From NCBI GenBank assembly GCA_025060505.1, contig JANXBU010000001.1:248001-312000 (forward strand): DNA of 64,000 nt, in the 5' to 3' direction. The stretch is from Candidatus Calescibacterium sp. GTDB taxonomy: Bacteria; Calescibacteriota; Calescibacteriia; Calescibacteriales; Calescibacteriaceae. The position numbers were made by a program, and so were the translations under genes. Shown here in pieces: positions 1 to 64,000 of this stretch; position 1 is the stretch's first letter; the number at the start of each line of letters is the position of its first letter. The notes under the pieces are model-generated. The model did not search any database, had not been told where the DNA came from, and saw only the letters and a list, made by a program, of their open reading frames with translations.

Positions 1-1
1 A

Positions 2-343
2 GGTATTATAACAGAGCAGCAAATAGAAGAATTAGCTAATAAAATCTCAGAAGGTATAAAGCAGAAGGAAGAATCAGGAAAAAAAGATAGATCCGTCAAA
101 GTAGATACTAAAACTGGGTTACTTGTACGCATAACCAGAAACCAAGAACAATCTAAATTTTATATTTCCATAGTTCCCAAAGGCGGACATCCAGTATATA
201 ACAAAATCATATTCGATTCATCTGAAAAAATCAGAGAATTTTTGAATGACCTTAAAAATTTCATAAAGGAAAGAGAAGATGTTATCCTTGCAATAGATAA
301 ATTAAATGAGAGAACAGAAAAGAAATCTGAAACTACAGTATAG
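2..343 (+). CDS. C-terminal part of an unrecognised protein
   Basis: The frame is open from base 2 to the TAG at 341-343, so about 113 residues of a gene that starts before the window are visible. The segment is mostly charged and helical. It contains a short strand-like part around bases 110-190 (GLLVRITRNQ, FYISIVPKGG) and ends in a Lys/Glu/Thr-rich tail. I do not recognise a family. A long antisense frame across 160-378 looks like a shadow. Codon use resembles the neighbouring genes (AAA, GAA, ATA and AGA rich), which supports real coding. Confidence 0.6.
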   Translation, partial: GIITEQQIEELANKISEGIKQKEESGKKDRSVKVDTKTGLLVRITRNQEQSKFYISIVPKGGHPVYNKIIFDSSEKIREFLNDLKNFIKEREDVILAIDKLNERTEKKSETTV

Positions 344-430
344 GCAAAGGGAAACGATGTATTACAAACATCAAACACTGTAATCTCTATGAATATTTCT
401 AAATATGAGATTTTTTAAAATTTCCATTGT

Positions 431-856
431 ATGATAAAATTCTTCTTCTCAATAATAATATTATCCCTTGCAGTTCTTATACTTTCCAGAGTTATAAATG
501 TCAAATACTCTGATGGAGGAATTTGTCTTTCTCTGAAAGATAGTATAAAAGAAAGCTTTTCTGTTGAAAATAAGAACGAAGATTATAAAAGGAAACCAAG
601 AACAATAAAAGATGAATTAGATCAACATAAAGGAAACAAATTTAATAGAGAAATTATACAAGGCGATTCTGAAGCAGAGAAAACAAAACAGAGGCCGGAA
701 AGTAAAATAGATTTAGAACCGAAAAAATCAGAAAGTTCCGAGAATGAACCGAAGAAACCAGAGAAAGAAAATTCTTCCAAAGCAGGAAAATCTGAAAAAA
801 TAAATAAACAAAATTCAGAAGATCCTATCGAGGAGATAATAAAGAAAAACTTTTGA
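431..856 (+). CDS. Small membrane-anchored Lys/Glu-rich protein, unknown function
   Basis: This is a 141-residue protein. Residues 3-20 form one hydrophobic segment (FFFSIIILSLAVLILS), which suggests an uncleaved anchor or signal peptide without a lipobox. From about residue 50 the sequence is low-complexity and almost entirely Lys, Glu, Ser, Asn and Pro, so it is probably disordered. An A/T-rich stretch (TTTTTTAAAATT) lies about ten bases before the ATG and no Shine-Dalgarno sequence is visible. The HAD-TrmI fusion gene follows after 54 bases. No family is recognised. The product probably sits at the inner membrane with its tail on one side, but its role is unknown. Confidence 0.55.
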   Translation: MIKFFFSIIILSLAVLILSRVINVKYSDGGICLSLKDSIKESFSVENKNEDYKRKPRTIKDELDQHKGNKFNREIIQGDSEAEKTKQRPESKIDLEPKKSESSENEPKKPEKENSSKAGKSEKINKQNSEDPIEEIIKKNF

Positions 857-910
857 TCAAATTTCTGTTCTTTGTAAATTTTCTTCAATATTATATACTT
901 CAAATCTCTT

Positions 911-2368
911 GTGAAAAAAGATATACAGTTTATATTCTTTGACTTTGACGGAACAATAGCAGATACAGAGGAAATACATTTCAGAGCATTCAAGAAAACT
1001 CTTGAAAAATACGGTGTAAGTATAACGTGGCAGGAATATATTGAGAAATATTTAGCATATACAGATGAAGACTTTTTCAGAGTGATCTCTAATGAAAAAA
1101 ATCTGAACTTTGATATAAAATCAATGCGTTCAGATAAGGAGGAAAACTTCCAAGAATTTATACAAAACATAAAGCTATTTCCGGGGATTGAGGAAACACT
1201 CAGATTTTTAAAGCAGAAAAATTATAAATTCTCTATAGTCTCTGGAGCTCTTAGGAAGGAGATAGAGTCTATTCTTAAAAAATACGGAATTTTGGATTTG
1301 TTTGAATTTATAGTTGCTGCTGATGACTATGATGAAGGAAAACCGTCCTCCAGACCATTTGAGATTGCTATTGAACGAGCTAAAAATATGGGATACGATC
1401 TGAGAAATGAGCTTTGTGTATCTTTTGAAGATTCCCCTTATGGTATAATTGCTGCAAAAAAAGCAGGACTTTTTTCTGTTGGAGTATCGAATTATTACCC
1501 AAAAGAGAAGCTTTTTGAAGCAGGGGCGGATATTGTTATAAATTCTTTCTTAGATCCACAAGACATTGAGGAAAAGATAAAAAACGCTCTTGAATCAAGA
1601 ATCGTTGATGGAGAAAGAGTTCTTCTCGTATCACAAAAAAGGAACAAAACCTTTCTCATAACAGCAAATAAAAAAGACAGTTTGCATACACATCTTGGTG
1701 TTGTAAAATGTGCGGATATAGTTGGAAATTATTACGGTAAAAAGGTATATTCATCAAAGGGAGAGGCTTTTTTTATTCTTCAACCAACTCTTGAAGATAA
1801 GATAAAGAAAATAGAAAGAAAGAGTGCTGTTATATACCCAAAAGATAGCTCGTTTATGATATTTATATCTGGAATATCTTCCGGTAGCAGAGTCATAGAA
1901 AGCGGATGCGGATCCGGTGGACTCACTTTATCTCTCGCTCACTTTGTAAAACCGACCGGCAGAATTTTCATTTATGAAATAAGGGATGACTTTATGGAAG
2001 TAACTCAGAAAAACCTGAAACAGTATGGACTTTTAGATTATGTTTCCTTTAAGAAAAAAGATGTGTATAAGGAGGGATTTGATGAAAAAAATGTTGATGC
2101 AGTTTTTTTGGACCTACCAGAACCCTGGCATTGCGTTAAGTTTGCCTGGGAGTCTTTGAAGCCATCTGGAGTTTTGCTATCTATCTCACCAACTGTAAAC
2201 CAAACGGAAATAATGTGTGAAGTTATGAGATCTAACGGTTTTATTTTGGTTGATACCTTTGAGATACTTCTGAGAAGATTTTTAGCAAGGGAGGGAAAAT
2301 CGCGTCCATACGAAAACATGATAGGTCATACAGCATACATATCTGTTGGAAGAAAAGTGGAAAAGTGA
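911..2368 (+). CDS. HAD-family phosphatase fused to tRNA (adenine-58-N1)-methyltransferase (TrmI-like)
   Basis: One uninterrupted 485-residue frame carries two enzymes. Residues 1-225 are a HAD subfamily IA hydrolase of the beta-phosphoglucomutase/phosphatase type: motif I DFDGTIAD, motif II with IVSGA, the motif III lysine in EGKPSSRPF, and motif IV FEDSPYGI. From about residue 230 the protein matches TrmI, which makes m1A58 in tRNA: a SAM-binding loop ESGCGSGGLTLS near residue 332 and the family signature DLPEPW near residue 400. TrmI alone is usually about 250-290 residues, so both halves look complete. The start is GTG, preceded by TTATATACTT with no Shine-Dalgarno sequence. The substrate of the HAD half is unknown. 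The gene is followed closely by recO. Confidence 0.85.
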   Translation: MKKDIQFIFFDFDGTIADTEEIHFRAFKKTLEKYGVSITWQEYIEKYLAYTDEDFFRVISNEKNLNFDIKSMRSDKEENFQEFIQNIKLFPGIEETLRFLKQKNYKFSIVSGALRKEIESILKKYGILDLFEFIVAADDYDEGKPSSRPFEIAIERAKNMGYDLRNELCVSFEDSPYGIIAAKKAGLFSVGVSNYYPKEKLFEAGADIVINSFLDPQDIEEKIKNALESRIVDGERVLLVSQKRNKTFLITANKKDSLHTHLGVVKCADIVGNYYGKKVYSSKGEAFFILQPTLEDKIKKIERKSAVIYPKDSSFMIFISGISSGSRVIESGCGSGGLTLSLAHFVKPTGRIFIYEIRDDFMEVTQKNLKQYGLLDYVSFKKKDVYKEGFDEKNVDAVFLDLPEPWHCVKFAWESLKPSGVLLSISPTVNQTEIMCEVMRSNGFILVDTFEILLRRFLAREGKSRPYENMIGHTAYISVGRKVEK

Positions 2369-2444
2369 TTGTGCTTGTATTGCAATCAGGAACAAACTTT
2401 TTGAACCTTGTAATAAAGGTGTAGTAAATTGTCAAAAATATCTT

Positions 2445-3134
2445 GTGAAGTTTTTTTCTGATAAAGTTCTGGTTGTTTCAAAAAAGTTTGTGAATGAAAA
2501 CGATGTTCTGGTATGTTTTATGAGCAAGAATTTTGGAGTCTTCTGGGCTGTTGCAAAGAATGGAAGAAAAAGCAAGAAAAGATTTGTAAATACTTTTGAG
2601 CAACCATGTATTATTCAAGGATATTTCAGAGGAGATATAAGAGGTGGAAGAAAAATAATAATAGAAAGAGCCGAAATTTTAGAGAACTTTGAAGAAATAA
2701 AATCAGATTTTATAAAACTTCTTTGTTCTTGGTTCATTCTTAGTTTATCAAAGGATTTATCTGTGATGGGGGAAATTTATGATGTCATTATAGATGCTCT
2801 ATATAAACTCAGAAATATGAACCATTATGAAACATTTAAGAATCTTATATCATATTCAAAAGATATTATTGTGAAAGAAGGATTTCAGTGGGATGTTGAT
2901 CTTTCGGAAATCGATTTCCACACAGCAAAAAAGCTGATTAGAGAAAAAATAATAGAGATATATGGAAACCAACCTAAATTTCTATTCATTTTAGATGAGA
3001 TTGAGAAATATATCTTTGATCTTGGAAAGGATTTTTTATTCCCCGGTGACTGGAATGAAGGGAAGAACGCAGAAAAAATCTCACTGAATAGAAGTTCAGA
3101 AAACAAAAAAGATGATATAGTTGTTCCTTGGTAA
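2445..3134 (+). CDS. recO: DNA repair protein RecO
   Basis: The N-terminal part has the RecO OB-fold pattern, with an 'L.FFSKNFGVFWAVAKNGRKSK'-like arrangement (seen as MSKNFGVFWAVAKNGRKS) followed by FEQPCIIQGYF. RecO helps load RecA on RecF-pathway substrates. I place the start at the GTG at 2445, which gives 229 residues, close to the family size. An upstream TTG at 2346 would overlap the previous gene and add a Cys-rich stretch that does not look like RecO. The C-terminal part is divergent and lacks an obvious zinc cluster. The stop is four bases before the next ATG, so the gene is co-directional with, and probably co-transcribed with, the hpnA-like gene. Confidence 0.75.
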   Translation: MKFFSDKVLVVSKKFVNENDVLVCFMSKNFGVFWAVAKNGRKSKKRFVNTFEQPCIIQGYFRGDIRGGRKIIIERAEILENFEEIKSDFIKLLCSWFILSLSKDLSVMGEIYDVIIDALYKLRNMNHYETFKNLISYSKDIIVKEGFQWDVDLSEIDFHTAKKLIREKIIEIYGNQPKFLFILDEIEKYIFDLGKDFLFPGDWNEGKNAEKISLNRSSENKKDDIVVPW

Positions 3135-3137
3135 GAT

Positions 3138-4190
3138 ATGAGATGTCTTATTACAGGTGCAAATGGATTCGTCGGATCAAATCTAATAAGGGTATTGGCA
3201 CAAAATGGGTACAAACCGGTAGCGTTTGTGAGAAAAGGTAGTAATATGGATAATCTGAAAGACATGGAAGTTGAGATAAGATATGGCGATCTTCTTTCCC
3301 CAAGTAGTGTAGAAGATGCAATGAATGGTTGCGAGGTGGTTTTTCATGTTGGAGCGATATATTCATTTTGGGAGCGTGATACATCTGTTTTTTATCAGGT
3401 CAATGTTGGAAGTACATTGAATATTTTGGATATAGCCAAGAGAAAAGGAGTAAGCAGAGTGGTCTATACCAGCACAACCGGAGCCATTGGTCTTTCTAAG
3501 AACCAAAATCCGCTTGATGAAACTGCTATTTTCAATCCACCGCCATGGTATTACGATGCGTGGAACTTAAAGGATCACTATGCGAGAAGCAAAATACTTG
3601 CTCAAAGAGAAGTTATTGAAAAAATCAAAAGAGATAACATAGATGTTGTGATAGTTTGTCCATCGGCTCCAATTGGTTGGGGCGACTATAAACCGACACC
3701 AACAGGACTTCTCATTTTGAAGTTTCTCAACAGAGAAATTCCGTTTTATGCAGATGTTGGTTTTTCATTCGTAAATGTAAAAGATGTAGCACATGGTCAT
3801 ATCTTGGCCTTGGAGAAGGGTAGGAGAGGGGAGATATATATCTTGGGCGGACACAACATTATGCTTTCTCAGTTCTTCTCTGTAATTTCTGAGATAACTG
3901 GGCTAAGAAAACCTATAAATCTTGGTAGAAGTGTTCCGGGGGTATTGGGATATGTGGTTGGTTTTATTCTTGAGCTTTGGGCAAAATTCAGTGGAAATCC
4001 ACCTCTTATAACCCGTGCTCAGGCGCGAGCTTCTTTTCTGAATCTTTTTTACTCATCAGAAAAAGCCAAAAAGGAACTTGGATACCAGATAACACCAATT
4101 GAAGATGCAATAAAGGACTCTATAAAGTACTTTCTTGATCGTGGCAAAGTAAAGAAGAGAATAGCAAAAAAGTTGCAGGGCAGAGTGTAG
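3138..4190 (+). CDS. hpnA: NAD(P)-dependent sugar epimerase/dehydratase, HpnA-like
   Basis: This is a 350-residue extended short-chain dehydrogenase. It has the N-terminal nucleotide motif GANGFVG, the segment VFHVGAIYSFW, the YxxxK pair in HYARSKILAQ, and PSAPIGWGDYKPTPTG. The last segment, with ILGGHN further on, closely follows the pattern of hopanoid-associated sugar epimerase HpnA. The nearest alternative is a dihydroflavonol-4-reductase-like SDR. No other hopanoid gene is visible in the window, so the hopanoid link rests on family resemblance only. The ATG lies three bases after the recO stop, which suggests one transcript. Confidence 0.75.
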   Translation: MRCLITGANGFVGSNLIRVLAQNGYKPVAFVRKGSNMDNLKDMEVEIRYGDLLSPSSVEDAMNGCEVVFHVGAIYSFWERDTSVFYQVNVGSTLNILDIAKRKGVSRVVYTSTTGAIGLSKNQNPLDETAIFNPPPWYYDAWNLKDHYARSKILAQREVIEKIKRDNIDVVIVCPSAPIGWGDYKPTPTGLLILKFLNREIPFYADVGFSFVNVKDVAHGHILALEKGRRGEIYILGGHNIMLSQFFSVISEITGLRKPINLGRSVPGVLGYVVGFILELWAKFSGNPPLITRAQARASFLNLFYSSEKAKKELGYQITPIEDAIKDSIKYFLDRGKVKKRIAKKLQGRV

Positions 4191-4199
4191 TTGATTCTG

Positions 4200-5528
4200 T
4201 CATACATTTACGAATTCTCCTAACAGGTTTTCACCATCCACCTTCTCTATTTTTATGTATTCAAACGACCTTGAAAATCCATTTTGTCCCGAATTTTTTT
4301 GTCTTTGCCATATTTTTACAGTTCCATCTATTTCTGGAGCCTGAAAATACGCTCTGTATGTATTTTCAGATTCGTAGATGCATTTGAAGATTTTCCCTAT
4401 TTTCTCGCTTTGTTTCCGTTTAAAGATCTCGTTCCACAGTTTCATAAGCTCTTTTTTTCTTTCTTTTACTGTTTTTTTTGGAACTTGGTTTTGTTCCCAC
4501 ATTTTGTAAGATGGTGTCCCTTTTTCTGGTGAGAACTCAAAAACTCCGAGCCAATCAAATTTGAATTCTTCAACAAATTTCATAAGCTTTTGGAACTTCT
4601 CGTCGGTCTCTCCCGGAAATCCGACTATAAGCTCTGTTCTTATTGCCATTTCTGGAATTTTCGTTCTGATATTTTCTAGGATTTCGTATGCGAGTTTTTC
4701 TCTCGTAGCTCTTGCCATATTTGCCAGAATCTGATCATCTATATGTTGAAACGGCATCTCTATATATCTTACTATTTTTGGATTCTGTGAAATGTAGTTA
4801 ATAAGACTGATTGAGAACCTATCCGGATATATGTAAAAAAGCCGAATCCATTCAATCCCTTCAATCTCGGAAATTTTATCAAGGAGTCTGAATATATCTT
4901 CTCTTTTACCACCTTTATCAACATTCCACATAGTTGTATCCTGAGATATTATTACGAGTTCCTTTACACCGGCCTCGGCAAGATAATTAGCCTCTTCCAG
5001 TATCTGTTTTTCTCCAAGAGATTGAAGTGGGCCCCTTATTTTCGGTATTGAACAGAAGGTGCAGAGTCTGGAACAACCTTCTGAAATTTTCAGGTATGCT
5101 GAAAACCTTGATAAGGTGTTTATTCTTTTTATTCTCTGGATTTCAATGTTTTTTTTGATTTCACTGTTTTGTTTTGTTTTTCTTAATCTCTTTTTGAATA
5201 TATTTTCTGTTATTTCCAGAGTTTCTTCAATGGTTCCAGCAACATAGTCATAAGGTAGATTTACATTTTCAAGCCCAACTCTTTTTGGATAGCATCCCAT
5301 AACTATAAGCTTACCTTCTGATTGATTCCGAAGTTTTCTGACATAGTATTCGGTCATTTTTCTTGCAGAATCTATAAAGCCACAGGTATTCACTATAACA
5401 ACATCAGAATTCTGTGGATCTGTTGAGGGTGATAGGCCAAGCTTCATAAGTTCAAGAGATAGCTTCTCAGAATCAACGAGATTTTTCGGACATCCAAGGT
5501 TGAGCAGAAAAAATTTAGCTTTTGCCAT
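4200..5528 (-). CDS. rimO: Ribosomal protein S12 methylthiotransferase RimO
   Basis: RimO adds a methylthio group to an aspartate of ribosomal protein S12 using two iron-sulfur clusters and SAM. The protein starts MAKAKFFLLNLGCPKN and has the UPF0004 cysteines in NLGCPKN, NTCGF and GCYPK. The radical-SAM motif CSRLCTFCSIPKIRGP (CxxxCxxC) follows near residue 150, and the C-terminus is TRAM-like. The CPKN signature separates RimO from MiaB. I choose the ATG at 5528; a TTG two codons earlier is also in frame. The gene converges with the hpnA-like gene (ends nine bases apart) and diverges from trpE. Confidence 0.93.
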   Translation of the reverse strand: MAKAKFFLLNLGCPKNLVDSEKLSLELMKLGLSPSTDPQNSDVVIVNTCGFIDSARKMTEYYVRKLRNQSEGKLIVMGCYPKRVGLENVNLPYDYVAGTIEETLEITENIFKKRLRKTKQNSEIKKNIEIQRIKRINTLSRFSAYLKISEGCSRLCTFCSIPKIRGPLQSLGEKQILEEANYLAEAGVKELVIISQDTTMWNVDKGGKREDIFRLLDKISEIEGIEWIRLFYIYPDRFSISLINYISQNPKIVRYIEMPFQHIDDQILANMARATREKLAYEILENIRTKIPEMAIRTELIVGFPGETDEKFQKLMKFVEEFKFDWLGVFEFSPEKGTPSYKMWEQNQVPKKTVKERKKELMKLWNEIFKRKQSEKIGKIFKCIYESENTYRAYFQAPEIDGTVKIWQRQKNSGQNGFSRSFEYIKIEKVDGENLLGEFVNV

Positions 5529-5869
5529 GATCAAAGTAATCTTTTTAGTTTCCCAAATACATTTTTTCTGTATTTGTAGAAAAAAGGTTAATTGATTTAG
5601 ATTTGTAGGTTGATTTGAAAAATACCTTAGGATTTCTTTTGTTAGTGTATCGGTTGATGTGAAAGGATCAGTCGTTGAGTTCTAAAATTCTATAACTTGC
5701 ATACTAAGATGCTATGACTTGCATATATATCTTTACTTTACATAATGTCCCTTATCGGAATTTAAATTATTATTCTCCCCTATCTCAAACGGCTCTGGCA
5801 GATCCCCAATTGTTACAAACTTTTTCTGATATGTGATTTTTCCAAACTTTTTTGATAAGCTATTGGAAA
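5529..5869. other. Divergent intergenic region between rimO and trpE
   Basis: About 340 bases without a convincing gene separate the two divergent starts. It contains the 14-bp direct repeat described separately at 5690-5725 and several A/T-rich -10-like boxes (for example TAAATTATTATT near 5762). I see no tRNA, no riboswitch and no attenuator-type Trp-rich leader peptide. The trpE start region lacks a Shine-Dalgarno sequence. Confidence 0.6.
5690..5725. repeat. Near-perfect 14-bp direct repeat upstream of trpE
   Basis: CTATAACTTGCATA (5690-5703) recurs as CTATGACTTGCATA (5712-5725) with one mismatch. The copies begin 22 bp apart, close to two helical turns. They lie about 145-180 bp before the trpE start and about 160-195 bp before the rimO start. 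This could be an operator with two protein sites on one face of the helix, or a chance micro-duplication. Confidence 0.5.
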
Positions 5870-7261
5870 ATGAATATAGAAAAAGTTTTTCTTGACGCAG
5901 ATACTCCCATATCTTTGTTTCTTAGGTTAAAGTATGAAGGTCTGAATCCTATTTTCCTTCTTGAAAGTGCTGAGGAAATTGAAAAATGGGGAAGATATTC
6001 GTTTTTGGGATTCGGAACTCCTTCAAAATCTTTAAAGTTCTCTCTTGATGAAGTACAAGATATTGAAAATCCGAAAACAAGAATTCAGCAGGGACAAAAA
6101 GTAGTAGATAACATGAACAAGATTCTGAAGGAAATATATAAAGAATACAATGAAGTAATAGAGATTGTTAAAAGTAGGTTCGGAATAAAGAGAATTCCTT
6201 TTGGACTAGTTGGTTATATAAGTTATGACTGTTTTTCAATCTTTGACAGAGTTGATACATTTTCTGGAAAGGAAAAACTCGGAGTTCCAGATATATATTT
6301 GACTTTCACTCCAAATCTTCTGATATTTGATAATCTAACAAAGGACGTTATACTCATAAGCAAGGAAATAAACGCAAGGGATATCGAAACCATTACATCA
6401 AAAGGTGTACCAACATCAATCAAAAGGTGCCGTATAAAAGAAATAAAAAATCTTGTTGAGAAGAAAGAATTTGAAGATATTGTAAAGGAAGCTATTCGAA
6501 GAATTTACAGAGGTGATGTTATACAGGTTGTACTTTCAAGGGCAAAGGAGATAGAAGGTGATGTTGATTTATTTTCTCTTTACCGAGCTATGAGAATACT
6601 AAACCCATCACCATATATGTATTTTTTAGATTTCGGAGATATAAAGATAAGCGGAACATCCCCGGAGGTTCTTGTGAGAGTTGAAAATAAAATAGTTGAG
6701 ACAAGACCAATTGCTGGAACGAGAAAAAGGGGTGAAACACCGGAGGAAGATGAGAATATAAGCAGAGAACTTCTTGAAGATGAAAAAGAGCTCGCGGAGC
6801 ATCTTATGCTTGTAGATCTTGCAAGAAATGATCTTGGAAGAGTGTGTATATCGGGAAAAGTCAGAGTGAGAAGATTTGGTTATATAGAGAAATATTCAAG
6901 AGTTATGCATATTGTATCCGATGTCGTCGGCGAGACAGATAAAGAAGCTATAGATGTTCTGAAAGCTTGTTTTCCAGCTGGAACAGTAGCAGGAGCACCG
7001 AAAATAGAAGCAGCAGAAATAATACACGACCTTGAAACAAAAAGGCGTGGACCTTACGCAGGAGCAATCGGATATTTCTCCGCAGATGGAAACATGGATA
7101 GCGCAATACTTATAAGAACAGCTTTCTCGTATAACAATAAAATCACAGTTCAAGCTGGTGCCGGAATAGTCTATTATTCAGTTCCGGAAAAAGAATTTTA
7201 TGAAACCGAATACAAGATGCAGTCTATATTTGATGCCATGAAAAAAATATCGGTGGATTGA
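5870..7261 (+). CDS. trpE: Anthranilate synthase component I
   Basis: TrpE converts chorismate to anthranilate with a TrpG amidotransferase. The protein carries the LLES motif (residues 30-33) associated with tryptophan feedback binding. Its chorismate-binding C-terminal half includes RPIAGTRKRG, the pair DEKELAEHLMLVDLARNDLG, CFPAGTVAGAPKI and the terminal QAGAGIVYYSVPE. Length is 463 residues, which is normal. The ATG at 5870 fits family N-termini; a TTG 18 bases earlier is less likely. PabB is the alternative, but the LLES motif and overall pattern favour TrpE. No trpG, trpD or other trp gene is adjacent, so the gene stands alone. Confidence 0.9.
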   Translation: MNIEKVFLDADTPISLFLRLKYEGLNPIFLLESAEEIEKWGRYSFLGFGTPSKSLKFSLDEVQDIENPKTRIQQGQKVVDNMNKILKEIYKEYNEVIEIVKSRFGIKRIPFGLVGYISYDCFSIFDRVDTFSGKEKLGVPDIYLTFTPNLLIFDNLTKDVILISKEINARDIETITSKGVPTSIKRCRIKEIKNLVEKKEFEDIVKEAIRRIYRGDVIQVVLSRAKEIEGDVDLFSLYRAMRILNPSPYMYFLDFGDIKISGTSPEVLVRVENKIVETRPIAGTRKRGETPEEDENISRELLEDEKELAEHLMLVDLARNDLGRVCISGKVRVRRFGYIEKYSRVMHIVSDVVGETDKEAIDVLKACFPAGTVAGAPKIEAAEIIHDLETKRRGPYAGAIGYFSADGNMDSAILIRTAFSYNNKITVQAGAGIVYYSVPEKEFYETEYKMQSIFDAMKKISVD

Positions 7262-7269
7262 TCTGGTGA

Positions 7270-8474
7270 TCATTTGTTATTGAAAACTATCTGATCTTCG
7301 TAGTCCCAAGTTATGATTTTTGAGCTTGCACAATTTAAGATTTCCATGGCTCTTGCGATGTTTCTGATTTTTTTCTGCTCTACCCTATCATATGTTACTT
7401 CTATGATCTCACTGATATAATTGCCTTCTTTAACGATGAAATCTATTTCTGAGTCGTTGATTTTCAGGTAAAATACTTCTTCAAACGGTCTTTTGTTTTT
7501 GCGTCTCATAAGTTCTATGAAAACACAATTTTCCATAAGTTTTCCTATATCCTCGCTGAATTTCAGAATAGAAGAGATACCTCCGTCAACGATGTATACT
7601 TTCTTTGGCCAACTTCTTCTTTGATAAAAGCTTTTTGAAAATCTGTCAATAAAAAATACTGCAAGTGTATCTTGTAGCTTCTCAACATATTCATAAATCG
7701 TCGTATCAGAGAATCCAATATTGGTTCTCAGATAATTTTTTATCTTGTTTATACTCACCTCCTTTGAGAAATTCTGAAAGAAATATTCAAAGAGAAATTT
7801 TCCAAAATCTATGCTTCTTATCTTATGCCTTTCGACAAAGTCGTGAAGAAATATCTCGTCAAAATAGCTCCTTATCAACCTTTGTTTCTCTTCACTGAAG
7901 ATTACTTCTGGATATCCTGATTCTGTGAGATAAGTTTTCAGCAGACCTAATATTTTACCGGTCTCCTCCATTGTATAGTGATCTTTTATCTCAAAATTTT
8001 TTGCAATCAAAAACTCTCTGAAACTGAAGGGAAAAAGAAAATAGCTTATAGTTCTTCCCCTGAGCTCTGTTGCGAGCTCTCTTCCAAGAAGTTTTGAAGA
8101 AGACCCAGTGATGAATATCTTGTACCCTCTTTCAAGAAGAGATCGAAGAAGTCTTTGCCAATCCTCTACAACTTGAACCTCATCTAAAAGAAGTGTTCTT
8201 GGAGAGAAACCTTTTACCTCAACAAAGATCTTTATGACTTCAAAGAATTCTTCTGGTTTCATTTTTCTGAATACTATATCCTCAAAGTTTATATATACCA
8301 CGTCCCTGTATTTTCTCTCAAGGAGGTATATCAAGAGTGTAGTTTTTCCAGCTTTCCTCGACCCTATTATTGAAACTATTCCGTTTTCAAACTCCTTTTT
8401 TCTATTTCTCTTTCTATTCCTCTGAACTTTCTTTCCATTAGAAAAAAATCTCTGACAAGTTCTTTTACTATCAT
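7270..8474 (-). pseudogene. AAA (AAA_14/DUF4143) ATPase, interrupted by a frameshift in an A6 tract
   Basis: The main frame (7270-8334 and upstream to the shift) encodes an AAA_14/DUF4143 ATPase: a Walker B-like TLLLDEVQVVEDW, sensor ITGSSSKLLGRELA, then LRGRTISYFLFPFSFREFL and a C-terminal PD-(D/E)XK-like part with INDSEIDFIVK. The Walker A GSRKAGKTTLL lies upstream in the same frame but has no start codon. A matching N-terminus (MIVKELVRDFFLMERKF) begins at the ATG at 8474 in another frame and runs into a TAG. The two frames join at a run of six T at 8396-8401 (A6 in the mRNA); one extra A would make the protein whole. This is a pseudogene, a homopolymer sequencing error, or a slippage-dependent gene. 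Confidence 0.75.
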
Positions 8475-8601
8475 TACGATATAATTTTTATTATAAATTT
8501 ATATCATAGCAATAAAATTTTTATGAATACCTCTGTTGATAGAAATAATTTAATTTAATATTTATTTAAATATACTTAAAAATTTAATTATATGATCTAT
8601 T

Positions 8602-9720
8602 CTATGGAAGACACTCTACCCTAGTTGTTTGGCCATCCCTGTTTCTCCATGTCCACCTGCTTGGACATAGGAAATTGCACTTTCCTTTCTCATAGAACTT
8701 ATCTTCATATTCGAGAATTAGCTTTTCATCCCCGGAAGTTATCATTATTTCACCTGATATAAAATCACAGGAATCTTTTGGTGTTTTGACAGAGAATGAT
8801 ACTTCAAACCAACTCCTTGTATCTTTCCCATAAATTGTAAAGACCTGCCCCGTGGTAGATATATTCTTGTCATCTATTGCATATATTAATTTTTCAACTG
8901 AATAGGATCTTTCACATGAGAATATATAGTTAAAACCAGAAACACGGGCAAAGCAAAAATTATTCCTGTAATCTGTAAGATAGGTGAATATTGTGCTTGT
9001 ATTCCCCTGCTGCATTTCCAAGTAAGAAAATTCATGCTCAAAGTTTATTGGAAATTCCTGTTTTCTATTCTCACCTATAAATGAGTTTCCCTTAATATTT
9101 ATCTTTCTGTTGATGGAGTTTCTCCCAGAATTTCTTTGTGATACGAAAGAAACACTTCCACTATAAAATACTCTTTCATCCGTTAGTACCCCGCGAAAAT
9201 ACCAATCTTTAAAATCAAGGTTATATGACAGTAAAAAATCTTTCCCAGAAAACACAAAAGAGTCTTTGAAGATTACTCTTCCTGAAAAATCAAAAACATC
9301 GTTGAAGCACTCTCCAATAATCTGTATTTCGCGGTTCATTGTATTATCCTTCTGATCGTTCAATTTACACTCCATTTTTGGACAAGTGAAGCTAGAACAA
9401 TATTCTGGAACAACCCATATATTTTCAATTTGAAAAAAGGAATATATGTCTTGAATTGAGTAGCTTTGAGTAAGGTTTTCTGGAAAATAATCATACGAAA
9501 TTGCGAAAATATCAGATATTATATTTGGAAAATCTCTTAGTATAAATCTGACTTTTGTAGAAGACACAAGATTTATCTCTGGCTGCGAGTATTCTTTTCC
9601 TTCTCTTATAATTTTTTGCTCAAGTGTTTCTATGTTCTTTCCAGATTTACAAGAAAACAAGAAAAACAGAGTAATTAGAACCTTTTTTATCTCTTTATCT
9701 ATCTTTTTGCTCTTCATCAT
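8602..9720 (-). CDS. Predicted lipoprotein of unknown function
   Basis: This is a 372-residue protein with a short positively charged start (MMKSKKIDKEIKK), a hydrophobic stretch and a lipobox-type cysteine (LFFLFSC), so it is probably an exported lipoprotein. The mature part is rich in aromatic residues and strands, with scattered cysteines including one near the C-terminus (VECLP); it may be disulfide-stabilised. No family is recognised. It lies 22 bases downstream of the esterase-lipoprotein gene on the same strand, so the two are probably co-transcribed and may act together at the envelope. Confidence 0.65.
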   Translation of the reverse strand: MMKSKKIDKEIKKVLITLFFLFSCKSGKNIETLEQKIIREGKEYSQPEINLVSSTKVRFILRDFPNIISDIFAISYDYFPENLTQSYSIQDIYSFFQIENIWVVPEYCSSFTCPKMECKLNDQKDNTMNREIQIIGECFNDVFDFSGRVIFKDSFVFSGKDFLLSYNLDFKDWYFRGVLTDERVFYSGSVSFVSQRNSGRNSINRKINIKGNSFIGENRKQEFPINFEHEFSYLEMQQGNTSTIFTYLTDYRNNFCFARVSGFNYIFSCERSYSVEKLIYAIDDKNISTTGQVFTIYGKDTRSWFEVSFSVKTPKDSCDFISGEIMITSGDEKLILEYEDKFYEKGKCNFLCPSRWTWRNRDGQTTRVECLP

Positions 9721-9742
9721 TAAGCGAACAAACTAAAAAACA

Positions 9743-12223
9743 TCATCTTAAAAACGAGCCAAAGATTTTCTCGATTCTCGTAAAAATTATTGCAATAGCT
9801 TTGTTTAAAAGAAAAACATCTGGTTCCACAAATAAATTTGACTCATAAACAAATAGATTTCCAGCAAATGTCGGATCTTTGTAGTAAGCATACAGAATTC
9901 CTATGTTCTGAAAAAGAAATTTTTCATCAAGTGAAATAAAGTCATCTTGAATAGACGAAATTGTTTTTCCATCATATGAATTTACTCCGTTGTATCTTTT
10001 AAATCTCTCACCTGAAAGGCATACATAGCAGTAATCTTTGTTCGGAAAAACATCTGATTGGGTTCCGGATTTTCCTATTTCGCTTTCTATAAGTAAAACT
10101 GGTTTGGTTGTAGAATCTTCAATCTCTATATCAGCAACAACCTCTGGTAGAAAATCTCTCAGGGGCTTTCTGGAATCTAAGAATCCCCCTATGTTGAAAG
10201 AGATGAATTCTGGGAAGATGTTCTCCCCTACCCTATCTCTCAGAGCATTTATTAGAATGTCTGGAATAATCTTATCAAACTCTCCAAGATTTATTGGAAC
10301 GTTATTTTCCACAATATTCCCAAGATCAAAGAAGAATCTTGATATTCTCTTGAAATAATCCTCACCTAAAAATGGTAGTATTCCAAGAAAATTTGACAGA
10401 GATATGAACCAGTGAGATGAATCAGACGGTTCAACTTTTAATATGCCAACATAGAACCTATCAGATGTTGATAATCTTCCATCCTCATCTTCATCTCTAA
10501 CAGCAAAAACGTCTGAGTTATCTGAGATATTCAATATTGCTTCTTCTATATACTTTGAAAAATATCTTGAAGATTTTGTGAGATCAATCTTAACGCCATC
10601 TAATATTTCCGGTCTTTTGAAATTCAGGATGTTTGGATTTTCAACATAAACTAATCCAGCAATATCTCTGATCAAACCAACTGGATCAACCGCCTGGTTT
10701 ATACTAAAAATGACCGTATATTTTTGCAGAAGTTTTTGTAGATTATTTGTCACTTGAAGATTTATGTCGTGAGAAAAAATATAAAAAAGAATAGATTTTG
10801 TAAGATTGATTATACTCATGAAGAACAGAGGAAATTCTGGACCGAATTTTTTACCGATCCTTGCTTTTATACTATATACTCCAAGATAAAGTGGAACTCC
10901 TTTTTCGGAAGTAAAAATACATGAGTTTTCAAGGATATAATTTCCTAATCTTTCTAATTTATCAAGTCTTGCAACAATTGGTTCTATATAGTTTTCATAA
11001 TAAAAATTGAAATCCGGATTTTTTGTATTGATTTCTTCTAGTTCCTTGAATTTTTTCATTTTTGGAGCTTCTGAGGAAATATCAATTGCTGGAATAATAG
11101 ATATTGCTGAATCTTGAGCATTTATAAGAGAGCTTAAAATATCAAAACTTATCGCTAAGAACTTTCCATATTCTGTTTGACAGTTTATATCACCAGCTTT
11201 TGAGAATTCAAGATACGCATGCTTGAAGTGTCCATTCTCCAGAAACTCCATAGCTTTTTTGATGTGGTCATATTTTGGTTCAGGTCTGGAATCATATGGA
11301 GTAAGAATATTTTTTTTTACAAGAAAATCGTATATCTTTTCCTTTGTGATTTTTGTGAATTTGTTTTCCGGAAATACATCAAAAGCGTGAACCCCGTCTT
11401 CCACAACAAAGAGCTCCACATCTTTTCCATACTCTTTGAGCTTTCTATAAAATTTCAGAGCGTGTTCAATAGGAATGAAGTCCGATGTTCCGTGTATGAT
11501 GAGAGTAGGAAAATAAGCATTTTGAGCGTAAAAAATTGGAGATATTTCTTGAAGGTCGTTTTCTTCAAGCAGAAGAAGGCTCCGGATAGTTTTTCCGAAA
11601 AATTCTGTGAAATCGTAAACTCCATAGAAGGGAATAGAAGCTGAGATTTTTATTTTCCCATTTAATTTCTTACTCCACGGGCAGTCAGAAATATCAATAT
11701 CTTCTTTTAGAGATACAAGAGATGTGAGATGTCCCCCAGCACTTCCTCCGAATATTATTATTTTATCTCCTATTCCATATTCTTTTCCTTTAGTTTGAGT
11801 CCAAACAATCGCACACTTTGATTCTTTTGCTTGTTGCATTATGTTTTTTGCTTTTGGTATCAGTGTATACTCTATATCAAAAACAGCTATGCCATTGCAA
11901 GCCAGGAATTCACCCCACCATTTTGCCATAGGAGTTCTTCTTGAACCGCCGCGCCAACCTCCACCATGAATGTGGACAGCTACCGGAAAATTAGTTCTGT
12001 CTGATGGAAGATACAAATCTCCAACTAGATCCCCAAAATACGGGACATCTCTTATAAGAACGAATTCACCCCCTGTATAACTCTCTCCCATTTCATCTGA
12101 ACATGGTAAGATATTTTTCGGAAAAAGGTCTTTTGGATACTTAGATGATTCTGGAGAATTTTCTTCCCCACATGAAATCAAGACAAAATTCAATAAAGCT
12201 AAAAGGATTAATTTTTTTATCAT
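9743..12223 (-). CDS. Lipoprotein with N-terminal esterase/lipase domain and a large unknown C-terminal region
   Basis: The protein has 826 residues. A signal peptide ends in the lipobox LISC (Cys18). Residues 55-305 form an alpha/beta-hydrolase of the hormone-sensitive-lipase/BD-FAE kind: oxyanion motif HGGGW (86-90), nucleophile GGSAGGH (Ser161), Asp248 in GTSDFIP and His279 in DGVHAFD. The remaining roughly 520 residues match no family I know. They begin with a helical repeat-like part (FKHAYLEFSKAGDI) and include an acidic EF-hand-like loop DEDEDGRLSTSD near residue 575. The ATG is only 16 bases from the divergent TrmH-family start. The enzyme probably acts on an ester at the cell surface or in the periplasm; its substrate is unknown. 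Confidence 0.8.
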   Translation of the reverse strand: MIKKLILLALLNFVLISCGEENSPESSKYPKDLFPKNILPCSDEMGESYTGGEFVLIRDVPYFGDLVGDLYLPSDRTNFPVAVHIHGGGWRGGSRRTPMAKWWGEFLACNGIAVFDIEYTLIPKAKNIMQQAKESKCAIVWTQTKGKEYGIGDKIIIFGGSAGGHLTSLVSLKEDIDISDCPWSKKLNGKIKISASIPFYGVYDFTEFFGKTIRSLLLLEENDLQEISPIFYAQNAYFPTLIIHGTSDFIPIEHALKFYRKLKEYGKDVELFVVEDGVHAFDVFPENKFTKITKEKIYDFLVKKNILTPYDSRPEPKYDHIKKAMEFLENGHFKHAYLEFSKAGDINCQTEYGKFLAISFDILSSLINAQDSAISIIPAIDISSEAPKMKKFKELEEINTKNPDFNFYYENYIEPIVARLDKLERLGNYILENSCIFTSEKGVPLYLGVYSIKARIGKKFGPEFPLFFMSIINLTKSILFYIFSHDINLQVTNNLQKLLQKYTVIFSINQAVDPVGLIRDIAGLVYVENPNILNFKRPEILDGVKIDLTKSSRYFSKYIEEAILNISDNSDVFAVRDEDEDGRLSTSDRFYVGILKVEPSDSSHWFISLSNFLGILPFLGEDYFKRISRFFFDLGNIVENNVPINLGEFDKIIPDILINALRDRVGENIFPEFISFNIGGFLDSRKPLRDFLPEVVADIEIEDSTTKPVLLIESEIGKSGTQSDVFPNKDYCYVCLSGERFKRYNGVNSYDGKTISSIQDDFISLDEKFLFQNIGILYAYYKDPTFAGNLFVYESNLFVEPDVFLLNKAIAIIFTRIEKIFGSFLR

Positions 12224-12239
12224 AATCTAAATTTTACTT
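12224..12239. promoter_or_regulatory. Compact divergent promoter with overlapping -10-like boxes
   Basis: Only 16 bases separate two divergent ATG codons. The centre TAAATTTTA (12228-12236) reads TAAATT on the top strand, six bases before the ATG at 12240, and TAAAAT on the bottom strand, seven bases before the ATG at 12223. There is no room for a ribosome-binding site, so both mRNAs would be leaderless. Any -35 element of one gene would lie inside the other gene. Confidence 0.55.
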
Positions 12240-13052
12240 ATGAATATCGTAAAGATAGATAGTCCGAAAAATTCGAGAATAAAACTCTTTTCAAAACTAA
12301 AAGAAAGAAAATGGAGAAAAAAAACGGGTTTATTTATAGTTGAGGGAGAAAGAGAAATAAACAGAGCATTGCAATCTAATCTTGTTCCGGAGATAATAAT
12401 GGTTGAAGAAAGTTTAGGAGATAAAGTTAAGGCATATGAACTCAAAGCATTAGAAATCAAAGTTAAAGATTTCTTAATCATATCTCAAAGGTGTTCTGAG
12501 GAAATTTCAATGCGTGAAAAATCTCCGGGTATATTTGCTGTCTTTAAGTATCCAGAGAGCAGAGATATAAGCTCCGCAGTGATAAGAAAAGATAGTATAT
12601 GTCTGTGTCTGATTGGGGTTGAGAAGCCGGGAAATATAGGAGCAATATTGAGAACAGTTGATGCTTTCGGTGTGGATATAGTATTGCTTTCAAAAAATAC
12701 TGATGTTTTTAATCCTCATATAATAAGAAACTCTGCTGGAACTGTCTTTAACATAAACATATATCAGGTGAGTGAAGATGAGGCTGCTGATTTCATGACA
12801 AAATTTTATATAATTTCTGCTGATCCTAATGCAAAAGATGTAATTTGGAATGTTAAAATACGATTCCCGGTTTGCGTAGTTCTTGGATCAGAAGACAGAG
12901 GTGTTCATCAAAAGTTTCTGAACATATCTGATACGAAGGTGAAAATTCCCATGTTCGGAATAGCAGATAGCCTGAATGTATCTGTCGCGGCGGGAATCAT
13001 AATTTATGAGATTGTCAGAAGCAAATTTAATCAAAGCAAGAACATGCCATAG
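12240..13052 (+). CDS. TrmH/SpoU-family RNA 2'-O-methyltransferase
   Basis: The 270-residue protein has an N-terminal substrate-binding domain (LKERKWRKKTGLFIVEGERE) and a C-terminal SPOUT domain. The SPOUT motifs are VEKPGNIGAILRTVDAFG (motif 1), VVLGSEDRGV (motif 2) and IPMFGIADSLNVSVAAGII (motif 3). Such enzymes 2'-O-methylate rRNA or tRNA; the specific nucleotide cannot be told from the sequence. The ATG at 12240 fits the family start and sits next to the very short divergent promoter. The gene converges with the glycosyltransferase gene downstream. Confidence 0.88.
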   Translation: MNIVKIDSPKNSRIKLFSKLKERKWRKKTGLFIVEGEREINRALQSNLVPEIIMVEESLGDKVKAYELKALEIKVKDFLIISQRCSEEISMREKSPGIFAVFKYPESRDISSAVIRKDSICLCLIGVEKPGNIGAILRTVDAFGVDIVLLSKNTDVFNPHIIRNSAGTVFNINIYQVSEDEAADFMTKFYIISADPNAKDVIWNVKIRFPVCVVLGSEDRGVHQKFLNISDTKVKIPMFGIADSLNVSVAAGIIIYEIVRSKFNQSKNMP

Positions 13053-13125
13053 CCAAAGTAAATTCGTTTCGCTTCGATAAAGAGAAATATCTTGGGAATG
13101 TTTTTTTAGCATTGCTTCTTTTATG

Positions 13126-13166
13126 ATGAAAAAATTTACGTAACAATATTATGAAAGAATTTACGT
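13126..13166. repeat. Imperfect 16-bp direct repeat in a convergent spacer
   Basis: ATGAAAAAATTTACGT (13126-13141) recurs as ATGAAAGAATTTACGT (13151-13166), with one mismatch and starts 25 bp apart. It lies between the convergent 3' ends of the TrmH-family and glycosyltransferase genes. It is probably a micro-duplication; no terminator hairpin is evident here. Confidence 0.45.
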
Positions 13167-13218
13167 GTAAGAATGAGTAAAATAAATAGTCAAAGTTTTG
13201 GTTCCTAAGTATAAGAAA

Positions 13219-14364
13219 TTAGACTGGGAGAACTCCGCTTCCGGGATACCAAAGATCAAAGTCCGACTCGTAATCTGGCAGTCTTTCCTCTGCTACAATA
13301 TCTTTGATCTTGAAGAAATCCATACCCTTTCTCTGGTTTCTAAGATTGTTGGAAATAAACTCAAGAATATAAGGGTTTTCTATTACGAGCTTAGTGAGGC
13401 TTGTGAGTTGTTCGAATTTTTTTGCAATTAGCCCGAGCCCTGATTCTTTTATGTACTCCTGATTACCTTCCTCCTGTCCGGGTAGGCTTCTATAATATAT
13501 TGCAGGAGTTTTTGTGTAAATAAGCTCAGAAACAGTAACGCCTCCGGCCTTTGTGATACAGAAATCACAGGCAAAAACAAGGTTATGTATGTCCTCTACA
13601 AAGCTAAATAGCTTGAAATCGAGGTTCTTATATCTTTTTAGCCTGTCAAAAAGCACGTTATATCTTCTTTTGTCTTTTCCAACAACTATTAAAAAGTAGA
13701 GGCTTTCTCTAAATTTATTTATGTATGCTATCGTATCTCCCATGGGTAATATACTATTTGCTCCGAGATTCATCAGAACAACAAGTTTATCTGTTCTTAT
13801 ATCAAGCTTTCTTCTTATTCTTTCTTTATCTATCTCTTTCCAAAAACCTTTCCTAAGAGGAATACCGGTGACTATATAATTTGTAGAATCGAAAAACTTC
13901 AGTGAGTAATCAGATGGAAGAAAGTAAAGATCTACTTCATCGTAAAGCCAGAATGGATGCACCCAGAAATCTGTTATACATACAAAAAGCTTGGTATTAG
14001 GTTGTTCTTTTTTGTATTTTATACCGTATGTGGTTGCATATGGATTTGTAGAAATTATCACATCTGGCTCAAAGCTTCGTATATTTTCATATAGTTTCTT
14101 GTTTATAGTATATTTGAAAAATGTTTTTAGCATCTTCCTTCTTGATAGGGAATTGTGATATATAGCTCTCCATAGAGCAGGAATGTATCTCCATACGAGG
14201 ATATGGAGCTTGGCTAATGTTTTTTCCGCAGAGGTTCCATCTTCTACTGTGTCAAGAAGTAGAACTTGGTTTTCATCTTCAAGTAACTGTTTAATGGATT
14301 TTGCCGCTATAAGATGACCCATTCCATAGTTAGAGCTTATTACCAGTACCCTTTTTTGAAGCAT
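13219..14364 (-). CDS. MGDG-synthase/UgtP-type glycosyltransferase
   Basis: The protein follows the GT28-like pattern of monogalactosyl- and processive diacylglycerol glucosyltransferases. It starts VLVISSNYGMGHLIAAKSI, then has VDLYFLPS, the acceptor-domain segment ITDFWVHPFW, and the donor-binding CITKAGGVTVSE with LPGQEEGNQEY. It most likely adds sugar from a nucleotide sugar to a membrane lipid on the inner face of the membrane; MurG is a more distant relative. I choose the ATG at 14364 (381 residues); an in-frame TTG at 14379 would lie inside the hairpin described separately. Confidence 0.82.
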   Translation of the reverse strand: MLQKRVLVISSNYGMGHLIAAKSIKQLLEDENQVLLLDTVEDGTSAEKTLAKLHILVWRYIPALWRAIYHNSLSRRKMLKTFFKYTINKKLYENIRSFEPDVIISTNPYATTYGIKYKKEQPNTKLFVCITDFWVHPFWLYDEVDLYFLPSDYSLKFFDSTNYIVTGIPLRKGFWKEIDKERIRRKLDIRTDKLVVLMNLGANSILPMGDTIAYINKFRESLYFLIVVGKDKRRYNVLFDRLKRYKNLDFKLFSFVEDIHNLVFACDFCITKAGGVTVSELIYTKTPAIYYRSLPGQEEGNQEYIKESGLGLIAKKFEQLTSLTKLVIENPYILEFISNNLRNQRKGMDFFKIKDIVAEERLPDYESDFDLWYPGSGVLPV

Positions 14365-14369
14365 ATACT

Positions 14370-14387
14370 GAGGTACCAAAGTACCTC
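14370..14387 (-). promoter_or_regulatory. Perfect inverted repeat just upstream of the glycosyltransferase start
   Basis: GAGGTAC-CAAA-GTACCTC has two perfect 7-bp arms around a 4-base loop. It ends five bases before the ATG at 14364. On the bottom strand a TATAAT sequence lies just upstream (complement of about 14394-14399), so the hairpin would sit at or near the 5' end of the mRNA. It could be a repressor operator or an mRNA 5' stem-loop. Confidence 0.55.
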
Positions 14388-14564
14388 AAGGTAATTATAA
14401 AAATTATTATATAATTACTCAATTTACAGAATTTTTTCTTTGTGGCTTTATGATTTTTGTTGATGTCTGATACATTAATCTTCTAGAAGGATCACATTTC
14501 TTAAGAATCACCAGAATAAATTCTATATCCATCAGGTACATCAAAGAATATCTCAAAATTACAA

Positions 14565-15302
14565 ATGCAGAAAAAGAAGTATAACAAATTATTCCGTATG
14601 AACGACTTTTCAATAAACCCATTTGCCAACAGGAGAAAAGTAGCAGGAATATTCAATTCTATTGCGAGCTTTTATGAACCTATGAACAAGATTATGTCAT
14701 TTGGTCTTGATGGTATATGGAGAGATAAAGCCAAAGGATATGCTTATGGCACAACGCTTGATGTTGCTTGTGGAACAGGTGAAATGACCTCAAGATTTTC
14801 ATGCTCACATAATGTACACAAGGTAATAGGAACGGACATAAGCATAAAGATGATGAAGTGGGGCATGAAGAACAAAAAATTCTGCAAAGATGTCAATTTT
14901 GTTCTTTCTGCTGTTGAGTTTCTTCCTTTTAAAAGCGAAGCATTTGATTGTGTGTCTATTTCCTTTGCAATAAGAAATTTTGAAGATAGAATAAAAGCAA
15001 TAGATGAAATCAGAAGAGTTCTAAAGAAAGGAGGTAGATTTATAATTCTTGATACTCTGCGACCAAGGATGAACCCAGTCCTATATTTCTTCTATAAGTT
15101 ATATCTACTTAGAGTTATACCATTTTTCATCGGATTACTTACGGGGGACAGAAATTCGTATTTATATATGAGTCAGAGTATCTTGAATTTCTATTCAGTA
15201 GATGAGTTTTCCAAAATACTCAAACAAAAGGGTTTTGAAATAGAAAAAATAGATAGCATAACTTTTGGTGTAGTTAATCTTATTGTATCAAGAAAGGTTT
15301 AA
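14565..15302 (+). CDS. ubiE: Demethylmenaquinone/2-polyprenyl methyltransferase UbiE/MenG
   Basis: This is a 245-residue class I SAM methyltransferase with the UbiE hallmarks: FYEPMNKIMSFGLDGIWRDK near the N-terminus, the SAM loop DVACGTGEM, and the motif SISFAIRNFEDR followed by EIRRVLKKGGRF. It C-methylates the quinone ring in menaquinone (or ubiquinone) synthesis. The ATG at 14565 is used; a second ATG at 14598 would also give a complete domain. No other quinone gene is adjacent. Its presence fits a respiratory membrane. Confidence 0.85.
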   Translation: MQKKKYNKLFRMNDFSINPFANRRKVAGIFNSIASFYEPMNKIMSFGLDGIWRDKAKGYAYGTTLDVACGTGEMTSRFSCSHNVHKVIGTDISIKMMKWGMKNKKFCKDVNFVLSAVEFLPFKSEAFDCVSISFAIRNFEDRIKAIDEIRRVLKKGGRFIILDTLRPRMNPVLYFFYKLYLLRVIPFFIGLLTGDRNSYLYMSQSILNFYSVDEFSKILKQKGFEIEKIDSITFGVVNLIVSRKV

Positions 15303-15343
15303 TTGTTATGCCAAAAAATTCTTTATAACAAAAATGGCATTAC

Positions 15344-16738
15344 TCATAAGCTTTTTATGAAGTTTTTAAATTGTAGAAATTTTTCCATCTCCTCCTTGCT
15401 TACTGTCCTTGCTAAAAAAGAATGAGATTTTCTCTCTTCTTCATATATTCTTCCACCATACACAACTTGAACACGGGTTGGGAAAAAGAATTCAAAGTTA
15501 TCTGGATTGAACTTTGGATCTCCAGAGGAAACAAGAGTTTGGACAACTTCAAAAAGATTTTTTGGTATGGAAAATTTTTCTCCTACAAACAAGCCCGAAA
15601 GAGCATAAATTATTGCCTTCACATCAGGAACAATTGGAATTGGAAAATGATTCAAAACATTTTTCAAGACCTTGTTGGTGAATCCAACGTTATGTTTGAT
15701 TTCAGTCTTTCCGTATAACCTCATAAGCTCTGATTTACTAAATATGTAATATGATCTTGGATTAAAATCATCTTCGCTCATCAAAGCGACTATAAACGCA
15801 AGAGGTGTTGAGAATTGTAGTGGAATCCTATTTGAAAGATCATCTGGTATATATTTTAGAGAGATTTGGTCAAGGATATAATTTATTATTGAATATTCTA
15901 TTTTTATCTTATCTACTTTCTCTATATCAAAAAAACCATTCTCCATTTCTATTTGTTCTCTTATAGAAACAGCACACTCTATCTGAGGAATTACATAGGC
16001 ACAAGCTGGATATTTCTTTATCATTAATGTTCTTGTAAGAAAAAAAGACGGAGAAAAAATCCTACGAATATTCTTATCTATACTTTTGTAAGAAGAATAA
16101 GAAAATAGTTTTAAAAATCCATTTTCTGATTCTCTGTTGTCACCAAGTTCAAACATAGATGAAATCATACCAAGAACAATTGGGAAAGCAGATGAGAAAA
16201 TTTTTGTCTTACCTCCCATAAAACCTTCATAAGTTAGGAAGTTTGGGTTTGACATATAATACGAAACTCTCTTTGGGATATTTGAAATATCTCCTGTGAT
16301 GTACTCTGTTATCACAGCAGAGATTATACCGTGTATGTAGCTCATCATCTGACCGTTGAGAGGTCCCAGAATACATAGAGCTCCTACTCTACCCCCCACC
16401 TCATTCCCAATTAAAACAGCTTTCATGAGCTTTTCTGGATCTTTTGTAAGTGAATGAGAAACAAAAACAGAAGAGTGTCCTGTGTGTCCTGCAAAAAGGT
16501 AGTCATCCCAATCGTAGAAGATTGAAGCTGAGGAATTCAGAAAAGCTGAAATAACATTTTCACTAAATCCAACTTTCTTTGCCTTTTCATAGGTCTCTTG
16601 ATAATTTATGGATTTCTTACCGATTTCAGCAGAAAGGAAAAGGTTTTTTATCTGAAAATCAAGAATAAACTTTACATCATCTGGAATACTTATTCTGTTG
16701 AGTTCAAAAACAAGGTCTCTTATGACCTCTCCTATCAC
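15344..16738 (-). CDS. MmgE/PrpD-family protein
   Basis: The 464-residue protein resembles the MmgE/PrpD family, which includes 2-methylcitrate dehydratase and cis-aconitate decarboxylase. Features seen are DWDDYLFAGHTGHSSVFVSH, GNEVGGRVGALCILGPLNGQ and KKYPACAYVIPQIECAV, which correspond to the family's conserved Asp/His region, the GYE.GRIG-like region and the K.YP.C motif. No other methylcitrate-cycle gene is in the window, so the substrate is uncertain. The start is GTG, with TTTATATTT directly before it and no Shine-Dalgarno sequence. Confidence 0.7.
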   Translation of the reverse strand: MIGEVIRDLVFELNRISIPDDVKFILDFQIKNLFLSAEIGKKSINYQETYEKAKKVGFSENVISAFLNSSASIFYDWDDYLFAGHTGHSSVFVSHSLTKDPEKLMKAVLIGNEVGGRVGALCILGPLNGQMMSYIHGIISAVITEYITGDISNIPKRVSYYMSNPNFLTYEGFMGGKTKIFSSAFPIVLGMISSMFELGDNRESENGFLKLFSYSSYKSIDKNIRRIFSPSFFLTRTLMIKKYPACAYVIPQIECAVSIREQIEMENGFFDIEKVDKIKIEYSIINYILDQISLKYIPDDLSNRIPLQFSTPLAFIVALMSEDDFNPRSYYIFSKSELMRLYGKTEIKHNVGFTNKVLKNVLNHFPIPIVPDVKAIIYALSGLFVGEKFSIPKNLFEVVQTLVSSGDPKFNPDNFEFFFPTRVQVVYGGRIYEEERKSHSFLARTVSKEEMEKFLQFKNFIKSL

Positions 16739-16908
16739 AAATATAAATTTGTTAAGATAGTCATAAATTTACAAGCAAACGGTAATTTTTCCTGAAAAAC
16801 TCATAAATGAAATGAGACAAAAAATCACTATATGACTTTTCAGGGTATTTTCCCTGTTTTATTCATTCAGCTAACATAACAAAAGATGAAACATTACATT
16901 TTGTACTT

Positions 16909-18246
16909 TTACCATTTTTTTCTGTATTGACTTTTCATAAGCTTACTTAAACCTATAACTTTGTAGGAAAACTGTTTTACGGTAGATTTTTTTCCTTCAA
17001 CAAGAAGTGTAAGTATTTTGCACCTTGAAACAAGAGCTTTAATGTTTTTATTTGAAATATTCCCTAAACCGTCCGTTACTAGAATAACCTTATCAAATCT
17101 GTTTTTCAATATATGTTCTGCTACACAGTCAAAGTCTGTTCCAAGAGTTGTCATGAATTTTCTTTCAGACAAATCTTTTTTTGTTATTGGAAATACCTGT
17201 GTGCTAAACCCATATATAGGAAAAGCTATCCAATCCCTTATTGATTCAAGAAGGTAGAATAAAGCAGGCAGATGGGAATAGAATGAGCCGGACACATCCA
17301 TATAGACCCTGAATGATCTGCCTTCGTCGAATAAATAGTTCGATGAATATATAACGGGTGGAATATCTGTTGAAAGGAAGACAAAATCTTTTCTTCCATG
17401 GTATGGAAGAACCCCTACACCCCTTTGGCATATGTCTTCAATTTTCCCATATTCTTCTATTGATATTTCCTTGATCAATTCAACTAGTTTTTGTTTTATT
17501 GTTGCTAATCCTCGAGCAGAGTTGGTTATATCATTTCCTGATATTTTACAAATCCTTGATTCTATGTTTTCAGAAACATATTTGATAACATGCTCTAATA
17601 TCTCTTTGTCAATCTGACTTGCTTCTACTAGCTCTTCTATAATGGTTAGATCCCCTGGATTATGCTGCTGGATATGTTTTAGAATTCTTTCAAGATTTAT
17701 ATTGTTTGATTTTATCATTTCCTGCAATTCTCTGCATTTTTCGTTTTTTTCATCAGACCACTCAGACGGAGGAAGAAATAATGAAGCTGGACAGAGAATC
17801 TTTCCTTCTTCATTCCTGTTCTTTCTGTAAATATCAGTTACATTCAGATTTTTGGCTGTGTCTCCAAATTCTCTGTATATGATCTGATTTATGATTATGT
17901 CTTCTGCTAAGTTCGTTACATATCTGCCATATCTTGAATCGTATACTGGAGATTCAGTAGTGTGGCCGAGAATATAGTGCAAAATCTCATGTGACAGCAG
18001 AAAAAGGATATCTTCTTTTGTTTTGATATATACACTGTAGAACTTGGGTGAGAATTCAATAGTTACCTTTGAACTTAAGGGACTTAAGTAACTTCCCCTT
18101 ATGAATATTCTTGCAGTTTGTATATCGCTATTTTCTACTATCTCTATTGAATCGCGGTATGCTACATCTAGTATGGCTCCAAAGAAAATGTGTTTGCGGT
18201 AGCTTTTGTATAGCTCTTGAATTATTTCTTTTTTTATAACGGCCAT
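16909..18246 (-). CDS. VWA-like metallopeptidase-domain protein (DUF2201 type)
   Basis: The 445-residue protein combines a putative zinc-peptidase part and a von Willebrand A domain. Residues 86-90 are HEILH (HExxH) in SHEILHYILGH. A C-terminal VWA domain has the MIDAS residues DVSGS (317-321), TLGTDFD and VTDG near 390. This is the arrangement of VWA-like DUF2201 proteins, which pair with MoxR ATPases. The ATG at 18246 overlaps the preceding gene's stop by 13 bases, so translation is probably coupled. It may act as a chaperone or maturation factor with the MoxR protein two genes upstream; the client is unknown. Confidence 0.8.
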   Translation of the reverse strand: MAVIKKEIIQELYKSYRKHIFFGAILDVAYRDSIEIVENSDIQTARIFIRGSYLSPLSSKVTIEFSPKFYSVYIKTKEDILFLLSHEILHYILGHTTESPVYDSRYGRYVTNLAEDIIINQIIYREFGDTAKNLNVTDIYRKNRNEEGKILCPASLFLPPSEWSDEKNEKCRELQEMIKSNNINLERILKHIQQHNPGDLTIIEELVEASQIDKEILEHVIKYVSENIESRICKISGNDITNSARGLATIKQKLVELIKEISIEEYGKIEDICQRGVGVLPYHGRKDFVFLSTDIPPVIYSSNYLFDEGRSFRVYMDVSGSFYSHLPALFYLLESIRDWIAFPIYGFSTQVFPITKKDLSERKFMTTLGTDFDCVAEHILKNRFDKVILVTDGLGNISNKNIKALVSRCKILTLLVEGKKSTVKQFSYKVIGLSKLMKSQYRKKW

Positions 18247-19184
18247 TTTGGTTTGCAAATTAAAAAGTATCCACATGAGTTTTTGAACAAAGATATGTAC
18301 TCATTTTGTGGATTTTCTGTCCGAACCGATGGATCAAACACCTCACCGTGAAGAAAAGATGCAAATCTTTTAAGCTGACCAGGTCTGAGTTCCAATATGT
18401 TTATTGGTTCCGAAGTGAACAGAAAAGTTTTGACAACAAAAACATCATTCAGAAAATCTGGTAGATCTAATTCTTCGGAATCTTCTACTACTTTCGGTGA
18501 GAAAGCTCTCACCGCATATAAGGCTTCGTATGGAGGAAATGGAAGAAAGTGTACAAAACTTATCTGTGAGATATACTTATTCCTGGTTGCAAAACTATAG
18601 CTCCCCGAAGAATAAGCAGAAACACCATATAGTTTAAGAGCATTTATTATATAGTTCGGTAATTCCTTTGGAGATTTGGCTAATCTGATATAAACCATTT
18701 CGGATTTTTGATTATATCCAGAATAGTAAAAAATAACGTGTGAACTTTCATTATAGTGACTCTTATTGATCCTACCGCACAAAACAGGTTGAACATTTGA
18801 ACCTTTGATATCCCATCCATAAAAAATGATCAATTCCGTTCTTGGACAAGCATACACATTTTTACCAATTTTTACAAAGTTAACGTAATATGGATCGATA
18901 TGAAATTCAACAAATGGTGATCGGAAGCGGTGAATCCTATCATCTTTGTTCACAAGGTGCTCTCGGATGAATTCATTTATTACTTCTTCGCTTCGGCAAA
19001 TTAATATACCCTTTATAAGTTTTTCGCCTATTCTAAAATTCTCCAGGTTTTTTTCAAGATCATCAAAAGAACATATACCAAGCTCTATTGCTTTGGAGAT
19101 CGGTACATTGATGTTGACAGGGCTCGCTAAAAGTATTTCTTGTTCTCCTATTTTATCTGCATATACTATTTTTAGGAGCTTCAT
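18234..19184 (-). CDS. Unknown protein between MoxR and VWA genes
   Basis: This 316-residue protein matches no family I recognise. It looks globular and soluble, rich in strands and aromatic residues, with no signal peptide or membrane segment. Recognisable stretches are LLASPVNINVPISKAIELG near the start and a Tyr/Ser-rich middle. It sits 24 bases after the MoxR gene and overlaps the VWA gene by 13 bases, so the three are almost surely one operon. By position it may be an adaptor or substrate-recognition subunit, but that is inference from context alone. Confidence 0.7.
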   Translation of the reverse strand: MKLLKIVYADKIGEQEILLASPVNINVPISKAIELGICSFDDLEKNLENFRIGEKLIKGILICRSEEVINEFIREHLVNKDDRIHRFRSPFVEFHIDPYYVNFVKIGKNVYACPRTELIIFYGWDIKGSNVQPVLCGRINKSHYNESSHVIFYYSGYNQKSEMVYIRLAKSPKELPNYIINALKLYGVSAYSSGSYSFATRNKYISQISFVHFLPFPPYEALYAVRAFSPKVVEDSEELDLPDFLNDVFVVKTFLFTSEPINILELRPGQLKRFASFLHGEVFDPSVRTENPQNEYISLFKNSCGYFLICKPKWPL

Positions 19185-19208
19185 AATTTTTGTCCTGACT
19201 CTAATGTA

Positions 19209-20546
19209 TTAATTGGCAGAGGGTCCTTTTCTTAGTTTTATTATTTCATCCAAGGTATGAAATATCTTTTTGAAATCCGAATATCCGATTGATTCTTCAA
19301 AAAATGATACCAAAGATGCAGCCACAATCTGTGATTTTGGAACCATTTGAACATCTTGATTCTCATTCAAGCCTTCAATAAAGAGTTCTACTATATGTTC
19401 ATATTTTGAGAAATTGAATATATTTCTATGGAAGTCAAAGAACCTCTTTTTCATTTCTTGAGATCTATCAAAATCTATCTTGTATAACTTTTCAATAAGA
19501 TAGTATTTCCTTGAGTAGTCTGATTCTCTAATTATTGATGATTCAAGTCTTGAAAGAGCCACATGATCCATGATTATTTTCTCTCTTCTTGATCCTACCT
19601 GGTCAGATATTTTATCTAATGCATCCAAAATTATGTAATCTATAAAATCTTTTTCAAATGTTTCATAAACCACGGAAAATGGAAGAAGATATGGTGTAGT
19701 AGATAGGATTATTTCATATATTTTCTGTTCTGAGAGTTCTCCCTTTGCATCCATTATTGAGAGTATAGAAAGCAGTCCTCTTTTGATCATCCCAGCTCTT
19801 CTTCCATCTAATCTTAACTCATTTGCTTTATCTCTGATAACTTGTTCAAGAGCAATTATAAAATCATCTAAAGTTTCATTAAATCTTTCCGAGATTCCAA
19901 GATAAGACTTTTTAGCCTCTTCAAGAAGTTTGTTAATTTTGATATCCTCATATATCTGTTTATATCCAATATTTTTCTGGAGCATCACAGCATCGCTTTC
20001 TGTAATGTTCGAGATAACATTTTTTTTGTCCTCCTTACTAAGATCCTCAAACTCCGGAACCCAGACTATATATGAAAACCTGCCGGCAAGAGCTGGATCA
20101 AGGGTTCTAGCTCCGGGATAGTTAGGCGGATTCATAGCTGCAAAGATATACTTGATGCTTTCGAGTTTCTTCCCCATAATTCTTCTTGATCGTATGATTT
20201 CAAGCCATTTATTCTGCATCTGGTAGTTTGCTCTTGAAATCTCATCAATAAGAACAAACTCTTTATCTGATATAGATATATCTGTGGATACATATTCAAT
20301 TCTATCCTCTTTTAGACTGAAGGGATTAGGAAATCCCAAAACATCCTCGAACAGAGCCTTTGAAGCATCATAAGCTATGAATTTAAGACCAAGAGCTTTT
20401 GCTAACCTTTCGCATAGAAGAGTTTTAGCTGTTCCGTGTGTCCCGACAAGAAGAACCGGATCTCCGGTCAGCAATCCTGCAAGTATTATATCCTCTATCC
20501 TATCATATCCATAGATACCTAAAGATCTGAATAAGCTGTTATTCAT
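19209..20546 (-). CDS. MoxR-family AAA+ ATPase
   Basis: This AAA+ ATPase of 445 residues has Walker A GTHGTAKT (35-42), Walker B FVLIDE (97-102) followed by ISRANYQMQNKWLE, sensor 1 in FAAMNPPNYPGARTLDPAL and an arginine-containing AGRF. These are MoxR/RavA-type signatures. The C-terminal third is helical and divergent. MoxR proteins usually work with a VWA partner to remodel or metallate client enzymes, and such a partner is encoded two genes downstream. The gene begins 92 bases after atpH on the same strand, so it could be read through from the ATP synthase genes. Confidence 0.88.
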   Translation of the reverse strand: MNNSLFRSLGIYGYDRIEDIILAGLLTGDPVLLVGTHGTAKTLLCERLAKALGLKFIAYDASKALFEDVLGFPNPFSLKEDRIEYVSTDISISDKEFVLIDEISRANYQMQNKWLEIIRSRRIMGKKLESIKYIFAAMNPPNYPGARTLDPALAGRFSYIVWVPEFEDLSKEDKKNVISNITESDAVMLQKNIGYKQIYEDIKINKLLEEAKKSYLGISERFNETLDDFIIALEQVIRDKANELRLDGRRAGMIKRGLLSILSIMDAKGELSEQKIYEIILSTTPYLLPFSVVYETFEKDFIDYIILDALDKISDQVGSRREKIIMDHVALSRLESSIIRESDYSRKYYLIEKLYKIDFDRSQEMKKRFFDFHRNIFNFSKYEHIVELFIEGLNENQDVQMVPKSQIVAASLVSFFEESIGYSDFKKIFHTLDEIIKLRKGPSAN

Positions 20547-20638
20547 AATATATAAGATAATCCTAAAGATCTGAATTTGTGATCCAATTTCTGATTTATT
20601 CTACCAGGAAAATCTATTACATGAATACCCAGAATTAG

Positions 20639-21160
20639 TTAAAACTCTATTTTTGAAAACTCTCTCAGCATGTTTCTTGCAGAGAGAGAAATCCTCCAAT
20701 CTCTTCCCAGAATCTCCATACCAAGCAGCATATTTTCATCATATTTCAAGTCTATCTCGAATTTTTTTGAGAAAGCTTTCTCAAGTTTCTCCCTCAGTGA
20801 ATTGATTTGCTCATCACTGAGTTTTTCAGCTGAAACTATAACAACAGTTTCTATACCTTGATCTTTCTGGTAATACATATAAAATGCATTTATTATATCA
20901 TCTATCAGGTTGAATCTTTTTTTGGTCAAGAGAATTTTTAGAAAGTTTGTGGTTATATCAAGGAATCCAAATTTTTTTGATATGGAATCTATAAAATCAA
21001 TTTTATCCTTTTTCGAGGTAAGAGGTGCAAGAATAAATCCTCGAACATTCTCATCTTTGAATATACTCTGTATCTTTTTTATATCTTCAAGTATTTTGTT
21101 TATGTTTCCCGTTTCCTTTGCGGCAAGTAGCAGGGATTTTGCGTATCTTTGAGCAATCAT
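20639..21160 (-). CDS. atpH: F-type ATP synthase delta subunit
   Basis: Delta joins the F1 head to the b-subunit stalk. The protein begins MIAQRYAKSLLLAAKE and has the conserved C-terminal region LKYDENMLLGMEILGRDW with SLSARNMLREF. Length is 173 residues, which is typical. The ATG at 21160 follows a GGAGAG ribosome site and starts one base after the atpF stop. A GTG/TTG-type extension upstream is less likely. The normal downstream genes atpA, atpG, atpD and atpC are absent; a MoxR gene follows instead. Confidence 0.88.
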   Translation of the reverse strand: MIAQRYAKSLLLAAKETGNINKILEDIKKIQSIFKDENVRGFILAPLTSKKDKIDFIDSISKKFGFLDITTNFLKILLTKKRFNLIDDIINAFYMYYQKDQGIETVVIVSAEKLSDEQINSLREKLEKAFSKKFEIDLKYDENMLLGMEILGRDWRISLSARNMLREFSKIEF

Positions 21161-21161
21161 A

Positions 21162-21671
21162 TTAGTTTTTACTCTCCTTTCCAATCTGCTCTATTGAATT
21201 TAAAATCTTTGAGAAAAACTTCTTTGAATCCTGATCGGACTTTTTTAATCTTATATACTCTTCTGCAAGTTTTAGAGCGTACTCAAGAGTATGCTTTCTG
21301 ATCTCTTTCTTTGCATCTTCTACTTTTGTCTTTATAATGTTTTCTGTTTCTTCGATCTTCTTTTTTTCGAATTCTTGGGCAGATTTGATTATTTTTTCCG
21401 ACTCCGCTTCTGCAAGTTTATTTATATCTTCTTCAATTCTTTTGATTTCCTCATTGGCTTTCTCTCTTTTTAATTTTGCTTCATCATATTTTCTTTTTGC
21501 TGATTCTAATTCTGATTTTGACCTTTGTAATTCAGAAAGCATTGCTTCTGACTTCTGTTCGAGGGATTTTTTCATCTTTGGAAAAAGAAATTTATATATA
21601 AGAAAGATGTATATTGCAAAGTTTATCGATGTAAAAATAAGAGTGGATACAAAACTGTGATGTCCTTCCAT
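21162..21671 (-). CDS. atpF: F-type ATP synthase b subunit
   Basis: The 169-residue protein has one N-terminal membrane segment (FAIYIFLIYKFLFP) followed by a long charged coiled-coil helix, the structure of the peripheral-stalk b subunit. The ATG at 21671 has a strong GGGAGG ribosome site; the start overlaps the b' gene, whose TGA ends at 21674. Together with the neighbouring b' gene this gives a heterodimeric stalk, as in cyanobacteria, Aquificae and some proteobacteria. Confidence 0.82.
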   Translation of the reverse strand: MEGHHSFVSTLIFTSINFAIYIFLIYKFLFPKMKKSLEQKSEAMLSELQRSKSELESAKRKYDEAKLKREKANEEIKRIEEDINKLAEAESEKIIKSAQEFEKKKIEETENIIKTKVEDAKKEIRKHTLEYALKLAEEYIRLKKSDQDSKKFFSKILNSIEQIGKESKN

Positions 21672-21673
21672 AC

Positions 21674-22099
21674 TCAAACCTCCCTTTCAAGTATTTTCCT
21701 CAAAATATCTTTTGAGAGAGCAGATGCGATTTCTGGAATCTTGTTCAACATCTTTTCCTTTTCTTTTTCTATATCTGAAACTATCTCTGATATCTTCTTT
21801 TCGGAATATTCTATTGCTCCTTGGATGATTTTGTTTGCTTTTTCCGTAGCTTCACTTACCTTCTTCTTGTAATCTTCCAAAGCTTTTTCTCTGGCTGATT
21901 CAATAATTTTTCTCGTTTCATCTTCAAGTTTTTGAGCTTCGCGGATATATTGAGAAGCTTCTTGCATATTTGCTTTTATAGCATCCTCGTACTTGAAAGC
22001 TTCCTTAGAGATTGAAAGGTAAATGAGTCTGTACGATACAAAGAAAGCAATTATGAAAATCAGAAAGCTTAGTACAAACGTTAAGTTTATATCAAACAT
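21674..22099 (-). CDS. atpF': F-type ATP synthase b' subunit
   Basis: A 141-residue protein with an N-terminal membrane helix (FVLSFLIFIIAFFVSYRLIYL) and a long Glu/Lys/Ala-rich helix. It is paralogous in plan to the next gene and is the first of three genes b'-b-delta on one transcript. No atpB or atpE (a or c subunit) lies upstream; the region before it is spacer and then a divergent gene. Which of the two is b and which b' is by order and length only. Confidence 0.75.
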   Translation of the reverse strand: MFDINLTFVLSFLIFIIAFFVSYRLIYLSISKEAFKYEDAIKANMQEASQYIREAQKLEDETRKIIESAREKALEDYKKKVSEATEKANKIIQGAIEYSEKKISEIVSDIEKEKEKMLNKIPEIASALSKDILRKILEREV

Positions 22100-22252
22100 A
22101 CTTCAATCATTACAGGTTAAATATTTCAATATCAAAAAATCAGAATTTTATATTTCTTAAATGTTTTGTTTCTTAGTTTTTTACAGGAAAGCAAAATATC
22201 ATCTAATTTGTCATAAATTATGCAAATGTAAGTTATTAACTTATACAGAGCA

Positions 22253-22678
22253 ATGAATATTCTGGTTTTTATTTTACTTTTTGATGTCGGTTTAGGTATT
22301 ATGCTTGGTGAGCCAACAGGAATAAATATAAAATCATGGTTCAGACCAAATGATCAGGCACTACACTCTGGTTTATCTTGGTCAATTATTCAAGAGTCTG
22401 TTTTTGTCTTTGCGGATTGGAATAAAACATTACATAAGCTGAACCTAAAAGATGTTAAACTAAAATTTTATCCCGGTGTTGGATTATTTGTGGGTATTAC
22501 TGAGAAAGATACATCACTTGGATTAAGAGTTCCACTCGGTGTAGATTCATTTTTGAGGATTCCAATAAACATATCTTTTGAACTATCCCCTTCCCTTTCT
22601 CTTATACCAGATACAAAATTTAAACTTTCTGGATTCTTAGCAATAAGGTATGTTTTTGAACAGATAGATATTATGTAG
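22253..22678 (+). CDS. Small exported beta-barrel-like protein
   Basis: The 141-residue product has an N-terminal hydrophobic signal (MNILVFILLFDVGLG) and then GIMLGEPTGINIKSWF, LSWSI, a PGVGLFVGI segment, LGLRVPLGVD and a final FLAIRYVF. The alternating pattern and aromatic end suggest an eight-strand outer-membrane barrel. The GEPTGINIK start resembles a family of small uncharacterised outer-membrane proteins. It lies alone between divergent atp genes and a convergent histidine kinase gene. Confidence 0.6.
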   Translation: MNILVFILLFDVGLGIMLGEPTGINIKSWFRPNDQALHSGLSWSIIQESVFVFADWNKTLHKLNLKDVKLKFYPGVGLFVGITEKDTSLGLRVPLGVDSFLRIPINISFELSPSLSLIPDTKFKLSGFLAIRYVFEQIDIM

Positions 22679-22756
22679 GTCAGCAATATGTTACGCTTAC
22701 CTTACCTAATGTATTATCATATCAATCTTTGTTCTATCAGATCTTGACCACCACAC

Positions 22757-23623
22757 CTAAACCGAAGGGAAATATAACCTGATTTTTGTACCCTTTCCTA
22801 CATTAGATTCAACCAGTATTTTTCCGTTATGTATCTCAACTATTTTTTTTACAACAGTCATACCAAGTCCTGTTCCATGTGGTTTTGTTGTATAAAACGG
22901 TATAAAAATTTTTTGCAGTTTATCTTCTGGAATACCACATCCAGTATCTTCAAACTCACAAACGATATTTCCTGATTCATCGTAAGTTCTAACATTTATT
23001 TTCTTCTGCGGAGACATCTCAAGGCTTTCTATACTGTTGAAAATAATGTTTGAGAAGCATCTTTTGAGTAAGAAATCATCTCCTTGAATGAACAACTTAT
23101 CTGAATTGTAAGATCTGACAACCTCAAAATCATACTGGAAAATTTCCTTTGTTTCGAGTATCTCTTTTATAGTATCCTCTATTATAGCTTCAATATTTAT
23201 TTTCTTCTTCGACTCAATTTTACTCCCCCTTACAAATATACTCGTATTTGATATTATAGATTCAATCCTGTCAAAAATTGACTTTATTATTTTCAGGTCT
23301 CTACTGTTTTGGTTTGCATCTTCAAGCAGAGATAAAACTTTTGACCTCAGCGCAAAGATTGGGTTTTTTATCTCATGAGTTATGAAGGAAGCCATATCAA
23401 CCATTCCTCTGAACCTTTCTTCAACCAGTAAATCTTGTATCAGATCCTTTAACTTCTGAGTGGATATTTTTAAACCAAGAATATCACCAGATATTTCAAT
23501 CTTAATCCCTTCCTGTGATTCATCTGTGTAAATTTGTATATCTTTCAATTTGTATGTTTTGATCTTTTTGTGTGTTTCTATCTTTTGATTGGATTCCTTC
23601 TTAAGATCATAAGATTTTTTCAT
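22757..23623 (-). CDS. Orphan histidine kinase without sensor domain
   Basis: The 288-residue protein has a HisKA box with His83 in SFITHEIKNP and an HATPase_c domain: N box NIIFNSIES, G1 FEDTGCGIPEDKL, F box IPFYTTKPHGTGLGM with G2 GTGLGM. No membrane segment or PAS domain precedes it; the first 70 residues are lysine-rich and may be a coiled coil. It is therefore cytosolic and must sense through a partner. No response regulator gene is nearby. The ATG at 23623 follows a TTG; no Shine-Dalgarno sequence is visible. Confidence 0.85.
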   Translation of the reverse strand: MKKSYDLKKESNQKIETHKKIKTYKLKDIQIYTDESQEGIKIEISGDILGLKISTQKLKDLIQDLLVEERFRGMVDMASFITHEIKNPIFALRSKVLSLLEDANQNSRDLKIIKSIFDRIESIISNTSIFVRGSKIESKKKINIEAIIEDTIKEILETKEIFQYDFEVVRSYNSDKLFIQGDDFLLKRCFSNIIFNSIESLEMSPQKKINVRTYDESGNIVCEFEDTGCGIPEDKLQKIFIPFYTTKPHGTGLGMTVVKKIVEIHNGKILVESNVGKGTKIRLYFPSV

Positions 23624-23672
23624 CAAATAAAATTTTATTTATTCTTTTGATCCGTTTTGCTATTTGCATTTC

Positions 23673-24839
23673 TCAAATATTCATATGCTCTTCAATAGCA
23701 ACTGCAAGTGTCATACCGGCTTGAGATGAAGGAGATCTTCCTTTCTGCTTTTCAACCAAAAGCTTACCATTTTTAGCACAAAACAATGCAGAAGCTTCTG
23801 AAACCGACGGTATCCCGAGATATTTTTTCGCTTGTGCAGATGGATTTTTTACTTCTATTTTGGAGAGATCTTCTTTCTTGACAAAGATAACCTCTGCCCC
23901 AATTCTGCTTTTTAAAATTTCGGAGAAAGCCAAAAATTCTTGATCTTCTTTCTTAACATCAACGGTAGAAACTGTTTTTATTGAATCCATTGAAATACCA
24001 AATTTCTCAAAAGTATCTTTGAGAAATTCATAAAGCTCATGAGCTTTTACTCCTTTATCAAAACCAATACCAACATGAAGAACAGGAGGTCTGTAAATCA
24101 CAACAGGTATTTTGAATGCATCTTTTTTGATTTCTCTATGAGAAATAAAAAGGCAAGCTGAGAAATTTTCCTGCTCCTGAACGAAGTCCTCAAACTTTGT
24201 AAAGTACTTGAAGTTTTTTGGAACAGAAAAAAATTTTTCACCGGATTCCTGAACTATTGCTACACCTTCATCGTTGACTACTGACGAAGATACTTTAACA
24301 AGTGTATCATGATCTGCAAAAACTTTCCATCCAAATTCTCTACCGAATATATCAACTGGTATTGTTCCAAGAGAATCAGAAGCTGTGGTTATAACGGGAG
24401 TTGCTGAAAGAACTCTTGCAACTTCTCTACAAAGCTCGTTAGCTCCTCCAACGTGTCCGGAAAGAACACTTATAACAAACTTTCCCGTTTCATCTATGCA
24501 CAAAACTGCTGGATCTTCTTCTTTGCTCTTGAGTTTTGGTGATATAAGCCTAACAAGAGCTCCAAGAGACATAACACATATAATCGCATCATAGCTATGG
24601 AATATTTCAAGAAGAAGCTCTTTTATGTTTTTGAAGAAAACCACATTGTTTAAATCAGTTTCCCCTGAGAACTTCTCTGGTACAAACACTGAAACTTTGT
24701 CAAATTCAAGTTTTTTTGCAAGAGAAGATATAATTCTGGTTCCCCCCCGAGTCACCGAAACAAGCGCGATACCCTTGCTCAGAATCTTTCTTAGGGTTTC
24801 TCTTTTCTTTTGCTCTATTAATTCTGATAGATTGTCCAT
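23673..24839 (-). CDS. cbiG: Cobalt-precorrin-5A hydrolase CbiG
   Basis: CbiG opens the delta-lactone ring of cobalt-precorrin-5A in the anaerobic cobalamin pathway. The protein has VMSLGALVRLISPKLKSKEEDPAVL, the N-terminal-domain signature LSGHVGGANELC, a central linker, and the C-terminal domain HVGIGFDKGVKA with PSVSEASAL. At 388 residues both domains are present. The gene follows cbiF by 80 bases on the same strand; together they cover successive steps around ring contraction. Confidence 0.88.
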   Translation of the reverse strand: MDNLSELIEQKKRETLRKILSKGIALVSVTRGGTRIISSLAKKLEFDKVSVFVPEKFSGETDLNNVVFFKNIKELLLEIFHSYDAIICVMSLGALVRLISPKLKSKEEDPAVLCIDETGKFVISVLSGHVGGANELCREVARVLSATPVITTASDSLGTIPVDIFGREFGWKVFADHDTLVKVSSSVVNDEGVAIVQESGEKFFSVPKNFKYFTKFEDFVQEQENFSACLFISHREIKKDAFKIPVVIYRPPVLHVGIGFDKGVKAHELYEFLKDTFEKFGISMDSIKTVSTVDVKKEDQEFLAFSEILKSRIGAEVIFVKKEDLSKIEVKNPSAQAKKYLGIPSVSEASALFCAKNGKLLVEKQKGRSPSSQAGMTLAVAIEEHMNI

Positions 24840-24919
24840 CTTTTCAATATTAGATGAAGAGACTAGATTTGAATTTTGTCAAAAATTCATTTTGCTAAAA
24901 ATTAAGGTGATATCTATAG

Positions 24920-25726
24920 TTATTGGTCATCTATTAGATTATTGCTTTCATCAGAATGATTGTTTTTATTTTTTACTCTTCTTACCATTTGTGCGTATTG
25001 CTGTGAATAAACAAAAGATCTGTTTCCGTAGGCTTGAAAAGCTTTTGATACTATAAAAAGCGCATGTGAATTGATGCCCTGCTCTTTTATCTTAGACGAT
25101 ATATCAGATATGGTTCCTTGTATTATTTTCTGGTCTTCCCAACTTACTTTGTAGCAAACGGCACAGGGAAATTCCGGAGGAAATCCAGCTGAAAGAAGGT
25201 CTTGAACAATTTTGTCTATTAATGCAGCTGATAAAAAGAATATAATTGTCGGCTTTTGTTTCATAAATTCCCTTATATCTTCAGGTACGGGAGTTTTTCC
25301 AGGGTAGCGGGTTATGACGATACTTTGGGTTATCTCTGGTATTGTGTATTCCATCTTTAGAGCAGAAGCAGCTGCTATGAATGATGAAACTCCTGGAATT
25401 ATCTCAAAATCAATACCCTCTTTTTCAAGAAGTTCAAAATACTCCTTTGTAGAACCAAAAATACAAGGATCTCCATCATGAACTCTTGCAACTACCTTCC
25501 CATCATTATACTTTTTTTTCATTATATCAACTATCTCATCAACAGACAAACCATGAGAGTCTATTTTTTCAGCTTTTGGAAACATATCAAGAATTTTTCG
25601 GTTTATGAGCGAGCCTGTGTATATTATTATATCAGCTGAGCTCATAACTTTGTGAGCTTTTATAGTCATAAGTTCGGGGTCTCCGGGACCAATTCCGACA
25701 AAGTATATCTTTCCCTTCTGATTCAT
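24920..25726 (-). CDS. cbiF: Cobalt-precorrin-4 C11-methyltransferase
   Basis: The 268-residue protein is a tetrapyrrole methylase: VGIGPGDPELMTIKA near the start, ADIIIYTGSLI, the DGDPCIFGS loop and IIPGVSSFIAAAS. The YTGSL and GDPCIFGS variants fit CbiF/CobM. It uses SAM to methylate C11 of cobalt-precorrin-4. It ends in a hydrophilic Asn/Asp-rich tail. The start diverges from meaB with 77 bases between. No cobalamin riboswitch is visible upstream. Confidence 0.88.
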   Translation of the reverse strand: MNQKGKIYFVGIGPGDPELMTIKAHKVMSSADIIIYTGSLINRKILDMFPKAEKIDSHGLSVDEIVDIMKKKYNDGKVVARVHDGDPCIFGSTKEYFELLEKEGIDFEIIPGVSSFIAAASALKMEYTIPEITQSIVITRYPGKTPVPEDIREFMKQKPTIIFFLSAALIDKIVQDLLSAGFPPEFPCAVCYKVSWEDQKIIQGTISDISSKIKEQGINSHALFIVSKAFQAYGNRSFVYSQQYAQMVRRVKNKNNHSDESNNLIDDQ

Positions 25727-25803
25727 ACATCAATTATGTGTAAAAATCAGATAAAACCTAAATTTTTCACTTTCTTTGATGTTTAAATTAAAATGTTGAG
25801 CTT

Positions 25804-26772
25804 ATGTTTGAGAGCATAGTTGAAGGATTTCTGAAGCAAGATAAACTTTCTCTTGCAAAAGCCATAAGTTTTGTTGAGAGAAATCCAGAAAGAGCACATG
25901 AGCTTATGACAGTTCTTTCAGAAAAGACAAAGAAAAATCTTCTTGAAGATAACTCACACATAATAGGAATAACAGGACCACCGGGGGTCGGCAAAAGTAC
26001 AATAATATCTCAGATAATACAGAATATAAATTGCGGGGTTATTCTCTGTGATCCCTCATCTCAAGAAGGTGGAGGAGCCATCTTAGGAGATAGGATAAGA
26101 ATGGCCGGGGTTCAGGCAAAAGAAAAAGTCTTCATAAGGAGCCTGGGAACAAGAGGAGAACTTGGTGGAGTATCTTTAAACACAGGAGATATAATAAACT
26201 TGTATGTGTTTTTTGGAATGGAAAAAATCATAGTAGAAACGGTTGGAGTTGGACAAATAGAAACAGAAATATACAAGATCTCAGATACTGTAATTCTCAT
26301 AGTATCTCCCGAAAGCGGTGACGAAATACAATTTATGAAAAGTGGAATTTACGAGGTGGCAGATATAATAGTGATAAACAAAGCAGATAGACCACTTGCA
26401 GACAAGATATACAACGAAATAAAAACAGCAAGAGATCTTGGCAAAATGGTTCTTTCTAACATGAACAGAAAGCAGGAATGGGAAATACCAATCATAAAAA
26501 CAGTAGCAAAAAGTGGAGAAGGTATTGATGAACTTCTCAAACAAATAGAAAATCACAGAGAATTTTTAAAATCCAAGAAGATACTTGTTGAAAAAAGGAA
26601 AAAAAGGCTGGAAAGAGATTTTCTGAGCTCTATATCAAGAGAAATATTAGCAAGAATAAAAAATAGTAGGATCTATGATGAAAGAAAAAAGGAGATCTTT
26701 GATGGCAAAAGAGATCCTTACTCAGCAGCAAAAAGTTTGGTTCAAGAAATAATAAAAAATGGTACCTGGTAA
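25804..26772 (+). CDS. meaB: Methylmalonyl-CoA mutase-associated GTPase MeaB/ArgK
   Basis: A G3E GTPase with P-loop GITGPPGVGKST, the segment DPSSQEGGGAILGDRIRM, ETVGVGQIETE and base motif NKAD. MeaB guards and loads adenosylcobalamin-dependent methylmalonyl-CoA mutase. Length (322) is normal. It diverges from the B12 genes cbiF and cbiG, which fits a B12 link, although no mutase gene is in the window. A TAAAAT box lies nine bases before the ATG and there is no Shine-Dalgarno sequence, so the mRNA is probably leaderless. Confidence 0.88.
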   Translation: MFESIVEGFLKQDKLSLAKAISFVERNPERAHELMTVLSEKTKKNLLEDNSHIIGITGPPGVGKSTIISQIIQNINCGVILCDPSSQEGGGAILGDRIRMAGVQAKEKVFIRSLGTRGELGGVSLNTGDIINLYVFFGMEKIIVETVGVGQIETEIYKISDTVILIVSPESGDEIQFMKSGIYEVADIIVINKADRPLADKIYNEIKTARDLGKMVLSNMNRKQEWEIPIIKTVAKSGEGIDELLKQIENHREFLKSKKILVEKRKKRLERDFLSSISREILARIKNSRIYDERKKEIFDGKRDPYSAAKSLVQEIIKNGTW

Positions 26773-26802
26773 AATTCAAGTTTATTGTTTATCTTCTGGT
26801 TC

Positions 26803-27999
26803 CTATTCCTCTTCCAGAAACGAGAAATCCAGAGAAAGAAATTTTTTGATTATATCTTCATTTATAATACCTATGTATCTGCCTACAAACTTTCCGTTAT
26901 AGAAAAACAGGGACTCTGGGAGTCCGTAAGGAGAATATATTCCATCTCCGAGTATATCTTCTATCAGGAAGATTGGGTAGTTTATATTGTATCCATCAGA
27001 TAGAAAATTCAGTATATTTTTTCTTGTATCATCTGCTATTGAAATTATTGCTACCTCGTATTTTGAGTTAGCCTTTATCAGATCCGGTATTTCTTTCTTG
27101 CACGGATTACAATTTGTTGACCAGAAATTAACTATGATATATATTGATTCCGTTGGGAAGATATTGTTGATTGGTTTGTATTTTCCGGAAAATATTCTCC
27201 TGTAAATCTCTGATGAATTTGAAATTAAGGCTTTTCTTGATTTTATCAGTTCCTCGTCTACATCTGGTTCAGATTTGACAAATTTCATAAGCCTTTCTTC
27301 AAAGGAGCTAAAATCAAAGAAAGAGATTGAGATCGCATTCAATTTGTTAAAAGAAAAAACTATTCCAAAAGCTATGAGTAAAACTCCTGATACAAATTCA
27401 ACTGATCTTAAAAATTTTTTGAACTTATATGAGAATTCAAGAAACTTAGATATAAATATTGAAGACAACAAGAACGGAATTCCTATACCCAGAGAGAAGA
27501 CAAAGAGCAAAAAAGCTCCATACACTACTTCATAAGATGAAGCTATAACAAGAATTCCAGCAAGAATTGGACCGATACACGGGGTCCATCCAACAGCAAA
27601 GAAGGTACCAAAAATTAAAGGGAATACGTATTTTGGTAAAGATATTTTTGAGACATCAACCCTTCTTTCCTTTAGGAAACCAGGAATTCTCAGAACTCCA
27701 ATGAGATTTAATCCTAAGATAATAAGTAGTATTCCTGAGAGAAGCATTATCTCATTTTTGTAGGCTTTCAGAATTTTTCCCAAGAAGGCAGCAGATGCAC
27801 CAAGTATAGAGAATGTTATAGAAAAACCAAGAATGAAGAAAACAGAATAAAATAGAACTGAATGCGAAAAGTTTTTATCTTTTATGTCTCTTAACGAAAC
27901 TCCAGTGATAAGAGATATATAAGCTGGTATAAGAGGAAAGAAGCAAGGTGAGAAAAAAGAAAGCAACCCCCCTATAAAAGAAACAAATACTTCAATCAT
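26803..27999 (-). CDS. CcdA/DsbD-type membrane protein fused to a thioredoxin-like domain
   Basis: Residues 1-225 are a six-helix CcdA-type electron carrier with paired cysteines in FFSPCFFPLIPAYISLITG (Cys19) and GWTPCIGPILAGIL (Cys141). A linker follows, then a TlpA-like thioredoxin domain with active site CNPC (297-300) in NFWSTNCNPCKKEIP. Such proteins move reducing power from cytosolic thioredoxin to periplasmic targets such as cytochrome c maturation or oxidised proteins. The fusion makes it self-contained. It converges with meaB, whose stop lies 30 bases from this gene's end. Confidence 0.85.
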   Translation of the reverse strand: MIEVFVSFIGGLLSFFSPCFFPLIPAYISLITGVSLRDIKDKNFSHSVLFYSVFFILGFSITFSILGASAAFLGKILKAYKNEIMLLSGILLIILGLNLIGVLRIPGFLKERRVDVSKISLPKYVFPLIFGTFFAVGWTPCIGPILAGILVIASSYEVVYGAFLLFVFSLGIGIPFLLSSIFISKFLEFSYKFKKFLRSVEFVSGVLLIAFGIVFSFNKLNAISISFFDFSSFEERLMKFVKSEPDVDEELIKSRKALISNSSEIYRRIFSGKYKPINNIFPTESIYIIVNFWSTNCNPCKKEIPDLIKANSKYEVAIISIADDTRKNILNFLSDGYNINYPIFLIEDILGDGIYSPYGLPESLFFYNGKFVGRYIGIINEDIIKKFLSLDFSFLEEE

Positions 28000-28132
28000 A
28001 CATAATTATTTCAAATTTATTCATCCAGAAAAAGACAAGTAAATTTTGCAGTTTTGAATGATAGGTTTTGGAAAAATCAATGAAATCTGAAAAAGATGCT
28101 GCTAGAATCTTGAAGATTACATAATTACAGAT

Positions 28133-28660
28133 ATGGCTTATATTGGAGAAAAAGCACCAGAGTTCAGTGTCTCGGACATATATGGTAAGCTGGTAAGGCT
28201 TTCTGTAGGAAAGAAAAAAGTTCTCGGGTTCTTAAGATACATAGGATGTCCATACTGTCAAAGAGACATTATGAAAATGCTTTCAAAATCGAAAAACTTT
28301 GAAAAAGCAGATGTAATACTTATTTCACATAGTACAGCAGATGTTCTGAAAAAATACCTTGAGAAACTCAGAGATTTTCCATTTATTATGGTATCCGATC
28401 CTCAAAAAACAATATATAAAAGATATGGGGTCGAAGACGGAAGTCCTCTGGACTTCGTTAACCCAGCAGCAATCGTTGAATCTGTAAAAACAATTCCATC
28501 TTTAAAGGATTACAAGATTGTTCCAGGAGGTATAGATAAAAACTACTTCACAAGGCCTGCATTCTTTGTAATAGATGAAAACAATGTAATAATATACAAA
28601 TATCAAACAAAACATGTTGCAGATTCGTTTGATATAGACGAGATTATCGCAAAGCTTTGA
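28133..28660 (+). CDS. AhpC/TSA peroxiredoxin-like protein
   Basis: The 175-residue protein starts MAYIGEKAPEFSVSDIYGK, typical of the AhpC/TSA family, and has a CPYC pair (Cys39, Cys42) where the peroxidatic cysteine is expected. The central part FPFIMVSDPQKTIYKRYGVE and a late AFFVIDENN match the thioredoxin fold. It is probably a cytosolic thiol peroxidase or reductase. The CxxC form differs from the standard TxxC of typical two-Cys peroxiredoxins. It stands alone between two oppositely oriented genes. Confidence 0.75.
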   Translation: MAYIGEKAPEFSVSDIYGKLVRLSVGKKKVLGFLRYIGCPYCQRDIMKMLSKSKNFEKADVILISHSTADVLKKYLEKLRDFPFIMVSDPQKTIYKRYGVEDGSPLDFVNPAAIVESVKTIPSLKDYKIVPGGIDKNYFTRPAFFVIDENNVIIYKYQTKHVADSFDIDEIIAKL

Positions 28661-28757
28661 TGTTTTGCTGAAATCATAAAACAATACTTTTTATAGACTT
28701 TACTATATATCCAGAAGACACCAGACTTTTGTCACAGATCAAGAACATAATGGTAAA

Positions 28758-30185
28758 TCACACAGGTATTTTTCTTGAACCGAGTTCTGTATCTTGTAGA
28801 TATATTCCAATTTCCATAATTTTTCTCCTGATCTCGTCTGCTTCCTGGAATCTTTTCTCCTTTCTGAGTTCATTCCTTTTCTCTATGAGGCTGCATATTT
28901 CTTCATAGTTGTATCCCTTTTGCTCGCATCTTCTTCTGATCTCATCTTCTATGAAACTCGTTCTACCTAAAACCTGGATCCTGCCAAAAACTCCCAGAAT
29001 ATCTGAAGCTACATTCAAAAACTTCAAAAATTTCAAGAACGTGTATTTTGAGCCTTCCCTAATAGCTTTATCATACTCAGAAAATATGATGGAGATAGCT
29101 TCAGGTGTATTCATATCTTCTTCCAGAGCTTTCTCAAAATTTGAAACAGCAGATTCATCTGGTTCTACTTTGTTAATCTCTTCATGATTTATTTTGAGTT
29201 TATCCACAAGGAATTCTATGTTGTAATAGAAATTCACGAGAGTTTTTTCTTCTTTTTTTATATCCTCTATTCCTGAGATCTCAATATTGCTCCTGTAATG
29301 TGATTTTATAATAAAGAGTTTTAGGACTTCTGGATGAAACATATTGAGTATTTGTGGTACAGTTATTATGTTTCCAAGAGATTTTGACATTTTCTCTCCT
29401 CCTATAAAAAGATGACCGGCATGCAACCAGTATCTTACAAAAGTTTTTTGAGTGGCGGACTCAGACTGTGCGATTTCATTTTCGTGGTGAGGAAAGATAA
29501 GGTCTTGTCCACCGCCATGAATATCAAATGTTTCACCTAAATACTTCATACTCATAGCAGAACATTCAATGTGCCATCCGGGTCTTCCTTCTCCCCATGG
29601 AGACTTCCAAGATGGTTCGTAATCATACTTTTTCTGCTTCCAAAGAGCAAAATCAAGTGGATTTCTCTTCTTCTCTGAGACTTCCACTCTTGCTCCAGCA
29701 AGCATATCATCTTTGCTCATACCAGAAAGTTTGCCATAATCTTTGAATTTATCAACTTCAAAATAAACATCTCCATCTGAAACGTAAGCGTATCCATTTC
29801 TGATGATCTTTTGTATGAGTTCTATTATTTCCTGAATGTTCTCTGTTACTCTTGGCTCAAAATCTGGTTTAGCAAGTTCAAAATGTGATATATCTTCATA
29901 GAAAAGTTTTATGTAAGTTTCTGCGATCTCCTGAGCTGTTTTTCCTTCTTGCAGAGCTCTGTTGATTATTTTGTCGTCAACATCTGTGAAGTTTCTAACA
30001 AAGGTTACCTTATACCCTTTGTACTTGAAGTATCTTACAAGTATGTCAAATGGAATAAAACTTCTGATATGTCCTATATGCATTCTGTCATAAACTGTAA
30101 GTCCGCACAGATAGATTCCGACCTCCTTTTCTCGCAGTGGAACAAATTCTTCTATTTTTCTGGTTAATGTGTTTTTGAGTTTCAT
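28758..30185 (-). CDS. cysS: Cysteinyl-tRNA synthetase
   Basis: Class I synthetase of 475 residues. The N-terminus [16 protein letters not shown] leads to [17 protein letters not shown] (HIGH motif with the zinc Cys), then WHIECSAM and [15 protein letters not shown] zinc and substrate residues, and [10 protein letters not shown] (KMSKS). The C-terminal helical part ends [11 protein letters not shown]. It starts one base downstream of the rsfS stop, so the two form an operon. Confidence 0.95.
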
Positions 30186-30186
30186 T

Positions 30187-30642
30187 TTAGACTTCTTGTA
30201 GTCTTATGCTTCCATCTGGCTCAACATAAAATTTCTTCGCATCTATCCATAGCCCCTCAAGGTCATAAAATCTTCTTGATTCTCTATCAAATATATGGAG
30301 AATTATATCTCCAAAATCTACTACATTCCAACCCGCATTTGCTCTGAACTCAATGTTTCTTATGTTCATACTTTTCAAGCTTTTTGATAATTTCTTGAAT
30401 TCATATACTACTGCTTCAGTTTGAGTAGAACTGCCAGATTCACATATTACAAAAAAGTCCGCAATATGATTGAATTTCCTAAGATCTATTACCACAATGT
30501 TTTCACATTTTTTATCAAGAACAGTGTCTATTATTCTTTTGAGCTTCTGAGATATTTTTATTTTTTTGTCTTTAATTTGTTGTTGGATATCCTCTTGTGC
30601 TCTACTTAACTTTTTGTTTGATCTACCAGATCTAACTTTCAT
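30187..30642 (-). CDS. rsfS: Ribosomal silencing factor RsfS
   Basis: RsfS binds ribosomal protein uL14 and blocks subunit joining when nutrients are short. The conserved core is here: VVIDLRKFNHIADFFVICES, EFRANAGWNVVDFGDIILHIF and FYDLEGLW. Length is 151 residues; the first 30 are an extra Lys/Gln-rich extension not usual in the family. TAATAAT lies a few bases before the ATG and no Shine-Dalgarno sequence is visible. The cysS gene follows directly. Confidence 0.9.
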   Translation of the reverse strand: MKVRSGRSNKKLSRAQEDIQQQIKDKKIKISQKLKRIIDTVLDKKCENIVVIDLRKFNHIADFFVICESGSSTQTEAVVYEFKKLSKSLKSMNIRNIEFRANAGWNVVDFGDIILHIFDRESRRFYDLEGLWIDAKKFYVEPDGSIRLQEV

Positions 30643-30752
30643 TCTAAGATTATTACCTAAATTAAAAATCAGAATAATGCGATATATATTCTACAAGTAT
30701 TTATAATTTTTTCGTTTGCTTTGCATTATTATGATATTTTTTATTTTTATGT

Positions 30753-32549
30753 ATGTTTTACAGATCTGAAATCAAAAAAATCAAAACTGTTATTTTCTCC
30801 TTATCTTTTATACTATCACTTTATCTTCCTTGTCAATTATTTGGTGATATCCCAATATCTGAGCCTCCAAAGATAATTTTTTATCCTAAGAAAACAGGAA
30901 AAGATAAGGCGTTAATAAAAGGAGAAACTTGCAGTGGATGCGAGGTATTCGTGAAGGTAGAAGATAGAACATTTTCTCAGAAGGCAGATGAAAAGGGATT
31001 TTTTGATATTGAAGTTCAGATTGAAAAGAATAAAGAAAACAAGATAAGTATATATGCTCAAAGAGCGAAGAGAACTTCTCCACCAACTCAAATAACGATA
31101 AATCAATATGAAATTCTGCCACCTGAACCTAATTCTCCTCCAAAAGTAGATATTGATTCAATACCGAGATATACAAATGATTCTGGGGTGTTTGTATTCG
31201 GTAGAGCAAAACCGAGATCAAAAGTGGTTATACAAGGTGGATCAGCAAAAGCTGAGGGTTTTTCTGATGAAAATGGGTTTTTTGATATTCTTGTTTTCCT
31301 GAGGTTTGATAGTCTGAACGAGCTTGACGTGTATTATGAAGATGAACAGGGTTTTATTTCACCTAAAACTACATTTGAAATATACCAGATAACAAAAGCT
31401 CCCCCTACTCCCAAGGTTCAAAAAATTCCGGAATATACAAATCAGGAGAAGATAAAGATAAAAGGAAGAGCTGTTCCGGGGTTCAGGGTTGTGGCAGAAC
31501 TTCCAACTGGCAGCAGAATAGAATATAAAGCAGACGATGAAAACGGGAACTTTGAAGCTGAGGTATCTTTAATACCGAATTCAGAAAACAAAATATCTTT
31601 GTATACAGTCGATTTTGCGGGAAACTTTTCCGCTCCTGAAAGGATAGTTCTATACCAAGATAACATACCACCAAACCCACCAGAGATAATACTCTATCCA
31701 TCACAGGCTTATCAAGATAGGATAAATGTCTTAGGTAAGGGGGAACCGGAGACAAAAGTATTTGCTCAAATATTAGAGAAAGACTACGACGTTGGAAATG
31801 TTGATAAGGTCGGTAATTTTATAGCAGATGTTCCAATACTTAAGTTCAAAAGGCAAGTTAGAAGAAACTATGTAAATATTTATCTGAAAGATAAGGCTGG
31901 GAATAACTCATCCCCTGCACTGATAGTTGTAGATGCTCTTCCAGACATAAAGCAGACGAACATAAGTATAAATGCAGGATTGCACTCTTTTTTGGGAATA
32001 ACTTCAAGAGAATTTTTTGATGATCTCGGGAAAGCTCCTTCTGATTTCGCAGGTCTATCTGCTGAAATAAGATATGTAAGGATATTTCAGAGGAGAAGTG
32101 GTCCAGCTATGAGCATAGTAGGAGGATTCACAACTTCATTCCCGCGAGAAATTGATATCCCTCAGCTACAAGATCCATCTGTTAAGATCATAGGAAATGT
32201 AGATGAGGTATCAAAAATAAATCTTTCAACTATGTACATCACATTGAACATGGGAATAGCTCTGTTCTTTGAAGACTTTGATATAATTCCAGCAGTAGGC
32301 ATAGGTGGACTCGGATTGATAAAAAGTGGTCCAGTTTTGGAAAACGGAACAATCTTGAGAGAAGATAGATTATTTCTAAGTTATGTACTGAGAACAGACT
32401 TCACCATAAGGTATTCGCTGTTAGAGAATCTGAGTGTATATGGAAACACATCTTTTTCGTTTTCTCCTGTAAGCAATCTCAATGAAAGAGGGAGCTCTAT
32501 GGATGCTGGAGGACTGATACTTGGGATCGGTATGAGCTTTGGATTCTAA
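30753..32549 (+). CDS. Exported protein with Ig-like repeats and C-terminal beta-barrel
   Basis: The 598-residue product has an N-terminal signal (VIFSLSFILSLYLPCQL). Residues about 40-400 contain four Ig-like repeats, each with a KxxIKGxA/T start and a DExGxF core: ADEKGFFDIEV, SDENGFFDILV, DDENGNFEAEV and VDKVGNFIADV. The last about 190 residues have alternating strands (LSAEIRYVRIF, AGGLILGIGMSFGF) and end in Phe, the usual outer-membrane signal. The protein is probably anchored in the outer membrane with periplasmic or surface Ig domains. No specific family or function is known to me. Confidence 0.75.
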   Translation: MFYRSEIKKIKTVIFSLSFILSLYLPCQLFGDIPISEPPKIIFYPKKTGKDKALIKGETCSGCEVFVKVEDRTFSQKADEKGFFDIEVQIEKNKENKISIYAQRAKRTSPPTQITINQYEILPPEPNSPPKVDIDSIPRYTNDSGVFVFGRAKPRSKVVIQGGSAKAEGFSDENGFFDILVFLRFDSLNELDVYYEDEQGFISPKTTFEIYQITKAPPTPKVQKIPEYTNQEKIKIKGRAVPGFRVVAELPTGSRIEYKADDENGNFEAEVSLIPNSENKISLYTVDFAGNFSAPERIVLYQDNIPPNPPEIILYPSQAYQDRINVLGKGEPETKVFAQILEKDYDVGNVDKVGNFIADVPILKFKRQVRRNYVNIYLKDKAGNNSSPALIVVDALPDIKQTNISINAGLHSFLGITSREFFDDLGKAPSDFAGLSAEIRYVRIFQRRSGPAMSIVGGFTTSFPREIDIPQLQDPSVKIIGNVDEVSKINLSTMYITLNMGIALFFEDFDIIPAVGIGGLGLIKSGPVLENGTILREDRLFLSYVLRTDFTIRYSLLENLSVYGNTSFSFSPVSNLNERGSSMDAGGLILGIGMSFGF

Positions 32550-32575
32550 ATGTTTATATGTTGATCAAGTAAATA

Positions 32576-33016
32576 TTACAATTTTTGTTCTATCTCCACC
32601 CAGGGATTTTTTGAAACAATTTTTGTATCATACTGAATCTTATCTGCTGCGAGTTTTAGAGCATGCATAGCATCTTTTTCTGAAACTCCATCAAGCTCAA
32701 AAAGTATTGTTCCCGCTTTTACCCTAGCTTCGTATCCTACAACATCTCCCTTTCCTCCTCCCATTCTTGTTTCAGCTGGTTTTTTTGTCACAGGTCTGTG
32801 TGGAAATATTCTAACCCAAAGTTTTGCTGAGGAAGGTAGAGCTCTGATTATTGTCAATCTGCAAGCTTCTATTTGTCTTGCAGAAATTCTTGCTGGCTCC
32901 AAAACTTTTAGCCCCCATTTACCAAATGCTATCGTGTATCCATTCGAAGCTTTTCCTCTTGTTCTTCCCTTCCTGTATTTTCTGTACTTGAGCTTTTTTG
33001 GTTGCAAAAGAGACAT
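32576..33016 (-). CDS. rplP: 50S ribosomal protein L16
   Basis: L16 (uL16) of 146 residues: MSLLQPKKLKYRKYRKGRTRG, GKWGLKVLEPARISARQIEA, RIFPHRPVTKKPAETRMGGGKG and the terminal helix. These are diagnostic. In most bacteria rplP lies between rpsC and rpmC in the S10 operon. Here it is alone between the Ig-repeat gene and a TPR lipoprotein gene. The sequence looks intact and normal in length, so it may be the working copy or a second copy. Confidence 0.95.
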   Translation of the reverse strand: MSLLQPKKLKYRKYRKGRTRGKASNGYTIAFGKWGLKVLEPARISARQIEACRLTIIRALPSSAKLWVRIFPHRPVTKKPAETRMGGGKGDVVGYEARVKAGTILFELDGVSEKDAMHALKLAADKIQYDTKIVSKNPWVEIEQKL

Positions 33017-33175
33017 AAGCTACATAGTAAATTTAGATAAACCCAAATAGAAAATTTTCAAAAAATTTCTCAGAGCTTATTATATCTCAAGGTTTTATTA
33101 CTGATAAAGTTTTATCACTGGTATGGAAGATAATTAGGATCCTGAATTATAATTCCTTATTTATTTTCTTTATTT

Positions 33176-35335
33176 TCACTTAAAATCTATTCCTATTCTT
33201 TGAAGCGTCATTTTAGATAGAGCGTTTATAGTTGGTTGGCTCAGGCTTTTACCGAACATCTCTTTGTATTTTTCAGATTTTTGAAGTTCTGCACCTTTCC
33301 CTCCTGTTCCGTATATACTATCCATATAAGCTACTATAAGTATCATCCTCTTGTAAGGATCAGCGCGTAGAAAGAAATCTCTGTTCACTCCAACTGTTTC
33401 TGATATCTCATTTGCTATGTTATCTGGAATAGATGAGAAAGCAGAATATATTTCATCAAGCGATTTTTGTGCCAAACCAAGCTTCTTGAGAGATTGCGGA
33501 TTTATTGTATAGAGCATCAAGTTTGCCTCATTATAAAGTCTTTTTGCAGATTTGTCATCTGGATACTTGGCTATGTAGTCAGATATTGTTCTTTTCGCAA
33601 CAGCATAATTACCTTGTGTCATCAGAAACCTTATATATTCGTTGAAATTTCTTGACCGTGTTTGATCCTTTGAATTATCATAAGCTTTCTTATACATTTC
33701 TTCTGCAACTTTCTCATAACCTTTTCTCTTTTCGTAGATTTTTGCCAACTTTATGTACGCTTGGTCGTTATCCGGAGAGAATCTAACAGATTTTTCAAGT
33801 GCAGAGGATATTTGGCTTTCGTCTTCCCCTAAACTTTCAAGTAAAAGGGAGTATTTATACCATGTATCTCCATTCTTCGCAAAGGCTGTATCAAGAGTAA
33901 ACAATTTCTCATAGTACTCCTTTGCTTTTCTCAAATCCGATTTATTTTCAGAGTTTGAATATATCTGTGCAAGGAGCAGAATAGCTTCGTCTTCGTATGG
34001 ATCTATTCTTATTGCTTCTTCAAGTGTTTTTTTAGCTTCTTCTAACCTTCGTAGATTGTAGTATATTTCTCCTACAAGTGTTTGATACATAGCGAGTTTC
34101 TTTTGTAGTTCTCTATCGTATTTTATTTCTGGTAGGTTGTTTACTATATCCACAGCTCTTCTTGCCGGTTCCGAAGCTTGCTCCCATTTCATTATCATCT
34201 TCAAGGCATAAGCTCTTTTGTAGAAAATTGAATGAGAAGCATTTTCTCCCGCTAAATCTATTGCTCTTCTGTATGATTCGTCCGCGGCTTCAAAAAGATT
34301 CATTTTTATGTATGTATCTCCTAATTTCTCATATGTTTGATAATTCTCGTTGTATTCAAGAGATTTTCTATACATATCCTTTGCATCTTCGTATCTCTTT
34401 TCCTCAAAATATATATCTCCAATAGCAACATAGGAATCAGAGAAATCTGGTTTTATTCTGATCGACTCCCTGAATTTATCTAATGCTCTTGTATTCTGTC
34501 CTTTTTTAACAAAAGCAACTCCTTCATCGTAAAGAGTGTAAGCATCACAAGTTTGTATCATTCTTTTTGAGTCCGTTATGATTTTCTCTGGGAGACAGAA
34601 GTAATCCTTTATTCTATCAAGATAAGGTCTATCGGAACAATTCCTGTTTTTTATCTTAGAAAAAGCATCGTTTGCTTTCGTTCTTATTTTATCAACAAAA
34701 GCATCGTATATATCCTTTACATCCGCTAGAGCTATTTCTCTTATCTCTGGCTGTAATTTATTTATATCTTGACTCACATTTATATATACCGAACAGAATT
34801 GTTTCTCATCCGCTTTCAACAACCTCTCTCTGAACTCTACATAATTTTTTATAGAATCTGAAACACTGGGGACAACTGTGAAATTTACATTGCATATGTA
34901 ATCATAACCATCTTTATCAACATCGCCTTCTCTACAATATTTGAGTTTCTCTAAACTCTCAAATTTATCTGAGAATATATCTTTTGAAAATACTATGAAC
35001 TTTTGTGAATCTACTTTTATACTGATGCTTTGAGATAAATCTTCAACAGTAAAATCCAACCGTGTAGATATTCTACCATCGGTTATGTTTGATTTTGCTG
35101 TTTTTTTCTCTAAGGTTTTCCCATCTTCATCCTTTCTTTCCGCATAGGTGTTTACCGGAACTTTTGATATTATGGGAGTTATCCTTCTGTACTCTTCTTC
35201 TGGAACATCTTGGGGACGCTGTATTTGACCCTCAATGTTAAAGACTACTTTCTTCGGCCCCCCGCACTGATAAACAAACCCCAAAAGCATTAAAAAGAGC
35301 AAGCTTCTGCATAAAGCTATATTTTTGCTTCTCAT
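33176..35335 (-). CDS. TPR-repeat lipoprotein
   Basis: The 719-residue protein has a signal peptide with a lipobox ending in Cys24 (GFVYQC). Residues 30-260 are an unknown region that includes a DVDKDGYDYIC acidic loop. Residues about 270-580 are tandem tetratricopeptide repeats (for example SDSYVAIGDIYFEEKRYEDA and AILLLAQIYSNSENKSDL). It probably scaffolds protein complexes in the periplasm. A strong AGGAGGT ribosome site lies a few bases before the ATG at 35335. The gene diverges from uppS. Confidence 0.82.
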   Translation of the reverse strand: MRSKNIALCRSLLFLMLLGFVYQCGGPKKVVFNIEGQIQRPQDVPEEEYRRITPIISKVPVNTYAERKDEDGKTLEKKTAKSNITDGRISTRLDFTVEDLSQSISIKVDSQKFIVFSKDIFSDKFESLEKLKYCREGDVDKDGYDYICNVNFTVVPSVSDSIKNYVEFRERLLKADEKQFCSVYINVSQDINKLQPEIREIALADVKDIYDAFVDKIRTKANDAFSKIKNRNCSDRPYLDRIKDYFCLPEKIITDSKRMIQTCDAYTLYDEGVAFVKKGQNTRALDKFRESIRIKPDFSDSYVAIGDIYFEEKRYEDAKDMYRKSLEYNENYQTYEKLGDTYIKMNLFEAADESYRRAIDLAGENASHSIFYKRAYALKMIMKWEQASEPARRAVDIVNNLPEIKYDRELQKKLAMYQTLVGEIYYNLRRLEEAKKTLEEAIRIDPYEDEAILLLAQIYSNSENKSDLRKAKEYYEKLFTLDTAFAKNGDTWYKYSLLLESLGEDESQISSALEKSVRFSPDNDQAYIKLAKIYEKRKGYEKVAEEMYKKAYDNSKDQTRSRNFNEYIRFLMTQGNYAVAKRTISDYIAKYPDDKSAKRLYNEANLMLYTINPQSLKKLGLAQKSLDEIYSAFSSIPDNIANEISETVGVNRDFFLRADPYKRMILIVAYMDSIYGTGGKGAELQKSEKYKEMFGKSLSQPTINALSKMTLQRIGIDFK

Positions 35336-35474
35336 ATATTTACCTCCTATTATTTTATCTTATAACTCTTTGTTTATTTTTGTTTTTTACTTTGAAATAT
35401 TTGGCTGAACATCTAACAAGAAAATTGTTGATTATTTACCTTGTTTTTATTTTCAATATCTTAATTTAGTCTAT

Positions 35475-36218
35475 ATGTCATATAAACAGAAGCATCAGAT
35501 AAAAGTACTGCCAAATCATGTAGCGATAATAATGGATGGTAATGGGCGCTGGGCTAAAAAAAGAAATCTCCCAAGAATAGAAGGTCATAGGATGGGAGCA
35601 AAATCAGTCGATGAAGTGGTTCAGACTTCAAGAGAATTAGGAATAAAATATCTTACCTTATACTCCTTCTCAAAAGATAACTGGAAAAGACCGAAAGAAG
35701 AAGTAGAAGCTCTTATGCAACTACTAAAAGAATATCTCGTAAAAGAAAGAAAGAGAATGAAAGAGAACGGTATAAGGTTTGGAGTAATTGGGAATATAGA
35801 AGATTTTACACAAGATGTAATCGCAGAGATTCAGAATACCATAGAATTTACAGCAGATTGCAAAGATATGGTTTTGTGTCTTGCATTGAGTTATTCTGGA
35901 AGGGATGAGATAGTAGGTGTTGTAAGAAAGATCGCAAAAATGGTAGAAGAAAATAAAATCAAACAAGAGCAAATAGATAGGAAATTTTTAAGTAGTTTCT
36001 TTACCTTACCCGATGTTGATTTACTCATAAGGACATCTGGTGAGATGCGGGTTTCAGACTTTCTTCTATGGCAAATTGCTTACGCAGAGATATATATAAC
36101 TAAAAAACTCTGGCCAGATTTCAGAGGGAAAGATCTGATTAAAGCCATACTATGGTTTCAAAGCAGAGAGAGAAGATTTGGAATGACCTCAGAGCAACTC
36201 AAAGAGCAAAATCTGTGA
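35475..36218 (+). CDS. uppS: Undecaprenyl (polyprenyl) diphosphate synthase
   Basis: A cis-prenyltransferase that makes the lipid carrier for cell wall and LPS. It has VAIIMDGNGRWAKKRNLPR with the catalytic Asp, GIKYLTLYSFSKDNWKRP, and the C-terminal LLIRTSGEMRVSDFLLWQ with AYAEIYI. Length is 247 residues, which is normal. TAATTT lies seven bases before the ATG, with no Shine-Dalgarno sequence. The neighbouring genes are not cell-wall genes. Confidence 0.94.
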   Translation: MSYKQKHQIKVLPNHVAIIMDGNGRWAKKRNLPRIEGHRMGAKSVDEVVQTSRELGIKYLTLYSFSKDNWKRPKEEVEALMQLLKEYLVKERKRMKENGIRFGVIGNIEDFTQDVIAEIQNTIEFTADCKDMVLCLALSYSGRDEIVGVVRKIAKMVEENKIKQEQIDRKFLSSFFTLPDVDLLIRTSGEMRVSDFLLWQIAYAEIYITKKLWPDFRGKDLIKAILWFQSRERRFGMTSEQLKEQNL

Positions 36219-36231
36219 AGTTTTGCTTTTA

Positions 36232-37860
36232 TTATTCTTTTAACTCCTTTTTAGCAAAATTCTCAAACTCCTCCCAGAGCTTCGGATTATACATTCTAAC
36301 AGGATAAAGTAGTTTCTTTCGCCTTAAAATGAATTCATTCGTTTTAGGAATACCACCAATCTCCGTTATAACTTTTTCTATTTTTTTAAGACACATAATA
36401 CCGTTGCAGAGGTTATCGCAAGCCCAAGTTCTTCTTGCAATATCGTCTAATGTGAAAGCCATTTCCTCTTTCACAGCCCACTTGATTTCTCCTTCAAAAA
36501 CATTTGCGCACCTACAAACAAGATCTCCAAAGCCATATTTTTTGATGAGCTCTTTTGACCTATCTCCATACTTCTTTACGAGAAAGTAGGCAATGTTGTC
36601 CGGGACAAGGTACTCTGTCGAGATTTCGTCCACGAGTCTTGATGTAAATCTTTCAAAGTTTCTTCCTCTTTCATCTTTCTTTGCACTATCTGCTCCGGGT
36701 AGTTGAACATAAGCTGTCCTACTCTTTTTGTTCACCCCGAGTTTTTTACAAACATAATCAGAAACTATTTCACTGAGTAATCTGAAACTCGCAAGCTTTC
36801 CGCCGGAAACATTTATGAACCCGTCTATATCTTCTATTTCAAATTCTCTTGTTATTTTATCTTCATTTTTGCCGTAGACATAGGGAGTTGGTCTTAATCC
36901 AACCTTTGTTGAAAATGGTTTCAGATCTCTTATTTTTGGAATGAACCTCTCCGCTGAATGCAGAAGATATTCAACTTCATCTCTCAATATGTCTACATCA
37001 TCTGGGTCTCCGAAAAAGTCATCGTCGGTTGTTCCAAGAATTGTTCTATCTTCAAGTGGAACAAAGAGTAAGTATCTTCCATCAATGGCGAGAAAGCTCA
37101 GAACTGTGTTCAGAACCTTCCCAGGGAAAACTATATGAATCCCTTTTGTCGGTCTGAGTCTATTTCTTTTTTTATCTGGAAAATCCTTTGAAGAAAATAC
37201 ATTCCTTACAACTTTATCAATCCACGGACCCGATGAGTTCACAAGCAATTTTGATTTGATCTTGATCTCCGAATTGTTAAGTTTATTCTGAGCAATTACT
37301 TCTATGAGATCCCCACTCTTTCTTGCTGAGATGACTTCTGTATGATTATATATCTGAGCTCCGTTCTCACTTGCGGATATTGCATTGACTAAAGCCATTC
37401 TCTGGGGATCAACAGCATACTCTTCAATAAGTATTCCGCCTGTTTTTACAAGAACCTCTCCTCCTGTTATCTGTAAAACCTCGTCTGGAGAGAGTCTAAT
37501 GTGCTTTATCGAATATCTTTTCTTTGAAAAGAAATCATAAACATCCATATATATGTCAAAAAGATTGAGCATTGTCTTTGAGTTTTGAAGTAGCAAAAAA
37601 GGTCTTCTTGATAGCATATATGGTAGAATTTCTGTCAGAACACCTGCTTCTTTTGAAGATTTTTCAGTAACTCCTATGTCGTTTATTATGTATCTTGCTC
37701 CACCGTGAACCATACTTGAAGAAGACCAAGTTGTCGCCCATCCAAAATCATTCTTCTCAAAGAGAATACATTTTATACCTCTCAAAGATAAATCTCTCGC
37801 TATACCTACACCATTTATTCCACCACCTATAATAGCAACATCATATAGAATTTCTCCCAT
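36232..37860 (-). CDS. glpA: Glycerol-3-phosphate dehydrogenase, GlpA-like with BFD iron-sulfur domain
   Basis: The 542-residue flavoprotein begins with the FAD motif AIIGGGINGVGIARDLSLRG, followed by TTWSSSSMVHGGARYI and LRPTKGIHIVFPG, as in GlpA/GlpD. A C-terminal BFD-like domain has CRCANVFEGE and ACDNLCNGIMC, which could hold a [2Fe-2S] cluster. This is the layout of anaerobic GlpA (also 542 residues in E. coli). The partner genes glpB and glpC are absent here. It would pass electrons from glycerol-3-phosphate to a quinone. TATTAA lies before the ATG and there is no Shine-Dalgarno sequence. Confidence 0.85.
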   Translation of the reverse strand: MGEILYDVAIIGGGINGVGIARDLSLRGIKCILFEKNDFGWATTWSSSSMVHGGARYIINDIGVTEKSSKEAGVLTEILPYMLSRRPFLLLQNSKTMLNLFDIYMDVYDFFSKKRYSIKHIRLSPDEVLQITGGEVLVKTGGILIEEYAVDPQRMALVNAISASENGAQIYNHTEVISARKSGDLIEVIAQNKLNNSEIKIKSKLLVNSSGPWIDKVVRNVFSSKDFPDKKRNRLRPTKGIHIVFPGKVLNTVLSFLAIDGRYLLFVPLEDRTILGTTDDDFFGDPDDVDILRDEVEYLLHSAERFIPKIRDLKPFSTKVGLRPTPYVYGKNEDKITREFEIEDIDGFINVSGGKLASFRLLSEIVSDYVCKKLGVNKKSRTAYVQLPGADSAKKDERGRNFERFTSRLVDEISTEYLVPDNIAYFLVKKYGDRSKELIKKYGFGDLVCRCANVFEGEIKWAVKEEMAFTLDDIARRTWACDNLCNGIMCLKKIEKVITEIGGIPKTNEFILRRKKLLYPVRMYNPKLWEEFENFAKKELKE

Positions 37861-37970
37861 ATTAAAGTTTTAATATTTTGAAGGCAAAATCAAAAGATGA
37901 AATAATCAAATTTTAACGCAACTGGACTTTTCATTAATTTCTTGCCTCGTAAAATCTTTGAAAATTTGAT

Positions 37971-38384
37971 TCAGAATAATTCTTCCTCTTGCTCTAATTC
38001 ATTTCCGTTTATTTCGAGCTCAGTTTCTGTACTTATGTTTTCCTCTTCAATCCCTAAATCTGAGATACTTTTCCTTGGTATAAGCTTTATAGATTTTGCT
38101 ACTATGTTTGATACTCTGTAGATTTTGTTATCAGATTGAAAAGATGATGTTCTCAGTCTTCCCTCTACAAAAACTCTATCTCCTTTTTTCAGCTTGGCGC
38201 AGAATTCGGCGAGTTTGCCGAAGCTTAAAACAGTATGCCACTCCGTTATTTTATCTGCTGTTCCATTTGTTCTTATATATTCCGTTGTAGCTAGCCTAAA
38301 AATAGCCATCATAGTCCCATCTTTTGTGAATTTTATCTCTGGATCTTTCCCCAAATTCCCAAGCAAAAATACTTTGTTTATCAC
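37971..38384 (-). CDS. ssb: Single-stranded DNA-binding protein
   Basis: The OB-fold protein starts VINKVFLLGNLGKDPEIK (GTG start) and has FRLATTEY, TEWHTVLSFGKLAEFC and KKGDRVFVEGRLRT, all diagnostic of bacterial SSB. The C-terminal tail is acidic and ends EEELF, in place of the usual DDDIPF. Length is 137 residues. It is not with rpsF or rpsR as is common, but alone. The short tail still ends in Phe, so partner binding may be kept. Confidence 0.93.
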   Translation of the reverse strand: MINKVFLLGNLGKDPEIKFTKDGTMMAIFRLATTEYIRTNGTADKITEWHTVLSFGKLAEFCAKLKKGDRVFVEGRLRTSSFQSDNKIYRVSNIVAKSIKLIPRKSISDLGIEEENISTETELEINGNELEQEEELF

Positions 38385-38476
38385 GACAAGTATACAAAAG
38401 ATTACAACAAATCAAAAAATATATTAAATATTCAAAGTAAAAGTTTATACTATTTTTTATCTTATTTTTTTCTATC

Positions 38477-39457
38477 CTACTGCGCTGAATGTTTGCTGTT
38501 TCTACTCCTTTTTGCCTTAAAAGATTCCCAAGCTTTAATGAAAGTCGCCTCCGAGCTCATTTCTGGGAAGAAATTAAGTTCTTCGTAAGCCTTTGTTATA
38601 TCAAGCGTCCAAGGATATTTGAAAAAATCTATCGCTGCAAATGGTGTTAGTGGATCAAGTATCTTAGCCTTTACCATAATCTGGTACATTGGTTTATGTA
38701 AAGAAGATGGTATATAAATTATAGGTTTTTTCATTATCTCTGCTCCTCTTTTCATAGTTACAACACCATCTCCAGAAAAGTTATATATCCCAGATGCTTT
38801 CTTCTCTATCATAACCCATATAGCTCTTGCAACATCTGTTTCGTATATGTACTGGAATGGAACATTTTTATGAAATATACCAACAACAGGAGGATTGAAG
38901 AACCCCTGAGATATAAAATTGTTGACGTTTTCTCCAAATACAATCGCAGGTCTGGCTATACAGACCTTTATATCTGGGTTCTCCTTTGCAAAAATTTGAG
39001 TCATTCTATCTTGGACAGCTTTATCTTCGGAATACCAAAATCCAAAATTCAGATCGCCTCTCAAGGGATGATCTTCTTTCATAAAAAGTGGATTATCTGG
39101 ATGCGCTCCATAAGTTGAAGCTGATGTAAGAACTATAATCTGTTTCGCTCCAACATTCTTTGCAGATTTCAGGATGTTTCTTGTTCCATCTATATTTACT
39201 CTCCTTGCATACTCCCTATCTTTTGGTGGATTCAGAACAAAAGCCATATGAACAACCACGTCTGAACCTTTCATAAACTCCTCAACATCTGGAGAATTCA
39301 CATCCATAATCTTGAAATCCACCGAGTTTTTAAGCTGTTGAGGAAGATCCTTTACATCTATTCCCCTTATCTCGTAGCCCTTCTTTTTTCTCTCATTTAG
39401 TATCTTTACAAATGTTTGACCTATGTATCCAGATATACCGGTTACAAATATTCTCAT
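38477..39457 (-). CDS. NAD-dependent epimerase/dehydratase family protein
   Basis: An extended SDR with the nucleotide motif VTGISGYIG, VVHMAFVLNPPKD, TSASTYGAHP and an active-site YSEDK (Tyr and Lys in a YxxxK pair). It resembles UDP-glucose 4-epimerase-like proteins without enough detail to name a substrate. The ATG at 39457 is used; a TTG two codons earlier is also open. It diverges from the NAT-like gene with about 53 bases between starts. Confidence 0.8.
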   Translation of the reverse strand: MRIFVTGISGYIGQTFVKILNERKKKGYEIRGIDVKDLPQQLKNSVDFKIMDVNSPDVEEFMKGSDVVVHMAFVLNPPKDREYARRVNIDGTRNILKSAKNVGAKQIIVLTSASTYGAHPDNPLFMKEDHPLRGDLNFGFWYSEDKAVQDRMTQIFAKENPDIKVCIARPAIVFGENVNNFISQGFFNPPVVGIFHKNVPFQYIYETDVARAIWVMIEKKASGIYNFSGDGVVTMKRGAEIMKKPIIYIPSSLHKPMYQIMVKAKILDPLTPFAAIDFFKYPWTLDITKAYEELNFFPEMSSEATFIKAWESFKAKRSRNSKHSAQ

Positions 39458-39510
39458 AAGCAAAAAATATATCCCAATCTTATTTCTTGAGCATTTTTCT
39501 TAAATTTTTA

Positions 39511-40320
39511 ATGATGAGTTTCAGTATATTTGAAAACGAAGAGCAAGCTTTAAAAAAACTCGCAGAAAAAATTGGTATACTACGAGATATTGAATTTGCT
39601 CAAAAAGATCGGAACTATCAGCTAAAAGCACTTGAAAATATACTCAAAAAAATATCGGCTATTCCATATGAAAATATAACAAAACATATAAATAGAAAAT
39701 TAATCTCTCCACACGATATAATTTATGGATTTGAAAAATGGGGAACAGGAGCTACGTGCTTCCCGCTCGTTTATCTTCTCAAAAGAATACTTGATTTCTG
39801 TCATATTGAGTCTCGTATAATTCTTGCAGATAGAACCTACGCTCAAAGATCTCACACACTCGTTTTAGTTCAAATAAAAGATAAAACATATATAGCAGAC
39901 ATAGGATTTTTGGTTTTCTCTCCTATTGAGGTCTCGGAAAAATCAGTTATCGCCAGTCTTCCACAAGGAGATATCCTTTTTTCATTATCTGGAAACACCC
40001 TGGAAGCATATACAGTATTTAGAAACGGCCATAAAAAATTCAGATACAAAGCTTATATTGATAAAGTAGATAAAGATGATTTCATCTCCGCTTGGGAAGA
40101 AAGCTACAACTTGGAGATGATGAACCATGTTATTGTTTCAAAACTAGTAGGTAAAAATATCATTTACATAAGAGATAATTTTGTACATTTTATAGAAGAT
40201 GGTGTCTCAAAAAACCTAAAGATGCAGAAGGAAGAAGTTTTGAAATTAGTAGAAAGTATAGGTATAGATAAGAAGTTATTTTCAGATGTATGGCAGTACC
40301 TTCTGAACCCAAACCAGTAA
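39511..40320 (+). CDS. Arylamine N-acetyltransferase-like protein
   Basis: The 269-residue product has the papain-like triad layout of the NAT/transglutaminase superfamily: Cys83 in GTGATCFPLVYLLKR, His115 in RSHTLVLVQ and Asp130 in YIADIGF. The preceding IPYENITKHINRK also resembles the NAT N-terminal 'PFEN' segment. The usual RGGxC is replaced by GTGATC, so it is a divergent member and its acyl donor or substrate is uncertain. The ATG at 39511 follows TAAATT; an upstream TTG at 39487 is unlikely. It overlaps the next gene by 31 bases. Confidence 0.7.
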   Translation: MMSFSIFENEEQALKKLAEKIGILRDIEFAQKDRNYQLKALENILKKISAIPYENITKHINRKLISPHDIIYGFEKWGTGATCFPLVYLLKRILDFCHIESRIILADRTYAQRSHTLVLVQIKDKTYIADIGFLVFSPIEVSEKSVIASLPQGDILFSLSGNTLEAYTVFRNGHKKFRYKAYIDKVDKDDFISAWEESYNLEMMNHVIVSKLVGKNIIYIRDNFVHFIEDGVSKNLKMQKEEVLKLVESIGIDKKLFSDVWQYLLNPNQ

Positions 40321-40817
40321 AGTTGTTCTTTGCAATACTATTTTCAGATAATGAAAAGCTAAAGAGAGCTGAACTTATGCTCTCAGAAAAATTCGGAGAG
40401 ATAGATTTCAGGAGCCAGGTTTTTGATTTTTCAGAAACAGATTATTACAACGAAGAGATGGGAGAAAATATAAAAAGAATATTCATATCAATTTCAAAAC
40501 CAATTTCACCAGACAAAATACTTACCGCAAAGAAGGAATCAGCAGAAATAGAAAAAATGTTGAGTGTAGAAGGTAAGAGAAAGGTGAATATAGATCCAGG
40601 ATATATAGATCTTAACAAAGTAGTTCTTGCAACATTCAAGGGGGGTGGATGCAAAGTCTATATCGGAGAAGGTGTTTGGATAGATATAATGCTTAGATAT
40701 GAAAAAGGAAAATTCCAAAGCTTTCCATGGACATTTCCAGATTTTGCCAAAAGTAAATACTCAGAAGTCCTTCTTTCAATAAGAAAAATATACAAACAAC
40801 AAATATCTCTGATTTGA
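40290..40817 (+). CDS. DUF4416 family protein
   Basis: The 175-residue protein fits the uncharacterised DUF4416 pattern: PVKLFFAILFSD at the start, DFSETDYYNEEMG, VNIDPGYIDLNKVVLAT, and late PWTFPDF. Function is unknown for the family. Its ATG lies 31 bases inside the NAT-like gene in another frame, which suggests tight translational coupling. The amidase gene follows 29 bases later, so three genes (NAT-like, DUF4416, amidase) may be one transcript. Confidence 0.78.
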   Translation: MAVPSEPKPVKLFFAILFSDNEKLKRAELMLSEKFGEIDFRSQVFDFSETDYYNEEMGENIKRIFISISKPISPDKILTAKKESAEIEKMLSVEGKRKVNIDPGYIDLNKVVLATFKGGGCKVYIGEGVWIDIMLRYEKGKFQSFPWTFPDFAKSKYSEVLLSIRKIYKQQISLI

Positions 40818-40846
40818 AAGATTATGGATAGAAAGTAAAATTCTTT

Positions 40847-41881
40847 ATGATGAGAGATATACTGTACACCACTATATCTTTGATCTTTATCTTTATAATA
40901 CCAGAAGTTTCATATTCAAAGATTAATGATGTTGTGGTTTTTGAATACGGAGAATTTTTAAGGTTTGCATTTGAGTTTTCAGATAAAGTTGATATATCCT
41001 TTTCCGCAAATAGAAACAGTGTAAATGTGATTTTTTCAAAGGATATAGGATACGGCAGAAGAAAAGCAAAATCATACGAAATTTCTTGGAAAGGCGAAAA
41101 ACTGCTTTTAGATTTCATCTCGGAATTCTCTTATGTTAGATACTTTATCATTCCTTTTCCATATAAGCTCATAATAGATGTTGGGTTTTCCAAAAGAGAT
41201 GTTGATGATATAATCCTGCGACAGGAAGATAAATCAAAGGAAGATAGAAAAAAAGTCTTGATAATCGATGCTGGACACGGAGGAAGGGATCCGGGAACTA
41301 CTTGGGGGAACCTGAGAGAAAAGGACATAACATTGAAATTATCAAAAATGTTGTATGAAAGATTTGAGAATGATGAAAATTTTGAAGTTATATTAACGAG
41401 GAAAGATGATCGTTTCATCGAGCTTGAAGAAAGAAGTGCAATAGCAAACGCATCAGAATGCGATGCATTTATTTCAATTCATGTAAACTCTACACAGAGT
41501 AGAAGGTCCCCATCCGGCTTTGAACTTTTTTATTTTTCTCAGAACTTTTCAAAATACGCTATGCGAATTGCTCAAAAGGAAAATGGTGTAAAAATCGATA
41601 AGAACTCCAAAATAATCTTTGATATATATTCCGAAATCAGAGAAAGTGAAAGCTACAAACTTGCAAAATCTATATCAAAAAGAATAAAAAATATAAAAAA
41701 GGTCAGAACATTGGAAGGAGCACCACTATATGTTCTTGCTGGAACATTCTGTCCATCAATCCTTGTAGAAATAGGATTTATAGATAACCCTATTGATAGA
41801 GCAGATATCTTATCATATAGTTTCCTGAGAAATTTGTCAGATGAGATATACAATGGAATCGTTGATTTTTTTGAAAATTAA
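40847..41881 (+). CDS. N-acetylmuramoyl-L-alanine amidase (AmiA/AmiC type)
   Basis: The 344-residue protein has a signal peptide (ILYTTISLIFIFIIPEVSYS), an N-terminal strand-rich region of about 110 residues like an AMIN domain, and a C-terminal Amidase_3 domain with zinc ligands: IDAGHGGRDPG, the glutamate in GNLREKDITL, the histidine in SIHVNST, and ILVEIGFIDN with the catalytic Glu. It cuts the bond between MurNAc and the stem peptide in the periplasm and is typically needed for cell separation. Confidence 0.88.
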   Translation: MMRDILYTTISLIFIFIIPEVSYSKINDVVVFEYGEFLRFAFEFSDKVDISFSANRNSVNVIFSKDIGYGRRKAKSYEISWKGEKLLLDFISEFSYVRYFIIPFPYKLIIDVGFSKRDVDDIILRQEDKSKEDRKKVLIIDAGHGGRDPGTTWGNLREKDITLKLSKMLYERFENDENFEVILTRKDDRFIELEERSAIANASECDAFISIHVNSTQSRRSPSGFELFYFSQNFSKYAMRIAQKENGVKIDKNSKIIFDIYSEIRESESYKLAKSISKRIKNIKKVRTLEGAPLYVLAGTFCPSILVEIGFIDNPIDRADILSYSFLRNLSDEIYNGIVDFFEN

Positions 41882-42072
41882 TTCTCCAACACAAATGGTT
41901 ATTTTTTGAACATACTTAAATCTTTTAAAATTTTTATTGTAATTTATCTCTATAATTTAACAGTGAAATATTGAAAATAATAACTGTATATATTCCTGCA
42001 GATGTACTCCATTAATCAGAATAAGTTCCAGTATATTATGTAATTGGATTGACCTATTGCTACTTAATCAAT

Positions 42073-42510
42073 ATGAGGATAAAGAATCCAATTAAAAAAG
42101 CTAGCGAAAAAATATTAGGATCAGATAAGGAACTAGAAAAAAATGCTGAAGGGAAAAAAATCCATCAAGAAGAAATCAAGGAATATGATAAACAAGTAGA
42201 TAAAGAGATTTACGACGAATTTAGAAAGTTGCTCTTAAAACTTCCTTCAATAGGAGGAACAATCTTAAACATATTAGCAGAAAAAGGTGTTAATCTGCCA
42301 AAAATGTTTGTTCAGATGACATCAACAGTCATAAGAGAGGAAATAAAAAATTTTTTGAGCTCAATAGATGTAGTTGGGCTTGTGAAAAAGGTTCTCCTTG
42401 ATACTGCTGTGGAATTACGTATAGAGGTTGCTTTCAAAGATAAAAGTCAGGAAGGGAAAATAGAAAGAAAAATTATGAAAAGGGAATTGAAAATAAAAAA
42501 GAAAAAGTAA
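42073..42510 (+). CDS. Small helical protein of unknown function
   Basis: The 145-residue protein is highly charged at both ends (Lys/Glu-rich start, KRELKIKKKK end) with a central hydrophobic helical stretch (LLLKLPSIGGTILNILAEK). There is no signal peptide. I recognise no family. The ATG at 42073 is used; a TTG at 42049 is less likely. It lies alone between the amidase and the DUF3782 gene. Confidence 0.55.
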   Translation: MRIKNPIKKASEKILGSDKELEKNAEGKKIHQEEIKEYDKQVDKEIYDEFRKLLLKLPSIGGTILNILAEKGVNLPKMFVQMTSTVIREEIKNFLSSIDVVGLVKKVLLDTAVELRIEVAFKDKSQEGKIERKIMKRELKIKKKK

Positions 42511-42601
42511 ACCATTCATTCAAAGAATTGTTCTCAATGTAGAATTAGTTCTAAATTTGTACAAGTTAAAAATCCTTAAAAAATTACTATATTAAAATCA
42601 T

Positions 42602-43531
42602 ATGGGTAGAACAAAAAGAAAGCTTCAAATCTCAGACGAAAAACTCAAATATATTATTATTGAAAAACTCCCAAAACTTCTTGAAAAAGAACCATCCTTG
42701 AAAGAGTATATATACAAAGTCTTTACACAAAAGTTTGCAGATAAAGAAGGTACAGAACAAGAAATCAAAACAATGTTTGAAGAGTTAAAACTTCTCAGGA
42801 TTGACTCTGAAAAAAGGTTTGAGGAGACGACCAAGAGAAATGCTGAGCTAAGTGAAGAACTCAAAAAACTCAGGATTGACTCTGAAAAAAGGTTTGAAGA
42901 GACGACCAAGAGAAATGCTGAGCTAAGTGAAGAACTCAAAAAACTCAGGATTGACTCTGAAAAAAGGTTTGAAGAGCACAGTAAGATACTGCAGGAACAA
43001 AACAAAAGAATTGAAGAATTAAATCTAGAGCTAAAAAAGCATAGGGAGCAAAGTGAAAAGAGGTTTGAAGAACACAGTAAGGTTATCCAAGAAATGCTTA
43101 GAGAGATAAAGTATCTTCATAGGAAGTATGACGTGGATATTGGAGCAATTGGTTCAAGGTGGGGAATAAAAGCAGAGTCATCTTTCAGAAACGCTATCAA
43201 GGGAATTTTGGAAGAGGATTTTCCAGTGAAGGTAGAAAGATACATAGCTTTTGACGATTCTGGAGATGTTTTTGGAAAGCCTCAGCAGGTAGAGCTCGAT
43301 ATAATATTGAAGGACGGGAAAACCATTCTTGGTGAAATAAAGTCTTCAATAAGCATCGGAGATGTATCTGCATTGAAAAGAAAAATTGATTTCTATGAAA
43401 ATAAAGAAGGGAAAAAAGTAGATAGAGTCATAATAATCTCACCTATGGTAGATAAAAAAGCTCTTGAACTTGCAAAAGAGTTTGGATTCAAGGTATATAC
43501 CCATCCAGCAGACATAGATGAAATTGAATGA
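42602..43531 (+). CDS. Coiled-coil protein with DUF3782-like PD-(D/E)XK domain
   Basis: The 309-residue protein has a short N-terminal helical part, a coiled coil (residues about 55-175) made of 25-residue repeats LRIDSEKRFEETTKRNAEL..., and a C-terminal nuclease-like fold with GSRWGIKAESSFRNAI, ELDIILKDGK and LGEIKSS (the D...ExK triad). This matches DUF3782-type proteins, common in thermophiles, with unknown role; nuclease activity is not shown. TATATT lies eight bases before the ATG, with no Shine-Dalgarno sequence. It overlaps the next gene by 14 bases. Confidence 0.75.
   Translation: MGRTKRKLQISDEKLKYIIIEKLPKLLEKEPSLKEYIYKVFTQKFADKEGTEQEIKTMFEELKLLRIDSEKRFEETTKRNAELSEELKKLRIDSEKRFEETTKRNAELSEELKKLRIDSEKRFEEHSKILQEQNKRIEELNLELKKHREQSEKRFEEHSKVIQEMLREIKYLHRKYDVDIGAIGSRWGIKAESSFRNAIKGILEEDFPVKVERYIAFDDSGDVFGKPQQVELDIILKDGKTILGEIKSSISIGDVSALKRKIDFYENKEGKKVDRVIIISPMVDKKALELAKEFGFKVYTHPADIDEIE
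42794..42977 (+). repeat. 75-bp in-frame tandem repeat inside the coiled-coil gene
   Basis: Copies begin at 42794, 42869 and 42944, exactly 75 bp apart, each starting CTCAGGATTGACTCTGAA. The first two differ by one base seen (GAGGAG versus GAAGAG), and the third is partial. They encode 25-residue units of the coiled coil, so the coil length can change by recombination without loss of frame. A weaker fourth unit follows. Confidence 0.85.
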
Positions 43532-44396
43532 AAGTAATATTACTAGAGAAAAAATACAGAATATACTTTTACATCTTCTCAAACAAGAGTATAAAGAACT
43601 CTGGGGCATTACAGAAGAAAAGCATATATCTCATATCGTAAAGATTCACTCAGAAATAGGTCAAGACCTAACTGGCAATATAAATAGGCTATCTTCTGAA
43701 ATAGGAGATATAAGCAACAAAAGAATACTTGATTTTGGATGTGGTTGGGGGAATTTCCTTCTATATTGTTTAATCAACAGATATAATGCTCTGGGTGTAG
43801 ATATATCAAGAACAAGATTTAGATTTTTCAGCTCCGTGATAGACATGCTCGAACTACCGAGAGAACTGAAATCAAGATACATAATCTACGATGGTAAAAC
43901 TCTACCTTTCAAAGAAGAAATTTTCGATATAGTCTTAGCCAACCAGGTTCTAGAACATGTAGAAAACATAGAAAATTCAATCAGAGAGATAAACAGAGTT
44001 TTGAAAAGATCAGGTTTTTTGTATGTACGATCTCCAGACTACTCAAGAAGTTTTTTTGAACCGCACTATAAATTGGTCTGGTTTCCTGGACTCAAAGGCA
44101 AATTTGCAAAAACGTACATAAGATTTTTCAGAAAACCAACGAAGGGACTAAATCACATAAACTTCATAAGCAAAGGAAAACTCATCAATCTTCTCAATGA
44201 AAACGGATTTGAAATCTTAGCCGATATGGAAAGGAAAATTATTCTTGATGGAAGAAAAGAAAAAATAAGAGAAAAGGTAAAATTTTTACCGGAAAGTGCA
44301 ATTCAAGTGTTGAACAAAGCATACGAAGTTTTCAGGCAAGTCAGAATGATTGGGAAGCAAGAAAACCAAATAGATATAATAGCGCGTAAGATCTGA
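43518..44396 (+). CDS. Class I SAM-dependent methyltransferase
   Basis: The 292-residue protein has motif I ILDFGCGWGNFLLY, VDIS at the acidic loop, the segment DIVLANQVLEHVENIENS and EINRVLKRSGFLYV, typical of Methyltransf_11 enzymes acting on small molecules or lipids. The C-terminal part is basic and may bind the substrate. The ATG at 43518 overlaps the DUF3782 gene by 14 bases, so the two are probably co-translated. Substrate unknown. Confidence 0.8.
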   Translation: MKLNESNITREKIQNILLHLLKQEYKELWGITEEKHISHIVKIHSEIGQDLTGNINRLSSEIGDISNKRILDFGCGWGNFLLYCLINRYNALGVDISRTRFRFFSSVIDMLELPRELKSRYIIYDGKTLPFKEEIFDIVLANQVLEHVENIENSIREINRVLKRSGFLYVRSPDYSRSFFEPHYKLVWFPGLKGKFAKTYIRFFRKPTKGLNHINFISKGKLINLLNENGFEILADMERKIILDGRKEKIREKVKFLPESAIQVLNKAYEVFRQVRMIGKQENQIDIIARKI

Positions 44397-44493
44397 ATCT
44401 TATCTATTCGAGATCTAAACTTTTGGCAGATCAAAATCTGAAACTTTCCCATATTCCCATAAAAACTTGGAGGAATATACAAAGTATATCCCA

Positions 44494-45201
44494 ATGGAAA
44501 AGGATGCAGGAACAATTTTCTTTGATCTTGACGGAACGCTCGCGGATACATCTGAGGATATATACGAATCTCTAAATAAAACACTTGAAAAATTTCAAAT
44601 AGATCAAGTACCTTTTGATGTAGTGGTTGATTTCATAGGGGATGGCGTGAGACCTCTTATAAGAAAGATATTGGATTATCTCAAAAGAACAAACGAAGAG
44701 GAAGAGATAGTCGGAGATTTCATAAGAAATTACAGAATAGGAATATCTAAGAAAACCTATATATATCCAGAAGTGATTGATCTTATCTACTCTCTCAAGA
44801 GTCTCAGAATTAAAGTAATCTTACTCACAAACAAGATCGAAAGTCTGACTATAAAGTTACTTTCAGAACTGTGTATTCTGAATATTTTTGATGGAATTGT
44901 ATCTGGGGACACCTTCGATGTGAAAAAACCATCAGCTGGACTACTTGATAGAATAAAATCAAGGTATGAGATAAATTATCCCATTTTTGTTATTGGTGAT
45001 GGGCTCAACGATCTTCTGTTCGCAGAAAATACCGGTGCTATCTTCTTTCTTTCGAAGTGGGGATTCCCAACAAAGAAAGCTGAGGAATACATAAAACAAA
45101 ACCAAATAAAAAACAATATCTACATTACATCAGAACCGAGTGAAGTAATCCAAATAGTCAAAAATATAATTAAAAAAGATAGATCCTCATGTTTCAGATA
45201 A
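44494..45201 (+). CDS. HAD-family phosphatase (phosphoglycolate phosphatase-like)
   Basis: A 235-residue HAD subfamily IA hydrolase: motif I FFDLDGTLADTSED, motif II VILLTNK, the motif III Lys in FDVKKPSAG, and motif IV VIGDGLNDLLFAE. It resembles Gph and other small phosphatases; the substrate is not clear. The ATG at 44494 is preferred to a TTG at 44467. It is a separate gene from the HAD-TrmI fusion at 911. Confidence 0.82.
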   Translation: MEKDAGTIFFDLDGTLADTSEDIYESLNKTLEKFQIDQVPFDVVVDFIGDGVRPLIRKILDYLKRTNEEEEIVGDFIRNYRIGISKKTYIYPEVIDLIYSLKSLRIKVILLTNKIESLTIKLLSELCILNIFDGIVSGDTFDVKKPSAGLLDRIKSRYEINYPIFVIGDGLNDLLFAENTGAIFFLSKWGFPTKKAEEYIKQNQIKNNIYITSEPSEVIQIVKNIIKKDRSSCFR

Positions 45202-45319
45202 AAATTAGATTTCCGAACATTTCTCAATCAATATCAAAAAAGCAAGAAACTTCAGAATTGACACGAACATAAAATTTCAAAAAATGTAAAAACGCTAAAA
45301 ATATCTTATATTTTAGGAT

Positions 45320-45727
45320 ATGGATATAAGAGAAATAATATCAAAAGGCACCAAAGAATCAATAAAGCTCTATGGAGATTCCTGCACTGAAATCTTCTAC
45401 GAATTTCTGAAGCAGAGAAAATTCAAGACAACAAAGTGTAAAGTATGTGGTACAGTTGAATTCCCACCAAGAAAATTCTGCACAAGGTGCTATTCAGAAG
45501 ATATGGAATGGATAGATATACCATCAACAGGAAAAGTTTTTGCCTTTACAACACAAAAAAGAGCCATAAGATTTGTTGAACCAGATATTATAGGATTTGT
45601 TGAGATTGAAGGTGTTGGCAGGATACTAACAAAAATAGAAGGAACTGATATCAAAATAGGAGACACAGTTCATCTTGATTTTGTAGAATCGGACGGAATA
45701 ACTTTGCACAAGTTTGTAAAGAATTAA
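45320..45727 (+). CDS. DUF35 OB-fold zinc-ribbon protein
   Basis: The 135-residue protein has a zinc ribbon with Cys40, Cys43, Cys54 and Cys57 (KCKVCG, FCTRC) followed by an OB-fold (GKVFAFTTQKRAIRF, GFVEIEGVGRILTKI). This is the layout of DUF35 proteins, which usually bind acyl-CoA and work with a thiolase or HMG-CoA synthase. No thiolase is adjacent; ppdK follows 17 bases later. TATATT lies about seven bases before the ATG. Confidence 0.82.
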   Translation: MDIREIISKGTKESIKLYGDSCTEIFYEFLKQRKFKTTKCKVCGTVEFPPRKFCTRCYSEDMEWIDIPSTGKVFAFTTQKRAIRFVEPDIIGFVEIEGVGRILTKIEGTDIKIGDTVHLDFVESDGITLHKFVKN

Positions 45728-45744
45728 AAAGGGGGGTAAAAAGT

Positions 45745-48700
45745 ATGTCAAAATATATCTGGTTTTTCGGCGTAGGCAAAACAGAAGGCGGCAAGGAATT
45801 ATCAAATATTCTTGGGAACAAAGGAGCACAGCTCTGTGAGATGGCAAAAACCGGAATACCTGTTCCGCCTGGATTTATCATTTCCACAGAGGCTTGCAGG
45901 GAATATATGAAACATGGCCAATCTTTTCTCAAAAAGATAGAAAGAGATATAGAAAACTCCTTAAAAAGATTAGCAGAAAGCCTCAAAAAAATAAGGGGGA
46001 GTGATTTTCCATTACTCGTTTCAGTAAGATCTGGTGCACCAGTCTCTATGCCGGGTATGATGGACACAATACTGAACGTAGGAATGAACAAACAGGCATT
46101 TGAGTTTTTGAAGAATATTGACGAAAGATTTGCATACGATACTTTGAGAAGATTCATACAAATGTTTTCTACAATAGCTTTAAGATTGGAGAAGGAAATT
46201 TTCGAGAAGGAATTTGAAAAATGGAAAAAATCATACGAGCTTTTCAGAGAGGGAAAATTTTCATCTGTTGAGCAGGCATACTATAATCTTCAGAACTTAG
46301 ATGGGAAAGCCAAAATACAAGATAGAGAAATTCCAGCGGAGGTGCTAAAACTAGTTGTTGAAAAATATCAAGAAATAATTCGTGAAAAAGGAGTTACCAT
46401 TCCTGAAAACATCCTTGACCAGGTAATAATAGCCTCTGAAGCGGTATTCAGATCGTGGAACGGAGAAAGAGCTGTAACATACAGAAAGATCCATGGCCTA
46501 CCAGATGATATTGGAACTGCTGTAAACATAGTAGCTATGGTTTTTGGAAATATGGGAGATAATTCAGGAACAGGTGTTCTCTTTACAAGGAACCCAAATA
46601 CTGGAGAAAGAACTATTTGGGGAAATTTTCTTCCAAATGCTCAAGGTGAAGATGTTGTTGCAGGTATAAGGACTCCACATGCTATAAACGAGAGTTCAAA
46701 AAGTCAAGCAAATTCTCATCTACCTACTTTACAGGAACTGATGCCAAAATCATATAGAGAAATAGAAAAAATATCAAGAGATCTTGAGTACCACTACAAA
46801 GAGATGCAGGACATAGAATTCACTATTGAGAATGGAAAAGTTTGGATACTACAAACAAGAAATGGAAAAAGAACAGCGAGAGCAAACATAAAAATAATTC
46901 ATGACTTTATAAAGGAGAAAATCATAAGTGAAAGCGAAGGAATAATGAGAGTAAATCCAAAGAGCATGTTTGAGTTGCTATTTCCAGTTATAGATGAAGA
47001 TAAGCTCAAAAAACATCCAATAGCAAAGGGTTTGGCAGCATCTCCGGGAGCCGTTTCCGGTAAGATAGTTCTTTTTTCCAAAGAAGCGGAGAAACTTTCA
47101 AAACAGGAGCAAGATGTAATACTTGTGAGGCATGAAACTTCTCCTGAAGACATAGCTGGAATAGCGAGTGCCAAGGGAATCCTTACTGCTCGCGGAGGTG
47201 AAACATCACACGCTGCTGTTGTAGCAAGAGCTATGGGAAAACCAGCTGTTGTTGGAGCAGAAGAAATAATTGTGGATTATGAAACAAGATGTATCAAAGT
47301 TGGAGAAAACATTATAAGAGAAGGAGAGATAATAACAATAGACGGAAACACCGGCAGAGTGTTTCTTGGAGAGGTACCAATAAAAACTTCCGATCTATCT
47401 CAGGAAGCTATAAACATATTGAAGATGGCAGACAAAATCAGAACTCTCAAAATAAGAGCTAATGCTGATACGCCGAAAGATGCAAAGACAGCCAGAGATT
47501 TTGGAGCAGAAGGCATAGGCTTGCTTAGAACTGAGCATATGTTCTTTGACGAAGAAAGAATACCAGTTATGCGAAAGATGATAATATATGCACAAAAGTA
47601 CAAGGAATCTTATGAGGAACTTCTGAAAATATTTGAAGAAATAACTCAAAACGGGTTCCCAGAAGGAGCTAAAATATTATCAGTCCTAAAACATATGAGA
47701 ATAATCCCGAGCTTCCAAAGGGGTAAAACATACTCAAATGTATTTTCTGAAATAGAAAATCTATCAATAAACGAAGTTAATATAGCTTTCAAAAAATTCA
47801 GAGAAACAAGGGAAATCTATTTTGGTTCTCTGTCAAAAATAAAAGAATGGATAAAAGGAGATTTCAAAGAAATCTTCTCTGTAATGGAAGGTTATCCAGT
47901 CACTGTAAGATTAATAGATCCGCCACTTCACGAATTTTTACCAAAGAATGAAGAAGAAATCATATCAACAGCAGAGAAAACAAACACTCCAGTTGAAGAA
48001 GTAAGAAGCTATGTTGAAAAACTGAAAGAACAAAACCCTATGCTCGGACACAGAGGAATAAGAGTCGGAATATCATATCCAGAAATATACTGCATGCAAA
48101 TAGAAGCAATAGCAGAAGCAGCAGTGGAACTTATCAAAAAAGGCAAAAAGATAATCCCGGAAGTTATGTTTCCAAATGTTATCGATCCAGAGGAAATAAA
48201 GTATTTTCGAAATGTATTTGACATTATTGTTAAAGATATAGAGAAATCGGAATCAATAAAACTACCGATTTCAATAGGTACCATGATAGAGTTTCCAAGA
48301 GCTTGTATACTTGCTGACCAGATTGCAAAATATGTAGATTTCTTCTCTTTTGGAACAAATGATCTGACCCAAACTGTTCTTGGAATATCAAGAGATGATT
48401 CAGGAAAATTCATGCCAGATTATCTCAAACTTATTTTACCTTACAACCCATTTACAAATCTTGATGTGGCCGGAGTTGGGGAGTTCATAAAAATAGCAGT
48501 TGAACGAGGTAAAAAGCAAAAGCCGAACTTAAAGATCGGGGTCTGTGGAGAACACGGAGGAGATCCAGATTCAATATCATTTTTCAACTCTATGAAGTTC
48601 AACTATGTAAGTGCATCACCTTACAGGGTTCTCTCCGCAAGAATATCGGCAGCACAATCTGTTATAAAGCAAGGGAAGATAAAAAGTCTAACAAAAAAAG

Positions 48701-48777
48701 AAAAAACTGCAAAGAAGACTAAAAAACATAAAAGAGCAAAGGATCAGAAACAAGCGAGTAATAAAAAAATCAGATAA
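45745..48777 (+). CDS. ppdK: Pyruvate, phosphate dikinase, enlarged
   Basis: PPDK interconverts pyruvate and PEP with ATP and phosphate. All domains are present: ATP-grasp start (FFGVGKTEGGKELSNILGNKG), nucleotide residues in FTRNPNTGERTIWGNFLP, the phosphohistidine loop GGETSHAAVVARAMGKPAVVG and the PEP-binding IRLIDPPLHEFLP-type segment with GVCGEHGGDP. Length is 1010 residues against about 870-890 in the family. About 70 extra residues occur between MRKMIIYAQK (about 609) and PVTVRLIDPP (about 718). A Lys-rich tail of about 35 residues follows the normal end. A GGGGGG-type ribosome site precedes the ATG, 17 bases after the DUF35 gene. Confidence 0.93.
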   Translation: MSKYIWFFGVGKTEGGKELSNILGNKGAQLCEMAKTGIPVPPGFIISTEACREYMKHGQSFLKKIERDIENSLKRLAESLKKIRGSDFPLLVSVRSGAPVSMPGMMDTILNVGMNKQAFEFLKNIDERFAYDTLRRFIQMFSTIALRLEKEIFEKEFEKWKKSYELFREGKFSSVEQAYYNLQNLDGKAKIQDREIPAEVLKLVVEKYQEIIREKGVTIPENILDQVIIASEAVFRSWNGERAVTYRKIHGLPDDIGTAVNIVAMVFGNMGDNSGTGVLFTRNPNTGERTIWGNFLPNAQGEDVVAGIRTPHAINESSKSQANSHLPTLQELMPKSYREIEKISRDLEYHYKEMQDIEFTIENGKVWILQTRNGKRTARANIKIIHDFIKEKIISESEGIMRVNPKSMFELLFPVIDEDKLKKHPIAKGLAASPGAVSGKIVLFSKEAEKLSKQEQDVILVRHETSPEDIAGIASAKGILTARGGETSHAAVVARAMGKPAVVGAEEIIVDYETRCIKVGENIIREGEIITIDGNTGRVFLGEVPIKTSDLSQEAINILKMADKIRTLKIRANADTPKDAKTARDFGAEGIGLLRTEHMFFDEERIPVMRKMIIYAQKYKESYEELLKIFEEITQNGFPEGAKILSVLKHMRIIPSFQRGKTYSNVFSEIENLSINEVNIAFKKFRETREIYFGSLSKIKEWIKGDFKEIFSVMEGYPVTVRLIDPPLHEFLPKNEEEIISTAEKTNTPVEEVRSYVEKLKEQNPMLGHRGIRVGISYPEIYCMQIEAIAEAAVELIKKGKKIIPEVMFPNVIDPEEIKYFRNVFDIIVKDIEKSESIKLPISIGTMIEFPRACILADQIAKYVDFFSFGTNDLTQTVLGISRDDSGKFMPDYLKLILPYNPFTNLDVAGVGEFIKIAVERGKKQKPNLKIGVCGEHGGDPDSISFFNSMKFNYVSASPYRVLSARISAAQSVIKQGKIKSLTKKEKTAKKTKKHKRAKDQKQASNKKIR

Positions 48778-48820
48778 AATCAAATAATCTGATTACCTCA
48801 AGAGTGAAATACATCTTCTG

Positions 48821-48842
48821 CACGATATTCTTACACGATATT
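48821..48842. repeat. Short direct repeat upstream of lon
   Basis: CACGATATT occurs at 48821-48829 and 48834-48842, 13 bp apart, about 140-160 bp before the lon start. It could be a pair of regulator sites, but 9 bp in an AT-rich spacer is weak evidence. No CIRCE element (TTAGCACTC-N9-GAGTGCTAA) is present. Confidence 0.3.
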
Positions 48843-48978
48843 TCAAAATTGTTTTTTCTGAAAAATTCTGTTATTCGATATGATTGTTAAGCAAAGCAAA
48901 CAAATAAAAAAATAAAGCAGAAATTCAATCGTTTAGTCAAAAAATAAGTAAAATATTAGGAATAAGGAGGAACAATAT

Positions 48979-51336
48979 ATGAAAGAAAAAAGAATAACGA
49001 TTCCTTTGATACCTTTAAGGGATCTCGTAGCGTTTCCACACATAGTTATGCCTCTTATAGTTGGGCGACCAAAATCTTTAAAATCACTTGAAGAAGCCTT
49101 GTTATCAGACGAAAAACTGATATTCCTTCCAACTCAGAAAAATTCAAAAGTGAATGATCCAAAAGAACAAGATATATACGCAATTGGAACTATATGCAAA
49201 ATAAAGGGACACCAAAAAATGCCAAATGATAACAGCAAAATTGTCGTTGAAGGACTTAAAAGAGGGAAACTCATTTCTTTTATAGATAAAGGAGAAATGT
49301 ATTTAGGTGAAATTGAAGTTCTTGAAGATACGAACGCTGACCTTCCAGAAAACAAAAATCTTGTTAAAGATGTAATAGATTTATTCAAAAGTTTAAGCAA
49401 GCATCTGAATATTTCTCCTGAGTACACAGATGTTCTATATAGCATAAAAGATCCTGGTGAGGTCACAGATGTTATAGCAGCACAACTTTCAATTCCTGTT
49501 GAGAAAAAACAAAGCATACTGGAAGAAACAGATGTAAACAAAAGACTGAAACAGATAAAAACAATATTGGAAACAGAACTTGAAAATATAACATCTGAAA
49601 GAAAATCCAGAAGTAAAGGGAGAATAAGAACCGAAAGCAGTGGCATTTTTGGACAAGGAAGCTTTGAACAGGATGAATGGAGAGAAGAAATAGAAGCTCT
49701 TGAAAGAAAGGCAGAGGAAAAGGATTTACCGGAGAAAGTCAAAGAAGTTGTACTGAAAGAGGTAAGAAAGCTCAAGCTGATGACACCGCTCGCAGCCGAA
49801 GCTACAGTTGTTAGAAACTATGTTGATTGGCTACTTTCTTTACCATGGACCGAAAGAAGTGAAGAGAAATTAGATCTGAAAGAAGCAAAAAAGGTTCTCG
49901 ATGAAGATCACTGGGGACTTGAAAAAGTTAAGGAAAGAATAATTGAGTTTTTGGCTGTCAGAAAACTCGCTGGTCCATCAAAAGCACCAATTTTGTGTCT
50001 TGTTGGACCACCCGGGGTTGGAAAGACATCCTTAGGTAGATCGATAGCAAAATCAACAAATAGGAAATTCGTCAGGCTTTCTCTTGGAGGTGTAAGAGAT
50101 GAAGCAGAAATAAGAGGACATAGAAGAACATACATAGGAGCACTCCCGGGAAGAATTATTCAGATGATGAAGAAAGCTGGAACAAAAAACCCAGTATTCC
50201 TTCTTGATGAAATAGACAAACTTTGTGCAGACTTCAGAGGAGATCCAGCAGCTGCTCTACTCGAGGTTCTTGATCCGGAACAGAATCATTCTTTCCTTGA
50301 CCACTATATTGACATAGAATATGATCTTTCCGAGGTCTTTTTCATTTGCACCGCGAATACCACTTACACAATACCCCCTGCCCTTTTAGATAGAATGGAG
50401 GTTATCAGAATCCCCGGATACACTGAGCAAGAGAAATATGAAATAGCAAAGAGATTCATAATTCCAAAGCAGGAGAAGAATTCCGGATTGAAGGAAGGGA
50501 CATGTGATTTTTCAAAAGATGCTACGATGAAGATAATAAGAGAATACACAAGAGAAGCCGGTGTGAGAAATCTCGAAAGAGAAATAGGAAATGTTATAAG
50601 AAAAATAGCAAAAAAGATAGTTGAAGAAGGAATAGATCTTGAATCAAACCCGAAGTTCAAAGTGACTCCTAAGGATATTTTGAAATTCCTTGGTCCACCT
50701 AAATTCAAACCTTCTGATGTTGATACAAAAGCGCTTGTGGGAATAGCCAGAGGTCTTGCTTGGACAGAGTTTGGCGGAGATGTTCTTATGATTGAGGTCT
50801 CAATAATACCCGGTTCAGGTAGGCTCACAATAACTGGAAAACTCGGAGATGTAATGCAAGAATCTGTAAAAGCAGCTATAACATATGTTAGATCTAGATC
50901 GAAAGAACTTGGAATAGATCCTGAATTCTACTCAAAGACAGATATACACGTTCACGTACCAGAGGGAGCTGTTCCGAAAGACGGTCCATCTGCTGGTATC
51001 ACAATAGCTACTGCAATTGTTTCAGCTCTTACGAAGATACCCGTTAGACCAGACGTTTCTATGACAGGAGAAATAACGTTGAGGGGGAGAATTCTACCCA
51101 TTGGAGGGGTTAAAGAAAAGCTACTTGCAGCACACAGATACAACATAAAAACTGTGCTGGTACCAAAGGAGAATGAAAAAGACCTTGAAGATGTTCCAAA
51201 AGAAGTGTTGAAAACTTTGAACATAAAGATGGTAGAGCATATGGATGAGGTGATAGAGCTAGCACTTGAAGCTCCTGCTGAGAAGATATGGAAAGGTAAA
51301 GGAGTATCTATTGAAGAAGGTAGATCTCCTCATTGA
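48979..51336 (+). CDS. lon: ATP-dependent protease Lon
   Basis: The 785-residue protein has the Lon N-domain ([16 protein letters not shown]), the AAA+ module with GPPGVGKT near residue 344 and FLLDEIDKL, and the serine-lysine protease domain with DGPSAGIT near residue 671 and the lysine in [14 protein letters not shown] near 714. It degrades misfolded and regulatory proteins in the cytosol. AAGGAGG (48964-48970) is a strong ribosome site and places the start at the ATG. The tRNA-Leu gene follows. Confidence 0.96.
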
Positions 51337-51447
51337 TTCTCAAAGGGAGCCATAAAAATTGAACGCTGTAAATGTTAAACTTTTCAAAATTTGCTTCTAG
51401 AACCTGTTAACTGATTAATTTGTCTTTCTGATTAATTTGTTCTCCAA

Positions 51448-51535
51448 GCCGAGGTGGCGGAATTGGTAGACGCGTCGTCTTGAGGGGGCGATGGGAGTTA
51501 ATCCCGTGCGGGTTCAAGTCCCGCCCTCGGCACCA
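51448..51535 (+). tRNA. tRNA-Leu (anticodon GAG)
   Basis: A complete class II tRNA: acceptor arms GCCGAGG (51448) and CCTCGGC (ends 51531), A discriminator and an encoded CCA (51533-51535). The anticodon stem TCGTC/GGCGA encloses the loop TTGAGGG with anticodon GAG at 51482-51484. The long variable arm (GGGAGTTAATCCC) and the TTCAAGTC T-loop are intact. It decodes CUC and CUU leucine codons. Confidence 0.95.
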
Positions 51536-51713
51536 ATATCAGTTACAAACATCAGATAATCTTTTTCAATACAATACATTGAATTCAAAAACAGCTACAC
51601 ACAATCTTGCAATCGCAACAAAGCACTTTAAAGACCAAGCTGCTCAGAAGCTATTTCTGAAAATAAAACTGTTTCAAAAAACACAAAAATCATCAAAAAA
51701 TATTATGATTAAA

Positions 51714-51736
51714 ATTAGTTGGCAATACCAACTAAT
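51714..51736 (+). promoter_or_regulatory. Perfect inverted repeat in the cytochrome P460 leader
   Basis: ATTAGTTGG (51714-51722) and CCAACTAAT (51728-51736) are perfect 9-bp arms around a 5-base loop CAATA. The AGGAGGT ribosome site begins a few bases later (51741). A TATGAT-like box lies just upstream near 51704, so the hairpin would form near the 5' end of the mRNA. It could be an operator or a stabilising 5' stem-loop. Confidence 0.55.
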
Positions 51737-51756
51737 ATAAAGGAGGTAAAAGCAAT

Positions 51757-52284
51757 ATGAAAACATCAGGATATAACTTGAAAAATAGCTTGTCAGCAAA
51801 GGCAGCTTCATTCGCTCTTATCGTCTCTGTTCTAGCTGTATACAAAATAAGTACAGCTGAAAGACAATATTTTCCAACCGATTATAGAAAATGGCACCAT
51901 GCCAAAACGATGATTCTGGAAGAAGGACATCCACTGTACGAAGCTTTTGGAGGGATTCACCATGTATATGCCAATGACAAAGCCTACAAATCAATAAATA
52001 AAGGTGCTGGAAGAAAATTTGAGGATGGCTCCGTTCTTGTTTTTGATCTGCTTGATGTGAGGAAGGAAGGAAACGCTGTTATTGAGGGAAAAAGAAAAGT
52101 TCTAGCATATATGAGAAAAAACTCAAAAGATAAGAGTCTAGAAAAAACGGGTGGATGGGAATATAAAGCCTTTGGAGGAGGAGATCCAAAAAATCAGATT
52201 GTAAACGATCCAGTAGCACAATGCCACAACTGTCATATGCAAGTTAAAGATAATGATTTCGTGTTCACCGAGTGGAGAGAATAA
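51757..52284 (+). CDS. Cytochrome P460-family c-type haem protein
   Basis: The 175-residue protein has an N-terminal hydrophobic segment (AASFALIVSVLAVYKIS) as signal or anchor. The P460-like body contains DYRKWHHAKTMI, GHPLYEAFGGIHHVYAN, FEDGSVLVFDL and TGGWEYKAFGGG, and ends with a single haem-binding CHNCH (156-160). Family members oxidise hydroxylamine or handle NO, but most are uncharacterised, so the substrate is open. The strong AGGAGGT site and leader hairpin suggest high, regulated expression. Confidence 0.85.
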   Translation: MKTSGYNLKNSLSAKAASFALIVSVLAVYKISTAERQYFPTDYRKWHHAKTMILEEGHPLYEAFGGIHHVYANDKAYKSINKGAGRKFEDGSVLVFDLLDVRKEGNAVIEGKRKVLAYMRKNSKDKSLEKTGGWEYKAFGGGDPKNQIVNDPVAQCHNCHMQVKDNDFVFTEWRE

Positions 52285-52378
52285 ATACAATTTGCTTTTT
52301 GCATAGCCGTAATCCTAAAAAGAAAAGCAAAATCTCTTATTTAGAGAAAGTTCTATGCTCTAGAGAGAATTTTATGTT

Positions 52379-52417
52379 TGATACAAAGGATTAACCGTCT
52401 GTAAAAACTTTGTATCA
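52379..52417. repeat. Perfect 10-bp inverted repeat
   Basis: TGATACAAAG (52379-52388) pairs with CTTTGTATCA (52408-52417) across a 19-base loop, about 95 bases after the cytochrome P460 stop. No T-run follows, so it is not a clear intrinsic terminator. It overlaps the 16-bp tandem duplication by its right arm. Confidence 0.5.
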
Positions 52418-52443
52418 CATCATCTTCGTATCACATCATCTTC
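52412..52443. repeat. Exact tandem duplication of 16 bp
   Basis: GTATCACATCATCTTC is present twice in a row, at 52412-52427 and 52428-52443, with no mismatch. It looks like a recent slippage duplication, or a paired regulator site 16 bp apart, in the fumC upstream region. Confidence 0.7.
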
Positions 52444-52600
52444 TTATTAATAAAACACATCTTATAGGAAAAACTCCATTATGTATAAAGAGCTGCGTAT
52501 ATACAAAAATAGCAGGCAGTTCATATACTACTGTATCAATCCTGATTGTATGATTTTTTGAAACATAGCTTATAAAATCCTAAAAGGGAGGTTCAAGGAT

Positions 52601-54013
52601 ATGTATAGAATAGAAAAAGATACATTAGGAGAGGTCAAAGTTCCTGAGGAAAGCTACTGGGGAGCTCAAACACAAAGAGCAATTGAAAACTTTCCCATCA
52701 GCGGATGGACAATACCATACGAAATGATAAAATCAATAGCAGCAATAAAACTTGGAGCTGCGAAGGCAAACTATGAACTTGGTCTTATAGATGAGAAAAT
52801 AAAAAATGCAATATGTCAAGCAGCAGAAGAAATATATAGTGGAAAGATGAAAGATAACTTTCCTATTGATGTTTTCCAAACAGGTTCAGGAACATCAACA
52901 AATATGAATGTAAACGAAGTAATAGCAAACAGAGCAAACGAAATTCTTGGATTTGGGAAAGGTAAAAAATTTCCGGTTCATCCAAACGACCATGTAAATA
53001 AATGTCAATCTTCAAACGATGTTATACCCTCCTCCATAAGTGTATCAGCTGTTTTACTTATTAAAAATGAACTCATACCATCAATGAAAGAACTATCTGA
53101 TATACTATCAGACAAACAGAAAGAATTTAAGAATGTAGTCAAAATAGGAAGAACTCATCTTATGGATGCAACACCCGTGACGCTCGGACAAGAATTCTCC
53201 GGATATAAGGAACAGGTCTTACACTCAATTGAATTAGTTCAGAGTTATATTCCAAGACTTTCTGAAATAGCCCTTGGTGGAACAGCTGTTGGAACAGGAA
53301 TAAATGCACATCCAAATTTTCCTAAGCTTGCCATAAAGTACATATCAGAATTTGTTGGACATGATTTCAAAGAAACGAGAAACCATTTCTTTTCACAGGC
53401 TACACAAGATAACATTGTTGCCCTATCAGGAATTATCAGAACCTATGCGGTCGCATTGTTCAAGATTGCAAATGATTTAAGATGGATGTCCTCCGGTCCA
53501 AGATGTGGTCTTGCAGAAATAGAACTACCATCACTTCAACCCGGCTCCTCAATAATGCCCGGAAAAGTAAACCCAGTTATACCAGAATCAACAATGATGG
53601 TCTGCGCACATGTTATAGGATCAGATACATCAATAGTCATAGGTGGTATGAACGGAAATTTTGAACTTAACACATTTTTGCCAATAATAGGTTATCACAT
53701 AGTAAACTCAATAAAAATTCTATCGTCAGCAACAAGAAACTTAGCCACCAAATGCATAGCTGGAATAAAGCCGAACACTCAAAAAATGGCGGAGCTTCTG
53801 GAGTGGTCAATGTCTCTGGTTACTCCTCTTGCACTGAAAATTGGATACGATAAAGCAGCTGAGTTAGCTAAAAGATCGGTCCTTGAAGGAAAAACGGTAA
53901 GACAACTTGTCAAGGAACTGAAAATACTTCCAGATGATGATATAGATAAAGTACTGGATCCAAAATCTATGCTTGAGCCAAATGCTGAAATAGTTGGAAG
54001 CGGAGGTGGATAA
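52601..54013 (+). CDS. fumC: Class II fumarate hydratase
   Basis: FumC hydrates fumarate to malate in the TCA cycle. The 470-residue protein has YWGAQTQRAIENFPISG, QTGSGTSTNMNVNEVIANRA, HPNDHVNKCQSSNDVIP and the active-site loop GSSIMPGKVNPVIPE. Length and motifs fit FumC better than aspartase or argininosuccinate lyase. An AAAGGGAGG ribosome site lies before the ATG. cbiL follows 48 bases later. Confidence 0.93.
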   Translation: MYRIEKDTLGEVKVPEESYWGAQTQRAIENFPISGWTIPYEMIKSIAAIKLGAAKANYELGLIDEKIKNAICQAAEEIYSGKMKDNFPIDVFQTGSGTSTNMNVNEVIANRANEILGFGKGKKFPVHPNDHVNKCQSSNDVIPSSISVSAVLLIKNELIPSMKELSDILSDKQKEFKNVVKIGRTHLMDATPVTLGQEFSGYKEQVLHSIELVQSYIPRLSEIALGGTAVGTGINAHPNFPKLAIKYISEFVGHDFKETRNHFFSQATQDNIVALSGIIRTYAVALFKIANDLRWMSSGPRCGLAEIELPSLQPGSSIMPGKVNPVIPESTMMVCAHVIGSDTSIVIGGMNGNFELNTFLPIIGYHIVNSIKILSSATRNLATKCIAGIKPNTQKMAELLEWSMSLVTPLALKIGYDKAAELAKRSVLEGKTVRQLVKELKILPDDDIDKVLDPKSMLEPNAEIVGSGGG

Positions 54014-54061
54014 TCAAAAAACTATAACTTTAAAATAATTTCTATAAATTAAAATTCAGCT

Positions 54062-54784
54062 ATGCTGAAACTCTTTTGTGTTGGAGTTGGACCTGGTGAT
54101 CCAAAGCTTCTCACCATAAAAGGAAAGGAAATAATTGAGTCATCCGATGTCGTATTTGCTCCAATCAAATCTGTTCACTCTGAAAGTTTTGCACTTGAGA
54201 TTGTAAGGAAAATTATAGATCTTGATAACAAAGTTGTGGTTAAACTAATCTTCCCTATGACGACCAAAGAAGATAGACTTATACCATATTGGAACAAAGC
54301 ATATGATGAAATAAGAAAGAATGTTCTTGAAGGAAAAAACTGTGTCTTTCTTGTAGAAGGAGATCCGCTGATATACTCAACATTCAATAGCATACTGAAG
54401 ATTATAAATGAAAAAAAGGAGTTTGAAGTTGAAATAATTCCCGGAATATCTTCCTTTCAGATTATGTCTTCCCGTATTAAGATTCCAGTTGTAGACGGCG
54501 ATGAGGTTTTGGTTATAGCTCCGGCATCTTATACAGAAAGTTCTGGATGCAGAACAGCAAAACTGCGCGAAGACTTCCCAAAGATTTTAGAGATAGCTAA
54601 TACAGTTTTCATTATGAAAGCCGGGAGAGTCATAAATGATATAATCCAAAATAAAAATGGATTTGATGGATTCTTCGGAGAGTTGTGTGGAACAGAATCC
54701 GAGTTCATCACAGAGATTAATCCAGAGCTACAAAACAGAGCAAATCACTATTTTTCAACAGTTCTATTAAAGAAGAAAGGTTAA
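54062..54784 (+). CDS. cbiL: Cobalt-precorrin-2 C20-methyltransferase
   Basis: The 240-residue tetrapyrrole methylase starts LFCVGVGPGDPKLLTIKGKE and has DVVFAPIKSVHSESFA, which fits CbiL/CobI (the 'P' after FAP is typical), then VEGDPLIYSTF and IIPGISSFQ. It methylates C20 of cobalt-precorrin-2 in B12 synthesis. It is far from cbiF and cbiG, so the pathway genes are scattered. A TAAAAT box lies about six bases before the ATG and there is no Shine-Dalgarno sequence. Confidence 0.85.
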   Translation: MLKLFCVGVGPGDPKLLTIKGKEIIESSDVVFAPIKSVHSESFALEIVRKIIDLDNKVVVKLIFPMTTKEDRLIPYWNKAYDEIRKNVLEGKNCVFLVEGDPLIYSTFNSILKIINEKKEFEVEIIPGISSFQIMSSRIKIPVVDGDEVLVIAPASYTESSGCRTAKLREDFPKILEIANTVFIMKAGRVINDIIQNKNGFDGFFGELCGTESEFITEINPELQNRANHYFSTVLLKKKG

Positions 54785-54894
54785 TTGAAAAATTCATCAT
54801 CTAACATATCATATCAAATTCAAAATTTTAGAATTCTGGTAAATATAGAAAAACAGGTCATTTCTTTGAAATTTAAAATTGTATATTTGCCAAA

Positions 54895-55527
54895 TCATCT
54901 TTGTCTTATCTTAAAAGAGACAAGAACTACATCTGTTTCAAGGTCTATATCTTCATCTTTTCTGAGAGGAATTCTTATTGAGAAATCCTGAAATCTACCC
55001 TGTATATCTATTATCTCTGTATATATGACATCTCTCTCTTTCAGTTTTCCCTCTAATCCAGTCGCCATAACATAAGGGGGACTGACGGAAAAAGAATAAA
55101 AATAGTTATCTGGAACATTTCCAACTATATCTGGTAAAACACGCAGGTATTTAGAATACATTCTTTGAAATTCAACATTTATAATTTTTGGCGAAACCGA
55201 TGAAACCGAACAGAAGGGAATAGACTTTACAAGTTCAGATGTATCTATGTTTAACAGAAAAATAACACTTCTGATAAGATTGGACGTTACATCAACCTGT
55301 ACATCCACAGTCCTATCATTTTTTAATATGCCCATTAGTATATGGGAGCAGCTGTATCTAACAGAGAAATTCAAATTCTTTTGAACTGGATGAAAACCTT
55401 GTGGCAAATTCACAAGCTCCACTTTATATAACAAATCATAGTCAAATCTTATTACGAAAACAGAGTAAATTACTGATAAAGATGCAAAAAGTAGAGCAAC
55501 AATATTCGCAAATATTTTCCTCTTCAT
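54895..55527 (-). CDS. YbbR/CdaR-like membrane-anchored protein
   Basis: The 210-residue protein has one N-terminal membrane segment (IVALLFASLSVIYSVFVI) and an extracytoplasmic strand-rich part with one YbbR-like repeat (SPKIINVEFQRMYSKYLRV). YbbR proteins (CdaR) often regulate di-adenylate cyclase CdaA. No cyclase gene is adjacent. Identification rests on the membrane plus YbbR pattern and is moderate. Confidence 0.55.
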   Translation of the reverse strand: MKRKIFANIVALLFASLSVIYSVFVIRFDYDLLYKVELVNLPQGFHPVQKNLNFSVRYSCSHILMGILKNDRTVDVQVDVTSNLIRSVIFLLNIDTSELVKSIPFCSVSSVSPKIINVEFQRMYSKYLRVLPDIVGNVPDNYFYSFSVSPPYVMATGLEGKLKERDVIYTEIIDIQGRFQDFSIRIPLRKDEDIDLETDVVLVSFKIRQR

Positions 55528-55679
55528 AATTATGCTCTTACATATTATGAAATAATACTCTTAGTTAAGTAAAATCTAATAAATTCATATATTCGTACTT
55601 AGTTTAGCAACTCAAATATCCTGACTTATCTGTGTTTGTTATTTTGTATCCGGAACTGTTTTTCTTGCTATCCTTCACT

Positions 55680-56075
55680 CTATTCAGACCATATATCCTC
55701 TTGAATCTGATATTCTTCATATTCCATAAATTCCTCATCTGTGAAGTAATCTTCATCTGTGAAATAATTCTCTGTTTCATCAAACATTTGCTCAAACATA
55801 AAATCATACTCATATAATGGATCCTCAAAAAGTTGAATTTCATTCTGATATATAAATATATCTAGAGGATCGAAATTGTCCTGAATTCCTCTCTCTATCT
55901 GACTCTTGTAGTAATTTTTCTTTTTTGGATTTTCAATCCTCAATTCGTTTCTCCAATCTATTTGTATAAATGTTACCACCAAAAGCAAAATTGTTGTGAG
56001 GAAAAAATACTTTACGACATTCGCAATTGTTTTAAATAAAATAGTTTTTAATTTGAGTATAGGTTCGTCAATCAT
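55680..56075 (-). CDS. Acidic single-pass membrane protein, unknown function
   Basis: The 131-residue protein has one hydrophobic helix near residues 20-38 (VVKYFFLTTILLLVVTF) and then a strongly acidic, Tyr/Phe-rich tail with a doubled YFTDE unit (YFTDEDYFTDEEF). The tail is probably disordered or metal-binding. A GAGGA site lies before the ATG. It diverges from the SpoIID-like gene. No family is recognised. Confidence 0.55.
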   Translation of the reverse strand: MIDEPILKLKTILFKTIANVVKYFFLTTILLLVVTFIQIDWRNELRIENPKKKNYYKSQIERGIQDNFDPLDIFIYQNEIQLFEDPLYEYDFMFEQMFDETENYFTDEDYFTDEEFMEYEEYQIQEDIWSE

Positions 56076-56129
56076 ATTCCTCGATGAATATATATTTATT
56101 CATTAATTTTAATTTTTTAAAATTTCTAT

Positions 56130-56996
56130 ATGAAGTTCTTGTATTTTGTTCAGATCTCTGTTTTCGTACTGATTTTCCCGAAACCTTCAGATTCTTTGAA
56201 TATAACCTTAGACAAAGATGGGAGAAGATATGAGATAGATATAGAGAAATATATTGAAGGAGTAGTTTCTGGAGAAATACCAGAAAGTTGGCCAGACGAA
56301 ACTATAAAGGCGCAAGCTGTTGTATCACGTTCGTATGCTCTATACATATATAACAATGAAAGAAAAATCATCAGAGGAGATACAAGGGATCAAGTCTGGA
56401 AGCAAAAGACATCTACAAGAATATCTAGGCTTGTCGGCGAAACACGCGGATGGGTTTTGTTATTTCAAGATGGCTCTATTGCACCGGGTTTCTTCCATTC
56501 AACGTGCGGTGGCACCACCGAAAATGCTTGGGAAATGTGGGGAGGAGACAGAAGACTTGATGAAATTGTGTCTGTCAGATGCACAAAATGTTATGAATCT
56601 CCTCTATTCTTCTGGAAAAAAAGAATAAAGATTGAGGAAATAAGAAAATACTCAAAAAAACAAGACGATCCATTGTATGATAAAATAATGGAAATTTCCG
56701 ACATTCCAAAAAATAACTTGATATATATTGAAAAGTCTTCTTCCGGGAGAGCTATCAAATTTTTCTTTCTTGATACAATGAATATTTTGCATTACAGAGA
56801 CATAAGGGATATTCTACCAAGTAATTTCTTTGAATATGAAATCTTCGGAGATACAATACAATTTTATGGTAGAGGTTGGGGACACGGTGTCGGGATGTGT
56901 CAATGGGGGGCTAAAAGACTTGCAGAGGAAGGATTCAACTGGAAAGATATTATAAGGTTTTATTTTCCAAAGCTACAATTGAAGAAAATCTACTAA
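56130..56996 (+). CDS. SpoIID/LytB-domain protein
   Basis: The 288-residue protein has a signal peptide and the SpoIID domain: IEKYIEGVVSGEIPESWP, KAQAVVSRSYALYIY, FFHSTCGGTTENA and GRGWGHGVGMCQWGAKRL. SpoIID is a lytic transglycosylase that cuts denuded glycan strands. This window shows no sporulation gene. With the amidase at 40847 it could make a two-step system that removes stem peptides and then cuts glycan, as known for SpoIIP and SpoIID. Confidence 0.85.
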   Translation: MKFLYFVQISVFVLIFPKPSDSLNITLDKDGRRYEIDIEKYIEGVVSGEIPESWPDETIKAQAVVSRSYALYIYNNERKIIRGDTRDQVWKQKTSTRISRLVGETRGWVLLFQDGSIAPGFFHSTCGGTTENAWEMWGGDRRLDEIVSVRCTKCYESPLFFWKKRIKIEEIRKYSKKQDDPLYDKIMEISDIPKNNLIYIEKSSSGRAIKFFFLDTMNILHYRDIRDILPSNFFEYEIFGDTIQFYGRGWGHGVGMCQWGAKRLAEEGFNWKDIIRFYFPKLQLKKIY

Positions 56997-57014
56997 ACAA
57001 AGGTGCGGACCTAT

Positions 57015-57491
57015 CTACTCTTTGAACTCTTTGAATTCTGGTATTTTTGAGAGTTCATCTATTGTAAGAATGAATCTTTGCGGAGAGAAGACTTCATAAA
57101 CATCTGTCATCTGCAAAGCTCCCGTCGGGCAAGCTTCAACACAGTAGCCACAGAAGATACATTTAAGTATATCTATATTGAAAACTCTTGGATGCCTCAC
57201 TTTTTCTGGATGTGGTTCTCCAACTATAAAGATTATATCTACTGGACATGCTGCTGCACAGAATTCGCAAGCAACACATTTTTCTATGTCAAGATAATGT
57301 CTTCCCCTGTAATTCTTTGGAAGTTCTTTCCTCTCTTCTGGATACCTTAAAGTTACCTTCTTTCCGAAAAGATGCTCTAATGTAACTTTGAAACCTCCAC
57401 TAATACTCGCATAAGCTTTTTCAACAAAGCTTATTTTATCTCTTTCTACATTCTTTACCTTTGTTCCCTCCGGAATTATGATGTCCTCCAT
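57015..57491 (-). CDS. nuoI: NADH-quinone oxidoreductase subunit I
   Basis: The 158-residue ferredoxin-like subunit has two [4Fe-4S] motifs: Cys72, 75, 78, 82 (CVACEFCAAACP) and Cys111, 114, 117, 121 (CIFCGYCVEACP), with RGRHYLDIEKC and the HPRVFNIDILKC linker typical of NuoI. It carries electrons in the peripheral arm of complex I. No other nuo gene is within the window, so it is split from its normal cluster. It is transcribed convergently with the SpoIID-like gene. Confidence 0.88.
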   Translation of the reverse strand: MEDIIIPEGTKVKNVERDKISFVEKAYASISGGFKVTLEHLFGKKVTLRYPEERKELPKNYRGRHYLDIEKCVACEFCAAACPVDIIFIVGEPHPEKVRHPRVFNIDILKCIFCGYCVEACPTGALQMTDVYEVFSPQRFILTIDELSKIPEFKEFKE

Positions 57492-57664
57492 TTCTTTGGA
57501 AATTTAAGAATTTTTTTGAAGTCCATATCTTTACCAAGAATCTTTATGAGAAACAAGCTAATCTTTTTGAAAATGATTTGCACGAATAAAGTGGGTTCAT
57601 TTAATTTTCAAATATAAAAATCTTCAAAAACGCAAAGTTTAAAAACAATTATTAAAGATTTTAT

Positions 57665-59128
57665 ATGGAAGCTTTAAAAGAAATTCCTTTATATATAACA
57701 TTTGATGATATTCTTATCTTACCAAATTATTCAGAAATCCTACCTAGCGAGGTAAATCTTGAAACGAGGTTGACAAGAAATATAAAGCTCAATATTCCAA
57801 TAATATCAGCAGCGATGGATACTGTAACAGAGAATGAGATGGCCATAGAGATATCAAAAGCAGGAGGGATTGGAATAATACACAGGAATCTTACATCGGA
57901 TGAACAAGCAAAAGAGGTTGAGAAAGTTAAAAAATATCATTCGTGGATAATTACAAATCCGCTTTATGTTGAGGAGAACACAACAGTTGGTGAGGCTTTG
58001 AAGATAATGAGGCAACAGAATATATCAGGTCTTCCTGTTGTAAAGAACGGTTTCCTTGTGGGAATAGTTACTTCAAGAGATCTGAGATTTGAGAATGATA
58101 CAGGCAAGAAAGTAAAAGAAGTTATGACTCCAAAAGAGAAGTTAATAGTTCTGAAAGAAGGTAATGTATCCCAGGAAGAGGCAAAAAGAAAAATGCATCA
58201 GTATAAAATAGAAAAACTTCCCGTTGTAGATGACGAATTTAGACTGAAAGGTCTTATCACTCTCAAAGACATAAGAAAAGATGAGGAGAATCCTATGGCT
58301 CTGAAAGATTCTCAGGGAAGATTAATTGTTGGAGCTGCTGTTGGGGTTGGAGAAAAAGAAATAGAAAGAGTTGAGAAACTTATAGAAGCTGGAGTTGATG
58401 TTATTGTTGTAGATTCTGCTCACGGACACTCCAAAGGTGTTATAGATATGGTAAAGAAGATAAAGGAAAAATTTGATATAGATGTTATAGGAGGAAATGT
58501 TGCAACTGCCGATGGAGCAAGAGCGATGGTTGAAGCAGGGGCAGATGCAATAAAGGTTGGAGTTGGAGCCGGTTCAATATGTACTACAAGAATTGTTACA
58601 GGTGTAGGAGTTCCTCAGGTAAGTGCTGTTATGGAGTGTTACTCTGTTGCAAAAAAATACAGTATACCAATAATATCTGATGGAGGAATTAGGTATCCAG
58701 GAGATATTGCAAAAGCTCTTTCTGTTGGTGCCGATTCTGTTATGCTTGGAAATATGCTCGCAGGAACAGATGAAGCTCCCGGAGAAAAAGTTATAAGAGA
58801 TGGCAGACCATATAAAATATACAGAGGAATGGGCTCTGAAGATGCCATAAAGGAAGGTGTCCTCAAAGGTGTCAGATCAAGATACCTTGGTGGGAACGAT
58901 ATTCTACCTGAAGGTGTTGTTGGAGCCGTGCCTTACAAAGGTTCTGTAAGATACATAATATCAAACATCGTAAAAGCTATAAAAGCAAGCTTCGGATATG
59001 TTGGAGCAAAGGATATCAATGAATTCAAGAAAAAAGCAAAAATAATAAAGATAACAGAAGCTGGATATAAAGAATCACACGTCCACGATATTCAGATAAT
59101 AAAAGATACATCAACAACAATATATTGA
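57665..59128 (+). CDS. guaB: Inosine-5'-monophosphate dehydrogenase
   Basis: IMPDH makes XMP for guanine nucleotides. The 487-residue protein has the catalytic barrel with an inserted CBS pair (about residues 95-205), the active-site loop [18 protein letters not shown] with Cys, and [16 protein letters not shown] phosphate-binding [13 protein letters not shown] follows, and the flap region is present. No Shine-Dalgarno sequence; an A/T-rich box lies just before the ATG. Neighbours are unrelated. Confidence 0.95.
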
Positions 59129-59152
59129 AGCTATATAAAAATTTAAATAAAA

Positions 59153-59947
59153 ATGCAAGCGAGCGTATCATTCCAAATATTCCTGAAAAACCCAATAAAC
59201 GAGGACATGTTTAGAATGATAAGCTCGGCTGGATTCAAGAGATGTGAGCTTTGGTCTATGGGAGAGCATGTAAATTACAGAGATAAAAAATTAAGAGAAA
59301 AAATAAAGATGTACTCAGAAAAATACAATGTCTTGTTAGATACAGCTCATCTTCCATTACATACAAATGATTTCAAAATCTCTCTTGGAGATAAAGAAAT
59401 TGGAAAAAAATCTCTTGATGAACTCCTTTATGCAAGCGAATTTTTAGATACCTTAGATGTAAAAACTTATGTAATTCATGTGAGCGGAGACCTTGAAATA
59501 TTCTACAAGAATTTTTCAAAACTATACTATAACTCGGAAAAAAATTTCGCCTTTGAAAATGATCCTATGGGTTTTCCTTTGACCAAAGATATTCCTAAAA
59601 TTCTTGAAGACCTAAAAAGAGAACTTAGGGATTCAGAAAAAAGACTTGGAGCCTGTCTTGATATTGGCCACGCGAATATATGGGAAAAACCTCCGGAAAA
59701 AACTGTAATTGAACTTGGAAAGTCCATAATAGCAACCCACATTTCAGATAATGATGGAAAATATGACCTGCATGTCCCTCCCGGAGAAGGAAACATCAAC
59801 TGGGATGAAGTTTTGAAAGCCTTCAAAACAATAGAGTACAAACATAACTTTACATTTGAAATATCCCCATCTTTTGAATATGAGCAGATACCCAAAGTAT
59901 TGGAAAGATTAAAAAATTTCTGTGAGCAAAATAATATCTTGATATGA
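59153..59947 (+). CDS. Sugar phosphate isomerase/epimerase-like TIM-barrel protein
   Basis: The 264-residue protein resembles the xylose isomerase-like/AP endonuclease 2 family, with metal-ligand candidates in LDTAHLPLH, YVIHVSGD, FENDP, CLDIGHANIW, THISDNDG and FEISPSFE. The substrate cannot be told. Its TGA overlaps the ATG of the AGPS-like gene by four bases (ATGA), so the two are translationally coupled and probably work together. Confidence 0.75.
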   Translation: MQASVSFQIFLKNPINEDMFRMISSAGFKRCELWSMGEHVNYRDKKLREKIKMYSEKYNVLLDTAHLPLHTNDFKISLGDKEIGKKSLDELLYASEFLDTLDVKTYVIHVSGDLEIFYKNFSKLYYNSEKNFAFENDPMGFPLTKDIPKILEDLKRELRDSEKRLGACLDIGHANIWEKPPEKTVIELGKSIIATHISDNDGKYDLHVPPGEGNINWDEVLKAFKTIEYKHNFTFEISPSFEYEQIPKVLERLKNFCEQNNILI

Positions 59948-61506
59948 TTCTGAAATGGAATGGTTGGGGATATGAAGGAGAAGGAATCTCTCCTGAAAGA
60001 GTCAAGAAGATGATGGATATTCTCTCTGGTTTTCTTGGTATATCCGAAAAAGATTATTTTGAACCCGTGAATTTAAATTACTTCAAACTTCCTGAGCCGA
60101 AAATCAATCTTGAAAATCTGAATCTAAATTTCTCAACCGAAAGATATGAAAGAGTTCTTCATTCTTCTGGGAGGAGTTATAAAAATCTTGTGAGATTGAA
60201 AAGAGGAAACATCAAAACTTTTCCGGATGCGGTAGTTTATCCGAGATCAAAAGAAGATATTATTCGTTTGCTTGAGTTCTGCGATATAAATAACATAGCT
60301 TGTATTCCTTTTGGGGGTGGAACCAGTGTAGTTGGCGGTGTTGATACATACGAAATAGAAAAACCTGTAATAACTATTGATATGAAAAAGATGGCAGATG
60401 TAGTTTCCGCTGATATGAAATCTAAAACGGCAAGGGTTATGGCAGGAATAAGGGGACCAGAACTTGAAGATAAACTTCGGAGATTTGGGCTCGCATCAAG
60501 GCATTACCCTCAATCATTTTATTTTTCTACCCTTGGAGGCTGGATAGCAGCAAGGTCAGCAGGTCATTTCTCATCAAGATATGGGAAGATAGAAGATATG
60601 GTTCAGAGTATTGAGGTGATAACTCCAAAAGGTATAATAAGTAATCATGATTTTCCATCCACAGCTTGTGGTCCAGATATACCGAGAATATTTACAGGTT
60701 CTGAGGGAATATTTGGAATAATAACAGAAGCGACTATAATCTGTCATCTTCCACCGGAAAAGAAGCTCTCAACATCTTTTGTTTTTCCGAGTTTTGAGCA
60801 AGCAGCTGAATGCTCAAGATACATAGTCCAGAAAGGAATATTTCCGCCACTGATGAGAATACTTGATGAAAGAGAATATATGCTTTCTTCAATTTTGTCT
60901 GGAGGAAAAATAGATAGCGGAAGCTTGTTCATAGTTGGCTTTGAAGCGGATCAGGAAAACCAAGATGTTGTTGAGTCTGAATTTCAATTTGTAAGAAAGA
61001 TTTGTGAAAGATTCGGAGGAAAGGATGAAGGAAAGAAAAAATTTGAAGACTGGAAAAAGGAGTATTTTGAACAACCGTATCTCAGAGATGTTCTTATGGA
61101 CTTCTGTGTAATTGTGGATACACTTGAGACTGCAACAAGTTGGTCTAACCTTATGAATCTTTATACAAAAGTCAAAGAAAGTATGGAAAAAGCTATTTTT
61201 TCAGAGAGCATAGGAGGAGTTTCTTGCAGGATAACCCATATTTATGAGTCCGGAGCGTCTTTGTATTTTACATTCTTTGCGAAGGGAAAACATGGATACG
61301 AAGAGGAGTTCTGGTGGAAAATAAAGAAAGCAGCTTCTGATGCTATATCTGAGAATGGCGGAACAATCTCACATCACCACGGGGTTGGACGCGACCATAA
61401 GATATGGGCTAAAAAAGAACTAAAAGAGTCTCTTACACTAATAAAATCTATCAAAAATTCTCTTGATCCAAAGAACATAATGAATCCCGGAAATTTAGTG
61501 GATTAA
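59944..61506 (+). CDS. FAD-linked oxidase, alkyldihydroxyacetonephosphate synthase-like
   Basis: The 520-residue flavoprotein starts with KWNGWGYEGEG, then LHSSGRSYKNLVRLKRG, the FAD motif PFGGGTSVVGGV and the C-terminal HHHGVGRDH (His477-479). These fit alkyl-DHAP synthase (AGPS), which makes the ether bond of ether lipids without net redox. Other bacterial members of this PCMH-type FAD family act on D-lactate or glycolate; the KWNGWGY start and the HHH motif favour AGPS. Its partner gene is the overlapping isomerase-like gene. Confidence 0.78.
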   Translation: MILKWNGWGYEGEGISPERVKKMMDILSGFLGISEKDYFEPVNLNYFKLPEPKINLENLNLNFSTERYERVLHSSGRSYKNLVRLKRGNIKTFPDAVVYPRSKEDIIRLLEFCDINNIACIPFGGGTSVVGGVDTYEIEKPVITIDMKKMADVVSADMKSKTARVMAGIRGPELEDKLRRFGLASRHYPQSFYFSTLGGWIAARSAGHFSSRYGKIEDMVQSIEVITPKGIISNHDFPSTACGPDIPRIFTGSEGIFGIITEATIICHLPPEKKLSTSFVFPSFEQAAECSRYIVQKGIFPPLMRILDEREYMLSSILSGGKIDSGSLFIVGFEADQENQDVVESEFQFVRKICERFGGKDEGKKKFEDWKKEYFEQPYLRDVLMDFCVIVDTLETATSWSNLMNLYTKVKESMEKAIFSESIGGVSCRITHIYESGASLYFTFFAKGKHGYEEEFWWKIKKAASDAISENGGTISHHHGVGRDHKIWAKKELKESLTLIKSIKNSLDPKNIMNPGNLVD

Positions 61507-61557
61507 GAATGATTGAGGATCTAATTTAATGTGCAACCTATTCAAAAACACAAGCAG

Positions 61558-61590
61558 CAGATACTGGGAGATCATCAGATACTGTGAGAT
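61558..61590. repeat. Near-perfect 15-bp direct repeat
   Basis: CAGATACTGGGAGAT (61558-61572) and CAGATACTGTGAGAT (61576-61590) differ at one position and start 18 bp apart. They lie between the AGPS-like gene and the broken GT39-like gene. Confidence 0.5.
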
Positions 61591-61665
61591 AAAGCCTATA
61601 TAATAATTTTTTCTGTAATTCACTTTCTTGTAAAATTCATCTGGTGCTACCTTTTTTTCGATTAC

Positions 61666-62909
61666 TTGACACTTGAGGATGCAGCCAGATCATTTACTTA
61701 TATTCATTCTTTTCTATACTCAAAAGACATATACATATATCAACTAGACGTAAGTTATCACGGAGCTCTATTACCTTCAATTTTGTATTATCCTTTTCTG
61801 ATAGTATTTGGCTTTGACGTAATGTCTTTCAGAATTGCCAATTCTTTTTTCTCTTCTTTTACTCTCTTCATTCTTATGATCCTCCTCAAAGACACGAAAA
61901 AAAAGTTATCTTGTTTTTACTTTTTACTTTTCCTCCTCTTTTCTTCCAGAGAAATACCATGCTAATTGGGAACTATGCATTCATACCTCTATTTACTATC
62001 TTGGTTATGGAGACAAGAGGTTTTTTAATGGGATTGTTTCTGGGGCTTTCAATACAAAATCATTTCCTATCTATATTTCTTGCAATTTTCTCAAGGCAAC
62101 AAAAATTTGGAAGCTTTATCTTGGGACTTTTCTTCGGATCTATTCCAATGCTGATATTCAATCTGTTTAATTTTGTAAAATATGGTAGCATTCCCACAAT
62201 AGAAGACTTGATGGTAAGACCAAAACTTACACCACCCAAAATATTTCCAGAAATTCTAAGATATGATATTCTGTTCGTCCCATTTTTAATCATCTTTCTC
62301 GCACAGGTAATAGCTAGCAAGAACATAAAAATAATATTCTCTGTGATTTTGCTTCTATTCATGCAAGAAGAGAGATATTTCATGTATGTTTGGAGTATAC
62401 TTATATGGACAGTATCAAAAAATTTTTCAAATTCAAAGATCGGGAGACTTCCTCTACTCTCTATGTTTTACTTTGCTTCGAATGTCCCATCACCAAACAT
62501 TGATTTAAGCTATACAATGTATCCTTATGGAAAAAGACATTTCTTCAGAGAAAATGATATTATTGAAAAGAATATATCGTGTGTTGAGAATTTCATAAGG
62601 AATACGGATATAATAGCAGGAGACATAGTTTCTACTAACTTTATAAAATTCTTTTATCCTTGGAAAAACATTTACTACTATATAGGATTCAGCTATGTTA
62701 TTCCCATTGAGTTCAAACAAGATACAAAAAGCGTGGTTATCTTCAAATCCTCGGAATTCAGAGATATTCCCTGGGAAAGAATGTATGTTCTCCATTCAAG
62801 AAACAAAAATAAGCTCAAACAGATGCATAAATTAGTATATGGGAAGATCAAGTTCAGAGAAACTGGGTTAAAGAGTATATTCAAGGGTATATTTACTTCT
62901 TCTGGTTAG
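61666..62909 (+). pseudogene. GT39-like multi-pass membrane protein with an A8 frameshift and no clear start
   Basis: Two open frames overlap. The first (61666-61965) has LEDAARSFTYIHSFLYSK, YHGALLPSILYYPFLIVFGF and FRIANSFFSS, like the N-terminus of GT39/ArnT-type glycosyltransferases. The second (to 62909) holds more membrane helices and an extracytoplasmic end. They join at eight A at 61897-61904; one extra A would make them one protein. Upstream, the first frame is open from 61588 through a hydrophobic stretch but has no ATG, GTG or TTG until 61666, so the first helix lacks a normal start. It is probably a decaying gene, or the sequence has a homopolymer error. Confidence 0.7.
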
Positions 62910-62960
62910 AGATATTCTGTCTAGATTATGCCAATAATTGTTATAGCATCAATTGGTTCT

Positions 62961-62980
62961 ATTTACATCAGTTTACATCA
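62961..62980. repeat. Short tandem 10-bp repeat in a spacer
   Basis: ATTTACATCA and GTTTACATCA lie side by side (62961-62970 and 62971-62980), nine bases of each matching. The spacer between the broken GT39-like gene and rfaE2 shows nothing else. Confidence 0.4.
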
Positions 62981-63102
62981 TATGTTTAAAACTTTCTGAT
63001 TTGATTTAGGATATTTATTCTCAGAAATGTGATACTTTTATAAGTCATTTTTGTCATAAGAGAACTCAGATAAAATTTTTTAGCAAAGCATTTAAGTGGC
63101 TT

Positions 63103-63594
63103 TTATTCTCTATAAACATTCAAAATTTTTCTTATTATTTCTGATGTAGATATTCCTTGCACAAGTTTTACTCTTATGATCTTTCCACCTCTTTTTTTTA
63201 CAATATCGGCTCCAACAATTGAACTCTCTTCCCAATCTTCTCCCTTTACAAGAACATCTGGCTGTATTTGAGAGATCAGGCTATATGGAGTATCTTCCGA
63301 AAATGGCACAACATAGTCGACAGCTTCGCAAGCTGCAACTACAACTTGCCTCATTTCCAATGGTATAATAGGTCTTCTGATTCCTTTGAGCCTTCTGACG
63401 GACTGATCTGTATTGATACCTACAAATAGAAAATCCGCGTTCTTTTTTGCCTCCAGAAATGTTTTCACATGTCCAGCATGCAATATATCAAAACACCCGT
63501 TAGTGAAAGCTATTTTTTTCCCCTCACTTCTTATTTTCTCAGAGATGATATAAGCTTTTTCAGGATCAACAATTTTGTCTTGCGGATCTCTCAT
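63103..63594 (-). CDS. rfaE2: D-glycero-beta-D-manno-heptose 1-phosphate adenylyltransferase
   Basis: The 163-residue nucleotidyltransferase has TNGCFDILHAGHVKTFLEAK with the HxGH pair (His39, His42), KGIRRPIIPLEMR, VDYVVPFSEDTP and DVLVKGEDW, as in RfaE2 or the C-terminal half of HldE. It makes ADP-heptose for the LPS inner core, so the cell probably has an LPS-containing outer membrane. The kinase half is not fused. Its ATG overlaps the upstream gene's stop (ATGA). Confidence 0.92.
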   Translation of the reverse strand: MRDPQDKIVDPEKAYIISEKIRSEGKKIAFTNGCFDILHAGHVKTFLEAKKNADFLFVGINTDQSVRRLKGIRRPIIPLEMRQVVVAACEAVDYVVPFSEDTPYSLISQIQPDVLVKGEDWEESSIVGADIVKKRGGKIIRVKLVQGISTSEIIRKILNVYRE

Positions 63595-64000
63595 GTTTTG
63601 TAGTGTTTTGTAATTCTTTCAAGTCTGGTTCCGAGCTCTGAAACAAGCTTCACCTTTGATAGAGAAAAAGTAACTATCTTGTTTATTTCATATATTATAT
63701 TTCCAAGATCCCTTGTTTTGTTCTTAATATCTTCTATCTCAGAAAATTGAGATCTCGATTCATCTTTTATTCTGACCAGCTCACTTGTCAGTTTTGCTAC
63801 TGTTGGTCCGGTCTTATTTATCTTATCTGACGTTATGTTTAGTTCCTCAGATATTCTAACAAGTACATTGTTCATTTCTCTTAATATTGGATCAGCATGA
63901 TCTGAATTTCTTTTTGCTAAATCAAAAACCCGTATAACCCTTTGAGATAAATCTTGAATTCCAAATATCTTTGTATCTATACCAGCAAGGTTCTGAACAG
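63591..64000 (-). CDS. Coiled-coil protein, N-terminus outside the window
   Basis: The frame is open from the window edge (first full codon at 63998-63996) to the TGA at 63593-63591, giving about 136 residues. It is a charged helix with heptad-like spacing (ITSDKINKTGPTVAKLTSEL, SQFSEIEDIKNKTRDLG). MlaD-type or DUF948-type tails are possible, but the ordered part is missing, so I do not name it. It ends in a 4-base overlap with rfaE2. Confidence 0.6.
   Translation of the reverse strand, partial: VQNLAGIDTKIFGIQDLSQRVIRVFDLAKRNSDHADPILREMNNVLVRISEELNITSDKINKTGPTVAKLTSELVRIKDESRSQFSEIEDIKNKTRDLGNIIYEINKIVTFSLSKVKLVSELGTRLERITKHYKT

Follow-up and report, generated by a model that had tools for sequence, protein, structure and literature searches.

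A HAD phosphatase and a tRNA methyltransferase in one reading frame

The 64,000-nucleotide stretch of DNA analysed here (hereafter the window) carries, at positions 911-2368 of the forward strand, a single open frame that starts with GTG and runs for 485 codons. The original prediction described this frame as a complete HAD-IA phosphatase joined to a complete TrmI, a tRNA m1A58 methyltransferase, and the frame, its motifs and its Pfam matches all agree with that description. The motifs DFDGTIAD, EGKPSS, FEDSPYG, ESGCGSGG and DLPEPW were each found in the frame, and a domain search of the protein returned HAD_2 on residues 8-192 (E 1.6e-39; 136 bits, cut-off 23.8) and GCD14 on residues 288-463 (E 5.8e-39; 134.7 bits, above the curated cut-off of 26). 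No stop codon or frameshift was present near residue 228, where either would have spoken against the join. The extents of the features are given in Table 1.

Table 1. Features of the fusion locus, in window coordinates.
Feature	Position	Strand	Basis or remark
Upstream ORF, 141 aa	431..856	+	No Pfam family; positional counterpart in G002 only, 26% identical
HAD-IA phosphatase domain, N-terminal, residues 1-228	911..1594	+	Pfam HAD_2, invariant catalytic residues, fold match to TM1254/CbbY
Junction: HAD C-terminal helix 216-229, about 5 residues, TrmI strand 235-241	1556..1612	+	AlphaFold2 model
TrmI-type tRNA m1A58 methyltransferase, C-terminal, residues 229-485 and stop	1595..2368	+	Pfam GCD14; 1o54/3mb5/3lga

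An AlphaFold2 model of the fusion, built from an alignment of 29 sequences, reached a mean pLDDT of 93.2 and a pTM of 0.83. In this model the HAD C-terminal helix runs almost straight into the TrmI strand that follows the junction, with no long flexible or low-confidence linker between the two domains. We also rejected an internal start that would yield a separate TrmI, as no in-frame start at the junction was conserved between the window's genome (G000) and a relative (G002). In G000 the junction has no start codon nearby, the nearest in-frame TTG being 24 codons into the TrmI part, and in G002 the stretch scanned contained none. It is thus unlikely that TrmI is translated separately from a conserved internal start.

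Distribution of the fusion within and outside the phylum

Our sample of the phylum consisted of five draft genomes (G000-G004, G000 being that of the window) from one family and three genera. The full-length fusion was intact in 5/5 of these genomes, at 57-60% identity to the window protein. The supposition that relatives might always have two separate genes was thus not borne out: four relatives carry the join in one uninterrupted frame. An assembly artefact or a missed stop was rejected, given five uninterrupted frames in separate genomes with differing neighbours. The HAD-TrmI architecture is therefore real and conserved within the phylum. The two halves have diverged to different degrees: compared with the window protein, the HAD half is 47-49% identical and the TrmI half 66-70%. 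Between G001 and G003, the HAD half had a dN/dS (NG86) of 0.15 and the TrmI half one of 0.06, indicating that both halves are selectively kept, the HAD half less strictly. Given its lower conservation, the HAD half may serve a function that is dispensable or shifting.

Genes flanking the fusion vary among the five genomes, and the gene context is not conserved. In G000 the fusion is followed by a RecO-like gene and preceded by two small ORFs, both of which have counterparts in G002. The upstream neighbour is presumably a riboflavin-synthase-like gene in G001 and G003 and a metK-like gene in G004, as named from their sequences. The metK-like gene (L005:3098-4288) adjoins the fusion on the same strand with a gap of ~64 nt and does not occupy this place in the other four genomes; the product of metK, S-adenosylmethionine synthetase, makes TrmI's cofactor. 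Of the small ORFs, the one directly before the fusion (window 431-856 in G000, L202:1271-1684 in G002) is hydrophobic at its N-terminus and matches no Pfam family, and the one ahead of it is 62% identical between G000 and G002.

No other GCD14/TrmI-family gene was matched in the window's own genome, which is 86% complete. As the sole match of its family, the fusion is the only visible source of m1A58 in that 86%-complete genome. Reverse gyrase scored above the family cut-off in 5/5 phylum genomes and, in the same search, in 4/14 control genomes, so the hosts of the fusion are probably thermophiles. TrmI is needed for high-temperature growth of Thermus thermophilus (PMC3281791), and this need, together with the probable thermophily of the hosts, explains the constraint on the TrmI half.

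The full-length fusion was then searched for in 386 genomes, comprising the five of the phylum and the remainder outside it. Full-length matches occurred only in the five, and no fused match was found in the some 380 genomes elsewhere, where the HAD and TrmI parts matched at separate places, with identities of up to 41% and up to 45%, respectively. When a profile built from the five fusions was run against 191 genomes around G193, it likewise returned HAD-only or TrmI-only rows and none that were fused, and none of the viral and phage relatives searched was fused. Long TrmI frames in seven genomes (G079, G221, G350, G033, G351, G180 and G112) were rejected as candidate fusions: none has a HAD match in frame with TrmI, and most are GC-rich over-extensions. 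The 80 loci retained from a contig pattern scan keyed on the HAD motif are HAD-only relatives, and that scan has little bearing on the fusion. These counts bear out the view that this is not a standard fusion. The expectation that the same domain order would recur across many genomes held within the phylum (5/5) and failed outside it (0 of some 380). No published description of a HAD-TrmI fusion was found in the literature searched, in which subscription journals were thinly covered. As far as these searches reach, the combination is apparently new and lineage-specific, while the halves themselves are ordinary members of known superfamilies.

Catalytic residues and nearest relatives of the two halves

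The C-terminal 257 residues of the fusion match TrmI of Thermotoga (1o54), Pyrococcus (3mb5), Aquifex (2yvl) and Thermus (2pwy) over full length. By sequence, the TrmI half matched 1o54 with E 5.5e-56, and 3mb5 and 3lga also matched; by fold, it matched TmTrmI and PabTrmI with a TM-score by target of 0.90-0.92. The matches to 1o54 and 3mb5, in sequence and in fold, extend over the full length and take in the small N-terminal domain of TrmI; the TrmI-like_N profile scored weakly, below its cut-off, on residues 233-273 (20.8 bits, cut-off 24). NCBIfam gave no match specific for this half. The fusion has in common with these enzymes the SAM motif, DLPEPW, the Tyr before PKD and the tetramer Glu/Arg pair. 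The SAM-binding GxGSGG, Y309 and D401 (of DLPEPW) were present in 5/5 fusions, and by motif and a constant numbering offset we equated Y309/D401 with Y78/D170, the active-site Tyr and Asp mutated in PDB 5c0o and 5c1i. E451 and R455, also invariant in 5/5 fusions, align with the Thermotoga WESLFR stretch and correspond to E226/R230 of TmTrmI, the ion pair by which TrmI tetramers are held together (PMC3281791). In bacteria and archaea, the TrmI subunits known so far measure ~30 kDa and have no additional domain (PMC3281791), whereas the fusion adds a 228-residue phosphatase in front.

For the HAD half, all four HAD-IA motifs (DxDGT, Ser/Thr, Lys and (E/D)D) were present, and D11 (the nucleophile), D13 (the acid/base), S111, K144, E173 and D174 were invariant in 5/5 fusions. 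The AlphaFold2 model places a helical C1 cap at about residues 17-88 (helices 20-32, 40-47, 52-62 and 69-86), between strands 7-10 and 107-110. By sequence and fold the HAD half groups with TM1254, CbbY, beta-phosphoglucomutase and the phosphatase domain of MtlD, and the solved structures most closely related to it are those of sugar-phosphate phosphatases or mutases. Every named NCBIfam equivalog listed for it, mostly sugar-phosphate phosphatases, fell below its cut-off (TIGR02009, 99.8 vs 153; TIGR01990, 90 vs 189; PRK13222.1-2, 78 vs 225), which places the HAD half outside the beta-phosphoglucomutase and phosphoglycolate phosphatase equivalogs by these cut-offs. In the alignment, a Clostridium beta-phosphoglucomutase has an Arg where the fused HAD has Ala49. 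Pseudouridine-5'-phosphatase (9m7l) is a distant relative (E 2.1e-11). TM1254, CbbY, beta-phosphoglucomutase and pseudouridine-5'-phosphatase share the four motifs and the helical cap with the fused HAD (TM-score by target about 0.76-0.81) but, unlike it, are not joined to TrmI.

The original prediction proposed either a metabolite phosphatase linked to tRNA modification or a HAD part working on tRNA or a damaged nucleotide. The kinship with small-molecule phosphatases favours a metabolite over intact tRNA as the HAD substrate. The neighbours of unfused HAD relatives were inconsistent, and we found among them no shared gene context that would name this substrate; from their sequences we take these neighbours to be guanylate-kinase-like, RelA-like and Ogt-like genes and a molybdenum-hydroxylase-like cluster. 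A solved precedent for the arrangement is MtlD of Acinetobacter (7ocn to 7ocu), a bifunctional mannitol-1-phosphate dehydrogenase/phosphatase in which an N-terminal HAD-IA phosphatase is likewise fused to an unrelated enzyme. The activities of MtlD, however, are consecutive steps of a pathway, and no shared metabolite is known for the fusion.

Possible roles of the join

We think it fairly probable that the fusion is a bifunctional protein, a TrmI tetramer with four working small-molecule phosphatases. The C-terminal half would be the lineage's TrmI, using SAM to methylate adenine 58 of the tRNA T-loop at N1, most likely as a homotetramer. The N-terminal half would be a competent HAD-IA phosphatase whose substrate is a small phosphorylated metabolite (a phosphosugar or nucleotide), and the two active sites would work independently of each other. 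We infer both activities, the tetramer and the small-molecule substrate. With the HAD domain seated directly on the small N-terminal domain of TrmI, a tetramer would carry four phosphatases. That N-terminal domain can move against the tetramer core and may shift upon tRNA binding (PMC3281791), so an attached HAD domain could face outward. The genes would have been joined once in the lineage's ancestor, ahead of the split into three genera, and the join then kept. Its benefit, in our preferred guess, probably lies in joint production and in stabilisation on a thermostable tetramer rather than in channelling from one reaction to the other.

With the fusion, a tRNA-modifying enzyme that matters at high temperature gains a new domain architecture, one found in 5/5 genomes of one deep lineage. 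Persistent fusions are often a sign of a functional link, and retention of the join through three genera possibly indicates a closer link than the bifunctional reading assumes. The fusion thus provides a well-defined and probably thermostable protein for exploring whether m1A58 methylation and a phosphatase work together; if there is no such link, it would be an example of a fusion kept through expression or stability alone.

It is also conceivable, though we hold it somewhat unlikely, that the fusion arose by chance and brought no gain, an ancestral two-gene operon having lost its stop codon and the product having been tolerated because the TrmI N-terminus faces outward. The separate location of HAD and TrmI in all other genomes examined, the faster divergence of the HAD half and the lack of a visible wider module around the fusion are what such an origin would leave behind. 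Against it, both halves are intact and their catalytic residues invariant across three genera at a HAD identity of about 48%, the HAD half is under purifying selection, and 5/5 genomes keep the join with no re-splitting seen.

A coupling to RNA metabolism, in which the HAD domain would dephosphorylate a nucleotide from modified tRNA (such as 1-methyl-AMP from tRNA decay) or remove a tRNA-end phosphate, beside the enzyme that makes the modification, is unlikely. It would fit the retention of the join across the whole lineage and the presence among distant relatives of a HAD-IA enzyme acting on modified nucleotides (9m7l), but the fused HAD is nearer to phosphosugar enzymes than to that pseudouridine-5'-phosphatase, and its nearest unfused relatives have no RNA-related context. 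Gene neighbourhoods of trmI bear on this coupling in both directions. Outside the phylum and within the stretch fetched, a HAD-IA gene lay near TrmI in 3/55 neighbourhoods, two of which (L191 and L196) look like Actinomycetes. In a further Actinomycete sample a HAD-IA gene was present in 8/20 neighbourhoods, in each case co-directional with trmI and 463-6483 nt upstream of it, counts that are non-independent since gene order is shared by descent. Tsukamurella has the same co-directional arrangement with several genes between. The order HAD ... trmI ... arc recalls that of the fusion, but the genes are separate, usually with others intervening, and the HADs belong to a different HAD-IA subgroup. 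They are 22-28% identical to the fused HAD and are missing its SGAL and YLAxxD motifs, and are therefore probably not its orthologues. In non-Actinomycete genomes a HAD gene almost never lies near trmI. We take the Actinomycete proximity as a weak hint of an association of HAD with trmI.

Quite unlikely is the further proposal that the HAD domain clears a tRNA-turnover product, such as 1-methyl-AMP, or acts on tRNA, forming a writer/clean-up pair for m1A58. If true, one protein in a thermophilic phylum would write m1A58 and clear its toxic or blocking nucleotide. That the HAD domain is a structural or tRNA-binding extension of TrmI, no longer needed for catalysis, would accord with its attachment to a mobile domain that may move on tRNA binding (PMC3281791), but every HAD catalytic residue is invariant in 5/5 fusions and we regard this as highly improbable.

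Several HAD-type sequences lie outside the fusion. In the Actinomycete loci L217-L236, L191, L196 and L213, trmI is often preceded by a co-directional HAD-IA gene in the trmI-arc neighbourhood, arc being the proteasome ATPase. Three unfused HAD relatives (L143:1142-1798, L145:3890-4585 and L146:2032-2679) have DFNG for DFDG, with Asn replacing the second Asp of motif I, which is normally the general acid/base. Within the window itself, a separate HAD-type match that is 26% identical to the fused HAD lies at 44497-44946 on the forward strand.
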